Below, piece by piece: positions 1 to 39,292 of a stretch of DNA of 39,292 nucleotides (within the stretch, counting starts at the first letter, position 1; each line of letters begins with the position of its first letter). The notes under the pieces were generated by a model. The model did not search any database, had not been told where the DNA came from, and saw nothing but the letters and a program-made list of their open reading frames with translations. Position numbers and translations under genes: made by a program. Source of the DNA: a bacterium. Lineage in GTDB: Bacteria > Thermosulfidibacterota > Thermosulfidibacteria > Thermosulfidibacterales > JALWSI01. The stretch lies in NCBI GenBank assembly GCA_027080315.1, contig JALWSI010000222.1:1-39292 (forward strand), in the 5' to 3' direction.

Positions 1-459
1 AAGATCAATCTCATGTTCAAAGCTACCACGGCTCAGGTGGCGCACATTGGTTCTCTCCATCACCACCACCTGTGGATGCGCCCTCAGCTTAGGATCCAGC
101 TGGCCATATCCCACATCAACAGCATAAACCAATTTGGCGCCTTTCAGGAGCAGACAATGGGTGAACCCGCCGGTAGAGGCGCCAAAGTCTGCTGCGGTTT
201 TACCTTGCACAGAGATATTGAAGCCTTCAATGGCGGCTTCAAGCTTAACCCCTCCCCAACCCACATAGGGAATCTGCTCTTCAACCTCTAAGGAGACATC
301 AGGAGGCAGAAGCTCTCCTGCCTTCTCAACAACTCTTCCCTCTGCCCTCACCAGACCTGCCATGATGAGGGCCTTGGCCTTTTCTCGGCTTGAAGCAAGG
401 CCTCTCTTCACAATTAGCAGATCAGCCCGCTCTTTCTTGGAAGGTTCAGCTCTGTTCAA
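1..459 (-). CDS. tlyA: TlyA family rRNA 2'-O-methyltransferase (partial, 3' end outside window)
   Basis: TlyA proteins methylate ribose 2'-OH of cytidines in 16S/23S rRNA and combine an N-terminal S4 RNA-binding domain with a Rossmann SAM methyltransferase domain. The visible 153 codons read through without a stop to base 1. An S4-like segment comes first ([19 protein letters not shown]). It is followed by the linker [10 protein letters not shown], the SAM-binding motif [12 protein letters not shown] and [11 protein letters not shown], all typical of TlyA. The best start is TTG at 459-457, preceded by GGAG, and it overlaps the end of csrA by 14 nt. The only alternative, a GTG further in, would cut into the S4 domain. 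The gene is third in a fliW-csrA-tlyA order, so it is probably translationally coupled to csrA. Family assignment is firm; the C-terminal half cannot be seen. Confidence 0.9.
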
Positions 460-676
460 GAATCTCCGGAAGACCCTCTGGGATCTCTACCGCGCTTCTT
501 GCAGCCTCAATGTTCTCTCTCAAAATGGCCTCGTAAACCTCTTTTCGGTGAACCGAAAGCTCCCTGGGCGCCTCTATGCCCAGTTTCACGGACTTTCCTG
601 AGATCTCAACCACCTTAACCTCAATGTTGTCTCCAATGATGATGCTCTCGTCCACCTTGCGGGTTAGAACCAGCAT
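446..676 (-). CDS. csrA: Carbon storage regulator CsrA (RsmA)
   Basis: CsrA is a small dimeric RNA-binding protein that binds GGA-containing hairpins at ribosome binding sites and represses or stabilises target mRNAs, classically flagellin mRNA when FliW is present. The 76-residue product begins [12 protein letters not shown], the family signature. It keeps the conserved RNA-contact region with REL near residue 38 and VHR ending at Arg44. I chose ATG at 676 rather than an in-frame TTG at 682 because MLVLTRK is the usual N-terminus and AGGA lies about 10 nt upstream. The TTG at 682 would begin immediately after the fliW stop. The charged C-terminal tail is slightly longer than in E. coli. Its neighbours fliW (upstream) and tlyA (overlapping downstream) form one operon. 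Confidence 0.97.
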
Positions 677-682
677 GGCCAA

Positions 683-1120
683 TCAGTCCTTGAACACCCT
701 GTGCTTGGTAGAATACTGGCTATCCACCAGCACCAGCTGCTTACCCAGTCTCTCCTTACGGTTTATCACCACAGGGGCCTTGAGGTTGGCTGTCATCTTT
801 TTAGGCTCGTTGGGAGGAATCACCAACATCACCCACACCTCTGCATCGGTAGGCTCGGTTATCTTCAGCTTGGCCGCCTCGTCTCTGGTTATGGCCACCC
901 GGTAAGAGGGCTCAACAAGCTGAGCGGGAAGAAGCACAAAGGCCAGAGCCGGATCATCAACCGACTGAAGCCACTTGAAGGGGGTTATCCCTTTTTTAGT
1001 TTTATGATCAAGAAGAACAAAGCTACTGGTGTGGGGAAAGCCTATTATGGGCTCCACCATTGAGATGATCTCTTTCTCATCAATCTCCAACTTTCCAAAC
1101 CTTGTGGTCTCTATCTGCAA
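683..1120 (-). CDS. fliW: Flagellar assembly factor FliW (CsrA antagonist)
   Basis: FliW binds CsrA allosterically and is displaced by flagellin, so CsrA activity follows flagellin secretion (established mainly in Bacillus and Campylobacter). The 145-residue product has the family's N-terminus with RFGKLEID, then IIGFPH, the DDPALAFVLL segment and the C-terminal region with APVVINRKERLGKQLVL. The start is TTG at 1120-1118, preceded by AAGGAG with a 7-nt gap, and places the conserved N-terminus exactly. It is the first gene of the leftward fliW-csrA-tlyA group and diverges from apgM. Flagellin and hook genes, its usual neighbours, are not in the window, so the regulatory pair is transcribed apart from its main target here. 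Confidence 0.95.
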   Translation of the reverse strand: MQIETTRFGKLEIDEKEIISMVEPIIGFPHTSSFVLLDHKTKKGITPFKWLQSVDDPALAFVLLPAQLVEPSYRVAITRDEAAKLKITEPTDAEVWVMLVIPPNEPKKMTANLKAPVVINRKERLGKQLVLVDSQYSTKHRVFKD

Positions 1121-1207
1121 CGGACCTCTCCTTAAAAGCGGCTCGGTTTCTTGGGGTGGTTGTAATACAGACCTCCCTTAAACGCAAGAAACGGTCCGTC
1201 TCTGATG

Positions 1208-1237
1208 TTTACAAAGGACTTCTGTTCTGGTTATTAA
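1208..1237 (+). promoter_or_regulatory. Candidate sigma-70 promoter for apgM
   Basis: TTTACA at 1208-1213 and TATTAA at 1232-1237 are separated by 18 nt. The -35 matches the consensus at 5 of 6 positions and the -10 at 4 of 6. The predicted transcription start falls within a few bases of the apgM ATG at 1248, leaving little or no leader. No good Shine-Dalgarno is visible before the ATG. A leaderless transcript is therefore possible, but an upstream promoter has not been excluded. Confidence 0.4.
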
Positions 1238-1247
1238 GCAAGTCGCC

Positions 1248-2546
1248 ATGGACAGAATCTTGATGATCGTTATTGACGGATTGGGAGACCAGGCCCAGGA
1301 CGACCTTGGGAGGCGCACCCCTCTGCAAGTGGCCTATACCCCCAATCTGAACCACCTCGCCCTTTTGGGGGGCTGTGGCCTCTACCACGGACTTGCCTCA
1401 GGGGTGATTCTGCCCAGCGATCTGGCACACTTTCTCCTCCTGGGCTACCAAGCAAACCAGTTTCCAGGCAGGGGATACCTTGAGGCCTTAGGGGCCGGTC
1501 TTACCACCCCACCCAATACAGCCCTCTTCATGGCCCAGGGCTGCTGGATAGACGAGAGGGGTGTGCTTTTGGAGAGCCGTCCCAAGATCGGTCAGGAAGA
1601 GTGGGAAGAGGTTCTAAAGGCCATCCCCCTCACCATGCACCACAAAGGCCAAAGGCTCACCCTTCATCCCATCTCTCCCGGTGAGGCCATTGTGGCCATT
1701 GAAGGGGGTTCCCACGAGGTTAGCGACTCCCATCCCCTTGTGCTGGGGGCCCCATCGCTGAAGGTAGAGCCCTTTGAGAAGGGGAACGAGAAGGCACTTG
1801 TCACAGCAGAGCTTCTAAACACCTACCTTATTGAGGTGCACAGGACCCTTCAGAGGCGCTCTTTCAAGGCAAAGGGAGAGAAGGATGAACGCCCCACAAT
1901 AAACGCCATTCTGACCTGGGGAGGGGGAAGGCTGCAGCAGGTGGAGAGTTTAGAGGAGAGATGGGGGCTGAGAAGCGCCTCCTTAGCCTCGGGAAGGGCT
2001 TACAAAGGGCTATCTCTCGCCTTGGGGATGGACCACTACGAGCTGCCAGAGCTGGAGGATCCGGGAGACGATCTTCTGAAGAGGCTGCAACAGGTGGAGA
2101 GGCTTATTGAGGAGTACGACATGGTCTATCTCCACGTGATGGCAATTCACCGAGCCGCCCACACCAGAAACCCCTGGAACAAGGTTGAGGCCATTGAGTC
2201 GTTGGACAGAGCCCTACCCTACTTAGCCGAGCGGTTCGTAACCCAAGACGGGCTTCTTACGGTTATCACCGGCGATCACTCAATACCCTCTTCAGGCTTC
2301 ATGCTCCACAGTGGAGAGCCTGTACCCCTGCTCATAATCGGCTCAAAGGTGCGGCGAGGAGAGACCAGAACCTTTGACGAGGTGGCTGTGGCTCAAGGCT
2401 CTTTGGGGTTCTTAAGGGGACCGGAGCTTATGCACACCATATTGAGCTACACAGGCAGGGGCAACATGTTTGGTCGCTATCAGGGCCCTCAACATCGTCC
2501 CTACTTTTCGCCACACCAGGCAACCCCCATGCCCTGGTGGCATTAA
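1248..2546 (+). CDS. apgM: 2,3-bisphosphoglycerate-independent phosphoglycerate mutase, archaeal type (ApgM)
   Basis: The enzyme interconverts 3- and 2-phosphoglycerate in glycolysis/gluconeogenesis through a phosphoserine intermediate and two divalent metals (alkaline phosphatase superfamily, COG3635). The 432-residue product starts MDRILMIVIDGLGD with the first metal-binding Asp at residue 10. It has TPLQVAYTPNLNHLA, then the nucleophile region LPSDLAHFLLLGY (likely Ser57), the family-specific GRGYLEALGAGL, and near the C-terminus VITGDHSIPSSG followed by HSGEPVPLLI, which carries the remaining metal ligands. Length fits archaeal-type ApgM (about 400-430), not the roughly 510-residue bacterial GpmI. 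This version is scattered among bacteria, mostly anaerobes and thermophiles. It stands alone, divergent from fliW and convergent with the kinase gene (5 bp between stops). Confidence 0.93.
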   Translation: MDRILMIVIDGLGDQAQDDLGRRTPLQVAYTPNLNHLALLGGCGLYHGLASGVILPSDLAHFLLLGYQANQFPGRGYLEALGAGLTTPPNTALFMAQGCWIDERGVLLESRPKIGQEEWEEVLKAIPLTMHHKGQRLTLHPISPGEAIVAIEGGSHEVSDSHPLVLGAPSLKVEPFEKGNEKALVTAELLNTYLIEVHRTLQRRSFKAKGEKDERPTINAILTWGGGRLQQVESLEERWGLRSASLASGRAYKGLSLALGMDHYELPELEDPGDDLLKRLQQVERLIEEYDMVYLHVMAIHRAAHTRNPWNKVEAIESLDRALPYLAERFVTQDGLLTVITGDHSIPSSGFMLHSGEPVPLLIIGSKVRRGETRTFDEVAVAQGSLGFLRGPELMHTILSYTGRGNMFGRYQGPQHRPYFSPHQATPMPWWH

Positions 2547-2551
2547 GACCC

Positions 2552-4792
2552 TTAGAATTTGGGCTTTTTGCCGTTCACAACCCGTTCTACGGCCTGTGCC
2601 AGCTCTTGCAGGGAGAAGGGCTTGGGCAAGGCACCCACAAAACCGTACTCTTTGAAGTTTGTCACAGCCTTATCCGAGCTTGCAACGCTGGTGATGATAA
2701 CCTTGGCCTTTGGGTCAACCTCAAGGATGGACCTGCAGGTCTCCTTACCATCCATGCTCTCTTCAGGCATCAACAGGTCAAGAATAACAACATCAAAAGG
2801 AGCACCTGCATCCTTAGCCTCTTTGAACTTTTCAACCGCCTCTTTTCCGTTGTCCACCGCCACCACACAGTAACCGAGGTTACTTAGCAGGGTGCAGAAG
2901 AGTTCCTTCTGGTAAGGGTCATCCTCCATCACCAGAACCTTGCCATTTCCTCTCAAACAGGCTTCAGAGGCGCTATCGGCCGCCGGCAACAACACTGTGA
3001 AGGTGCTTCCCTCTCCTAAGACAGACTCTACCTCAATATCTCCACCGTGCCTTTTCACCACAGAGTAGGCAATAGAGAGGCCCAACCCCCTACCCATCTC
3101 CTTTGTGGTGAAGAAGGGATCAAATATGCGTTTCTGCTGCTCTACGGGAATTCCAGGGCCAGCATCAGAAATCCTAACAGCCACATACCTACCATCTGGC
3201 AAAGAGAGATCGGGATCCCCTGCCGGAGGCACTGTGATATTTTCGGCCCTCACATAAACTATTCCGCCCTCAGGCATAGCTTCTTTGGCATTGGTGATTA
3301 TCTCGCTAAAGGCATTAAGGAGCTGATGGTAGTCTCCTTTCACATCCCAGAGATCGGGAGAGATGTCCAGAGAGATCCTCACCTTTCCACTCTCATTCCT
3401 TTTCAGAACATCTTGCACAGACTCACCCAAAAGCTCCTTCAATGAGACCACCTTGCTCACAGGAACGCCACCAGGGGAGAAGGTGATGAGCTTTCTGGTA
3501 AGGGTTGCCGCCCTCAACACGGCCCTCTCTGCCTTCTCAAGCATCTCATCGGCTTTTGTAGAAACCCCAAATTCTCTGGCCATGGTGATATTACCCACCA
3601 CTATGGCCAGTATGTTATTGAAATCGTGGGCTATGCCACCTGCCAGCTCTCCTACGGCCTGCAGTTTTCTAAACTGCAGCACCTGCTCCTGTAGCATGGT
3701 CTCCTTTGTCACATCCCTGCAGGCCACCAGCATCATCCAACCTTTCTTTTCCTCTTTGGGAATCTTGCTGGCCACTGCATCCACCCAAATCTCTACTCCG
3801 TCAGACCGTTTGAAGAGCCACTTAAAAGAGACCCTCTCTTTCACCAGAACATCAGAGGCCCAAGAATTGAACTTCTTGAAGGAAGGCACCCCGTCGGGCT
3901 GCTGTTCAGGAGAAATCTCAGCAGGATGTACCAAAACCTGGGACATCTCTTGACAGCCAAGCATCTCCAGCATAGCCCTGTTGCAATCGCTTATTCTCTC
4001 TCCGTCAAATATGAACATTGGCTCAGGGGAGTTCTCAAACATGGCTCTGAAACGGTATTCTGACATGCTGAGCTTCTTGGTCTCAGCAGAGACCCTTGTG
4101 GTACCCACAAAGATCAATAGAAGTCCAGCAATCCATAAAAATAGATCAACCATTACTGAACGGGCAATCTCTCGTCTTTCAAGAAGAAGATACGGCTTTA
4201 AGGGGACAAAAACGCTTATCCCTCCCCTTATGTCCCCAAGTTTGTATCCCTGTTTTGCATGGCACTTAAGACACGCCTTCTCGGTAACCAAAGGGAGCAT
4301 TAGACGTATGGCAGGACCGCCTCTGAAGGTGACCTTCTCCCAATACTCCTTCTCACCCTTCTCAAAAAGGGTAAGAGCCCTTCTCTCCCACTCATCTGGA
4401 GCGTTCTTGGGGTTTATGGGTTTCAAACTGGTTATATGGCCCTGGGTCCCCAGTCTCTTCTTCTGAAGCTCAAACACCTGTCTGGTCATGTAAGCGGGGT
4501 TTATCTTGGTGAGGAGCCTACCCGAAGGGGTCTTTATATCCCTCTCTGGCACCTTAAGGTAAGGATTAGGGGGAGTGGTAGGCGACACAGGGGCATAAAC
4601 CCCGCCGTGCATGGCGTTCCACGCCCTGAAGAGTATGGTCTCTTCAATAAAGGACCTTGCCGCCTCCCTCGCTGAGTTCAGGGCAAATCTATGGATGTGC
4701 TGTATGGTGTAGAGACAGGAGGCCCCTATCCCTAAGGTCCAAATAACCGCAAGAAAAATCCCCCACTTAACGATCTGTTTTCCAGACCTCAT
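2552..4792 (-). CDS. Membrane hybrid histidine kinase with heme-c-type Tll0287-like (DUF3365) sensor, PAS and receiver domains
   Basis: The 746-residue product has a transmembrane helix (about 8-30), a periplasmic sensor domain (about 31-205), a second helix (about 212-231), a PAS domain (about 243-365), a HisKA dimerisation domain and a HATPase. H389 in GGIAHDFNNIL is the phospho-accepting histidine. N501 is the N-box residue, and DAGPGIP and GRGLGLSI are the G boxes. The C-terminal receiver spans about 617-742, with acidic pocket near 623-625, phospho-acceptor D672 and K723. The sensor domain contains CLKCH at 174-178, a CxxCH motif for covalent heme c, as in many DUF3365/Tll0287 domains, so redox or gas sensing is likely (inference). 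No output regulator gene is adjacent. The start ATG at 4792 follows a purine-rich GGGGGAAGG. Confidence 0.9.
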   Translation of the reverse strand: MRSGKQIVKWGIFLAVIWTLGIGASCLYTIQHIHRFALNSAREAARSFIEETILFRAWNAMHGGVYAPVSPTTPPNPYLKVPERDIKTPSGRLLTKINPAYMTRQVFELQKKRLGTQGHITSLKPINPKNAPDEWERRALTLFEKGEKEYWEKVTFRGGPAIRLMLPLVTEKACLKCHAKQGYKLGDIRGGISVFVPLKPYLLLERREIARSVMVDLFLWIAGLLLIFVGTTRVSAETKKLSMSEYRFRAMFENSPEPMFIFDGERISDCNRAMLEMLGCQEMSQVLVHPAEISPEQQPDGVPSFKKFNSWASDVLVKERVSFKWLFKRSDGVEIWVDAVASKIPKEEKKGWMMLVACRDVTKETMLQEQVLQFRKLQAVGELAGGIAHDFNNILAIVVGNITMAREFGVSTKADEMLEKAERAVLRAATLTRKLITFSPGGVPVSKVVSLKELLGESVQDVLKRNESGKVRISLDISPDLWDVKGDYHQLLNAFSEIITNAKEAMPEGGIVYVRAENITVPPAGDPDLSLPDGRYVAVRISDAGPGIPVEQQKRIFDPFFTTKEMGRGLGLSIAYSVVKRHGGDIEVESVLGEGSTFTVLLPAADSASEACLRGNGKVLVMEDDPYQKELFCTLLSNLGYCVVAVDNGKEAVEKFKEAKDAGAPFDVVILDLLMPEESMDGKETCRSILEVDPKAKVIITSVASSDKAVTNFKEYGFVGALPKPFSLQELAQAVERVVNGKKPKF

Positions 4793-4834
4793 CCTTCCCC
4801 CTTAGATAAGGTGAGCCCCCCTTTTGGTGCTCTT

Positions 4835-4863
4835 CCTCTATTCTCGCCTTTTCAAAAAGTCAA
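4835..4863 (-). promoter_or_regulatory. Candidate promoter for the hybrid kinase gene
   Basis: On the minus strand TTGACT (4863-4858) is followed after 17 nt by TAGAGG (4840-4835). The -35 matches 5 of 6 consensus positions but the -10 only 3 of 6. It sits about 43 nt upstream of the kinase ATG, in the divergent spacer shared with the PHP-iorAB operon. No convincing plus-strand promoter was found in the same spacer. Confidence 0.35.
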
Positions 4864-4908
4864 GGTTGTTGCCATCACTCAATACTCTTGGTAGAGGATG
4901 CCCCTGTT

Positions 4909-5586
4909 ATGGATGGCTTCAGCGACCTGCATACCCACACGGTTTACAGCGACGGGGTTCTCATCCCCGCCGAGCTGGCCCGAAGGGCTCTGGTTAAGGG
5001 CATAACCCATCTTGCCTTCACAGACCACGGGGACAGCAGCAACCTTGACCTTATCGTTCCAAGGGTGGCTCGTTTGTGTAGAGAGATCAACGGATTGCAG
5101 CTGGGAATAACCCTGCTCCCCGGCATAGAGCTGACCCATGTTCCCCCACCCCTCATTCCCCCTCTGGTTGAGAGGGCGAGATCAATGGGTGCTGTTGTTG
5201 TGGTGGTTCATGGGGAGACGGTGGTGGAACCGGTGGCCCCAGGCACAAACATGGCGGCAATAGAGGCAGGGGTGGACATCCTTGCCCACCCGGGACTGCT
5301 AACAGAAGAGGAGGCCCATCTAGCCGCAGAGCGTGGGGTCTTTCTGGAACTCACGGGACGCCCCGGACACGCCTTCGCCAACGGCCATGTTGCAACCTTG
5401 GCCCGTAAGGCGGGGGCCAAATGCGTGTTCAACACCGACACCCACCAGCCCAAAGACCTCATGGACAAAGCCACCGCCACAAAGGTATTGAGGGGGGCCG
5501 GCCTTTCAGAAAGAGAGGTGGAAGAGGTCTTCTCAAACTCCCTTGAGCTGGCAAAGAAGAAACTGAAAGAGATGAGAGGAGAGTAG
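4909..5586 (+). CDS. PHP-domain metal-dependent phosphoesterase
   Basis: PHP proteins use three clustered metals held by His/Asp/Glu residues to hydrolyse phosphoesters (histidinol phosphatase, polymerase proofreading domains, YcdX/TrpH types). The 225-residue product contains the ordered PHP motifs: DLHTHTVYSDG at the N-terminus, FTDHGDSSN, GIELTH, VVHGETV, ILAHPGL, and the C-terminal NTDTHQP with the last ligands. Length matches stand-alone histidinol-phosphatase-like PHP proteins. I chose ATG at 4909 (AGAGG about 11 nt upstream) over an in-frame TTG at 4888 that has no ribosome binding site. It begins a tight rightward operon with a TPR membrane protein and iorAB. The substrate is not deducible; there are no his genes nearby. 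Confidence 0.88.
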   Translation: MDGFSDLHTHTVYSDGVLIPAELARRALVKGITHLAFTDHGDSSNLDLIVPRVARLCREINGLQLGITLLPGIELTHVPPPLIPPLVERARSMGAVVVVVHGETVVEPVAPGTNMAAIEAGVDILAHPGLLTEEEAHLAAERGVFLELTGRPGHAFANGHVATLARKAGAKCVFNTDTHQPKDLMDKATATKVLRGAGLSEREVEEVFSNSLELAKKKLKEMRGE

Positions 5587-5591
5587 TTAAG

Positions 5592-6275
5592 ATGGCAAAG
5601 GCAAAGCTAAAGAAGAGAAATAAGAAGAAGGATGTCACCGAGCCAGACGAGTTTATTCTAACCGTATCCTCGGCCTTCAGCTACCTAATGGAGCACAAGC
5701 TCATGTTGGCGGGGAGCATTCTGGCAATTCTGCTGGTGGTGGTGGCCGTTGGAGGCACAGCCTACTACCGGAACTCCTACGTTCAGAGAGCCTCCATGGA
5801 GTTCGGAGACGCCCTCCAGTACTTCCACGCAGGTGCAGAGGCAACCCCGGCAAACGCCACAGCCATAAAAAACGCCCTCAAGGGCTTCAAGAAGGTGACA
5901 AAAGAGTACTCGGTCTCTCCCTTTGCCAAGTACTCAAGGCTCTACATTGCAAGGTGTTACCAGCTTCTTGGAAAGACCGACAGGGCAATAGAGGAGTACA
6001 AAACGGCTCTGCAGAAGCTGGGAGAAGAGCCCCTTGCGGTTCCCTGGCGTGTCACCGCGGCCTATGCAGACCAGAGCGAGCTGAAAGAGATGGAGTCCCT
6101 TCTTGGCAAGAACGGGGTGATGATGGAACCCTACCTTCGCTACTCTCTGGCCATGCTTTACGAGACCAAAGGGGAAAAAGAGAAGGCTATAGAGGAGCTC
6201 AAGAAGGTGAAGGACCAGTTCCCGTCTTCTCCCTTTGCAGAAGACGCAAGAAAAGCCCTTGAGTTGCTAAAGTGA
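5592..6275 (+). CDS. Single-pass membrane protein with periplasmic TPR repeats (YfgM-like)
   Basis: The 227-residue product has a very basic cytosolic N-terminus (KAKLKKRNKKKD), one hydrophobic helix at about 38-58 (LMLAGSILAILLVVVAVGG) and a soluble C-terminal part. That part carries tetratricopeptide-like repeats, for example FAKYSRLYIARCYQLLGKTD and a last repeat ending FPSSPFAEDARKALELL. The topology, length and tyrosine-rich helix end resemble YfgM/TPR_21 proteins, which associate with the SecYEG translocon and chaperones in E. coli. That role is only an analogy. It starts 5 nt after the PHP gene and ends 5 nt before the iorA ATG, so all four genes are probably co-transcribed. Why a TPR membrane protein sits with a ferredoxin oxidoreductase is not evident. 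Confidence 0.8.
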   Translation: MAKAKLKKRNKKKDVTEPDEFILTVSSAFSYLMEHKLMLAGSILAILLVVVAVGGTAYYRNSYVQRASMEFGDALQYFHAGAEATPANATAIKNALKGFKKVTKEYSVSPFAKYSRLYIARCYQLLGKTDRAIEEYKTALQKLGEEPLAVPWRVTAAYADQSELKEMESLLGKNGVMMEPYLRYSLAMLYETKGEKEKAIEELKKVKDQFPSSPFAEDARKALELLK

Positions 6276-6280
6276 GACCC

Positions 6281-8056
6281 ATGGCCCAAAAGCTCTTCCT
6301 TTCAGGTGACGAAGCCATAGCCCGAGGGGCCTGGGAGGCAGGGGTTAAGTTCGCCTCTGCTTACCCCGGAACCCCGAGTACAGACATAGTGGACTCGGCA
6401 GCAAAGTATCCGGAGATCTATGCCCAGTGGTCCCCCAACGAGAAGGTAGCCTTAGAGGTGGGCATAGGGGCCTCAAGGGCAGGGGTGAGGGTGCTGGTGG
6501 CCATGAAGCACGTTGGGCTCAATGTAGCTGCGGATCCCTTCATGACCTTCTCCTACACAGGGGTTGGTGGTGGCACCCTCATCGTTAGCGCCGACGATCC
6601 CGGGATGCACAGCTCACAGAACGAACAGGACAACCGCACCTACGCCCGCATGGCGAAGGTCCCTATGCTTGAGCCTGCGGATCCCGAAGAGTGCCGCAGG
6701 CTGGCCCTATTTGCCTACCAGCTAAGCGAAGAGTACGACACCCCGGTCCTCATGCGGATCACCACCAGAATAGCCCATGGCAAAGGTATTGTGAACATGG
6801 GGGAGCGCCAAGAGGTTGAGCCTGCCGACTCTTGGAAGGCAGACACCGAAAAGTGGGTTATGCTGCCCACCTTTGCCCGCATGAGACACCCAAAGGTTGA
6901 AGAGAGCATCCAGAAACTGGCTGTGCTCTCTGATCAATGGGAAGAGAACAGAATCATCAATTTGGACGGAGAAGCGGATTTCGGCTTCATCTCAAGCGGA
7001 GTACCGTACCAGTACGTCCGTGAGGCCTTTCCAGAGTCCCCTGTGCTGAAGCTAACAATGACCCATCCCCTGCCTGAGGAGAAGATCAGAGAGTTTGCAA
7101 GCAAGGTCAAAAGACTCTACGTGGTTGAAGAGCTTGACCCCTTCCTTGAGATGGCCATCAAGGCCATGGGGATAAAGGTGATAGGCAAAGAGGCCTTCCC
7201 CATCCTTGGAGAGCTCTCAACAGAGCTGGTTTATGAAGGGGTTACAGGAAAAGAGAGAAAGCCCTTAATCAACGTTCCAGAGAACCTACCTGCAAGGCCC
7301 CCAACCTTGTGCGCCGGCTGCCCCCATAGAGGTGTCTTCACCGTGCTGCGTAAGCTGAAGGTGGTGGTGATGGGAGACATTGGCTGCTACACCCTGGCGG
7401 GATTGCCCCCCCTCAACGCCCTTCACGCCTGCGTATGCATGGGAGCAGGCATTGGCATGGCCCACGGCGCCACCATGGCAGGGGCACCTTCGGACAAGAC
7501 CGTTGCCATTATCGGGGACTCCACCTTCATGCACTCTGGGATAACCGGGGTGATGGACATAGTGTACAACAAGGGGGTGGCCACTGTGATTGTGCTTGAC
7601 AACTCAACCACCGCCATGACGGGAAAGCAGGATCACCCGGGAACCGGGGTCACCCTGAAAGGGGAGAAGACGAAGAAGGTCTCCATTGAGGCCATATGCC
7701 GAGCCGTAGGGGTTGAGAGGGTGCGCTACATTGATCCCTACGATCTTGAAGAGACCCAGAAGGTGCTGAAAGAAGAGCTTGAGGCCAAGGAGCCTTCGGT
7801 GATCATCACCACAAGGCCCTGCACCCTCATCACCAAAGAGAGGCCCGGCATCACCTACACCGTTGATGAAGATAAGTGCATAGGCTGCGGTCAGTGCTCA
7901 AATGTGGCCTGTGTGGCGGTCTTCTTGAGCGGCAACGGCACCAAAGTGGCCAAGGTGGATCCCCTGCTCTGCTACGGCTGCGGGGTGTGCGCCCAGGTCT
8001 GCCCCACAAAGGCTATTGTGAGCACCAACGGAGATGGAAAGGAGAAGAGGCCATGA
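6281..8056 (+). CDS. iorA: Indolepyruvate:ferredoxin oxidoreductase, alpha subunit IorA
   Basis: IorAB oxidatively decarboxylates aryl-pyruvates from aromatic amino-acid transamination to aryl-acetyl-CoA, reducing ferredoxin; it is oxygen-sensitive and typical of anaerobes. The 591-residue product has an N-terminal pyrimidine-binding domain (GDEAIARGAWEAG, YPGTPSTDIV) and a TPP-binding domain with CPHRG, GDIGCYTLAG and IGDSTFMHSGITG. A C-terminal ferredoxin domain holds two clusters (CIGCGQCSNVAC and CYGCGVCAQVCP). The first cluster has four residues before its last Cys instead of three. ATG at 6281 is preferred; a GTG at 6272 overlapping the previous stop is an alternative. The gene overlaps iorB by 4 nt (ATGA). 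Confidence 0.96.
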   Translation: MAQKLFLSGDEAIARGAWEAGVKFASAYPGTPSTDIVDSAAKYPEIYAQWSPNEKVALEVGIGASRAGVRVLVAMKHVGLNVAADPFMTFSYTGVGGGTLIVSADDPGMHSSQNEQDNRTYARMAKVPMLEPADPEECRRLALFAYQLSEEYDTPVLMRITTRIAHGKGIVNMGERQEVEPADSWKADTEKWVMLPTFARMRHPKVEESIQKLAVLSDQWEENRIINLDGEADFGFISSGVPYQYVREAFPESPVLKLTMTHPLPEEKIREFASKVKRLYVVEELDPFLEMAIKAMGIKVIGKEAFPILGELSTELVYEGVTGKERKPLINVPENLPARPPTLCAGCPHRGVFTVLRKLKVVVMGDIGCYTLAGLPPLNALHACVCMGAGIGMAHGATMAGAPSDKTVAIIGDSTFMHSGITGVMDIVYNKGVATVIVLDNSTTAMTGKQDHPGTGVTLKGEKTKKVSIEAICRAVGVERVRYIDPYDLEETQKVLKEELEAKEPSVIITTRPCTLITKERPGITYTVDEDKCIGCGQCSNVACVAVFLSGNGTKVAKVDPLLCYGCGVCAQVCPTKAIVSTNGDGKEKRP

Positions 8057-8628
8057 AGAGCTACAACCTCCTCTTTGCAGGAGTGGGGGGACAAGGGGTG
8101 CTACTGGCCTCTGAGGTGATCTCTGCCTTGGCCATGAACCGTGGCTGGGATGTGAAGAAGAGCGAAATCCACGGCATGGCCCAGAGAGGGGGCAGTGTGG
8201 TCTCCCACGTGAGAATCTCTGAGACCCAGGTCTTCTCTCCCACCATCCCTCTGGGAGAAGCCACCCACCTCGTCTCCTTTGAAGAGCTTGAGACCCTCAG
8301 GTACCTTGACCACATGAGCCCCCAAGGACTGGTGATCATGAACCTCCAAAGGGTGAACCCCATGACGGTGCTTGCGGGAGCCGCCGAGTATCCCACCAAC
8401 GCCTCAGAACTCATAAAGGAAAGACTGAGGCTCATTGAGGTTAATGGGGTAGAGCTGGCCCAAAAGGCGGGGAATCCAAGGGCAGTTAACACGGTGCTTC
8501 TGGGTGTGCTCTCAAAGGACCTTCCCTTTGAAGAAGAGGAGTGGATAGACACCTTTAAGCAGGTGGTGCCCCCCAAGATACTTGAGATCAACCTCAAGGC
8601 CTTCAGGCTGGGGAGAGAGGCGGGCTAA
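8053..8628 (+). CDS. iorB: Indolepyruvate:ferredoxin oxidoreductase, beta subunit IorB
   Basis: This is the small gamma-type partner of IorA, which completes the active site for aryl-pyruvate oxidation. The 191-residue product begins MKSYNLLFAGVGGQGVLLAS, the typical N-terminus of the pyruvate/ketoisovalerate oxidoreductase gamma family. It continues with KKSEIHGMAQRGGSVVSHVR and NTVLLGVLS, both family hallmarks. The length is normal (about 190-200). An upstream in-frame extension inside iorA exists but is not credible. The ATG at 8053 overlaps the iorA stop (ATGA), and AGGAGAAGAGG lies just before it. Its stop codon lies inside the inverted repeat at 8612-8641. Confidence 0.95.
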   Translation: MKSYNLLFAGVGGQGVLLASEVISALAMNRGWDVKKSEIHGMAQRGGSVVSHVRISETQVFSPTIPLGEATHLVSFEELETLRYLDHMSPQGLVIMNLQRVNPMTVLAGAAEYPTNASELIKERLRLIEVNGVELAQKAGNPRAVNTVLLGVLSKDLPFEEEEWIDTFKQVVPPKILEINLKAFRLGREAG

Positions 8629-8641
8629 GCCACCTCTCTCC
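8612..8641. terminator. Inverted repeat between convergent iorB and alcohol dehydrogenase genes (likely bidirectional terminator)
   Basis: A 9-bp perfect stem (GGAGAGAGG at 8612-8620 with CCTCTCTCC at 8633-8641) encloses an inner 3-bp stem (GGC 8623-8625, GCC 8629-8631) with loop TAA, which is the iorB stop codon. It lies between convergent genes, as a shared terminator should. No U-rich tract follows on either strand, so intrinsic termination would be weak. It could instead protect the 3' end of the mRNA or act with Rho. Confidence 0.5.
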
Positions 8642-8647
8642 AAAGAA

Positions 8648-9799
8648 TCAAACCGCCAGGCGGAGTATCTTCTCAATAAGCTCTTTGGTGTACTCCTTGT
8701 AGCCCCAGTGGAAGGCGAGCCTGTTTCCGTTCTCTGCCAAGGCGGGGATGTCGCTCTCTGGGATGCTGGCCTCTGAGAGCCTAACAGGGCACTCAACCCT
8801 CTTCAGCCACCTCTCAAAGGCCTCTATGCCCTCATCAACTCCCTCAACCCCGAAGACCCTGCTGGCAAACCTCTTTATCTCTTCTGCCTTCTCATCCTTC
8901 ATGAGCCTCATCCAAGCAGGCATCACTATGGCCAAGCCCGCCCCGTGGGCAATGTCGTAAAAGGCGCTAAGAGCATGCTCTATTGCGTGGCAGGGAAGCA
9001 TAGGGGCAGCACTCACCCCGCACCAAGTGAGGCCCGAAAGTGCCAAAGAGGAGGCCCACATGAGATCGGCCCGAGCGGTGTAGTCCTCTGGGTTCTCCTG
9101 GGCCTGGGGGGTTCTCTCCACAATGGTCCTCATCAATGTCTCCATGATGCCCTCGGGAATGGGGGAGTTGAGGTCCTCCCTGTTCATGTAAACCTCAAAA
9201 ACATGAGAAAAGGCATCAACCGCGCCGTAGGCCGTCTGATCCTTGGGAACGCTGAAGGTTATGGTGGGATCAAGCACCGAGACCTTGGGAAATAGATAGG
9301 GAGACCTGAAGCCGTATTTTGCCTTCTTCTCCTCGTTGGTGATCACCAACCCCGCGTTCATCTCTGAACCTGTGCCGCATATGGTGAGCACCGTGACTAT
9401 GGGCAAGGCCGCCTTTATTGTCTGGGTGAACTCAAAGAACTCCCACACATCGCAGTCTGCAAGGGCCCCTGCGGCAATGGCCTTGGATTCGTCAATAACC
9501 GATCCCCCGCCCACGGCGAGAACAAGGTCCACCTTCTCTCTTTTGGCCTTCTCAACACCCTCCCGGGTATGGGAGAGCACGGGATTCGGCTTCACCCCTG
9601 AATGTTCAACCCACTCTATGCCAGCCTCTTTGAGGCTATCAAGCACCTGCTGGTAAAGCCCCGTCTTCTTTATTGACCCCTTTCCGTAAACCAGAAGCAC
9701 CTTGCTTCCACCGTACTTCTTAACCAGCTTGCCCAGTTTTTTAACACCGTTCTTGCCAAAGACCACCTCGGTGGGATTCCAGAACACAAACGGCTGCAT
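8648..9799 (-). CDS. Iron-containing (group III) alcohol dehydrogenase, BdhA/YqhD type
   Basis: This family reduces aldehydes or oxidises alcohols with NAD(P)H and one divalent metal. The 383-residue product starts MQPFVFWNPTEVVFGKNGV, typical of butanol dehydrogenase/YqhD-like members. It has the nucleotide-binding GGGSVIDESKAIA, GTGSEMN, and metal-ligand regions VDAFSHVFE (Asp and His four apart), CHAIEHALSAFYD and AHGAGLAIVMPAW. The ATG is preceded by GGAGGTGA at good spacing. A good promoter precedes it, overlapping the end of the upstream glycosyltransferase gene, so it can be expressed independently of the glycan genes. Substrate is unknown; disposal of aldehydes or alcohols in fermentative or sulfur metabolism is possible. 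Confidence 0.92.
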   Translation of the reverse strand: MQPFVFWNPTEVVFGKNGVKKLGKLVKKYGGSKVLLVYGKGSIKKTGLYQQVLDSLKEAGIEWVEHSGVKPNPVLSHTREGVEKAKREKVDLVLAVGGGSVIDESKAIAAGALADCDVWEFFEFTQTIKAALPIVTVLTICGTGSEMNAGLVITNEEKKAKYGFRSPYLFPKVSVLDPTITFSVPKDQTAYGAVDAFSHVFEVYMNREDLNSPIPEGIMETLMRTIVERTPQAQENPEDYTARADLMWASSLALSGLTWCGVSAAPMLPCHAIEHALSAFYDIAHGAGLAIVMPAWMRLMKDEKAEEIKRFASRVFGVEGVDEGIEAFERWLKRVECPVRLSEASIPESDIPALAENGNRLAFHWGYKEYTKELIEKILRLAV

Positions 9800-9839
9800 A
9801 CCTCACCTCCCTGAACCTTCAGAGTATCCTCGTCTCCTT

Positions 9840-9867
9840 ATTTTACACCTTTGTTGTCACCTTTCAA
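9840..9867 (-). promoter_or_regulatory. Sigma-70-type promoter for the alcohol dehydrogenase gene
   Basis: On the minus strand TTGAAA (9867-9862, 5 of 6 consensus) and TAAAAT (9845-9840, 5 of 6) are separated by 16 nt. The -35 lies over the last codons of the upstream glycosyltransferase gene. The predicted start leaves a leader of about 30 nt ending in GGAGGTGA before the ATG at 9799. This is the best-looking housekeeping promoter in the window. Confidence 0.6.
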
Positions 9868-10957
9868 GAAGAGAGCGGTAGAGGGCTGCGGTTTTGGCAG
9901 CCATGGAACTCAGGGAGAAGAGCCTCATCTGTCTGTCCCTGGCCTGAAGCCCCAGCCTCTTTCTTAACCGGGGGTTTGTAAGCATCCTTGTGATGGATCG
10001 AGAGAGAAGCTCGGCCTCTTTTGGGGGCACCAGAAGCCCGGTAATCCCCTCTTCCATGGCCTCCTCAGCCCCTCCAACCCGGGTGGCAACAATCGGGGTA
10101 CCCATGGCCATGGCCTCAAGGATGGCATTGGAGAACCCCTCTTTGAAAGAGGAGAGCACCATACAGGAGGAAGATTGAAGGATTGAAGGCACATCATCCC
10201 TCACCCCTGCAAATAGCACCCTTTTCAGACCCAAGCTTTCGGCCCTGCCCTTCAGCTCATCCTCCAAGGGGCCTCCACCCACAAGCAACAACCAGGCGTT
10301 GTCAAAACGGGCTTCAATCCCTCTCCAGGCCTTAAGAAGCACCCCATGCCCCTTTTGAGGCACTAAGCGGGCAACACATGAGACCACCTGGGCACCATGC
10401 GGGATCCCCAGCTCCTCAAAAAGGCCATCAGAATCACCCTTTAGCCCTGAGATGAGAACCCCGTTGTGAAGCACAGAAACCTTTTGGGGATCCGCACCGG
10501 TCTCCTCAAGATACTCCCTCCAGACCTCCCGGGATACGGTGATGGTGTGGGTGCGAAAGGGATGAAGAAAGGCATCTGTGAGCCTTTGACGGGATGAGTC
10601 CCAGTGCTGAAGGTTGTGGATATTGGCAATAATCACAGGAACCTGCCCCAAAAGGGCAGCCACAGTCGCAGAGGCATTGGGCCTGTACATGTGGCTGTGA
10701 ACGATCTTGGCCCCCTTCTTTCTCAAGAAAAGGGCAAGCTTCAGCAAGCTCCATGGATGGAATCTCCCCTTGAAGGGGATAAGGGCGACAGGGATTCCAG
10801 CCTTTTCAAACTTTTCTGCCAAAGGACCCCGGGAGTGAATACAGACAACCTCGCAGTCAAACTCCCCTTTAAGCTCCTTGAGCACCGCAAGGAGACGCTT
10901 CTCCACCCCACCCACAGTGAGGTAAGAGATCACCCTGACAACCTTGGGTCTATTCAC
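9857..10957 (-). CDS. Glycosyltransferase family 4 (GT-B fold), third of three in tandem
   Basis: GT4 enzymes transfer sugars from nucleotide-sugar donors with retention and build LPS, exopolysaccharide or glycolipids. The 366-residue product begins VNRPKVVRVISYLTVGGVEK, with the acceptor-domain GGVE loop. The donor domain has VARLVPQKGHGVLLKAW, LLVGGGPLEDELK, and the E-x7-E-type motif EGFSNAILEAMAMGTPIVAT followed by GVGG-like VGGAEEAMEEGITGLLVPP. The chosen start is GTG at 10957 (GGGAG 7 nt upstream), overlapping the previous gene by 8 nt; a longer in-frame extension to 10993 is unlikely. It is co-transcribed with the two other GT4 genes. The sugar and acceptor cannot be named. Confidence 0.88.
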   Translation of the reverse strand: MNRPKVVRVISYLTVGGVEKRLLAVLKELKGEFDCEVVCIHSRGPLAEKFEKAGIPVALIPFKGRFHPWSLLKLALFLRKKGAKIVHSHMYRPNASATVAALLGQVPVIIANIHNLQHWDSSRQRLTDAFLHPFRTHTITVSREVWREYLEETGADPQKVSVLHNGVLISGLKGDSDGLFEELGIPHGAQVVSCVARLVPQKGHGVLLKAWRGIEARFDNAWLLLVGGGPLEDELKGRAESLGLKRVLFAGVRDDVPSILQSSSCMVLSSFKEGFSNAILEAMAMGTPIVATRVGGAEEAMEEGITGLLVPPKEAELLSRSITRMLTNPRLRKRLGLQARDRQMRLFSLSSMAAKTAALYRSLLER

Positions 10958-12080
10958 CAAGCAGCTCCCGGTAGAGGCCTTCCACCTTCTCAACGGCGAA
11001 GCCCTGATCCATCCGCCAAAGGGCCCTTCTGCGGGCTATGGCTCCCATCCTCTTTGAGAGCCTGCGGTTTGCTGCGAAAGGGGAAAGGGCCGCTGTGAGG
11101 GCAGAGGGGTTGTAAGGAGGAATCACCATCCCGGTGTGCAGGTGATCCACCACCTCGCCAATAGCCCCCACCTTGGTGCCCACCATGGGCCTTCCCGCGG
11201 CGTGGGCCTCCAGAGAGACACGGCTTGACCCCTCGGAACCAACAGAGGTAAGCACCATAAGATCCGCAGAGTCCATGAGAGCCGGTACATCAGAGCGGTG
11301 TTCCAAAAAGAGCACCTGGTCTTCAATTCCCAGAACCTTAGCGTGTCTCTCCAAGACGGGGAGCAGGTCCTCCCTCTTTCTACCCACAACAACCGCCTTT
11401 GCATTACCCCAGCTTCTGAGAATAGGCGCCACTCCCTCCAAAAATATCTGAAGCCCCTTCACCGGGGCGTAGCGAGAGATATTGAGGATAAGGATACCCT
11501 CTTCAAGGTCAATCTCTTTCCGAAAGCCATTCCCTCTGTGGCAGGAAGAGAAGCGCCCAAGATCAACCCCATCGTAGATCACCCTGATCTTATCCCGCCA
11601 TGCCTTTTTGTGAAGGTAGGCATCTTTCACAGCGTGGGATACAGCGATAACCGCCTTCAGCCTGTGATGAATCACCTCGTTGAAGGGGTTGCCAGAGAGA
11701 GGAACCGGCACGTGTCTGGTCCTCACAAAGGGCAAAGAAGGGAAGAGAAGTGAGAGAAAAAAACCCAACCAGGTGTCGGGGGAAGAGTGGGTGTGAATAA
11801 TTTGAACCTTATGACTCTTAACGATCCTAAGCAAGCTCACAACGTCTCTGAGCAACCTGCCCAGCCTGCGCAAAGGGGACATGTAAATGCCTGTTACCAC
11901 CTCCACATTGGGGGTCTCCTTGAGCCTCTGGTAGAGATCGCTGCGAGAGAAGCAGACCAGCCCCACCCTGTGTCCCTTACCTGCAAGACCCTCAATGAGG
12001 GCAGCGGTGCTTGCCCCTGTGCCACCCTTGCCACGAATGGCCACCAGGTGAAGCACCTTGAGGCGAGGCTCTTTCTTCAT
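10950..12080 (-). CDS. Glycosyltransferase family 4 (GT-B fold), second of three in tandem
   Basis: The 376-residue product is GT4-like: LKVLHLVAIRGKGGTGAST at the N-terminus (Gly-rich acceptor-side loop), IIHTHSSPDTWLG, VRTRHVPVPLSG, IAVSHAVKDAY and VIYDGVDLGRFS. The C-terminal donor domain has ILNISRYAPVKGL, FLEHRSDVPALMDSADLMVLTS, then SSRVSLEAHAAGRPMVGTKVG in place of the usual EGFGxxxxEAMA. The donor-site motif thus lacks the first Glu (GSEGSSRVSLEAHA), with the upstream Glu two residues away. It shares a 4-nt overlap with the preceding GT gene and 8 nt with the next. The role is surface glycan assembly; the linkage is unknown. Confidence 0.87.
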   Translation of the reverse strand: MKKEPRLKVLHLVAIRGKGGTGASTAALIEGLAGKGHRVGLVCFSRSDLYQRLKETPNVEVVTGIYMSPLRRLGRLLRDVVSLLRIVKSHKVQIIHTHSSPDTWLGFFLSLLFPSLPFVRTRHVPVPLSGNPFNEVIHHRLKAVIAVSHAVKDAYLHKKAWRDKIRVIYDGVDLGRFSSCHRGNGFRKEIDLEEGILILNISRYAPVKGLQIFLEGVAPILRSWGNAKAVVVGRKREDLLPVLERHAKVLGIEDQVLFLEHRSDVPALMDSADLMVLTSVGSEGSSRVSLEAHAAGRPMVGTKVGAIGEVVDHLHTGMVIPPYNPSALTAALSPFAANRRLSKRMGAIARRRALWRMDQGFAVEKVEGLYRELLGE

Positions 12081-13204
12081 GGCTTCAGGAGCCTCCAGTA
12101 GAGCCGCTTGATCGCTTCAACGGTGCCATCAAGGTTGAAGAGACGCTCAACCCTCTCTCTTCCAGCCTTACCCATGAGACGCCTCTTCTCCTCGCTTTTG
12201 AGCAACCCATCAATGGCCTCTACCAAGGCCTTGGCGTCCCCTGGAGGGACAAGAATCCCTGTACCCTCTGAGACCACCTCTGGAAGCCCCCCTGTTCTGC
12301 TTGCCACCACAGGCCTCTCCATGGCCATGGCCTCTATGGCCACCCTGCCAAAGCCCTCTTTGGCAGAGTGTAAGGAGGGCACCAAAACCACCTGGGAAGC
12401 GGCCATAAGCCTCGGTATATCATGGCGGTTTCCAAGAAAGATCACCCTCTCTCCAACCCTTAGCTCCTGAGCCAGCCCCCTTAGCACCCCGGGCCAGCTC
12501 TGCTCCTGAGCAGAGGCCTCACCGGCGAAGAGAAGATAGGGAGAGGGTTCACTCTTAAGCAGGCTTAGGGCCGTGATTGCCACATCGTGGCCCTTTGTGG
12601 TGTCAACCCTACCAACGAGAAGGAGGATAGGGGACTCTCTGTCTATTCCCAGCTCTTCCCTCACCCCTTCTCCCGTCACCTCACGAGGATTGAAGCAAGA
12701 GAGATCAACCCCGTTGTAGACCACCTCAACAGGTGTATTCTTCAAATCCTTCAAAGAATCGGCAACCGCCTGTGAAACACTGATCACCAGATGGGCATCT
12801 TCCAGCTTGTACTTCTCCACCTTGTCGGGGGTTACGGTGTTTCGGACATGCACCACAACAGGCAGGTTCAGCTTTTTGCCCAGATGCACCCCGTAAGGAG
12901 CATCCCAAAGGGTGTTGCAGTGAACAAGAGACACCTTCTCTACCTTAGCAAGATCCCTCAAGGCCTTGAGGGTGAAGGGCAGCCTGACCCAGTTCTTTGC
13001 TTTGCGCCACATGCCCATGGGTAGAATAGCGTACCTCACCCCTGCATCCTCAAGCTTCTGGGTGAGCACCCCCTCCCCAGAGGTGACCACAAGTGGAGAG
13101 AATGGAGAGAGCTCTCTGTGGCTAACCAGCTGGTAGAGGCTCTCCAAGGCCCCTCCGTAGCGCACCACCCCCTGAAGGTAAAGCACAGAAAGATTCCTCT
13201 TCAT
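12077..13204 (-). CDS. Glycosyltransferase family 4 (GT-B fold), first of three in tandem
   Basis: The 375-residue product has the GT4 pattern: LYLQGVVRYGGALESLYQLV (acceptor-side Gly-Gly loop), LVHCNTLWDAPYGV, VVHVRNTVTPDKVE, ISVSQAVADSL, VVYNGVDLSCFNPRE, LLVGRVDTTKGHDVAI, ILGNR-like VIFLGNRHDIPRLMAASQVVL, and the donor-site motif KEGFGRVAIEAMAMERPVVAS. The ATG at 13204 has no obvious Shine-Dalgarno. The gene follows alr after 46 nt and overlaps the next GT by 4 nt. Together the three look like a lipid-linked glycan or LPS-core extension cassette, but no flippase, polymerase or ligase gene is present here. Confidence 0.88.
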   Translation of the reverse strand: MKRNLSVLYLQGVVRYGGALESLYQLVSHRELSPFSPLVVTSGEGVLTQKLEDAGVRYAILPMGMWRKAKNWVRLPFTLKALRDLAKVEKVSLVHCNTLWDAPYGVHLGKKLNLPVVVHVRNTVTPDKVEKYKLEDAHLVISVSQAVADSLKDLKNTPVEVVYNGVDLSCFNPREVTGEGVREELGIDRESPILLLVGRVDTTKGHDVAITALSLLKSEPSPYLLFAGEASAQEQSWPGVLRGLAQELRVGERVIFLGNRHDIPRLMAASQVVLVPSLHSAKEGFGRVAIEAMAMERPVVASRTGGLPEVVSEGTGILVPPGDAKALVEAIDGLLKSEEKRRLMGKAGRERVERLFNLDGTVEAIKRLYWRLLKP

Positions 13205-13250
13205 GGGGATTGTTTAATAACACACCTGCAGAAAAGAGATAAACCTGCAG

Positions 13251-14405
13251 TTAAGCAGGCTCAATCCAGCGTCTCTCTGCAAAGACCGAGTTGCCCAGAA
13301 GGCAGAAGACCTCGTAGGTGATGGTGCCAAGCCACTCTGCAATCTCAAAGACCGAGACTCCGGCCTCCCCCTGCCTTCCCATGAGCACCACCTCGTCTCC
13401 AATCTCAGCCTCTGGCACCTGGAAGAGGTCAAGAAGGGTGAGGTCCATGCACACCGTTCCCACCACAGGGACCCTCCTGCCCCTCACCACCATGAAGCCC
13501 TTGTTTGAGATGCCTCTAAGGTAGCCTGTGGCATACCCCACGGGAACTATGCCCAGAAGCATATCCCTTGGAGCCACAAAGGTTCGGCCATAGCTGATGC
13601 AGCTTCCCTTCTTCACCTGTCTTATCTCAACAAGGCGGGAGGCCACCCTCATGGCCTCCTTCGCCTCCTCAAAGCCCTTCAGCCCCCCGTAGAGCACTAT
13701 TCCAGGTCTAACCAGGGTGTGATGAGACTTAGGATACCAGGCTATGGCGGCGCTGTTGGCAATATGAACCCATCTGGGTCTAAAGCCGGCCCTTTTCACC
13801 ATCTCAACAACAGAGTTGAAGCGAATAAGCTGCTGCTGGGTGTACTCTCTGGCCTCCTCATCATCCACATCCGCCACTGAGAGGTGAGAGAGAAGGCCCT
13901 CTAAGCTGAGTTCAGGATGGGAAGAGATACGGTCAAGAAGATCCCTCAGCTCATCCTCGCCACACCCTCTCCTGCCCATTCCCGTGTCAACCTTCAGGTG
14001 AACCCCCAACCTCTCGCCGCATCTGGAGGCGGCCCGGGCAAGGGCATCAATAGCCTCGCTACAGCTAACAACAGGGGATAGCCTCTGTTTAACCACCACT
14101 TCGGCATCTTCAAGAAAGAACCCACCAAGCAGGATTATGGGCTGGGGGAATCCCGCCTCTCTCAGCTCTACTCCCTCATTGGGCATGGAGACCGCCAGCA
14201 CCTCTGCTCCCTCCTCTGTGAAGGCCCTTGCAGCCTCCACCATTCCATGCCCATAGGCCCCAGACTTCACCACAGCAGCCACCGCAGTGCCAGGAGAGAG
14301 GAGGCTTTTAACCGCCCTCAGGTTGTTGCGAAGAATAGAGCCATCTACCTCTACACTCATCCATCCCATGGGGTGAGCTATACAGCGAGAAAGCGCTTCA
14401 GGCAA
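13251..14405 (-). CDS. alr: Alanine racemase
   Basis: This PLP enzyme makes D-alanine for peptidoglycan. The 384-residue product has the PLP-lysine motif VVKSGAYGHG (K47) and PRWVHIANSAAIAW in the barrel. ISYGRTFVAP holds the second catalytic base Tyr, followed by VPVGYATGYLRGISNKG and VGTVCMDLTLLDL. The C-terminal beta domain ends GTITYEVFCLLGNS. The only start giving a full N-terminus is TTG at 14405, with a poor ribosome binding site; ATG codons at 14369 and 14360 would begin just before or within the first beta strand (MSVEVDGSILRNNL). It begins 2 nt after the Fe-S protein stop, so coupling is likely. It supports the RodA/PBP2 function encoded upstream in the same direction. Confidence 0.93.
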   Translation of the reverse strand: MPEALSRCIAHPMGWMSVEVDGSILRNNLRAVKSLLSPGTAVAAVVKSGAYGHGMVEAARAFTEEGAEVLAVSMPNEGVELREAGFPQPIILLGGFFLEDAEVVVKQRLSPVVSCSEAIDALARAASRCGERLGVHLKVDTGMGRRGCGEDELRDLLDRISSHPELSLEGLLSHLSVADVDDEEAREYTQQQLIRFNSVVEMVKRAGFRPRWVHIANSAAIAWYPKSHHTLVRPGIVLYGGLKGFEEAKEAMRVASRLVEIRQVKKGSCISYGRTFVAPRDMLLGIVPVGYATGYLRGISNKGFMVVRGRRVPVVGTVCMDLTLLDLFQVPEAEIGDEVVLMGRQGEAGVSVFEIAEWLGTITYEVFCLLGNSVFAERRWIEPA

Positions 14406-14407
14406 AC

Positions 14408-15595
14408 CTAAGAGAGAATGGTAACAAGATGTGACACGTTAATAGAAAGGTCTTGGGCCAAAAGGGAGCGCTGAATCTGCATAATACAGGCGGGGCAATC
14501 GGTTAACACCAACTCCGCTCCCGACTCTCTGATCCACTCTGCCTTCTCTCTGCCCACCTCAGAGGAGAGATGGGAGAACTCAACCGAGAGGGTACCTCCA
14601 AAGCCACAGCACCTATGGGGGTTCTCCATGGGAGAGAAACGTTCACCCAGCAGCTCCTGAACCAGCTCAGTGGCATCTATCCCCTGGCCTCTGCCCAAAT
14701 GGCAGGGCTGGTGCCAGGTGGCAAGCTTCACCCCTTGGGGCAGGCTTACAGAGAGATCCTCCCTGTGCCTCTGTAAGAGCTCCACAACATCCAACACAGG
14801 GAGAGGGAGGTCATACTCCTTTTTTAGGGTTGAGGCACAAGAGGCGCAGGCGGTGAGAATGAAGTCAGCCCCTGTTGACGAGAAGAGTTCTGTGTTGGCA
14901 GCTATGATGGCCTCTGCCTCCTTACGAAACCCCATGGCCAGATGTGGATGGCCACAGCAGAACTGATCCCGTGGCACAATGCACGAGTACCCCAGTCTGT
15001 GGAGCAATCTCACAGTGGCCTCGGCGATCTGGGGATAGGAATGGTCAATAAGGCAGCCCAGAAAGAGAAGAACCCTTCCTTTGGATCCCCCCGTCTCAAT
15101 CCCACTGAAGGAGTTGCGAAAGGGAGTGGTGGATATAGGAGGCATAAAGAAGCCCTCCTCAAGGAGTTTAGGTATCCTCAAAAGCATACCTCGGGTCCTC
15201 CCATCAGGGGAGATTAAGCCCAGGGGTCCCGCGGTTTTAGCCATAAAGTCCATAGCCCTTGGATGGCTCAGCACCCAGGAAAGGGCCATCTTCCACCTGG
15301 GAGATCCGCCTCTCTCCCTCAGCAACCCCCTGCCCCTCTGGACAATCTCTGTGACGGGTACCTTGTTGGTGCACACATCCTCACAGGCCATACATAGGAG
15401 ACAGGTGTGGAGGATCTCGTAGGCGGTGGCTGAGCCCCTGCAGCCCTCGGTGAGATGCCGGGTTAACACCACCCTTCCTCTGGCAACTGAGGTCTCTTGT
15501 CTAAGCACCTGAAGGGTGGGGCAGACGCTTCTGCACCTGCCGCACCTTACACAGAGGGAGAGAGACTCTTCCCACTGTTCTGCCTTTGAGGTCAT
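14408..15595 (-). CDS. GlcF/LutA-type Fe-S oxidoreductase subunit (two 4Fe-4S plus two CCG domains)
   Basis: The 395-residue product has two N-terminal ferredoxin clusters (CVRCGRCRSVCP and CLLCMACEDVC) and two CCG domains (FLGCLIDHSYP with QFCCGHPH, then HQPCHLG with RCCGFGG and TDCPACIMQ). CCG domains bind non-cubane or cubane Fe-S clusters and occur in glycolate oxidase GlcF, lactate LutA, GlpC and HdrB. Architecture and length are those of GlcF. A GlcD-like FAD subunit is absent from the window, so the electron partner and substrate (2-hydroxy acid or other) are undefined. ATG at 15595 follows AAAGG. It is placed between maf and alr with only a few bases between genes. Confidence 0.88.
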   Translation of the reverse strand: MTSKAEQWEESLSLCVRCGRCRSVCPTLQVLRQETSVARGRVVLTRHLTEGCRGSATAYEILHTCLLCMACEDVCTNKVPVTEIVQRGRGLLRERGGSPRWKMALSWVLSHPRAMDFMAKTAGPLGLISPDGRTRGMLLRIPKLLEEGFFMPPISTTPFRNSFSGIETGGSKGRVLLFLGCLIDHSYPQIAEATVRLLHRLGYSCIVPRDQFCCGHPHLAMGFRKEAEAIIAANTELFSSTGADFILTACASCASTLKKEYDLPLPVLDVVELLQRHREDLSVSLPQGVKLATWHQPCHLGRGQGIDATELVQELLGERFSPMENPHRCCGFGGTLSVEFSHLSSEVGREKAEWIRESGAELVLTDCPACIMQIQRSLLAQDLSINVSHLVTILS

Positions 15596-15604
15596 GGCTA
15601 ACCT

Positions 15605-16228
15605 TTATCGGCTCAGGGTATCAGACCGCCAAGAGGAGAGCACCTCTTTGAGAAGAAGGTAGAGCCTGCGCACAGGGAGTCCCACCACATTGGTGTAAGA
15701 GCCTCTAACCTCCTCCACCAGACAGGCTCCATGCCCTTGAATACCATAGGCCCCTGCCTTGTCCATGGGCTCTCCCGTTGACACATAACGTTCAATCTCC
15801 TCTTCTGTGAGAACCCCGAATCTAACAAAACTCTCTTGAAAGAAGTCCTCTTCTCCCCCTGGATAGGCCACGCACACCCCTGTGATCACCCTGTGCTCTC
15901 GTCCAGAGAGCATCTGCAGCATCTCCACTGCCTCTTGGGGAGTTTCGGGCTTTCCCATAATTCTCTCATCCAACACCACTACTGTGTCCGCACCTATCAC
16001 CAAAGAGTTTGGATAAAGATCAAACACCTCCCTGCACTTCTGAGAGGCGGCCGTAAGAGCGTAATCCTCAGGAGACTGGCCACTATCAGGGCAGGGTTCT
16101 TTTGCAGGAATCACCACCTCAAATCGGGGTAGAATGAGACTTAAAAGCTCTCGCCTACGGGGGGATGCCGATGCCAGGATGAAGCTCACTCCCCCTGGCA
16201 CCGGCAAAAGCGTTTCAGGCAGGCTCAA
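15605..16228 (-). CDS. maf: Maf family nucleoside triphosphate pyrophosphatase
   Basis: Maf proteins hydrolyse non-canonical or pyrimidine NTPs (dTTP/UTP in the YhdE branch) to NMP and PPi; in several bacteria they link to septum control. The 207-residue product has FILASASPRRRELL, VIGADTVVVLDERIMGKP, REHRVITGVCV and the C-terminal YVSTGEPMDKAGAYGIQGHG with the catalytic Asp and Lys. The start is TTG at 16228 preceded by AAGGA; no ATG is available near the conserved N-terminus. It lies 21 nt downstream of the Cys-rich gene and 9 nt upstream of the Fe-S protein, so it is likely transcribed with both. Confidence 0.95.
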   Translation of the reverse strand: MSLPETLLPVPGGVSFILASASPRRRELLSLILPRFEVVIPAKEPCPDSGQSPEDYALTAASQKCREVFDLYPNSLVIGADTVVVLDERIMGKPETPQEAVEMLQMLSGREHRVITGVCVAYPGGEEDFFQESFVRFGVLTEEEIERYVSTGEPMDKAGAYGIQGHGACLVEEVRGSYTNVVGLPVRRLYLLLKEVLSSWRSDTLSR

Positions 16229-16249
16229 GGTTCCTTGCCAACTACCTCT

Positions 16250-16588
16250 TTACTTACACTCACACGCAGGCACCCACTCCCAATGCACCTTACACTTTCC
16301 AGGCACAAAACGGGACTCGTAGTGCCCACAACCGCAGCAACACGGATCTGCCACCCAGACACACTCCCAGTGTCCCGGATCGCAGGTGGTAACTGCCTTC
16401 CAGTATCCCCTTACACAACAATCACAACAGTTGCAGCAATTGCAGGTGGTACAACAGGTGGTGCAGGTTGCGACTGCGCAGGTTCCACAGCAGTCACAGC
16501 ACTGCGCCTGTGACGTAGAAACACCCAAGCCAATCACCAAGGCCAGCGCCAAAAGCAGAGACGCCAGAATAGTCGCTCTTCTCCTCAT
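16250..16588 (-). CDS. Secreted ultra-cysteine-rich protein, unrecognised family
   Basis: I do not recognise a family. The 112-residue product has a signal peptide (basic MRRR, hydrophobic 7-22, probable cleavage after TSQA at residue 28), so it is exported. The mature part of about 84 residues holds 24 cysteines. Residues 30-58 alone carry 15, arranged as CCxCC, CC and C pairs with Thr, Asn and Asp. The C-terminal half has aromatic, strand-like repeats (GYWKAV, GHWECVWV, GHYESRFVPG, VHWEWVPA) broken by CCCGC and CEC. This resembles GHWE/VWVPG repeat modules of exported proteins. Lipobox is absent. A candidate promoter and a near-perfect ribosome binding site (AAGGAGGT, 8 nt before ATG) suggest strong expression. 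Metal binding, disulfide-rich structure or surface redox roles are all possible. Confidence 0.8.
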   Translation of the reverse strand: MRRRATILASLLLALALVIGLGVSTSQAQCCDCCGTCAVATCTTCCTTCNCCNCCDCCVRGYWKAVTTCDPGHWECVWVADPCCCGCGHYESRFVPGKCKVHWEWVPACECK

Positions 16589-16644
16589 GCGATACCACCT
16601 CCTTCACCCATCTAATCTTCACCTTTTACCTGCCCTTGCCCCTG

Positions 16645-16673
16645 CCTTTACAATTATTGAATGCAAAGGTCAA
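16645..16673 (-). promoter_or_regulatory. Candidate promoter for the Cys-rich gene and downstream maf group
   Basis: On the minus strand TTGACC (16673-16668) precedes TAAAGG (16650-16645) by 17 nt. The -35 is strong and the -10 weak (3 of 6). It starts only a few bases after the rodA stop codon. The predicted leader of about 50 nt ends in the strong ribosome binding site AAGGAGGT before the Cys-rich ATG. Confidence 0.4.
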
Positions 16674-16676
16674 GCC

Positions 16677-17774
16677 CTATTTCCTCAACGGGCCTTTCTC
16701 TCGCCAGATGTTTGAGAGAATGCCAGCAGCGGCATAAGTGACCACCAGCGAGGATCCTCCGTAGCTCATTAAAGGCAAAGGAACCCCAACCACAGGCAAC
16801 AACCCCATGGTCATTCCAACGTTGATGAAGAAGTGGAGAAGGAACATGGTGGCAAGACCTGCCCCCACAAGGCAGCTGAAGCTATCCCTGGCATATCTTG
16901 ATACGGCGTATGATTGCCATATAAAGACAGCATAGAGAAGCAAGAGAAGAACACTGCCCACAAAGCCCCACTCTTCTGCAAATACCGCAAACACAAAATC
17001 GGTGCACTTCTCTGGAAGAAAGTTGAGTCTGCTCTGGGATCCGTGACCGTAGCCCTTCCCCAGAAGGCGTCCTGAGCCTATGGCTATCTTTGACTGAATC
17101 AGGTGATAACCCTTGTTAAGAGGATCTCTCTCGGGATTGAGCACCGCTCTTATCCTGTCCTTCTGATACTCCTTGAGCACCACATCGGAGTTCCAGATCA
17201 CTGGAATACAGAGGGCAAAGACCACCATGATACTCAAAGCGGTCTTGGGACGAACAGAACGGTGAAGCACCATAGTACCAGAGATACCCATCATCACCAG
17301 AGCCGTGCCAAGATCGGGCTGGCTTGCTGTGAGCAGAAAGAGAGGAGCCAGCACCCCAAGGGGTTTAAACAGGGTCACGAAGTTGTAAGGTTGTCTCTCC
17401 TTCTCAATCACCCAGGCAGTGGCAAGCACCAGAGAGATCTTTGCAAACTCAGAGGGCTGAATCTGGAAAATCCCCAAGTTTATACGACGCTGGGCCCCCA
17501 TGGTGGTAACACCTGCAACATCCACTGCCACCAAGAGAAGAACCGACAAGAGGTAAAGAGGACCTGTAAGGCGTCTCCAGGCATCAGAGGGAAGAATCAG
17601 CATGGTGAAATAGGCAGCCAAACCCAACATGTGCCAGAAAACCTGCTTCATAACCAGAGAAGGTGGAGAGACGCTGGATAGGGTAACCAGTCCCACCACT
17701 CCTAAAAGCACCATTGGAATAAAGAGCCTGAAGGGAGGCACCAACCTGCGGAGTAAGGAATCCTGGCTACTCAT
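16677..17774 (-). CDS. rodA: Rod-shape-determining peptidoglycan glycosyltransferase RodA
   Basis: RodA is the SEDS-family polymerase of lateral-wall peptidoglycan and acts with class B PBP2. The 365-residue product has about ten hydrophobic segments and SEDS motifs: GAQRRINLGIFQIQPSEFAKI, ASQPDLGTALV (putative catalytic Asp region), KEYQKDRIRAVLNPERDPLNKGYHLIQSKIAIGSG, the GKGYGHGSQSRLNFLPEKCTDFVFAVFAEEWG block (read in pieces) and PVVGVPLPLMSYGGSS. The start is ATG at 17774, overlapping the mrdA stop by 8 nt; the longer in-frame extension inside mrdA is not credible. Co-location with mrdA confirms the elongasome pair. MreBCD genes are not in the window. Confidence 0.96.
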   Translation of the reverse strand: MSSQDSLLRRLVPPFRLFIPMVLLGVVGLVTLSSVSPPSLVMKQVFWHMLGLAAYFTMLILPSDAWRRLTGPLYLLSVLLLVAVDVAGVTTMGAQRRINLGIFQIQPSEFAKISLVLATAWVIEKERQPYNFVTLFKPLGVLAPLFLLTASQPDLGTALVMMGISGTMVLHRSVRPKTALSIMVVFALCIPVIWNSDVVLKEYQKDRIRAVLNPERDPLNKGYHLIQSKIAIGSGRLLGKGYGHGSQSRLNFLPEKCTDFVFAVFAEEWGFVGSVLLLLLYAVFIWQSYAVSRYARDSFSCLVGAGLATMFLLHFFINVGMTMGLLPVVGVPLPLMSYGGSSLVVTYAAAGILSNIWREKGPLRK

Positions 17775-19563
17775 CTTGCTGGGGATCCTCTCCTTTAAGG
17801 TAGTAAGAGATAAGCCTGCCCACCAAGGGGGCGGCGCCTGAGCCACCGTGGCCACCGTGCTCAACAATGGCAGCTACTGCTATCCTGGGATCTTCAACAG
17901 GGGCAAAGGCGGCAAACCAAGCGTGATCCCTCATTTTGTAGGGGATCTCCTCTATCTTTGTGTGGGGAACCTTCTGGTGCACCACCTGGACCGTTCCCGT
18001 TTTGCCTGCCACATGGATACCCTCCACCTTAGCAAGATGGGCTGTGCCATGCTCCTCCTCCACAACCCCTTGCAACGCCTTTATTATCACCCTTAGAAAA
18101 CGCCTCTTCAAAGGAAGCTGCTTCTCAGGAAAGCTCTTGCGAGGAGAGAACAAGAGATGCGGGGTTACGGCCTTTCCCATCTCTCCCACCGTGGCCATGA
18201 GATGAGCGATCTGAAGAGGAGTAACAAGAAGATAGCCCTGCCCTATTCCCATGATGAGGTCCTCCCCGGGAAACCACACCATGCCCAGCCTCTTCTTCTT
18301 CCATTCACGGGAGGGCACCACACCCCTGTACTCGTGGGGCAGATCTATGCCCGTGCGAGCACCAAGGCCAAGAAGACGGGCATACTTGCCCATCTTGTCA
18401 ACAGTGAGCATCTCCCCCAGCTTGTAGAAGTAGATATCACAAGACTCAACAATGGCCCTGTGAAGGCGCACAATCCCGTGGCCACTACGCTTCCAGCATC
18501 GGTAACGACGGTTCTTGAAAATATAGACCCCCTTGCACACCTCAGGGGTTCTGGGAGTGATCACCCCTTCTTGAAGCCCCGCCAGCCCCACCACCACCTT
18601 GAAGATGGAACCTGGGGAGTAGAGGCCCTGGATGGCCCTGTTCTGTAAAGGATGGTTGGGATTGCGGATAAGCCTTCTCCACTCCCTGGGGTTTAGAGAC
18701 CTGGTGAAGAGGTTCGGGTCGTAGGCTGGGCTACTGGCCATTGCCAGAATCTCGCCGTTTCTGGGATCCATGGCCACAATAGCCCCCACCTTGCCTTTTA
18801 AGAGCTTTTCCGCCTCTCTCTGGAGTCTCACGTCTATTGTGAGACGGATATCCTTTCCGGGAATGGGCTTGGATCGGTTAACCATGCGAACCTTCTTGAG
18901 CCTTGCGTCAACCTCCCACTGCTCCCATCCCCCTATTCCCCTGAGAAGATCGTCGTACTGGCGTTCAATGCCAGTCTTACCAATCATGTCACCGCCCCAG
19001 AACCGCCCCTGTTGAAGCTCCTTTGAAGAGACCTCTCCCATGTATCCAATAACATGGGATGCCAAGGTGCCATTGGGATAGAACCTTCTCTCTTCAGGGG
19101 AGAGGATGATTCCCGGAAGCATCCACTCCCTCTCCGCCACCCGGGCAACCTCTCTCTCTGAGAGGTCTCTCTTAATCAGGCAAGCCACTGTAGGGTTTTT
19201 TCTGGCGTCCTCTATCCTCTCCTCAAGCTGCTCCCGAGAGATCCTTAAGAGCCTTTTCAACTCCTTCTTCAGATCATTCCACCCCTTCTTGGGAACATCG
19301 TCTGCCAGAAGATAGAGGTTGAAAGAGGGTTTGTTTATGGCCAAGGGAATCCCGTTTCTGTCCAATATCCGTCCCCTAACTGGACGCACCCTGTAAACCC
19401 TCACCCTGTTCTTCACTGAGAGCTTCAAGTATTTTTCGCCATTCACAATCTGAAGCCTCAGTAAGGCAAAGAGCAGAACGGTAAGAAGCACAACCAAAGC
19501 AAAGTAGAAGTAGGCTATTCTCCCTCTCAGCTCTTCCAGGAGGCGAAGGTCCCAAGAGGACAT
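17767..19563 (-). CDS. mrdA: Penicillin-binding protein 2 (MrdA), elongasome transpeptidase
   Basis: This class B PBP cross-links peptidoglycan with RodA. The 598-residue product has a short cytosolic N-terminus, one transmembrane helix (about 15-37), and the pedestal domain with RPVRGRILDRNGIPLA. In the transpeptidase domain the SxxK motif is SIFK with nucleophile S319 (YSPGSIFKV). The second motif is SCD in VESCDIYFYKLG, as is normal for PBP2, and the third is KTGT in HVAGKTGTVQV. Length is slightly short of E. coli PBP2 (633). It begins 1 nt after the mutS2 stop, with AAGGA in the mutS2 end serving as ribosome binding site. Confidence 0.97.
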   Translation of the reverse strand: MSSWDLRLLEELRGRIAYFYFALVVLLTVLLFALLRLQIVNGEKYLKLSVKNRVRVYRVRPVRGRILDRNGIPLAINKPSFNLYLLADDVPKKGWNDLKKELKRLLRISREQLEERIEDARKNPTVACLIKRDLSEREVARVAEREWMLPGIILSPEERRFYPNGTLASHVIGYMGEVSSKELQQGRFWGGDMIGKTGIERQYDDLLRGIGGWEQWEVDARLKKVRMVNRSKPIPGKDIRLTIDVRLQREAEKLLKGKVGAIVAMDPRNGEILAMASSPAYDPNLFTRSLNPREWRRLIRNPNHPLQNRAIQGLYSPGSIFKVVVGLAGLQEGVITPRTPEVCKGVYIFKNRRYRCWKRSGHGIVRLHRAIVESCDIYFYKLGEMLTVDKMGKYARLLGLGARTGIDLPHEYRGVVPSREWKKKRLGMVWFPGEDLIMGIGQGYLLVTPLQIAHLMATVGEMGKAVTPHLLFSPRKSFPEKQLPLKRRFLRVIIKALQGVVEEEHGTAHLAKVEGIHVAGKTGTVQVVHQKVPHTKIEEIPYKMRDHAWFAAFAPVEDPRIAVAAIVEHGGHGGSGAAPLVGRLISYYLKGEDPQQDE

Positions 19564-19564
19564 C

Positions 19565-21868
19565 TCAATCTTCCTTCAAGACCGCCAAGGTTGCCCCTGC
19601 TCCTCCTTCGGAGCCTGGAAGATCCTCTATGCGTGAGACCAAAGGATGCTCCTGCAAGGCCTCTCTCACAGCAGACTTCAGTATGCCCTGACCCACTCCG
19701 TGAACCACCCTTATGCTCTCTCTGCCAGCTAAGTAGGCGTCGTGGATCTGGCGATCAAGTAGAGCAAGGGCATCGTCAACCCTCTGACCTATCAAGTTTA
19801 TCTCGTAGGGAGGAGCCTTCACCTTTGCAGGGCGAAAGAGCACATCCTGAGGTGAGTCAGGAGCTTTGGAAGCATCTCCTTTGCGCACCAACTCAAGCTC
19901 CTCAATGGGCACCTCAATCAAGAATCCACCCGCCTCAACCCTGGCCTTTTTGGAGCTCAACCAGACCACCGGGCCCTCTTTGGATGTGCCCTTTATCTTC
20001 ACCACATCTCCAATCCTTATGGGTTGAGAGGTAAAAGAAATAGGCCTTCTCTTGCCTGTCTCTTTGACCCTATCAGCCACCTCACGCTGTAGCCTATCAA
20101 GCTTACGATGATCAGAGAGGCTGCGACGGGCTTCCCGAATCTCCTCCTTCAATTCAGTAAGGCGGCGGAGCTCCTCTTCCCATAGCCCCTCAATCTCTTC
20201 CCTTCTCTTTCTCAGCCTCTCTTCTTCTTGGGCGATACGCCGCCTCAGCCTCTCTTCATCCTTCTTCAACCGTTCCTGCTGGGATTTAACCCTCTTTATC
20301 TCTCTCTCAAGCTCCCTGATGAACCTGTCAGCCTCCTTCTCCCTCTTGCCCTTCCATCTCATGGCCTTCTCAATCACCCTTCTGGGCATCCCAAGCCTCT
20401 GAGCAATGGCAAAGGCGTTGCTACGACCGGGAACCCCTATCTCCAATCGGTAAAGAGGCTGCAGGGTCTCAACGTCAAAGGCCACAGAGGCATTCTCCAT
20501 CCCCCTTCTCATCCGGGCAAAGGCCTTGAGAGAGTCGTGGTGAGAGGTGACCATCACCCACACCCCCCTGCTGTGAAGCTCATCAATGATGGCCATGGCC
20601 AAGGGAGCCCCCTCTGCAGGGTCGGTGCCTGCGCCTATCTCATCAATCAGCACAAGCCCGGGAGGGGCCGCCTTCTCAACCATCTCTTTGATCCTGGAGA
20701 TATGGGCAGAGAAGGTGGAGAGATTCTGCTCAATGTTCTGTTCGTCTCCAATGTCAGACCATATGTTTGTGAAGATTTTGAACTGAGAGTCTTCGCTAAC
20801 AGGAACTGGCAGCCCGCTCTGCACCATGAGGGCAAGTAACCCAACGGTTTTGAGGGCCACGGTCTTCCCCCCAGTGTTGGGCCCTGTGATCACCAAGGTG
20901 GTGAACCCCTTGCCCAAAGTGAGGTCAAGGGGAACGGTTCTATCCTTTCCTTTCTGAAGCAGAAGCAGGGGATGATATCCCTTCTGAATGGAGAGTGCCC
21001 CCTTCTGAACCACCGCTGGAACATTGGCCTCCCACTTCAAGGCCCATCTCGCCTTGGCAAAGGTGAGATCAAGGTGTCCCAAAATCTGGCGGTTCTTCTT
21101 GAGAGAGCCCAGATGAGAACGGATCCTCTCCGCCGCACCCAAGAGTATCCTCTCAATCTCCCTCTTCTCTTCCCTCTCAAGAGAGACCAGCCGGTTGTTG
21201 AGATGAACCACTTGCTGGGGCTCAAGAAAGGCGGTCTCTCCTGAGGCAGAGTGGTCTTGAACCACCCCCCCAATACGGTGCACGCTGCCAGACTTCACGG
21301 GAATAACATAACGACCGTTCTTTATGGTTATGGAGCGATCCCTGAAGTGGGACTGGAGCTGGGGTTTAGCCAGCAGCCTCTGAAGAGAGCCCATTATCTC
21401 CCTTCTTGTGAGGTTCAACCTTGAGCGAACCTCCCATAAACCGGAAGAGGCCTCGTCCCTGATCTCTCCAGAGGAGTCAAAGATGGAGCGCAAGCTCTCC
21501 ATAAGCCCCTCAAGGGGACGCAGGCCCTTGATCCAGCCGGAGATAAGGGAGAAACGCTCCTTCTCCTGCCATCTGGTCTTTAAGGCCGTTAGCTCTTCCA
21601 AGAAGAGAAGCACCTCCCAGGCCCCTTGCTTGGGTATTGAGCTACCCTTGGGTCTCACCATCTCAAGGTAGGGAAGAATGTCTGGAACACCCTCCAAGGA
21701 GAAGGGCTCCCCCTCTTCTTGCAGGACAGCCGTGGCCTGGGAAACCTCCTGGAGGCGTCTCACTATCCAGGGATAAGAGGCCTTGGGACGCAGAGAGAGC
21801 AAGAGATCACGCCCTAAGGGCCACTGTGCAAAGGCAGAGACGCCCTCCAGCACCTTTTGAAACTCCAA
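19565..21868 (-). CDS. mutS2: Endonuclease MutS2 with C-terminal Smr domain
   Basis: MutS2 is a MutS-like ATPase without mismatch-recognition domains. It suppresses recombination or, in Bacillus, rescues collided ribosomes. Visible are the core/lever region, Walker A (VITGPNTGGKT), Walker B (LVLIDEIGAGTDPAEGA) with VMVTSHHDSLK, a long highly charged coiled coil (RELEREIKRVKSQQERLKKD onward) and the C-terminal Smr domain (YEINLIGQRVDDAL, VHGVGQGILKSAV). Smr's usual LDLRG is INLIG here and HGxGxG is kept. The start is uncertain. The only in-frame options are TTG at 21868, which trims a few conserved residues, and GTG at 22042, which overlaps yqeY by 127 nt. A rare start codon between them is possible. 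Confidence 0.92.
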   Translation of the reverse strand: MEFQKVLEGVSAFAQWPLGRDLLLSLRPKASYPWIVRRLQEVSQATAVLQEEGEPFSLEGVPDILPYLEMVRPKGSSIPKQGAWEVLLFLEELTALKTRWQEKERFSLISGWIKGLRPLEGLMESLRSIFDSSGEIRDEASSGLWEVRSRLNLTRREIMGSLQRLLAKPQLQSHFRDRSITIKNGRYVIPVKSGSVHRIGGVVQDHSASGETAFLEPQQVVHLNNRLVSLEREEKREIERILLGAAERIRSHLGSLKKNRQILGHLDLTFAKARWALKWEANVPAVVQKGALSIQKGYHPLLLLQKGKDRTVPLDLTLGKGFTTLVITGPNTGGKTVALKTVGLLALMVQSGLPVPVSEDSQFKIFTNIWSDIGDEQNIEQNLSTFSAHISRIKEMVEKAAPPGLVLIDEIGAGTDPAEGAPLAMAIIDELHSRGVWVMVTSHHDSLKAFARMRRGMENASVAFDVETLQPLYRLEIGVPGRSNAFAIAQRLGMPRRVIEKAMRWKGKREKEADRFIRELEREIKRVKSQQERLKKDEERLRRRIAQEEERLRKRREEIEGLWEEELRRLTELKEEIREARRSLSDHRKLDRLQREVADRVKETGKRRPISFTSQPIRIGDVVKIKGTSKEGPVVWLSSKKARVEAGGFLIEVPIEELELVRKGDASKAPDSPQDVLFRPAKVKAPPYEINLIGQRVDDALALLDRQIHDAYLAGRESIRVVHGVGQGILKSAVREALQEHPLVSRIEDLPGSEGGAGATLAVLKED

Positions 21869-21915
21869 GTGCCTGAGGGTGTCCCTCTCGGCAACCTCTA
21901 ACCTGCTGGAATCTC

Positions 21916-22368
21916 CTATCCTACAGCCTCCAGAAGCTTTCTCACCAAGGCGTTCACCTCTTTGCCATCGGCTTTGCCCTTCACAGCAGGCATAACCTCC
22001 TTCATCACCTTTCCCATCTCTTTGGGAGAGGTTGCCCCGCACCTCTCTATGGCCTCTCTGATTATGGACTCAAGCTCCTCTTGGGAAAGCTGCTTGGGCA
22101 GATAGGCGCTTAGGATCTCAAGCTCACGCTCCTCCTTGGCGGCAAGCTCATCCCTCCCACCCTTCCTGTACTGCTCAATTGACTCTTTACGCTGTTTGGC
22201 AGCCTTCTGGATAATTGAGAGGATATCCCCCTCTTCCAGCTCTCCCCCTGCATCTATCTCCTTGTTCTTGATCTCAGACATGAGAAGCCTCAGGGTAGAG
22301 AGTTTCACCTTGTCCTTCTCCTTCATAGCCTGCTTAATATCCTGCTGAATCTGGTCCTTTAGCCCCAT
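21916..22368 (-). CDS. yqeY: GatB/YqeY domain protein
   Basis: YqeY proteins resemble the C-terminal tail domain of the GatB amidotransferase subunit that contacts tRNA; their own function is not settled. The 150-residue product has the family N-terminus MGLKDQIQQDIKQAMKEKDK with STLRLLMSEIKNKEID. It continues with IQKAAKQRKESIEQYRKGGR, YLPKQLSQEEL, and the C-terminal half with KEMGKVMKEVMPAVKGKADGKEVN (read in pieces). ATG at 22368 lies 6 nt after AGGAGG and is preferred over TTG at 22374. It is the promoter-proximal gene of the yqeY-mutS2-mrdA-rodA group, divergent from the csp gene; no clear promoter was found for it. Confidence 0.93.
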   Translation of the reverse strand: MGLKDQIQQDIKQAMKEKDKVKLSTLRLLMSEIKNKEIDAGGELEEGDILSIIQKAAKQRKESIEQYRKGGRDELAAKEERELEILSAYLPKQLSQEELESIIREAIERCGATSPKEMGKVMKEVMPAVKGKADGKEVNALVRKLLEAVG

Positions 22369-22459
22369 TCTCAACCTCCTTTGCCTTATTCCTCGCCCTC
22401 TCCCTATCTTTTACTCCCAAGTAGGTACTATTAAAAGTGCAGGCTTTTCATCTCTGCTA

Positions 22460-22487
22460 TTGACCTTCTGCTCTTCAGGTGTGTAGA
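22460..22487 (+). promoter_or_regulatory. Candidate promoter for the cold-shock gene
   Basis: TTGACC at 22460-22465 is followed after 16 nt by TGTAGA at 22482-22487, a weak -10 with a TG just upstream (extended -10 character). If used, it produces a leader of about 175 nt before the csp ATG, consistent with long cold-shock leaders. Evidence is only motif similarity. Confidence 0.3.
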
Positions 22488-22600
22488 AGCCTTACCAGAT
22501 AGAGCCGAAATCCGGTTGGTTGCAGGGCTTGAGAAAGGAGGTTGAGGTTTAAGGCCTTGCGTATCGGCGAAACTCCTAATCTCCCGCTGCCCCGGTGGGG
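22487..22600 (+). other. Structured 5' leader of the cold-shock gene (possible RNA thermosensor or regulatory RNA)
   Basis: The 300-nt gap between yqeY and csp holds no convincing gene but several potential RNA stems. AAGCC (22487-22491) can pair with GGCTT (22526-22530), enclosing CCG-AAATC-CGG (22505-22515). A longer imperfect stem pairs 22538-22550 with 22570-22583, and CCCC-GGT-GGGG follows at 22590-22600. The stem at 22538 sequesters an AGGAGG-like sequence that is not at the csp start. No known riboswitch consensus was recognised. Csp mRNAs elsewhere carry long temperature-responsive leaders, so a similar role is plausible but unproven. Confidence 0.35.
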
Positions 22601-22668
22601 GAAGAGGAAGATGAAAGAAGGGGAAAGTAGAAAGGCCCGCGAAAGGGCAAATATAGCGGAGGCAAGTG

Positions 22669-22872
22669 ATGTCAAGAGGTACAGTGAAGTGGTTCAGCGA
22701 TCAGAAGGGGTATGGATTCATCACCCCTGAGGAAGGTGGAGAGGATCTTTTTGTGCACTACTCAAACATTGAAGGAGAAGGCTTCAAGACCCTGAGAGAA
22801 GGCCAAGAGGTTGAGTTTGAGGTGGCCCAGGGCCGTAAAGGGCTTGAGGCAATAAAGGTTAACGCCCTGTAA
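22669..22872 (+). CDS. Cold-shock domain protein (Csp family)
   Basis: The 67-residue product is a single cold-shock OB-fold that binds single-stranded RNA/DNA and acts as an RNA chaperone. RNP1 is KGYGFITP and RNP2 is DLFVHYSNI; the N-terminus [12 protein letters not shown] and C-terminal [17 protein letters not shown] are canonical. ATG at 22669 has GGAGG 6 nt upstream; a GTG one codon earlier is less likely. It is a monocistronic unit with its own long leader and a strong intrinsic terminator, which fits a highly expressed, post-transcriptionally controlled gene. In RNP2, VHYSNI replaces the more common VHFSAI. Confidence 0.97.
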
Positions 22873-22887
22873 GACAAAAAGGACAAC

Positions 22888-22918
22888 AAAAAGGCCCCCT
22901 TGTGGGGCCTTTATTTTT
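22888..22918 (+). terminator. Rho-independent terminator of the cold-shock gene
   Basis: A perfect 9-bp stem, AAAGGCCCC (22890-22898) with GGGGCCTTT (22904-22912), and loop CTTGT is followed by ATTTTT. It begins 15 nt after the csp stop codon. This is the clearest intrinsic terminator in the window. Confidence 0.9.
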
Positions 22919-22950
22919 AGAGCACCTTGCAATTTTATTCAAAAGATCTC

Positions 22951-22980
22951 TTGACTTACCACCACTCTCTGGAACATAAG
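22951..22980 (+). promoter_or_regulatory. Candidate promoter for tRNA-Phe
   Basis: TTGACT (22951-22956, 5 of 6) and CATAAG (22975-22980, 4 of 6) are separated by 18 nt and end 14 nt before the tRNA. Its position just after the csp terminator indicates that the tRNA is transcribed independently. Confidence 0.45.
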
Positions 22981-22994
22981 GTGCTCTGTCACTG

Positions 22995-23070
22995 GCCGGG
23001 GTAGCTCAGTCGGTAGAGCAGTGGACTGAAAATCCACGTGTCCCCAGTTCAATTCTGGGCCCCGGCACCA
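22995..23070 (+). tRNA. tRNA-Phe (GAA)
   Basis: The 76-nt cloverleaf has acceptor stem GCCGGGG pairing with CCCCGGC and discriminator A followed by an encoded CCA end. The D arm contains GCTCAGTCGGTAGAGC, and the anticodon stem GTGGA/TCCAC has loop CTGAAAA (anticodon GAA at 23028-23030). The T loop is TTCAATT. It ends 4 nt from the convergent TSUP gene stop. Confidence 0.97.
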
Positions 23071-23074
23071 TTCC

Positions 23075-23902
23075 TCACTTCAATATGATCTTTAAGGCAG
23101 TAAAGAGCAGAAGCACTGCAAAGGCTCTGCGTAGTACTTCAACTTTCACCTTAGCAGTTAGCCTTGCCCCAACCTGGGCACCTAAAGCGCCCCCCAGAAC
23201 CAGACATATCCAAGATGGAAGGTGCACATAGCCCAAGGAATGGGCAGGAAAGAGATGCCCCGAGGTGGTGCCAAAGAGGATGTATCCCAAAGCCCCTGTG
23301 CCTGTGATGAAAGGGATAAGGGAGGCAGAGGTGCCAACCGCCATGGTCATAGGAAACTTCAAGACGATCACCATAAGAGGCACCGCCACCACCCCTCCCC
23401 CAATTCCAAAGAAGGAGGCAATGGCACCCACCATCACCCCCACAGGGAAGAGCACCACGGGCTTAGGGGTAGAGAGGTTATTCTCTTGGTTAGGCTTAAC
23501 TCCCACATTAAGCCCAATACGGGCAGCGGCATAAAATAGAAGCAGGGCAAAGGCCTTCTTCATAATCAAACCGTTCACATGGGTGGCAATGGTTGATCCA
23601 ATAAGGGCACCAAGCAATCCCCCTGCCGCAACGAAGGGAAACCCCTCTTTGTGAAAATGTCCCTTCTTTATGTGGGCCAAGGAGCTGGAGAGGGAGAGAA
23701 AGGTTGCTGCGGCCAGGCTGGTGCCCAAGGCCATGTGAACCGCCACCTCATGGGGAAACCCTATGGTGGGAAAGAGGTAGAAGAGGAGGGGAACCATGAT
23801 AACCCCCCCACCTATTCCTAAAAGGCCGGCCAGAAAGCCCGCCAGAAGCCCAGTGAAAAGAAGAAGCAGATAAGCAGCTATCTCTTTATCCTCCCACTGC
23901 AC
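23075..23902 (-). CDS. TSUP (TauE/SafE) family membrane transporter
   Basis: TSUP proteins are inner-membrane transporters or exporters of sulfite, sulfonates, sulfoacetate and other anions. The product (about 275 residues) has around eight hydrophobic helices and the internal duplication typical of the family: GLLGIGGGVIMVPLL in the first half and SFFGIGGGVVAVPLM in the second. VGTSASLIPFITGTGALGYI follows, with GGALGAQVGARL near the C-terminus. The start is unclear: GTG at 23902 (17-nt overlap with the GspF gene) or TTG at 23935. Neither has a good ribosome binding site, so translation is probably coupled. It is the last gene of the leftward operon. The substrate cannot be inferred; sulfur-compound export would suit a sulfur-metabolising anaerobe. 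Confidence 0.9.
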   Translation of the reverse strand: MQWEDKEIAAYLLLLFTGLLAGFLAGLLGIGGGVIMVPLLFYLFPTIGFPHEVAVHMALGTSLAAATFLSLSSSLAHIKKGHFHKEGFPFVAAGGLLGALIGSTIATHVNGLIMKKAFALLLFYAAARIGLNVGVKPNQENNLSTPKPVVLFPVGVMVGAIASFFGIGGGVVAVPLMVIVLKFPMTMAVGTSASLIPFITGTGALGYILFGTTSGHLFPAHSLGYVHLPSWICLVLGGALGAQVGARLTAKVKVEVLRRAFAVLLLFTALKIILK

Positions 23903-25100
23903 CAGCCAGTTTGAAAATGGGGAGGTAAAGGGCAATAACTATGGTGCCTATGAACCCCCCAATAAAGACCAGCATCAAGGGCTCAACCATTGAGGTCAAC
24001 GCCTCAACGGCAGCATCAACCTCGTCCTCAAAAAAGTCCGCAACCTTATCCATCATCTCATCAACAGCTCCAGTCTGCTCACCGGCAGCGAGCATCTCAA
24101 GCATCATGGGAGGGAAAACCCCAGAGACCTGAAGGCTCTTTGACAACAGCTCACCCTTTGCCACATCGTCTCTGGCCTTGAGAAGAGCATCGGCTATCAC
24201 CTTGTTACCAGAGGTGCCGGCGATTATGTCCAACGAATCAAGAATCGGAATACCGCTCTTCACCATTGTGGCAAGACTTCGGGAGATACGGGCCACTGCA
24301 ACCTTTCTCATGAGGGGCCCGATAATGAACACCCTGAGAGAGAGTCTGTCTATGAACTCCTTAATCTGATCCACCTTCAAGAGAAACTTCATGGCCACTC
24401 CGAAGGCCACAAGACCAATCAGCACATAGACATAAGAGGATCTGAGAAAGTTGCTCATATCAATAATGAACTTGGTTAAGGCAGGAAGCTCAACATGGGA
24501 CTGGTTAAAGATATCAACAAAGGTTGGCACAATCTTTATGAGCAAGAAGGCTGCTATACAGATGGCCATGACAATCACAAACAAGGGATAAACCATGGCC
24601 GTTATAACCTTACGCCTGAGGGCGAGTATCTTCTCAATAAAGATAAACCAGCGATTGAGCATGAGATCCAGATTACCAGTGGCCTCTCCTGCCTCAACCA
24701 TGCTTATGTAGAGTTTGCTAAAGGTCTCTGGATGACGCTTCAAAGCCTCTGAGAACTTACTGCCACCCTCAACATCCTCTCTTATCTCAGTAAGAATCTG
24801 GGCCAGCTTCTTGCTGGTCACCTGTTGAGCAAGGGTGTTTATTGCCGTAGGCAGAGGAATTCCTGCCCCTATCATGGCAGCAAGCTGTCTGGTGAAGACG
24901 GCAACATGTTTAATCCTAACCTTGGGCTTAAGAAAGGGAAGAGAGATCTCTTTCCTCAGTCCCTTCTCAACGGGTTTTATTGTGAGGGGATAGAGCCCCT
25001 GGCTTCTCAGCTTTCTCTCGGCCGCTTGAGGAGTAGGAGCATCAACCTCTCCTGAGACAACCTCCCCATCTACATCCCGGGCCTTATAGCTGAACTTCAA
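23886..25100 (-). CDS. Type II secretion / type IV pilus inner-membrane platform protein (GspF/PilC family)
   Basis: GspF/PilC is the polytopic platform that couples the assembly ATPase to pilin or pseudopilin polymerisation. The 404-residue product has the N-terminal MKFSYKARDVDGEVVSGEV, then two duplicated cytosolic GspF domains: FTRQLAAMIGAGIPLPTAI with MVEAGEATGNLD, and ISRSLATMVKSGIPILDSL with MLAAGEQTGAVDEMM. Three transmembrane segments are visible (about 170-195, 222-245 and 375-400), ending LYLPIFKLAGAV. The start is TTG at 25100, preceded by AGGAGAG. No GspE/PilB ATPase, pilin or secretin gene is adjacent, so it is an orphan here and must work with components encoded elsewhere. Confidence 0.94.
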   Translation of the reverse strand: MKFSYKARDVDGEVVSGEVDAPTPQAAERKLRSQGLYPLTIKPVEKGLRKEISLPFLKPKVRIKHVAVFTRQLAAMIGAGIPLPTAINTLAQQVTSKKLAQILTEIREDVEGGSKFSEALKRHPETFSKLYISMVEAGEATGNLDLMLNRWFIFIEKILALRRKVITAMVYPLFVIVMAICIAAFLLIKIVPTFVDIFNQSHVELPALTKFIIDMSNFLRSSYVYVLIGLVAFGVAMKFLLKVDQIKEFIDRLSLRVFIIGPLMRKVAVARISRSLATMVKSGIPILDSLDIIAGTSGNKVIADALLKARDDVAKGELLSKSLQVSGVFPPMMLEMLAAGEQTGAVDEMMDKVADFFEDEVDAAVEALTSMVEPLMLVFIGGFIGTIVIALYLPIFKLAGAVGG

Positions 25101-25110
25101 TCAATCTCTC

Positions 25111-26358
25111 CTAAATGTACTCTAAATGGACAGCCCCCCATGTTCCACAAGAGTCGCACCTGTCGTTCCACTGGTCCAGGACGGCACCGCATTCCTGGCA
25201 TTTGAACCTCTGAAGCAGCCCTTCGGTGCATCCCTTTGAATACATCTCCAAGGCGATCTTATCCTCTCCATTGGCCTCCCTGGCCTTGGCCCTCAATAGA
25301 TCCGCCATGGCAATGGGGGCATCAATGAGCCCTGCCGCCTTCACCGCCTCAGAGAACATTCCCAGTCTCAAATAGAGCATCACCAAAGGAATGCGAGACT
25401 GGGGGCTTTTGGTGTTGGCAGAGGCGAACTTCTGGAAGAAGTGGATGGCCTCTGCAGGGTGGTTCTCTTCTGCCACAAGCTCCATGAGCCTCTCTGCAAG
25501 CTCAAGAGCTTCAGGGTTCTCCATAAGCCCCTTCTGAAGCCTCTCCACCGCCTTTTTGGGCTCTACCAACTGGGAATAGGCCATGTAGGCAGGAACAAAC
25601 TTTGGGTACTTCTTGGTCAACTTAAGCATGGCTGCCGCATCCTTCTCTTCCAAGGCAACCTGATATAGCAACCCCGTTAACCTCTTCTCCTCTTTTTCAC
25701 GAAGGCTTTGGGGGGTCTCCTTCACCAGCCTCTCCTGAAAGGCTATAGCCCTGCTGCTCTCGTGTAATCCAAGATGAGCCTCCACAAGCAACCTCAACAC
25801 CACCGCCTTGGGAGCCTTTTTATCTTTGAGCAGGGGCTTAAGCTCATCTAAAGCCTTAGAGTAATCCCCCATGGCCAGAAGGGTTCGGGACATCTCTATG
25901 CCCAAGACAGGGTTCTGTCCACCAGCCTGCTTCAGCTTAGTGTTAAGCTGAAGAGCCTCTTTGAGACGTCCCTCTTCTCTCAATACTCTACTCATAAGGG
26001 CACCAGCCAGCACAAAGGAGGAGTCTTCCTTCAAGGCCTTCTTCAACAGCTCAAGGGCATCCTCCTTTCTACCCTCCCCATAAAGGGTCTCTGCTGCAGA
26101 ATAGAGAGACTCAACCAAGGAGCGGGTCTCTTCCCTCTTCTTCCACTTACGCCTCTCAACAAGGAAGCCAACCTCGCGTCCAAGGTTCATGAGGTAAGAG
26201 ACGAGAAAGCCCACAGTCATCAGCACAACAACTACCAGAACAAAGGGAACATCGTAGGCAATATGGTTGGTGAGTTTAACATGCACAGACTGTGGATTCA
26301 TCATAAGAACATAGATCACCAATGCCAAAGGTATGATTGACGCTAAAAGAAACCTCAT
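25111..26358 (-). CDS. lapB: LapA-LapB fusion: LPS assembly regulator with two membrane helices, TPRs and rubredoxin-like C-terminus
   Basis: In E. coli, LapA (DUF1049, two helices) and LapB (YciM: one helix, TPRs, rubredoxin-type metal domain) are separate adjacent genes, and LapB directs FtsH to degrade LpxC. Here one 415-residue reading frame appears to carry both. Helices lie at about 3-21 and 37-58, with the LapA-like NPQSVHVKL between them, followed by a basic linker (about 68-76). Several TPR repeats follow (for example RKEDALELLKKALKEDSSF), then two CxxC pairs, C387/C390 and C401/C404, in a rubredoxin-like knuckle. The start ATG overlaps the rsfS stop (ATGA), with AGGAGG just upstream. 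It implies LPS and LpxC control in this organism. Confidence 0.85.
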   Translation of the reverse strand: MRFLLASIIPLALVIYVLMMNPQSVHVKLTNHIAYDVPFVLVVVVLMTVGFLVSYLMNLGREVGFLVERRKWKKREETRSLVESLYSAAETLYGEGRKEDALELLKKALKEDSSFVLAGALMSRVLREEGRLKEALQLNTKLKQAGGQNPVLGIEMSRTLLAMGDYSKALDELKPLLKDKKAPKAVVLRLLVEAHLGLHESSRAIAFQERLVKETPQSLREKEEKRLTGLLYQVALEEKDAAAMLKLTKKYPKFVPAYMAYSQLVEPKKAVERLQKGLMENPEALELAERLMELVAEENHPAEAIHFFQKFASANTKSPQSRIPLVMLYLRLGMFSEAVKAAGLIDAPIAMADLLRAKAREANGEDKIALEMYSKGCTEGLLQRFKCQECGAVLDQWNDRCDSCGTWGAVHLEYI

Positions 26359-26747
26359 TCCTCCTCCTCCTTAGGCCAGAGCTTAGGCACGTCTCCCCAC
26401 AATCTATCCAGATCGTAGAGCCTTCGTTCTTCCTCTCTGAATACGTGTACAGCTATATCACCGTAATCCAGTAGAATCCACTTTGCAGTATCATAGCCCT
26501 CCATGCGCCACAGATGCCAACCCCTCTTTGAGAAGGCAATCTCAACCTCGTCTGCAATGGCCCGGGCCTGGGCGGTGCTGAAAGCGGTACATATCACAAA
26601 GGCGCCCACTATTGCACTGTACTCCCTTAGATCCAAGGCCACGATCTCTTCCCCCAACTTATCCTCCATGGCCCCAACGGCCACCTGCACCTTACTTAAA
26701 AGGCTATCTTTCTGCCCCACATCCTCTTCAAGAACGGTACAACCCAT
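26355..26747 (-). CDS. rsfS: Ribosomal silencing factor RsfS
   Basis: RsfS binds uL14 on the 50S subunit and blocks subunit joining under nutrient limitation. The 130-residue product has the family core: MEDKLGEEIVALDLREYSAI, VICTAFSTAQARAIADEV, and the C-terminal GYDTAKWILLDYGDIAVHVFREEERRLYDLDRLWGD (pieces). The acidic tail PKEEEE is short and usual. ATG at 26747 overlaps the nadD end by 20 nt; TTG 26756 and GTG 26720 are alternatives. The nadD-rsfS pairing is conserved in many bacteria and supports the call. Confidence 0.95.
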   Translation of the reverse strand: MGCTVLEEDVGQKDSLLSKVQVAVGAMEDKLGEEIVALDLREYSAIVGAFVICTAFSTAQARAIADEVEIAFSKRGWHLWRMEGYDTAKWILLDYGDIAVHVFREEERRLYDLDRLWGDVPKLWPKEEEE

Positions 26748-27387
26748 GCTCTCCAATGTACTCTTCCACCTCTCCTTTTACCAGGTATTTTATCCCCAAT
26801 CCCTCACCCAATCTACCTCTAATCATAGAAGAAGAGATACCTATCTGTGGAACCGGAGTCAAACGAAGGGTGTTTGAAGCCCCCTCAACCTCGCACCTCC
26901 AAACCCTACCCTCAATATGGTAGAACTCTACCTGGGGAAACCTGAGAGAGAGCACCTTTAGATACCTTTGTAGCTCTTCTGAGCTAACTTCAAAACCGGC
27001 CCTCTCCATAACCACTATGCTCGTCTGGCTCAGGACCCTGGGAGGTTGGTGCCAGGTGTGGATATTTAGAAAGGCCTCTGTGCCAATAATGAAGTGGAAC
27101 TCTCCTTTGTAGAGCCTTTTCAATTCCTCAAGGGTGTCAGCGGTGTAAGAAGGGCCATCTCTTTCTGCCTCAATCTCGCACAACTCAAAAGCGGGGTTAT
27201 CCTCTATGGCCAACGCCACCATCTTGCTCCTGTGGCGATATGAGAGCACCTCTCTCTTGTGGGGAGGAGAGGCAGAGGGAATGAAGAGAATCCTGTCTAA
27301 AGCCGCATCCTCAAGCACCCATTGGGCCACGATGAGATGGCCCATATGGATAGGATTAAAGGTGCCTCCAAAGAGTCCCAGCCTCAC
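26728..27387 (-). CDS. nadD: Nicotinate-nucleotide adenylyltransferase NadD
   Basis: NadD makes nicotinate adenine dinucleotide from NaMN and ATP, a required step in NAD synthesis. The 219-residue product has the nucleotidyltransferase motif GGTFNPIHMGH (H14 and H17), IPSASPPHK, FIIGTEAFLNIHTWHQP and the C-terminal ISSSMIRGRL (ISSTxIR motif). The region before that motif has a slightly unusual insert, VWRCEVEGASNTLRLTPV. The start is GTG at 27387, overlapping the dinG stop by 4 nt (GTGA). Confidence 0.96.
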   Translation of the reverse strand: MRLGLFGGTFNPIHMGHLIVAQWVLEDAALDRILFIPSASPPHKREVLSYRHRSKMVALAIEDNPAFELCEIEAERDGPSYTADTLEELKRLYKGEFHFIIGTEAFLNIHTWHQPPRVLSQTSIVVMERAGFEVSSEELQRYLKVLSLRFPQVEFYHIEGRVWRCEVEGASNTLRLTPVPQIGISSSMIRGRLGEGLGIKYLVKGEVEEYIGEHGLYRS

Positions 27388-29300
27388 AAAAGGTCCTCCC
27401 CGTAAACCACCTTGGAGTCCCTTGGCAAGGCCTCCAAAAAGAGCCTGCCGTAGGACTTCTTAACTATTCTGGGATCAAGCAGATAAACCCTGCCTCTGTC
27501 CTCTTCGGTGCGAATCAACCGGCCAATCCCCTGCTTAAAGAGAATAACCGCATCGGGAAGAGAGAAGTCAGAGAAGGGATTCATCCCCCTTGACTGCAAA
27601 AACCTGCTCATGGCCTTAACCATGGGCTCATCTGGAGACCTGAAGGGAAGCTTAACTATCACCAAACTCTTCAAAGAGTCCCCCGGCAGGTCAACCCCCT
27701 CCCAAAAGCTCGCCACTCCCAAAAGCACGCCTTGTGGGTCCTCTGCAAAGGCCCTCTGAAGGGCCTCTCTTGGCCCATCGCCCTGAATGTACCACGATAG
27801 ATGAGGAAACCTGGCTTTAAGTCTCTCCCCTAGCTGTCTCATGGTTGAGATGGCGGTGAAGAGACACATTGTGCCTCCTCCCTCCCTCTCCACGATTGAC
27901 TCAATAAGGCGGCATAGCTCATCTAAATAGCCCCTATCCCTTGGATCAGGAGCATCGGAGAAGAGCACCACCTCCATCTGCCTCCCCCAATCAAAGGGAG
28001 ACTCCACAACAAGCTCCTTGGCGTAGGCTGGAATCCCAAGGCTTCTCCTTAGATACCCAAAGGAGCCTCCTACCGTGAGGGTGGCAGAGGTAAGCACCAC
28101 CGCCTCCATAGAGCTAAAGAGCAACTCTGACAGTAGTTCCCCTACATCCACCCTGATGAGCCTGAACACGGGATGGATATCCTTTTCAGGAGGCTCAACC
28201 CACCTAACATCCCCTTCCCTCTTCGCCTCCACAAAGCCTTTCAGCCCATCCCTGAAGGAGACCACATCCTTCACCCCAAGCTCCAAGGAGAGACGGGCTG
28301 CAACCTCTGGCTCCATCTCCCTCAGCAACACCTCACTGGCCAGCACAGCCTTGTCCAAGTGGAATACTATCTCTTTCAACATCATCTCTATCTCTGGTGT
28401 AACCACCCTCTCCCACTCAACATTGGTCTCCTTCTTCTCCCACAGGGGAAGAAGCTCACGGGAAAGGTTTAGCACCTGCCCTCTCACCGGAGACAACCAC
28501 TGGATCACCTCTTCTTCCATATTGGCCAGAAGGCTCCGTTTTTTGGTTATTCCCTCCAGTACCTCTGAGAGTCTGCCAAGATCCACGTTGCAGCCCAACA
28601 CCTCCATGGCCACCCTCTCCAGTTTGTGGGCCTCATCAATCACCAGAACCTGGGGATGAGGCATAGAGGTGTTCTCTCCAGCGAGATGGCTCAAAAGGAT
28701 GTGATGGTTCACCACCACTACCTGAGACTTCACAGCCTGACGCACCATCTTAAAGTAGAAACACCTGCGGTTGTAAGGACAGCTGTTTCCAAGGCAGTAC
28801 TCTCCGCTGCTCCCCACAAGGTAAGAGAGGTTAAAGAAGGGAGATCTCTCCAAGTCTCCATCCTCTGTCTGCCTTGCCCACTCCATCACCTGGGCAAGCG
28901 TCTCCTTGTCCGCACCTCCTCGTCCTGCAGCCCAGTGAAGCTTAAAAAGGCATAGGTAATTCTGTCGCCCTTTGAAGAGGGTGGCCTTGAAGGGATGGGG
29001 TAGCACCTTTTGCAGCAAAGGCACCTCGTGATTCATGATCTGGTTCTGAAGGTTCTTGGTGGTGGTTGATATGATAACAGGGTCATCCCTATCCCAAGCC
29101 GCTTTAATTGCTCCAGCAAGATAGGCCAGGCTCTTGCCCGTTCCAGTGCCCGCCTCAATAACCGCCACTCCCCCTTCCTCAAAGGTCTCCAATATGACCT
29201 GGGCCATCTCCTCCTGCCCTTTTCTGTATTTGAAGCCCTCCCATCTCTGGGCCAGAAGGCCAGTAGAAGAAAATAGGCTCTCCCACTCAATATCCACCAT
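27384..29300 (-). CDS. dinG: DinG/XPD-family ATP-dependent DNA helicase
   Basis: This SF2 helicase is expected to unwind forked DNA, R-loops or G-quadruplexes and uses a 4Fe-4S cluster. The 638-residue product has Walker A (EAGTGTGKSLAYL), STTTKNLQNQI, a four-Cys Fe-S region (YLCLF then EYCLGNSC and RRCFYF), VVVNHH, the Walker B/DEAH motif (LVIDEAHKLE), and the C-terminal motor motifs LTSATLTVGG, GVASFWEGVDLPGDSL and QGIGRLIRTEEDRG. No exonuclease domain precedes it. ATG at 29300 shares one base with the stop of the preceding gene (TGATG), with GGGGGA upstream. Confidence 0.94.
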   Translation of the reverse strand: MVDIEWESLFSSTGLLAQRWEGFKYRKGQEEMAQVILETFEEGGVAVIEAGTGTGKSLAYLAGAIKAAWDRDDPVIISTTTKNLQNQIMNHEVPLLQKVLPHPFKATLFKGRQNYLCLFKLHWAAGRGGADKETLAQVMEWARQTEDGDLERSPFFNLSYLVGSSGEYCLGNSCPYNRRCFYFKMVRQAVKSQVVVVNHHILLSHLAGENTSMPHPQVLVIDEAHKLERVAMEVLGCNVDLGRLSEVLEGITKKRSLLANMEEEVIQWLSPVRGQVLNLSRELLPLWEKKETNVEWERVVTPEIEMMLKEIVFHLDKAVLASEVLLREMEPEVAARLSLELGVKDVVSFRDGLKGFVEAKREGDVRWVEPPEKDIHPVFRLIRVDVGELLSELLFSSMEAVVLTSATLTVGGSFGYLRRSLGIPAYAKELVVESPFDWGRQMEVVLFSDAPDPRDRGYLDELCRLIESIVEREGGGTMCLFTAISTMRQLGERLKARFPHLSWYIQGDGPREALQRAFAEDPQGVLLGVASFWEGVDLPGDSLKSLVIVKLPFRSPDEPMVKAMSRFLQSRGMNPFSDFSLPDAVILFKQGIGRLIRTEEDRGRVYLLDPRIVKKSYGRLFLEALPRDSKVVYGEDLL

Positions 29301-30322
29301 CAGCTTCCCCCGGCTGTAGGTGCCCAGAACTTCCTAAGTTTGGCAGCAATGATCTCTCTTTTTGTGATAGGCGTGAACATGGAGTAGAACTGTTCAACGC
29401 TGCAGGTGGCATTGCCAAGTATCTCTCTCCTCTTCTCAAGAAGCTCAGGTAGTGCAAGAAGACCATGAAGTTTTCCTTTGAAGTAAGGGCCCCATTGACC
29501 GAGTTTAACGCAAAAGTAGAAAAACATGGCCATCTCTCCCAAAAGATAGGGCAAGAAACACCTAAGGAGTATTGAAACAGGGAGGTTCTTAACCCTCACG
29601 AAGGTGGTGTTTCTCACAGTGTAGTAAACAGAAAGAGGGCTATTGTTCACTATTGAAGATCTAACCTTGTGATGGACCACAGCCTTGGGAGAGTACCACA
29701 CCTCCCATCCTCTCCACCACGCCCTCATAGAGAGGTCCATATCCTCCCAGATGAGAAAGAAGTCCTCATCAAAAAAGCCCACATCCTCTATGCACTCCCT
29801 CTTGTAAAGGGCGGCCCCTGCACAGCCCCCCACCACCCTCTCCTCTTGAGATCGGCAGGATGCAGGCTTACCCTCACCCATCTTAAACCCCTTGAGCACT
29901 GTGGAGAAACCGTCACCTGCGCTGTCTATTATCGCTTCTCCGTAAACAAGGAGCTTTGAAGCCACAATTCCACATCTGGGATGGCGCTTCATGGTCAAGA
30001 CCATCTCTTCCAACCACCGGGAGTCTGCAACTGCATCGTTATTCAAGAGGGCTATGAGATCCCCTTTGGAAACCTGAAAGCCAAGGTTGTTGGCCTTGGC
30101 AAACCCAAGGTTCTCTCCAGTGGGGATAACGGTTAGGGGCAACCTGCCGTCAAAGGAGTGAATCACCCCAAGGGAGTTATCGGTGGATCCGTTGTCAACA
30201 ACAACCACTTGAGCCGGAAGCATACTCTGGTTGGTGAGGCTCTCCAAACACTCTCCAATAACGGCCTCACCGCTCCAGTTCACCACTATTACGGTTATCT
30301 TAGGGGATTCCACAGGGCTCAT
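29300..30322 (-). CDS. Glycosyltransferase family 2 (rhamnosyltransferase-like)
   Basis: This is an inverting GT-A enzyme of the rhamnosyl/WcaA type. The 340-residue product begins MSPVESPKITVIVVNWSGE, then VVVDNGSTDNS, TGENLGFAKANNLGF, IALLNNDAVADSRWLEEMV (DXD-equivalent NND), VGGCAGAALYKRE, GFFDEDFFLIWEDMDLSMRAWWRG (pieces; catalytic ED) and VVHHKVRSS. A hydrophobic stretch near residues 265-285 suggests membrane association. The start ATG at 30322 overlaps the methyltransferase stop (ATGA). An in-frame extension to 30367 inside the methyltransferase gene is rejected. Together with the methyltransferase it probably adds or decorates a surface-glycan sugar. Confidence 0.92.
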   Translation of the reverse strand: MSPVESPKITVIVVNWSGEAVIGECLESLTNQSMLPAQVVVVDNGSTDNSLGVIHSFDGRLPLTVIPTGENLGFAKANNLGFQVSKGDLIALLNNDAVADSRWLEEMVLTMKRHPRCGIVASKLLVYGEAIIDSAGDGFSTVLKGFKMGEGKPASCRSQEERVVGGCAGAALYKRECIEDVGFFDEDFFLIWEDMDLSMRAWWRGWEVWYSPKAVVHHKVRSSIVNNSPLSVYYTVRNTTFVRVKNLPVSILLRCFLPYLLGEMAMFFYFCVKLGQWGPYFKGKLHGLLALPELLEKRREILGNATCSVEQFYSMFTPITKREIIAAKLRKFWAPTAGGS

Positions 30323-31521
30323 TCCCGGGGAGTGGCAACAACATAATATCCAGGTGCCCTCAGGCACGATTCATCAACACCTGGCAGTATTCCCGCAAGC
30401 CTCTTAAGCTCATCCTCATACTTCTGAGGTAAAGGAGCAGGCTGGGGCTCCTGAACCAGCACCTCAAACCCCGCCTCTTCAAACATCTCCCTCAAGGTGG
30501 CCTTTGTGAAGAAACGGAGATGCTCTACACACAAAAGACCCACAGGCACATAGTCAAACCTTCCCTGAAGCATGGCCCTGATAATGGGATAGAATCCTGT
30601 GTTAGGCACAGAGACTATCACCCTTCCCTTTTCAGTCAGCCATCCCCTAACCTTTCTCAAGAATCCCCAAGGATCTCTAAGGTGTTCTAAAATGTCTCCC
30701 AGAACCACAAGATCAAAAATCCTGTTCCAGTTGGGGGTATCCAACTCCACATCCATCACCTCTACCCTGTCCAGCACCTTGGCGGCCTTAGAGGCAGACT
30801 CTTCAAGGATCTCTATTCCCCAAACCTCACATCCAAACCTGTTTTTCAAAAGCCTGCCGAACTCACCCTTGGCACAACCCACATCCAAAACCCGTTTGGG
30901 GGCAAAGGTGATAAACTTAAGCATATCCTCGCGACTGCTGCCGTAAAAGTCTGCAAAAAAGTGGACCAAGCCACCGGCGGCAACAATTCTTCCACCCTTA
31001 GCCACCGCCTTCAATATGTCCGCAAGGGGAAGCTCGTCTCTCAAACCTTGAAAGGAAGAGGCAGGCAGGGCGCCAATCAGGGGATTGAACTCCCCTTGAA
31101 CCTCTCTTCGCTCATGGCTCCAGCCCTTTCCAATCTCCTCAAGATCATTTGGGGTCCAATAGGCCACAGGGAGACCCTGAGAAGGAGGGAAAGAGGGCCC
31201 CATGGGAAGGGCCAGAGCCCCCCCCTCTTTCAAAGCCGACACTAAGGGCCTCCACCAAGAGGTGGAAAAACACGCCCGTCTTGTCAAAGAGATGACCAGA
31301 AACTCCACCCTATTATCCTCAACCACCCTCTTCAACTCAGCGGTGGAAGAGGCTTGGGGAAAAGAGAGGGAAACGGCTTTATCCCCTGCGCTCTTCTTAA
31401 AAGTGTCAAAAGAGAGCTTATCCAGCCATTCTCCAGGCATCCCACCCTCCCAGATCTCATCCTGGGGAAGGTAGGCCATGAGAATCGACTCTCCCTCCTC
31501 ACCTCGTATTAACCAGTACAT
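30319..31521 (-). CDS. SAM-dependent methyltransferase with unrecognised N-terminal domain
   Basis: The C-terminal half of this 400-residue product is a class I methyltransferase (Methyltransf_23 type). Motif I is VLDVGCAKGEFGRLL, the acidic loop is VWGIEI, and FDLVVLGDILEHLRDPWGFL is followed by GRVIVSVPN, the pattern of glycan- or ubiquinone-like methyltransferases. The first 190 residues or so (MYWLIRGEEGESILMAYLP onward) match no family I know. They could be a substrate-binding domain or a degenerate second methyltransferase. The start ATG at 31521 follows AAGGAGG at ideal spacing; an upstream in-frame extension is unnecessary. It heads the leftward operon, and the GT2 gene overlaps it. 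Confidence 0.83.
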   Translation of the reverse strand: MYWLIRGEEGESILMAYLPQDEIWEGGMPGEWLDKLSFDTFKKSAGDKAVSLSFPQASSTAELKRVVEDNRVEFLVISLTRRACFSTSWWRPLVSALKEGGALALPMGPSFPPSQGLPVAYWTPNDLEEIGKGWSHERREVQGEFNPLIGALPASSFQGLRDELPLADILKAVAKGGRIVAAGGLVHFFADFYGSSREDMLKFITFAPKRVLDVGCAKGEFGRLLKNRFGCEVWGIEILEESASKAAKVLDRVEVMDVELDTPNWNRIFDLVVLGDILEHLRDPWGFLRKVRGWLTEKGRVIVSVPNTGFYPIIRAMLQGRFDYVPVGLLCVEHLRFFTKATLREMFEEAGFEVLVQEPQPAPLPQKYEDELKRLAGILPGVDESCLRAPGYYVVATPRE

Positions 31522-31636
31522 TGCTCCTCCTTCCAACCCATCCCATAAAGGCCTATGAACAAATCTATCCATCTACCCTAACAAAGTCCAACTACCATCT
31601 TGCAAATGCAAAAAGTGGGAATACCTTTTGCTTCCC

Positions 31637-31666
31637 TTGACAAAACCATGTGAAGAGATGTTCTTT
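31637..31666 (+). promoter_or_regulatory. Perfect -35 box upstream of the acyl-CoA ligase, with poor -10
   Basis: TTGACA at 31637-31642 lies in the divergent spacer between the methyltransferase and the ligase genes. At 17-18 nt spacing only TTCTTT-like sequence is found, so the -10 is weak. Promoter activity may need an activator, or the match may be chance. The rest of the spacer (31522-31707) shows nothing else definite. Confidence 0.25.
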
Positions 31667-31707
31667 CACAGTGGGAGTTCGTTAACCACCGTGCGAGGAG
31701 GAAAGCA

Positions 31708-33426
31708 TTGAACAGAGAGGAGCTTGAAGAGCAATACCTACCACCTAAGGAGCTATGGCCCGAGATAATCATACCTGAAGAGGTCCCTATGCCTCCAAAG
31801 GCCAACCTCGCCTACGCGCTCCTTGACAGGCACGTGGCAGCAGGCAAAGGGGATCAGGTCGCCGTTAAGGACCTTGGCACCTGCTACACCTACAGAGAGA
31901 TACAAGAGGGGTCACTGCGTATTGCTCATGGTCTCGTCAACTTAGGAATACGAAAAGGTCAAAGGGTCTCTTACATGCTCAACAACACCAAAGAGGCCAT
32001 TATGGTGAACTTCGCGCTTCAAAGAATAGGAGCAATAGTGGCTCCATCGTCCCCCTATTGGGATAAAGAGTCTCTGAGATTTATCCTTAACAACGTTGGG
32101 GTCTCCCTTTGCGTAGTCAGTTCAGAGTACCTCTCAAAGATTGAAGCGGTTAAAGACGAAGTGCCCACTTTGAAATGGATAATGGTGGTAGGAGACCACA
32201 AGATATGCAGAGAAAGAGGACACATCTGCTTTGACCAGATGTTAGATACCGAAGATAGCAGCTACTTTCTTGAAGAGATGGATCCTGAAGACATAGCAGC
32301 AGTCCTCCATACCTCGGGAACCACCGGCAAACCAAAGGGCTGTGTACACAAGATAAAGAGCGTGATCTCTGAGTGCTACTTGGTGAACAAGTACGTGTGG
32401 CGTCTTGTGGAGGGAGACGTGTTGGGTGGGTCTGCCCCTGTATGCTTAGCTGCAGGCTACGGAACCTTCTGCCTTATCCCATTCTGGGCAGGTTCAACCA
32501 TATCTCTGATACCCAAGTTCTCTCCAAAAAACCTGATAGAGGCCATTGAGCGAGATGGAGTCACGGTACTAACAGGCCTAACAAACACCTACAAGGCCCT
32601 TCTCAAACACCCGGGATGTACCGAAGAGAGTACAAGGCATCTACGCCTCTGCACAGCTGGGGGCAGCACCCTGGATCCTCCGGTGTACCGCTCGTGGTTG
32701 GAAAGGGTGGGAAGGCCCATCTACGAAGGACTGGGGGCCACAGAGATGCTACACCTTGTACTCTCCAACGCCGTCCACATGAGGCCAAAGGCTGGATCGG
32801 TGGGCTTCCCCATCCCCGGGTTTGATGTGAAGATCATAAACGAAAAGAACGAACCCTGCCCTCCTGGGGAAATGGGTAGAATGATCGCCAAGGGTCCCAC
32901 AGGGGTGATATACTGGAACGCCCACAGGGTCCCAGAGCTCTTAGAGAAACAGAAGAGAAATGTTGTTGATGGTTATACCTGCTTGGGCGACGTTATGACC
33001 AAGGTGCCAAGCGGCTACTACTACTTTGTGGCAAGGGTTAAAGACCTCATGCATAAAGAGGGAAAGACCATAGGGCCTCTTGAGATAGAGGAGTTACTCA
33101 TCACCCACCCCTACGTAGAGGACGCGGGGGTGATCTCTTTGCCCAAAGAGGAAAACAAAGAAGACGAAGAGATAGTGGCCTTTGTGGTGACAAAGTGGGG
33201 CGACAACCTACCCATGGAAAAGAGAAGAGAGATACGGCAGTTCTGCAAAGAGAACTTGGATGCAGAGTACAAGGTGCCCGATTGCATAGAAGGGGTGGCC
33301 TTCATCCCCCGCACCCCGGCAGGCAAACCCCTGCGTAACATATTGAGAAAATGGGAAATGGGGAAAAGGCTGGAGAGGCAGCGCAAAGCTGGCTACAAAA
33401 GTGGAAGTTCAGGAGGATGCTCCTGA
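31708..33426 (+). CDS. AMP-dependent acyl/aryl-CoA ligase (ANL superfamily, benzoate-CoA-ligase-like)
   Basis: The enzyme activates a carboxylate as acyl-AMP and then forms the CoA thioester. The 572-residue product has the P-loop LHTSGTTGKPKGCVH, the A5 motif YEGLGATEM, the A7 Asp in YTCLGDVM, the hinge ARVKDLMHKEGKTIGPLEIEE and the C-terminal A10 region TPAGKPLRNILRK with the catalytic Lys. The general layout resembles benzoate-CoA or other aromatic/short-chain ligases; the exact substrate is not deducible. The hinge has KEG where SGG is common. The start is TTG at 31708 after GAGGAGG, with no nearby ATG. The tail ends in a Ser/Gly/Cys stretch (SGSSGGCS). It is a single-gene unit, so no pathway context helps. 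Confidence 0.9.
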   Translation: MNREELEEQYLPPKELWPEIIIPEEVPMPPKANLAYALLDRHVAAGKGDQVAVKDLGTCYTYREIQEGSLRIAHGLVNLGIRKGQRVSYMLNNTKEAIMVNFALQRIGAIVAPSSPYWDKESLRFILNNVGVSLCVVSSEYLSKIEAVKDEVPTLKWIMVVGDHKICRERGHICFDQMLDTEDSSYFLEEMDPEDIAAVLHTSGTTGKPKGCVHKIKSVISECYLVNKYVWRLVEGDVLGGSAPVCLAAGYGTFCLIPFWAGSTISLIPKFSPKNLIEAIERDGVTVLTGLTNTYKALLKHPGCTEESTRHLRLCTAGGSTLDPPVYRSWLERVGRPIYEGLGATEMLHLVLSNAVHMRPKAGSVGFPIPGFDVKIINEKNEPCPPGEMGRMIAKGPTGVIYWNAHRVPELLEKQKRNVVDGYTCLGDVMTKVPSGYYYFVARVKDLMHKEGKTIGPLEIEELLITHPYVEDAGVISLPKEENKEDEEIVAFVVTKWGDNLPMEKRREIRQFCKENLDAEYKVPDCIEGVAFIPRTPAGKPLRNILRKWEMGKRLERQRKAGYKSGSSGGCS

Positions 33427-33437
33427 GAAGGAACTTC
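33404..33437 (+). terminator. Stem-loop across the ligase stop codon (weak terminator candidate)
   Basis: CAGGAG (33410-33415) pairs with CTCCTG (33420-33425) around loop GATG. Outer arms GAAGTT (33404-33409) and AACTTC (33432-33437) also pair across a 5-6 nt bulge. It includes the ligase stop codon. No T-run follows, so it may stabilise the 3' end rather than terminate. Confidence 0.35.
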
Positions 33438-33457
33438 AACTTTCGCCATTTCACCCC

Positions 33458-33487
33458 TTGACAGCCCCAACCAATACCTACTACATC
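33458..33487 (+). promoter_or_regulatory. Candidate promoter for the tRNA-Leu/tRNA-Pro/surE unit
   Basis: A perfect -35 TTGACA at 33458-33463 is followed at 18 nt by TACATC (33482-33487), with TACTAC at 15 nt as an alternative. It ends about 16 nt before tRNA-Leu, the right place for a tRNA promoter. There is no terminator between the tRNAs and surE, so surE and pcm may share this transcript. Confidence 0.45.
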
Positions 33488-33502
33488 ACAGCTCCAGCGT
33501 TG

Positions 33503-33589
33503 GCCGAAGTGGCGGAACTGGTAGACGCGCTATCTTGAGGGGGTAGTGGGCGTTTGCCCGTGCGGGTTCGAGTCCCGCCTTCGGCACCA
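33503..33589 (+). tRNA. tRNA-Leu (GAG)
   Basis: This is an 87-nt type II tRNA. The acceptor stem is GCCGAAG/CTTCGGC with encoded CCA. The D arm contains GGCGGAACTGGTAGACGC, and the anticodon stem CTATC/GGTAG has loop TTGAGGG (anticodon GAG at 33537-33539). A long variable arm (TGGGCGTTTGCCCG) and T arm GCGGGTTCGAGTCCCGC follow. It lies 5 nt upstream of tRNA-Pro(GGG), so the two are co-transcribed. Confidence 0.97.
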
Positions 33590-33594
33590 TCACT

Positions 33595-33671
33595 CGGGGC
33601 GTGGCGCAGTCTGGTAGCGCACTGGCATGGGGGGTCAGTGGTCGGCCGTTCGAATCGGCTCGCCCCGACCA
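33595..33671 (+). tRNA. tRNA-Pro (GGG)
   Basis: The 77-nt cloverleaf has acceptor CGGGGCG/CGCCCCG with encoded ACCA. The D arm contains GCGCAGTCTGGTAGCGC, and the anticodon stem CTGGC/GTCAG has loop ATGGGGG (anticodon GGG at 33629-33631). The T loop is TTCGAAT. It ends 32 nt before the surE ATG. Its 3' part is identical over 33 nt to the second tRNA-Pro downstream. Confidence 0.97.
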
Positions 33672-33673
33672 TT
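33641..33673 (+). repeat. 33-nt direct repeat, copy 1 (3' half of tRNA-Pro GGG)
   Basis: This segment (variable loop, T arm, acceptor 3' strand, CCA and two further bases) is identical, base for base, to 35183-35215 in the tRNA-Pro(CGG) gene. The two copies are in direct orientation and bracket surE-pcm at a distance of 1542 nt. The identity reflects isoacceptor paralogy, not necessarily a mobile element. Confidence 0.85.
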
Positions 33674-33703
33674 CTTCCCACTCCCAAGGGGAGGTTTTCT
33701 GAG

Positions 33704-34459
33704 ATGCTTATCCTTCTCACCAACGACGACGGTATCTGGGCTAAAGGCCTGAAGGTTCTTGAGCAATCCCTTTCAAGCTTCGGCACCTGCTGCGTAGTGG
33801 CCCCCGACCGAGAAAAAAGCGCAGCAAGCCACTCCGTCACCCTCCACCGCCCCCTACGGGTTGAGGAGGTAGCACCAAACAGGTTCGCGGTGGACGGCAC
33901 TCCCACCGACTGCGTGATCCTCGGGGTTCACAAGCTCGCAGGCAAGAAGCCCGATCTATTGGTCTCTGGGATAAACGACGGGGGAAACATGGGAGACGAT
34001 GTTAGCTACTCCGGCACAGTGTCCGCCGCCATTGAAGGCACCATTCTGGGAGTCCCCTCCATAGCGGTCTCTTTAGCCCGGGGAGAGCACCGCAACTTTG
34101 AGACCGCAGGAGAGGTGATCAAAAAGATAGTCCCCTTAGTGGCAGAGAACGGCCTTCCCAAAGACGCCCTTCTGAATGTGAATGTTCCAGACGTGGAGAG
34201 TTTTGAAGAGCTGAAGGGAGTCAGGTGGACCCGCCTGGGAAAGCTCTCCTACGTTGACACCTTAGCAGAGATGAAGGATCCCCGGGGCAAGACCTACTAC
34301 TGGGTGGGAGGCACCCCGGTCAGGGAAGATGAGAACGGGGCAGACACCGATCTGGTAGCCGTTGAAGAGGGATACGTCTCCATCACTCCAATAAGGCTTG
34401 ACCTAACCCATAACAGGGCCCTGAGAGAGCTCAGAGAAAGATGGAAGGTCTCTCTATGA
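33704..34459 (+). CDS. surE: 5'/3'-nucleotidase SurE
   Basis: SurE is a metal-dependent nucleoside-monophosphatase and short-chain exopolyphosphatase linked to stress survival. The 251-residue product begins [15 protein letters not shown], with the metal-binding NDDG. It continues with [20 protein letters not shown] (catalytic Ser region), [12 protein letters not shown], the [20 protein letters not shown] block with the metal-binding Asn, and a C-terminal [14 protein letters not shown] at 33704 has GGGGAGG about 9 nt upstream; a longer in-frame extension through the tRNA is rejected. It overlaps pcm by 4 nt (ATGA), the conserved surE-pcm arrangement. Confidence 0.97.
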
Positions 34460-35109
34460 GGGAGAAGGAGAGGATAGAGAGAGCACGAAGAGAGATGGTG
34501 GACCTCATAAGGCGCCGGGGTGTCAGAGACGAAAGGGTATTACAGGCGATGTTAGAGGTTCCCCGCCATCTGTTTGTGCCCCTTCACCTTAGAGAGATGG
34601 CCTACGACGATACCCCCCTCTCCATAGGGAGCGGCCAGACCATCTCTCAGCCCTACATCGTAGCTCTTATGACAGAGGCTCTAATGCTTGACGGCACCGA
34701 GAAGGTGCTTGAGATAGGTACTGGGTCGGGATACCAAACCACCATACTTTCCCGTCTCTGCCGATGGGTTTACACCGTTGAGAGGCTTCCTGAGCTCTCC
34801 AAAAGGGCCCAAGAGTCTCTTAAAGGTTTGGGATGCAGAAACGTCTCATTCAAAGTAGGAGACGGCACCTTAGGATGGAGCGAACACGCCCCATACCAAG
34901 CCATAATGGTTACCGCGGGAGCACCAAAGGTACCAGAACCCCTTATTACTCAGCTTGCGGTGGGTGGTAGACTGGTCATTCCCGTGGGAAGTCAGTCTCA
35001 TCAGGAGCTGTTGAGGATCACCAAAGAGAATGATAAGGGGAAACTCCGGCGTGAGTCGCTGGGAGGGTGTATCTTCGTGCGTCTCATTGGGGAGGAGGGC
35101 TGGAATTAG
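34456..35109 (+). CDS. pcm: Protein-L-isoaspartate O-methyltransferase Pcm
   Basis: Pcm repairs isoaspartyl residues in aged proteins using SAM. The 217-residue product has the signature [20 protein letters not shown], motif [27 protein letters not shown], and the C-terminal [19 protein letters not shown] in the N-terminal part is also typical. I use ATG at 34456 (GGAAGG 7 nt upstream, overlapping the surE stop) rather than ATG at 34441. The surE-pcm pair precedes nlpD in many proteobacteria; here a tRNA-Pro and one extra gene come between pcm and an nlpD-like gene. Confidence 0.96.
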
Positions 35110-35136
35110 GGAAGGATCAAACGATCTATGGAGAGT

Positions 35137-35213
35137 CGGGGCGTAGCGCAGCCTGGTAGCGCACCAGCTTCGGGAGTTGGGTGTCGGCCGTTCGAATCGG
35201 CTCGCCCCGACCA
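35137..35213 (+). tRNA. tRNA-Pro (CGG)
   Basis: The 77-nt cloverleaf has acceptor CGGGGCG/CGCCCCG with encoded ACCA. The D arm contains GCGCAGCCTGGTAGCGC, and the anticodon stem CCAGC/GTTGG has loop TTCGGGA (anticodon CGG at 35171-35173). The T loop is TTCGAAT. It lies 27 nt after the pcm stop and 28 nt before the next gene, inside an otherwise protein-coding unit. It differs from the upstream Pro tRNA mainly in the anticodon arm. Confidence 0.97.
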
Positions 35214-35215
35214 TT
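35183..35215 (+). repeat. 33-nt direct repeat, copy 2 (3' half of tRNA-Pro CGG)
   Basis: Identical to 33641-33673 over all 33 bases and in the same orientation. Recombination between the two copies would remove surE, pcm and one proline tRNA body, fusing the anticodon arm of the first with the 3' half of the second. Confidence 0.85.
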
Positions 35216-35241
35216 ATTCCTCTCATTCAACCCATCCCACC

Positions 35242-35679
35242 ATGATAGGAGTGATTGGAGCAGCATCACCACCTCAGGAACTAAGGGAAGTGGCCTATCT
35301 CGTGGGAAAAGGCATAGCTCAAAGAGGGTGGATTCTTGTCTGTGGAGGACGCACCGGTGTTATGGAGGAGTCTGCAAAAGGGGCAAGGGATGCTGGAGGA
35401 ATCACCGTGGGAATCCTGCCTTCTGGATCCACCGAAGAAGCGAATCCTTACATTATGTGCCCCATAGCAACAAACATGGGCTCTGCCAGAAACGCTATTA
35501 TCATCTCTACCTCCAAGGCCCTTGTGGCCATCGGAGGAGGATACGGCACCCTGTCTGAGATAGCTTTGGCCCTTAAGGCAGGCAAAAACGTGATAGGTCT
35601 TAAGACCTGGGACGTTCCAGGGGTGGTAAAAGCAGCAGACATAGAACACGCCTTCAAGCTGCTGGAGGAGACGGTGTGA
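35242..35679 (+). CDS. TIGR00725-type protein (Rossmann, LOG/SLOG-like)
   Basis: The 145-residue product belongs to the lysine-decarboxylase-like LOG/SLOG superfamily of nucleotide-binding proteins. It starts MIGVIGAASPP, has GWILVCGGRTGVMEESAKGA (the equivalent of PGGxGTxxE-type loops), GILPSGSTEEAN, MGSARNAIIISTSKALVAIGGGYGTLSEIALALKAGK (pieces), and KTWDVPGVVKAAD near the end. Related LOG proteins are cytokinin-type nucleotide 5'-monophosphate phosphoribohydrolases, but the catalytic motif PGGxGTxxE appears only as IGGGYGTLSE. Activity is uncertain. ATG at 35242 lacks a clear ribosome binding site and lies 28 nt after the tRNA; an in-frame extension through the tRNA is rejected. Confidence 0.85.
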   Translation: MIGVIGAASPPQELREVAYLVGKGIAQRGWILVCGGRTGVMEESAKGARDAGGITVGILPSGSTEEANPYIMCPIATNMGSARNAIIISTSKALVAIGGGYGTLSEIALALKAGKNVIGLKTWDVPGVVKAADIEHAFKLLEETV

Positions 35680-36356
35680 TTTTGGCTCCCAACACCCCAA
35701 TAAAGACGCTTTGGAAGGTAATTTTGATTCTCCTTCTCTCCTTAGCTTTGACACAACCAGCGGGGGCCAGAACCCGCAGCGGTTACATATACCACAAGGT
35801 TAAAAAAGGAGAGACCCTCTACCGGATTGCCAAAAGATACGGGGTCTCTTTGAAAGAGATAATGAGAGTGAACAGAATAAAAGACCCCAAGAGGGTGAGG
35901 GTTGGTAGGGTGCTGGCCATCCCAAAGAAGAGAAAAAGTTCCTATAAAAGCTCTTCAATCCAAGGTGCCAAAACCCAGAAAAAACGCGGCCACAGCACCA
36001 GAACAAAGAAGGGAGAGTTCATCCTCCCAGGAAGGGTGCTCCTGATGAATCCTGGAACCAACCACGGCCTTGACCTGAAGCTGGCAGGGGGCATAGTGAG
36101 GGCCGCAGGGGACGGTAAAGTGGCCTATTGCGCCTCTGCCATATCTATGGTGGGGTACTCCTCCCTCTTGATCATTCAACACGAAGGAGGGTTTGAGACC
36201 GTTTACGCAGGAAGCAACGTGGAGTGGACAAAGAAAAAAGGAGAATGGGTGATGCAGGGAGAAATCATAGGAATCACAAAGAACGGATATCCATTACACT
36301 TTGAGATCAGACGAAAGGGTCAACCTGTTTCTGCCCTTAGATACCTGAAAAGGTGA
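35676..36356 (+). CDS. Exported LysM + degenerate LytM (M23-like) protein, NlpD/EnvC-type amidase-activator candidate
   Basis: The 226-residue product has a signal segment (hydrophobic 13-29, probable cleavage near AGA at 29-31) and one LysM domain (about 39-83, YHKVKKGETLYRIAKRYG). A basic Lys/Ser/Thr linker and a C-terminal LytM/M23 fold (about 115-226) follow. The zinc sites are damaged: the first ligand His of HxGxD is Asn (N129 in NHGLD), and HxH is PLH (206-208). NlpD and EnvC have similar losses and activate cell-wall amidases instead of cutting. Order after surE-pcm also matches nlpD. The start GTG at 35676 overlaps the previous stop by 4 nt. rpoS, which often follows nlpD, is absent. 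Confidence 0.82.
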   Translation: MILAPNTPIKTLWKVILILLLSLALTQPAGARTRSGYIYHKVKKGETLYRIAKRYGVSLKEIMRVNRIKDPKRVRVGRVLAIPKKRKSSYKSSSIQGAKTQKKRGHSTRTKKGEFILPGRVLLMNPGTNHGLDLKLAGGIVRAAGDGKVAYCASAISMVGYSSLLIIQHEGGFETVYAGSNVEWTKKKGEWVMQGEIIGITKNGYPLHFEIRRKGQPVSALRYLKR

Positions 36357-36369
36357 GAGAGGAGATAGC

Positions 36370-37680
36370 ATGAGAGTAACGGTTATCGGTGCAGGCTACG
36401 TGGGGTTGGTCACTGCAGCGGGATTTGCTGAGTTTGGTAACGAGGTGATCTGCGTTGACAAGGTGAAAGAGAAGATAGACACCTTGAACCGGGGTGAGAT
36501 CCCATTTTACGAGCCTGGACTCAAAGAGCTTGTTGAGAAGGGCACCAAAGACCAACGACTGGAGTTCACCCAGGACATAGATAGGGCCATAAAAGAGGCC
36601 TTGGTGATATTCATAGCCGTGGGAACCCCTCCCAGAGGAGATGGAGGAGCAGACCTCTCCCACGTGGAAGAGGTGGCGAGAACTATAGCCAAGAACCTCA
36701 ACGACTACAAAGTGGTGGTCACAAAAAGCACCGTGCCTGTAGGCACAGGAGACAAGATAGAGGCCATAATTGAAGAGACCAAAAAGGGAGAGGTGGAGTT
36801 TGACGTAGCTTCAAACCCCGAATTTCTCAGAGAGGGCTCGGCGGTTTACGACTTCCTTCACCCCGACAGGGTGGTGATAGGAACCGAAAGCGACTCGGCG
36901 CGGGCCATCTTAAGAGATCTCTACCGCCCTCTCTACTTAAGGGACACCCCCTTCGTCTTCACCACCAGAAAGACCTCTGAGCTAATCAAGTACGCTTCAA
37001 ACTCTTTCCTCGCCATGAAGATCTCATTCATCAACGAGATTGCCAACCTATGCGACCTGGTTGACGCCGATGTTCACGTAGTAGCCAAGGGAATGGGGTT
37101 GGATGGAAGAATAGGCCCCAAGTTTCTGCATCCCGGACCGGGATACGGAGGTTCCTGCTTTCCCAAGGACACCATGGCCTTGCGCAAGATAGCAGAGGAG
37201 GTAGGCTACCACTTTAAACTGGTGAACTCCACAATAGAGGTGAACCAGCAACAGCGAGAGGTGGCGGTAAAGAAGATAGAAGAGGCTGCCGGAAGCTTGA
37301 AAGGGAAGACCGTCGCCCTGCTGGGACTCTCGTTCAAGCCCAACACCGACGACATCAGAGAGTCTCCAGCTGTGGACATAGCCCTCAGACTCCTTGAAAG
37401 AGGGGCAAAGATAAGGGCCTTTGATCCAGCAGCGATGAAGACCGCGAGCGAGGTTCTTAAAGATAAAGGAGAGGTGCTCTACGCAAAGGACTCATACAAC
37501 GCAGCAGAAGGGGCTGACCTTCTGGTGGTTGCCACAGAATGGAACCAGTTTAGAAACCTGAACTTAGAGCGGTTAAAAGAATCCCTTAAAGAGCCTGTTG
37601 TTGTTGACCTTCGCAACATTTACGAGCCGGAGAAGATGAAGTCCTTAGGGTTCAAATACTGGGGCATGGGAAGGAGATGA
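36370..37680 (+). CDS. ugd: UDP-glucose 6-dehydrogenase
   Basis: This enzyme oxidises UDP-glucose to UDP-glucuronate with two NAD+, supplying uronic acids for capsule, LPS or exopolysaccharide. The 436-residue product has the Rossmann start MRVTVIGAGYVGLVTA and IPFYEPGLKELV. FIAVGTPPRGDGGADLSHVE and TKSTVPVGTG follow, then the central dimer domain with NPEFLREGSAVYDFLHPDRVVIG, and the catalytic Cys in GPGYGGSCFPKDT (about residue 260). The C-terminal domain has LGLSFKPNTDDIRESPA. It begins 13 nt after the LysM gene with a GAGGAG ribosome binding site and is upstream of the yggT-DUF167-mtnA genes. It links this unit to the glycosyltransferases elsewhere in the window. Confidence 0.96.
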   Translation: MRVTVIGAGYVGLVTAAGFAEFGNEVICVDKVKEKIDTLNRGEIPFYEPGLKELVEKGTKDQRLEFTQDIDRAIKEALVIFIAVGTPPRGDGGADLSHVEEVARTIAKNLNDYKVVVTKSTVPVGTGDKIEAIIEETKKGEVEFDVASNPEFLREGSAVYDFLHPDRVVIGTESDSARAILRDLYRPLYLRDTPFVFTTRKTSELIKYASNSFLAMKISFINEIANLCDLVDADVHVVAKGMGLDGRIGPKFLHPGPGYGGSCFPKDTMALRKIAEEVGYHFKLVNSTIEVNQQQREVAVKKIEEAAGSLKGKTVALLGLSFKPNTDDIRESPAVDIALRLLERGAKIRAFDPAAMKTASEVLKDKGEVLYAKDSYNAAEGADLLVVATEWNQFRNLNLERLKESLKEPVVVDLRNIYEPEKMKSLGFKYWGMGRR

Positions 37681-37692
37681 GAGGTGTTTGTT

Positions 37693-37980
37693 ATGGGTAA
37701 CCTTTTAAGAGCAATAGCTCAGATCATCAACATGGTGCTCAACATATACATGTGGATAGTGATCATCGCAGCCCTGATCTCCTGGGTGAATCCTGATCCC
37801 TACAATCCCATTGTGAGATTCCTCTACCGCGCCACAGAACCCGTCTTTCAGAGGGTACGCCGGTTCATTCCCCCCATGGGAGGAATAGACCTCTCGCCCT
37901 TAGTGGTTCTCTTGGCCATATACTTCCTTCAGTACTTCCTGGTTACCACCCTGCTGCAGCTCTCAGTGCGACTGGGATGA
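37693..37980 (+). CDS. YggT family membrane protein
   Basis: The 95-residue product has two hydrophobic segments (about 5-30 and 68-92) separated by the conserved loop ISWVNPDPYNPIVRFLYRATEPVF with RRFIPPMGGIDLSPLVV, both hallmarks of YggT. Family members are linked genetically to division or osmotic balance, but the biochemical role is not settled. ATG at 37693 has AGAGG about 8 nt upstream; a GTG at 37684 is an alternative. It overlaps the DUF167 gene by 4 nt, and this YggT-DUF167 pairing recurs in many genomes. Confidence 0.93.
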   Translation: MGNLLRAIAQIINMVLNIYMWIVIIAALISWVNPDPYNPIVRFLYRATEPVFQRVRRFIPPMGGIDLSPLVVLLAIYFLQYFLVTTLLQLSVRLG

Positions 37981-38276
37981 GCCATCCTGCATGGATTGAG
38001 AACCATCCTCAAGGGATAGTGCTACTGGTGAAGGTACAGCCCAGATCCTCTAAAGCAGGAATAGGAGGAGAGATAGGCGGAAGGCTAAAGATAAAGCTAA
38101 GCTCTCCCCCGATTGAAGGAAAGGCCAACAAAGAGCTCATTGAGCTGGTGGCAAAGAGATTGAAGATAGCAAAGTCTGCCGTATCTCTGGTTAAAGGGGA
38201 AAAGGGGAAAGAGAAGAGTCTTCTCTGCAAAGGAATCTCTCCCCAAGAAGCGGCAGAGCTTTTAGGAGGTGGTTAA
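37977..38276 (+). CDS. DUF167 (UPF0235, YggU) family protein
   Basis: The 99-residue product shows the DUF167 pattern: VLLVKVQPRSSKAGI, then LKIKLSSPPIEGKANKELIELVAKRLKI (pieces) and VSLVKGEKGKEKSLLCKGI. Function is unknown; the fold is a small alpha/beta domain. The ATG overlaps the yggT stop (ATGA). Its end overlaps a possible GTG start of mtnA by 8 nt. Confidence 0.93.
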   Translation: MSHPAWIENHPQGIVLLVKVQPRSSKAGIGGEIGGRLKIKLSSPPIEGKANKELIELVAKRLKIAKSAVSLVKGEKGKEKSLLCKGISPQEAAELLGGG

Positions 38277-39292
38277 GCTGTTCTCTCCTCTCAAGTTCAA
38301 CAAGGGTGTTCTTGAGCTACTGGACCAGAGGCTCCTCCCTCACAAGCAGGAGTGGGTGAGATGTGTCACACCTCAGGAGGTGGCCAAGGCCATAAAAGAG
38401 ATGGTTGTGAGAGGTGCCCCTGCCATTGGAATAGCCGCCGCCTTTGGAATGGCCATAGCCCTGAACGAAAGGGAGAACTGGTCAAAGGAAGAGGCCTTTG
38501 AGGCCCTACGGACAGCCAAGGTTTCCTTAGCCTCAAGCCGTCCCACAGCGGTTAACCTCTTCTGGGCCCTTGACCGAATCATGGCCGTTGTAGAGAAAAG
38601 CGAAGACGTGAAGGCTGCTGTGACAGAAGAGGCCTTCAAGATCTGGGAGGAGGACAAGAGGCAGAACCTCGCCATAGGGGAGAACGGTGGCAGACTGCTG
38701 AAGATAGAATCAAGGATTTTGACCCATTGCAACGCAGGGGCTTTGGCCACAGGAGGATACGGAACAGCCCTTGGAGTTATACGGTGGGGATTCTCTCAGG
38801 GCAGGGTATCAAAGGTGTGGGTTGACGAAACCCGTCCCCTGCTTCAGGGAGCCAGACTCACAGCCTGGGAGCTGGCCAAGGAGGGCATCCCCCATACTCT
38901 CATCACGGACAACATGGCAGGATGGCTGATGCAAAAGGGAGAGGTGGACGCGGTTGTGGTTGGAGCAGACCGAATCACAAAGCGAGGGTTTGTGGCAAAC
39001 AAGATAGGCACCTACTCTCTGGCGGTACTTGCCCACCACCACGGTATCCCCTTCTACGTTGCGGCACCCACCTCAACCATAGACTGGAAGATAGAGGACG
39101 GCAAAGAGATCCCCATAGAAGAGAGGGAAGAGAAAGAGGTCTCATCCTGCATGGGCAGAGCAACAGCCCCAAAGGCAACTCCTACCTACAATCCCGCTTT
39201 TGACGTCACCCCTCCAGAGCTCATTACAGCAATAATCACTGAAAAAGGGGTGGTGTTCAGTCCTCACCAAACCGGTCTTCAAACCATAGAGG
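38269..39292 (+). CDS. mtnA: Methylthioribose-1-phosphate isomerase MtnA (partial, 3' end outside window)
   Basis: MtnA isomerises 5-methylthioribose-1-phosphate to the ribulose form in methionine salvage. The open frame runs to the right edge without a stop. It contains LELLDQRLLPHKQEWV, EMVVRGAPAIGIAAAFG, SRPTAVNLFWALDR, THCNAGALATGGYGTALGVI (catalytic Cys region), DETRPLLQGARLTAWEL, ITDNMAGWLM, VVVGADRI (catalytic Asp) and NPAFDVTPPELI. The usual GDVANKIGTY reads GFVANKIGTY here. The start is unusual: GTG at 38269 matches family length but has no upstream Shine-Dalgarno, while CTG at 38278 has AGGAGGT at a perfect 7-nt distance. There is no ATG nearby. Confidence 0.94.
   Translation, partial: MVKLFSPLKFNKGVLELLDQRLLPHKQEWVRCVTPQEVAKAIKEMVVRGAPAIGIAAAFGMAIALNERENWSKEEAFEALRTAKVSLASSRPTAVNLFWALDRIMAVVEKSEDVKAAVTEEAFKIWEEDKRQNLAIGENGGRLLKIESRILTHCNAGALATGGYGTALGVIRWGFSQGRVSKVWVDETRPLLQGARLTAWELAKEGIPHTLITDNMAGWLMQKGEVDAVVVGADRITKRGFVANKIGTYSLAVLAHHHGIPFYVAAPTSTIDWKIEDGKEIPIEEREEKEVSSCMGRATAPKATPTYNPAFDVTPPELITAIITEKGVVFSPHQTGLQTIE

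Follow-up and report, generated by a model that had tools for sequence, protein, structure and literature searches.

A putative exported, cysteine-dense orphan protein encoded between rodA and maf in a Thermosulfidibacterota bacterium

Introduction

Small exported proteins rich in cysteine are already a known kind. In chlamydiae, OmcA and OmcB are exported Cys-rich envelope proteins that are cross-linked by disulfides, and in animals the keratin-associated high-sulfur proteins carry CC and TTC/TTCC patterns. The characterized bacterial metallothioneins have no classical signal peptide and few aromatic residues. Among them, PmtA is made without a classical signal peptide (PMC11237414). The copper storage protein Csp1 is a Tat-exported four-helix bundle that binds approximately 13 Cu(I) ions (PMC7558416). 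VKOR-DsbA fusions make disulfides in exported proteins, and E. coli dsb mutants regain the ability to form disulfides when supplied with VKOR or VKOR-DsbA proteins (PMC12453122).

Here we describe a gene from a 39,292-nucleotide stretch of DNA (the window) of a bacterium of the Thermosulfidibacterales, whose predicted product resembles each of these systems in part. Like the bacterial metallothioneins SmtA and PmtA it is small and very Cys-rich with tight Cys spacing, but it carries a Sec-type signal and an aromatic half and has no Pfam (E up to 10) or NCBIfam match. With Csp1-type copper storage proteins it shares small size, export and Cys content, whereas its signal is Sec-type and its chain has CC pairs and is predicted to contain strands, and the four-helix Cys-rich family was unmatched in Pfam and in PDB sequences. 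It is exported and Cys-rich like OmcA and OmcB, without sequence match, and the Cys density of those proteins is much lower. As in cross-linked envelope proteins, an export signal (read by eye) and a disulfide-forming enzyme, VKOR, are both present. The N-terminal block recalls keratin-associated high-sulfur proteins in its CC and TTC/TTCC patterns, with no Pfam match, and by eye the second half contains motifs like the GHWE/VWV of WXXGXW / VWVPG repeat proteins, for which Pfam again gave nothing at E up to 10. In our view the product is probably an envelope protein specific to this lineage that is rich in disulfides or binds metal.

Results

A two-part protein with 24 cysteines

The gene, its parts and its flanking features are as follows.

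16250..16588, minus strand: open reading frame of 112 codons with 24 Cys (ORF list and translation, codon use, Cys count)
16505..16588, minus strand: signal peptide, residues 1-28, MRRRATILASLLLALALVIGLGVSTSQA, Sec-type, without lipobox (translation, by eye)
16415..16504, minus strand: Cys-Thr block, residues 29-58, with 15 Cys, six CC pairs and three CCxCC units
16253..16414, minus strand: aromatic half, residues 59-112, with GYWK/GHWE/GHYE/VHWE motifs, nine Cys and four strands (low-confidence models)
16596..16604, minus strand: Shine-Dalgarno sequence AAGGAGGTG, a 9-base match, 7 bases before the ATG
16677..17867, minus strand: rodA, the upstream gene (Pfam FTSW_RODA_SPOVE); its stop lies 88 bases upstream of the Cys-rich gene's ATG
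15605..16228, minus strand: maf, the downstream gene (Pfam Maf, spacing)

The translated product is MRRRATILASLLLALALVIGLGVSTSQAQCCDCCGTCAVATCTTCCTTCNCCNCCDCCVRGYWKAVTTCDPGHWECVWVADPCCCGCGHYESRFVPGKCKVHWEWVPACECK. Cleavage is predicted after SQA (residue 28), leaving a mature chain of 84 residues and about 9 kDa. The signal peptide contains no Cys, so that all 24 lie in the mature part, where they make up 29% of the residues (50% in the N block). Given a Cys frequency of 1.3% across the window, this count has P ~3e-22. The Cys of the N block are residues 30, 31, 33, 34, 37, 42, 45, 46, 49, 51, 52, 54, 55, 57 and 58, and those of the aromatic half are residues 69, 76, 83, 84, 85, 87, 99, 109 and 111. 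Besides Cys, the N block contains Thr, Asp and Asn, with no CCC. The six CC pairs are what the Cys composition predicts (P 0.21); the three CCxCC units are less expected (P 0.025), and the absence of CCC together with the CCxCC count is mildly unusual (P ~0.03). The C half contains five Trp and four [GV][HY][WY][EK] motifs, at residues 61, 72, 88 and 101, compared to a maximum of two in 200,000 shuffles, for a motif that was defined post hoc from the same sequence. No haem CxxCH motif occurs in the 112-residue translation, and no tandem repeat was found in the DNA of the gene.

These results agree with an earlier note on this DNA, which had placed the gene at 16250-16588 (on the minus strand, as the ORF list and translation establish) and had described an export signal, a two-part anatomy with four aromatic repeats and 24 Cys in about 84 mature residues, 15 of them within residues 30-58 and nine more in the second half. 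Our recount gave the same figures, and residues 1-28 read, by eye, as a Sec-type signal peptide. The RRRATIL stretch in the signal region lacks an SRRxFLK pattern (by eye). By eye, the signal looks Sec-like rather than Tat-like, so the chain is probably exported unfolded and unmetallated.

The frame has the features of a gene

The 9-base Shine-Dalgarno match, described beforehand as a near-perfect ribosome binding site, deserves that description: it is the longest among the 14 starts compared, and a match of this kind occurs at 0.06% of random positions. The frame has the highest codon score of the six frames. Its choice among synonymous codons scores 4.1 SD higher than uniform use would and 1.6 SD lower than genome-like use would, and its GC3 is 0.60 vs 0.62. 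A promoter had also been proposed just after rodA; a standard scan of the minus strand in this region gave no site of the sigma-70 type, and by eye TTGACC (16673-16668) is followed after 17 bases by TAAAGG, which matches at just 3/6 positions. The proposal of strong expression thus retains the Shine-Dalgarno sequence as its support and loses the promoter. A scan found no terminator-like site on the minus strand between the gene and rodA or maf, so cotranscription is possible.

We found no homolog with conserved Cys spacing, an outcome that had been named in advance as a sign of a spurious frame, and frames overlapping the gene are open too. Nevertheless, the Shine-Dalgarno sequence, the codon use with the top score among frames, and the signal peptide favor a real, lineage-specific gene, and we give a spurious frame only a very slight chance.

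The gene lies between two genes that adjoin in relatives

Upstream of the Cys-rich gene are rodA and a penicillin-binding protein gene, mrdA (Pfam). Downstream follow maf, a CCG-domain iron-sulfur protein and alanine racemase (Pfam), and three glycosyltransferase-like frames (by eye). This is the peptidoglycan and surface-glycan neighborhood that the sequence had suggested at first reading. In 6 of 7 relatives maf stands directly behind rodA, and the Cys-rich gene is absent between them. In three genomes (G007, G005, G003) the Maf LASASPRR motif begins 20 bases past the rodA stop, and in three more (G006, G004, G002) the Maf match begins at most ~50 bases from the end of the rodA match. Here the same rodA-to-Maf distance is 499, with ~480 extra bases that carry the Cys-rich gene. 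It follows that either this lineage gained the gene or every other one lost it, in a comparison where the host family is represented by one genome. In the remaining relative (L006, G001), a cinA-like gene directly follows rodA, and maf is not at this place. The rodA match of one relative (L007, G005) spans one TGA, which may be a frameshift, an assembly error or a start-site extension.

No relatives in broad searches

Eight other genomes of the order yielded no relative at E up to 10, and no relative was confirmed in ~410 other genomes besides those of the order. A wide sample of 386 genomes gave four weak phmmer matches (E 1e-3 to 1e-2), approximately the number expected by chance. Searches of further phyla, one of which covered a single genome, gave one weak match with stops inside and otherwise none. 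Of the weak matches in other genomes, two that were inspected sit in or across long unrelated frames, and two others contain stop codons. No relative was confirmed in contigs of 84,980 species or in viral contigs, phages and plasmids. Pfam, NCBIfam, PHROGs and the PDB gave no convincing match (none among PDB sequences at E up to 1), and hmmscan against Pfam at E up to 10 gave no match for the whole protein or either half.

Nucleotide-pattern scans, which are independent of low-complexity filters, returned chance or shadow frames only: for CCxCCxxG[YH]W, CxPG[HY]WECxW, CxCCxCCxCC and G[HY]WECxWV among the matches listed for viral contigs, and for CxxG[HY]WExxWV in the 84,980-species contigs. 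No second CxCCxCC protein was found in the host genome, and elsewhere in the order the pattern occurs in short chance frames only. These nulls are to be read with the knowledge that exact 8-residue patterns overlook diverged relatives, that composition filters weaken Cys-rich matches and that entries from the species itself may be missing from the sets searched. As judged by these searches, the combination of a CC block with aromatic strands corresponds to no described searchable family and the protein is an orphan, in line with the earlier note, to which no family with both parts was known. A relationship between the C half and GHWE/VWVPG repeat proteins, also suggested there, was not supported by any search. 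Without a homolog there is no conserved Cys pattern to interpret.

AlphaFold2, run without relatives, predicted four strands at the motif sites, with low confidence both for the full protein (pLDDT 58.6) and for the C half alone (pLDDT 61.4). A Foldseek search with the model gave no match (best E 6), which a pLDDT of 59 would lead one to expect.

A VKOR is encoded in the same genome

The genome contains a single VKOR match (E 9e-16, above the curated cut-off), in the minus-strand frame 1348-2496 of another contig (L078, G000:C211). The frame has a KICPLC motif and a thioredoxin-like extension with CPGC, which Pfam does not recognize at E 0.01. This makes oxidation of exported cysteines possible; with Sec-like export, disulfide formation becomes the default expectation, and the VKOR favors the disulfide reading among the functions that had been suggested. 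Of the 9 genomes in the order, 7 have a VKOR. They include relatives that lack the Cys-rich protein, so the VKOR is not there for that protein.

Discussion

Our preferred reading, held tentatively and at somewhat less than even chances, is that the product is a Sec-exported envelope protein cross-linked by disulfides. A lineage-specific gene between rodA and maf would give rise to a small Sec-exported protein, whose cysteines would be oxidized after export by the cell's VKOR/thioredoxin-like system. The CC-rich N block may form a dense disulfide network, partly between chains, as dense CC pairs favor ladders, whether intra- or interchain. The aromatic C half could fold into a short beta-meander, which would either bind to a partner at the surface or pack on itself, and the end product would be a cross-linked component of the envelope or a coat. 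We count the even Cys number (24), the four strand-like repeats and the location in the rodA/mrdA/maf run in favor of this reading, although the place within the wall-gene run may be accidental. No second coat component was found, which counts against a cross-linked coat.

The main rival, which is possible but distinctly less probable, is an exported metallothionein-like sink or store in which the N block wraps Cu, Zn, Cd, Hg or As in extracytoplasmic thiolate clusters. The Cys content of the mature protein and the N block, the tight Cys spacing and the size of ~9 kDa would all suit such a role; it is opposed by the five Trp of the C half, given that metallothioneins are aromatic-poor, by the lack of any match to the metallothionein or Csp families (E up to 10), and by the VKOR, which would oxidize reduced thiols. 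A surface metallothionein has been reported in Pseudomonas aeruginosa (PMC11237414), and exported copper stores are known from Csp1 (PMC7558416), but Csp1 is exported by Tat and the signal found here resembles a Sec signal. The surroundings of the Cys-rich gene showed no gene for metal resistance. Alternatively, the gene may be recently born, a translated and exported orphan that has so far acquired little or no selected function, its Cys derived from TGY-rich DNA. We rank this third and consider it rather improbable: the absence of relatives in all searches, the composition-expected frequency of CC pairs and the position between two genes that adjoin in relatives speak for it, while the near-perfect Shine-Dalgarno sequence, the genome-like codon use, the two distinct Cys-rich segments with four regular aromatic motifs and the DNA free of tandem repeats argue against it. 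An extracellular redox scaffold or thiol buffer, shuttling electrons via reversible disulfides, is very unlikely. The high Cys density of an exported protein and the presence in the window of a sensor kinase bearing a Tll0287-like domain are consistent with it, but no partner oxidoreductase adjoins the gene and the protein has no haem CxxCH motif. We rejected a RiPP precursor on account of the Sec-type leader and because none of the adjoining genes was seen to encode a modifying enzyme.

A bolder proposal is a new type of exported protein from a little-known lineage, in which a CC-ladder domain is followed by an aromatic beta-meander and which forms either a layer held together by disulfides or a metal-thiolate material outside the cell; we regard this as unlikely. 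If made, the product would be an exported protein of unusual Cys density, and would test whether a VKOR-based system can oxidize so many neighboring cysteines or, alternatively, whether thiols are kept reduced outside the membrane for metals. The gene is an example of an exported orphan within a conserved wall-gene run.

Elsewhere in the window, the minus strand at 2552-4792 encodes a hybrid histidine kinase that begins with a Tll0287-like N-terminal domain and has a CLKCHAKQ motif; it is a likely haem-binding periplasmic sensor. Genes for tRNA-Leu(gag), tRNA-Pro(ggg) and tRNA-Pro(cgg) lie on the plus strand at 33503-33671 and 35137-35213, and the ORFs listed over them are shadow ORFs.
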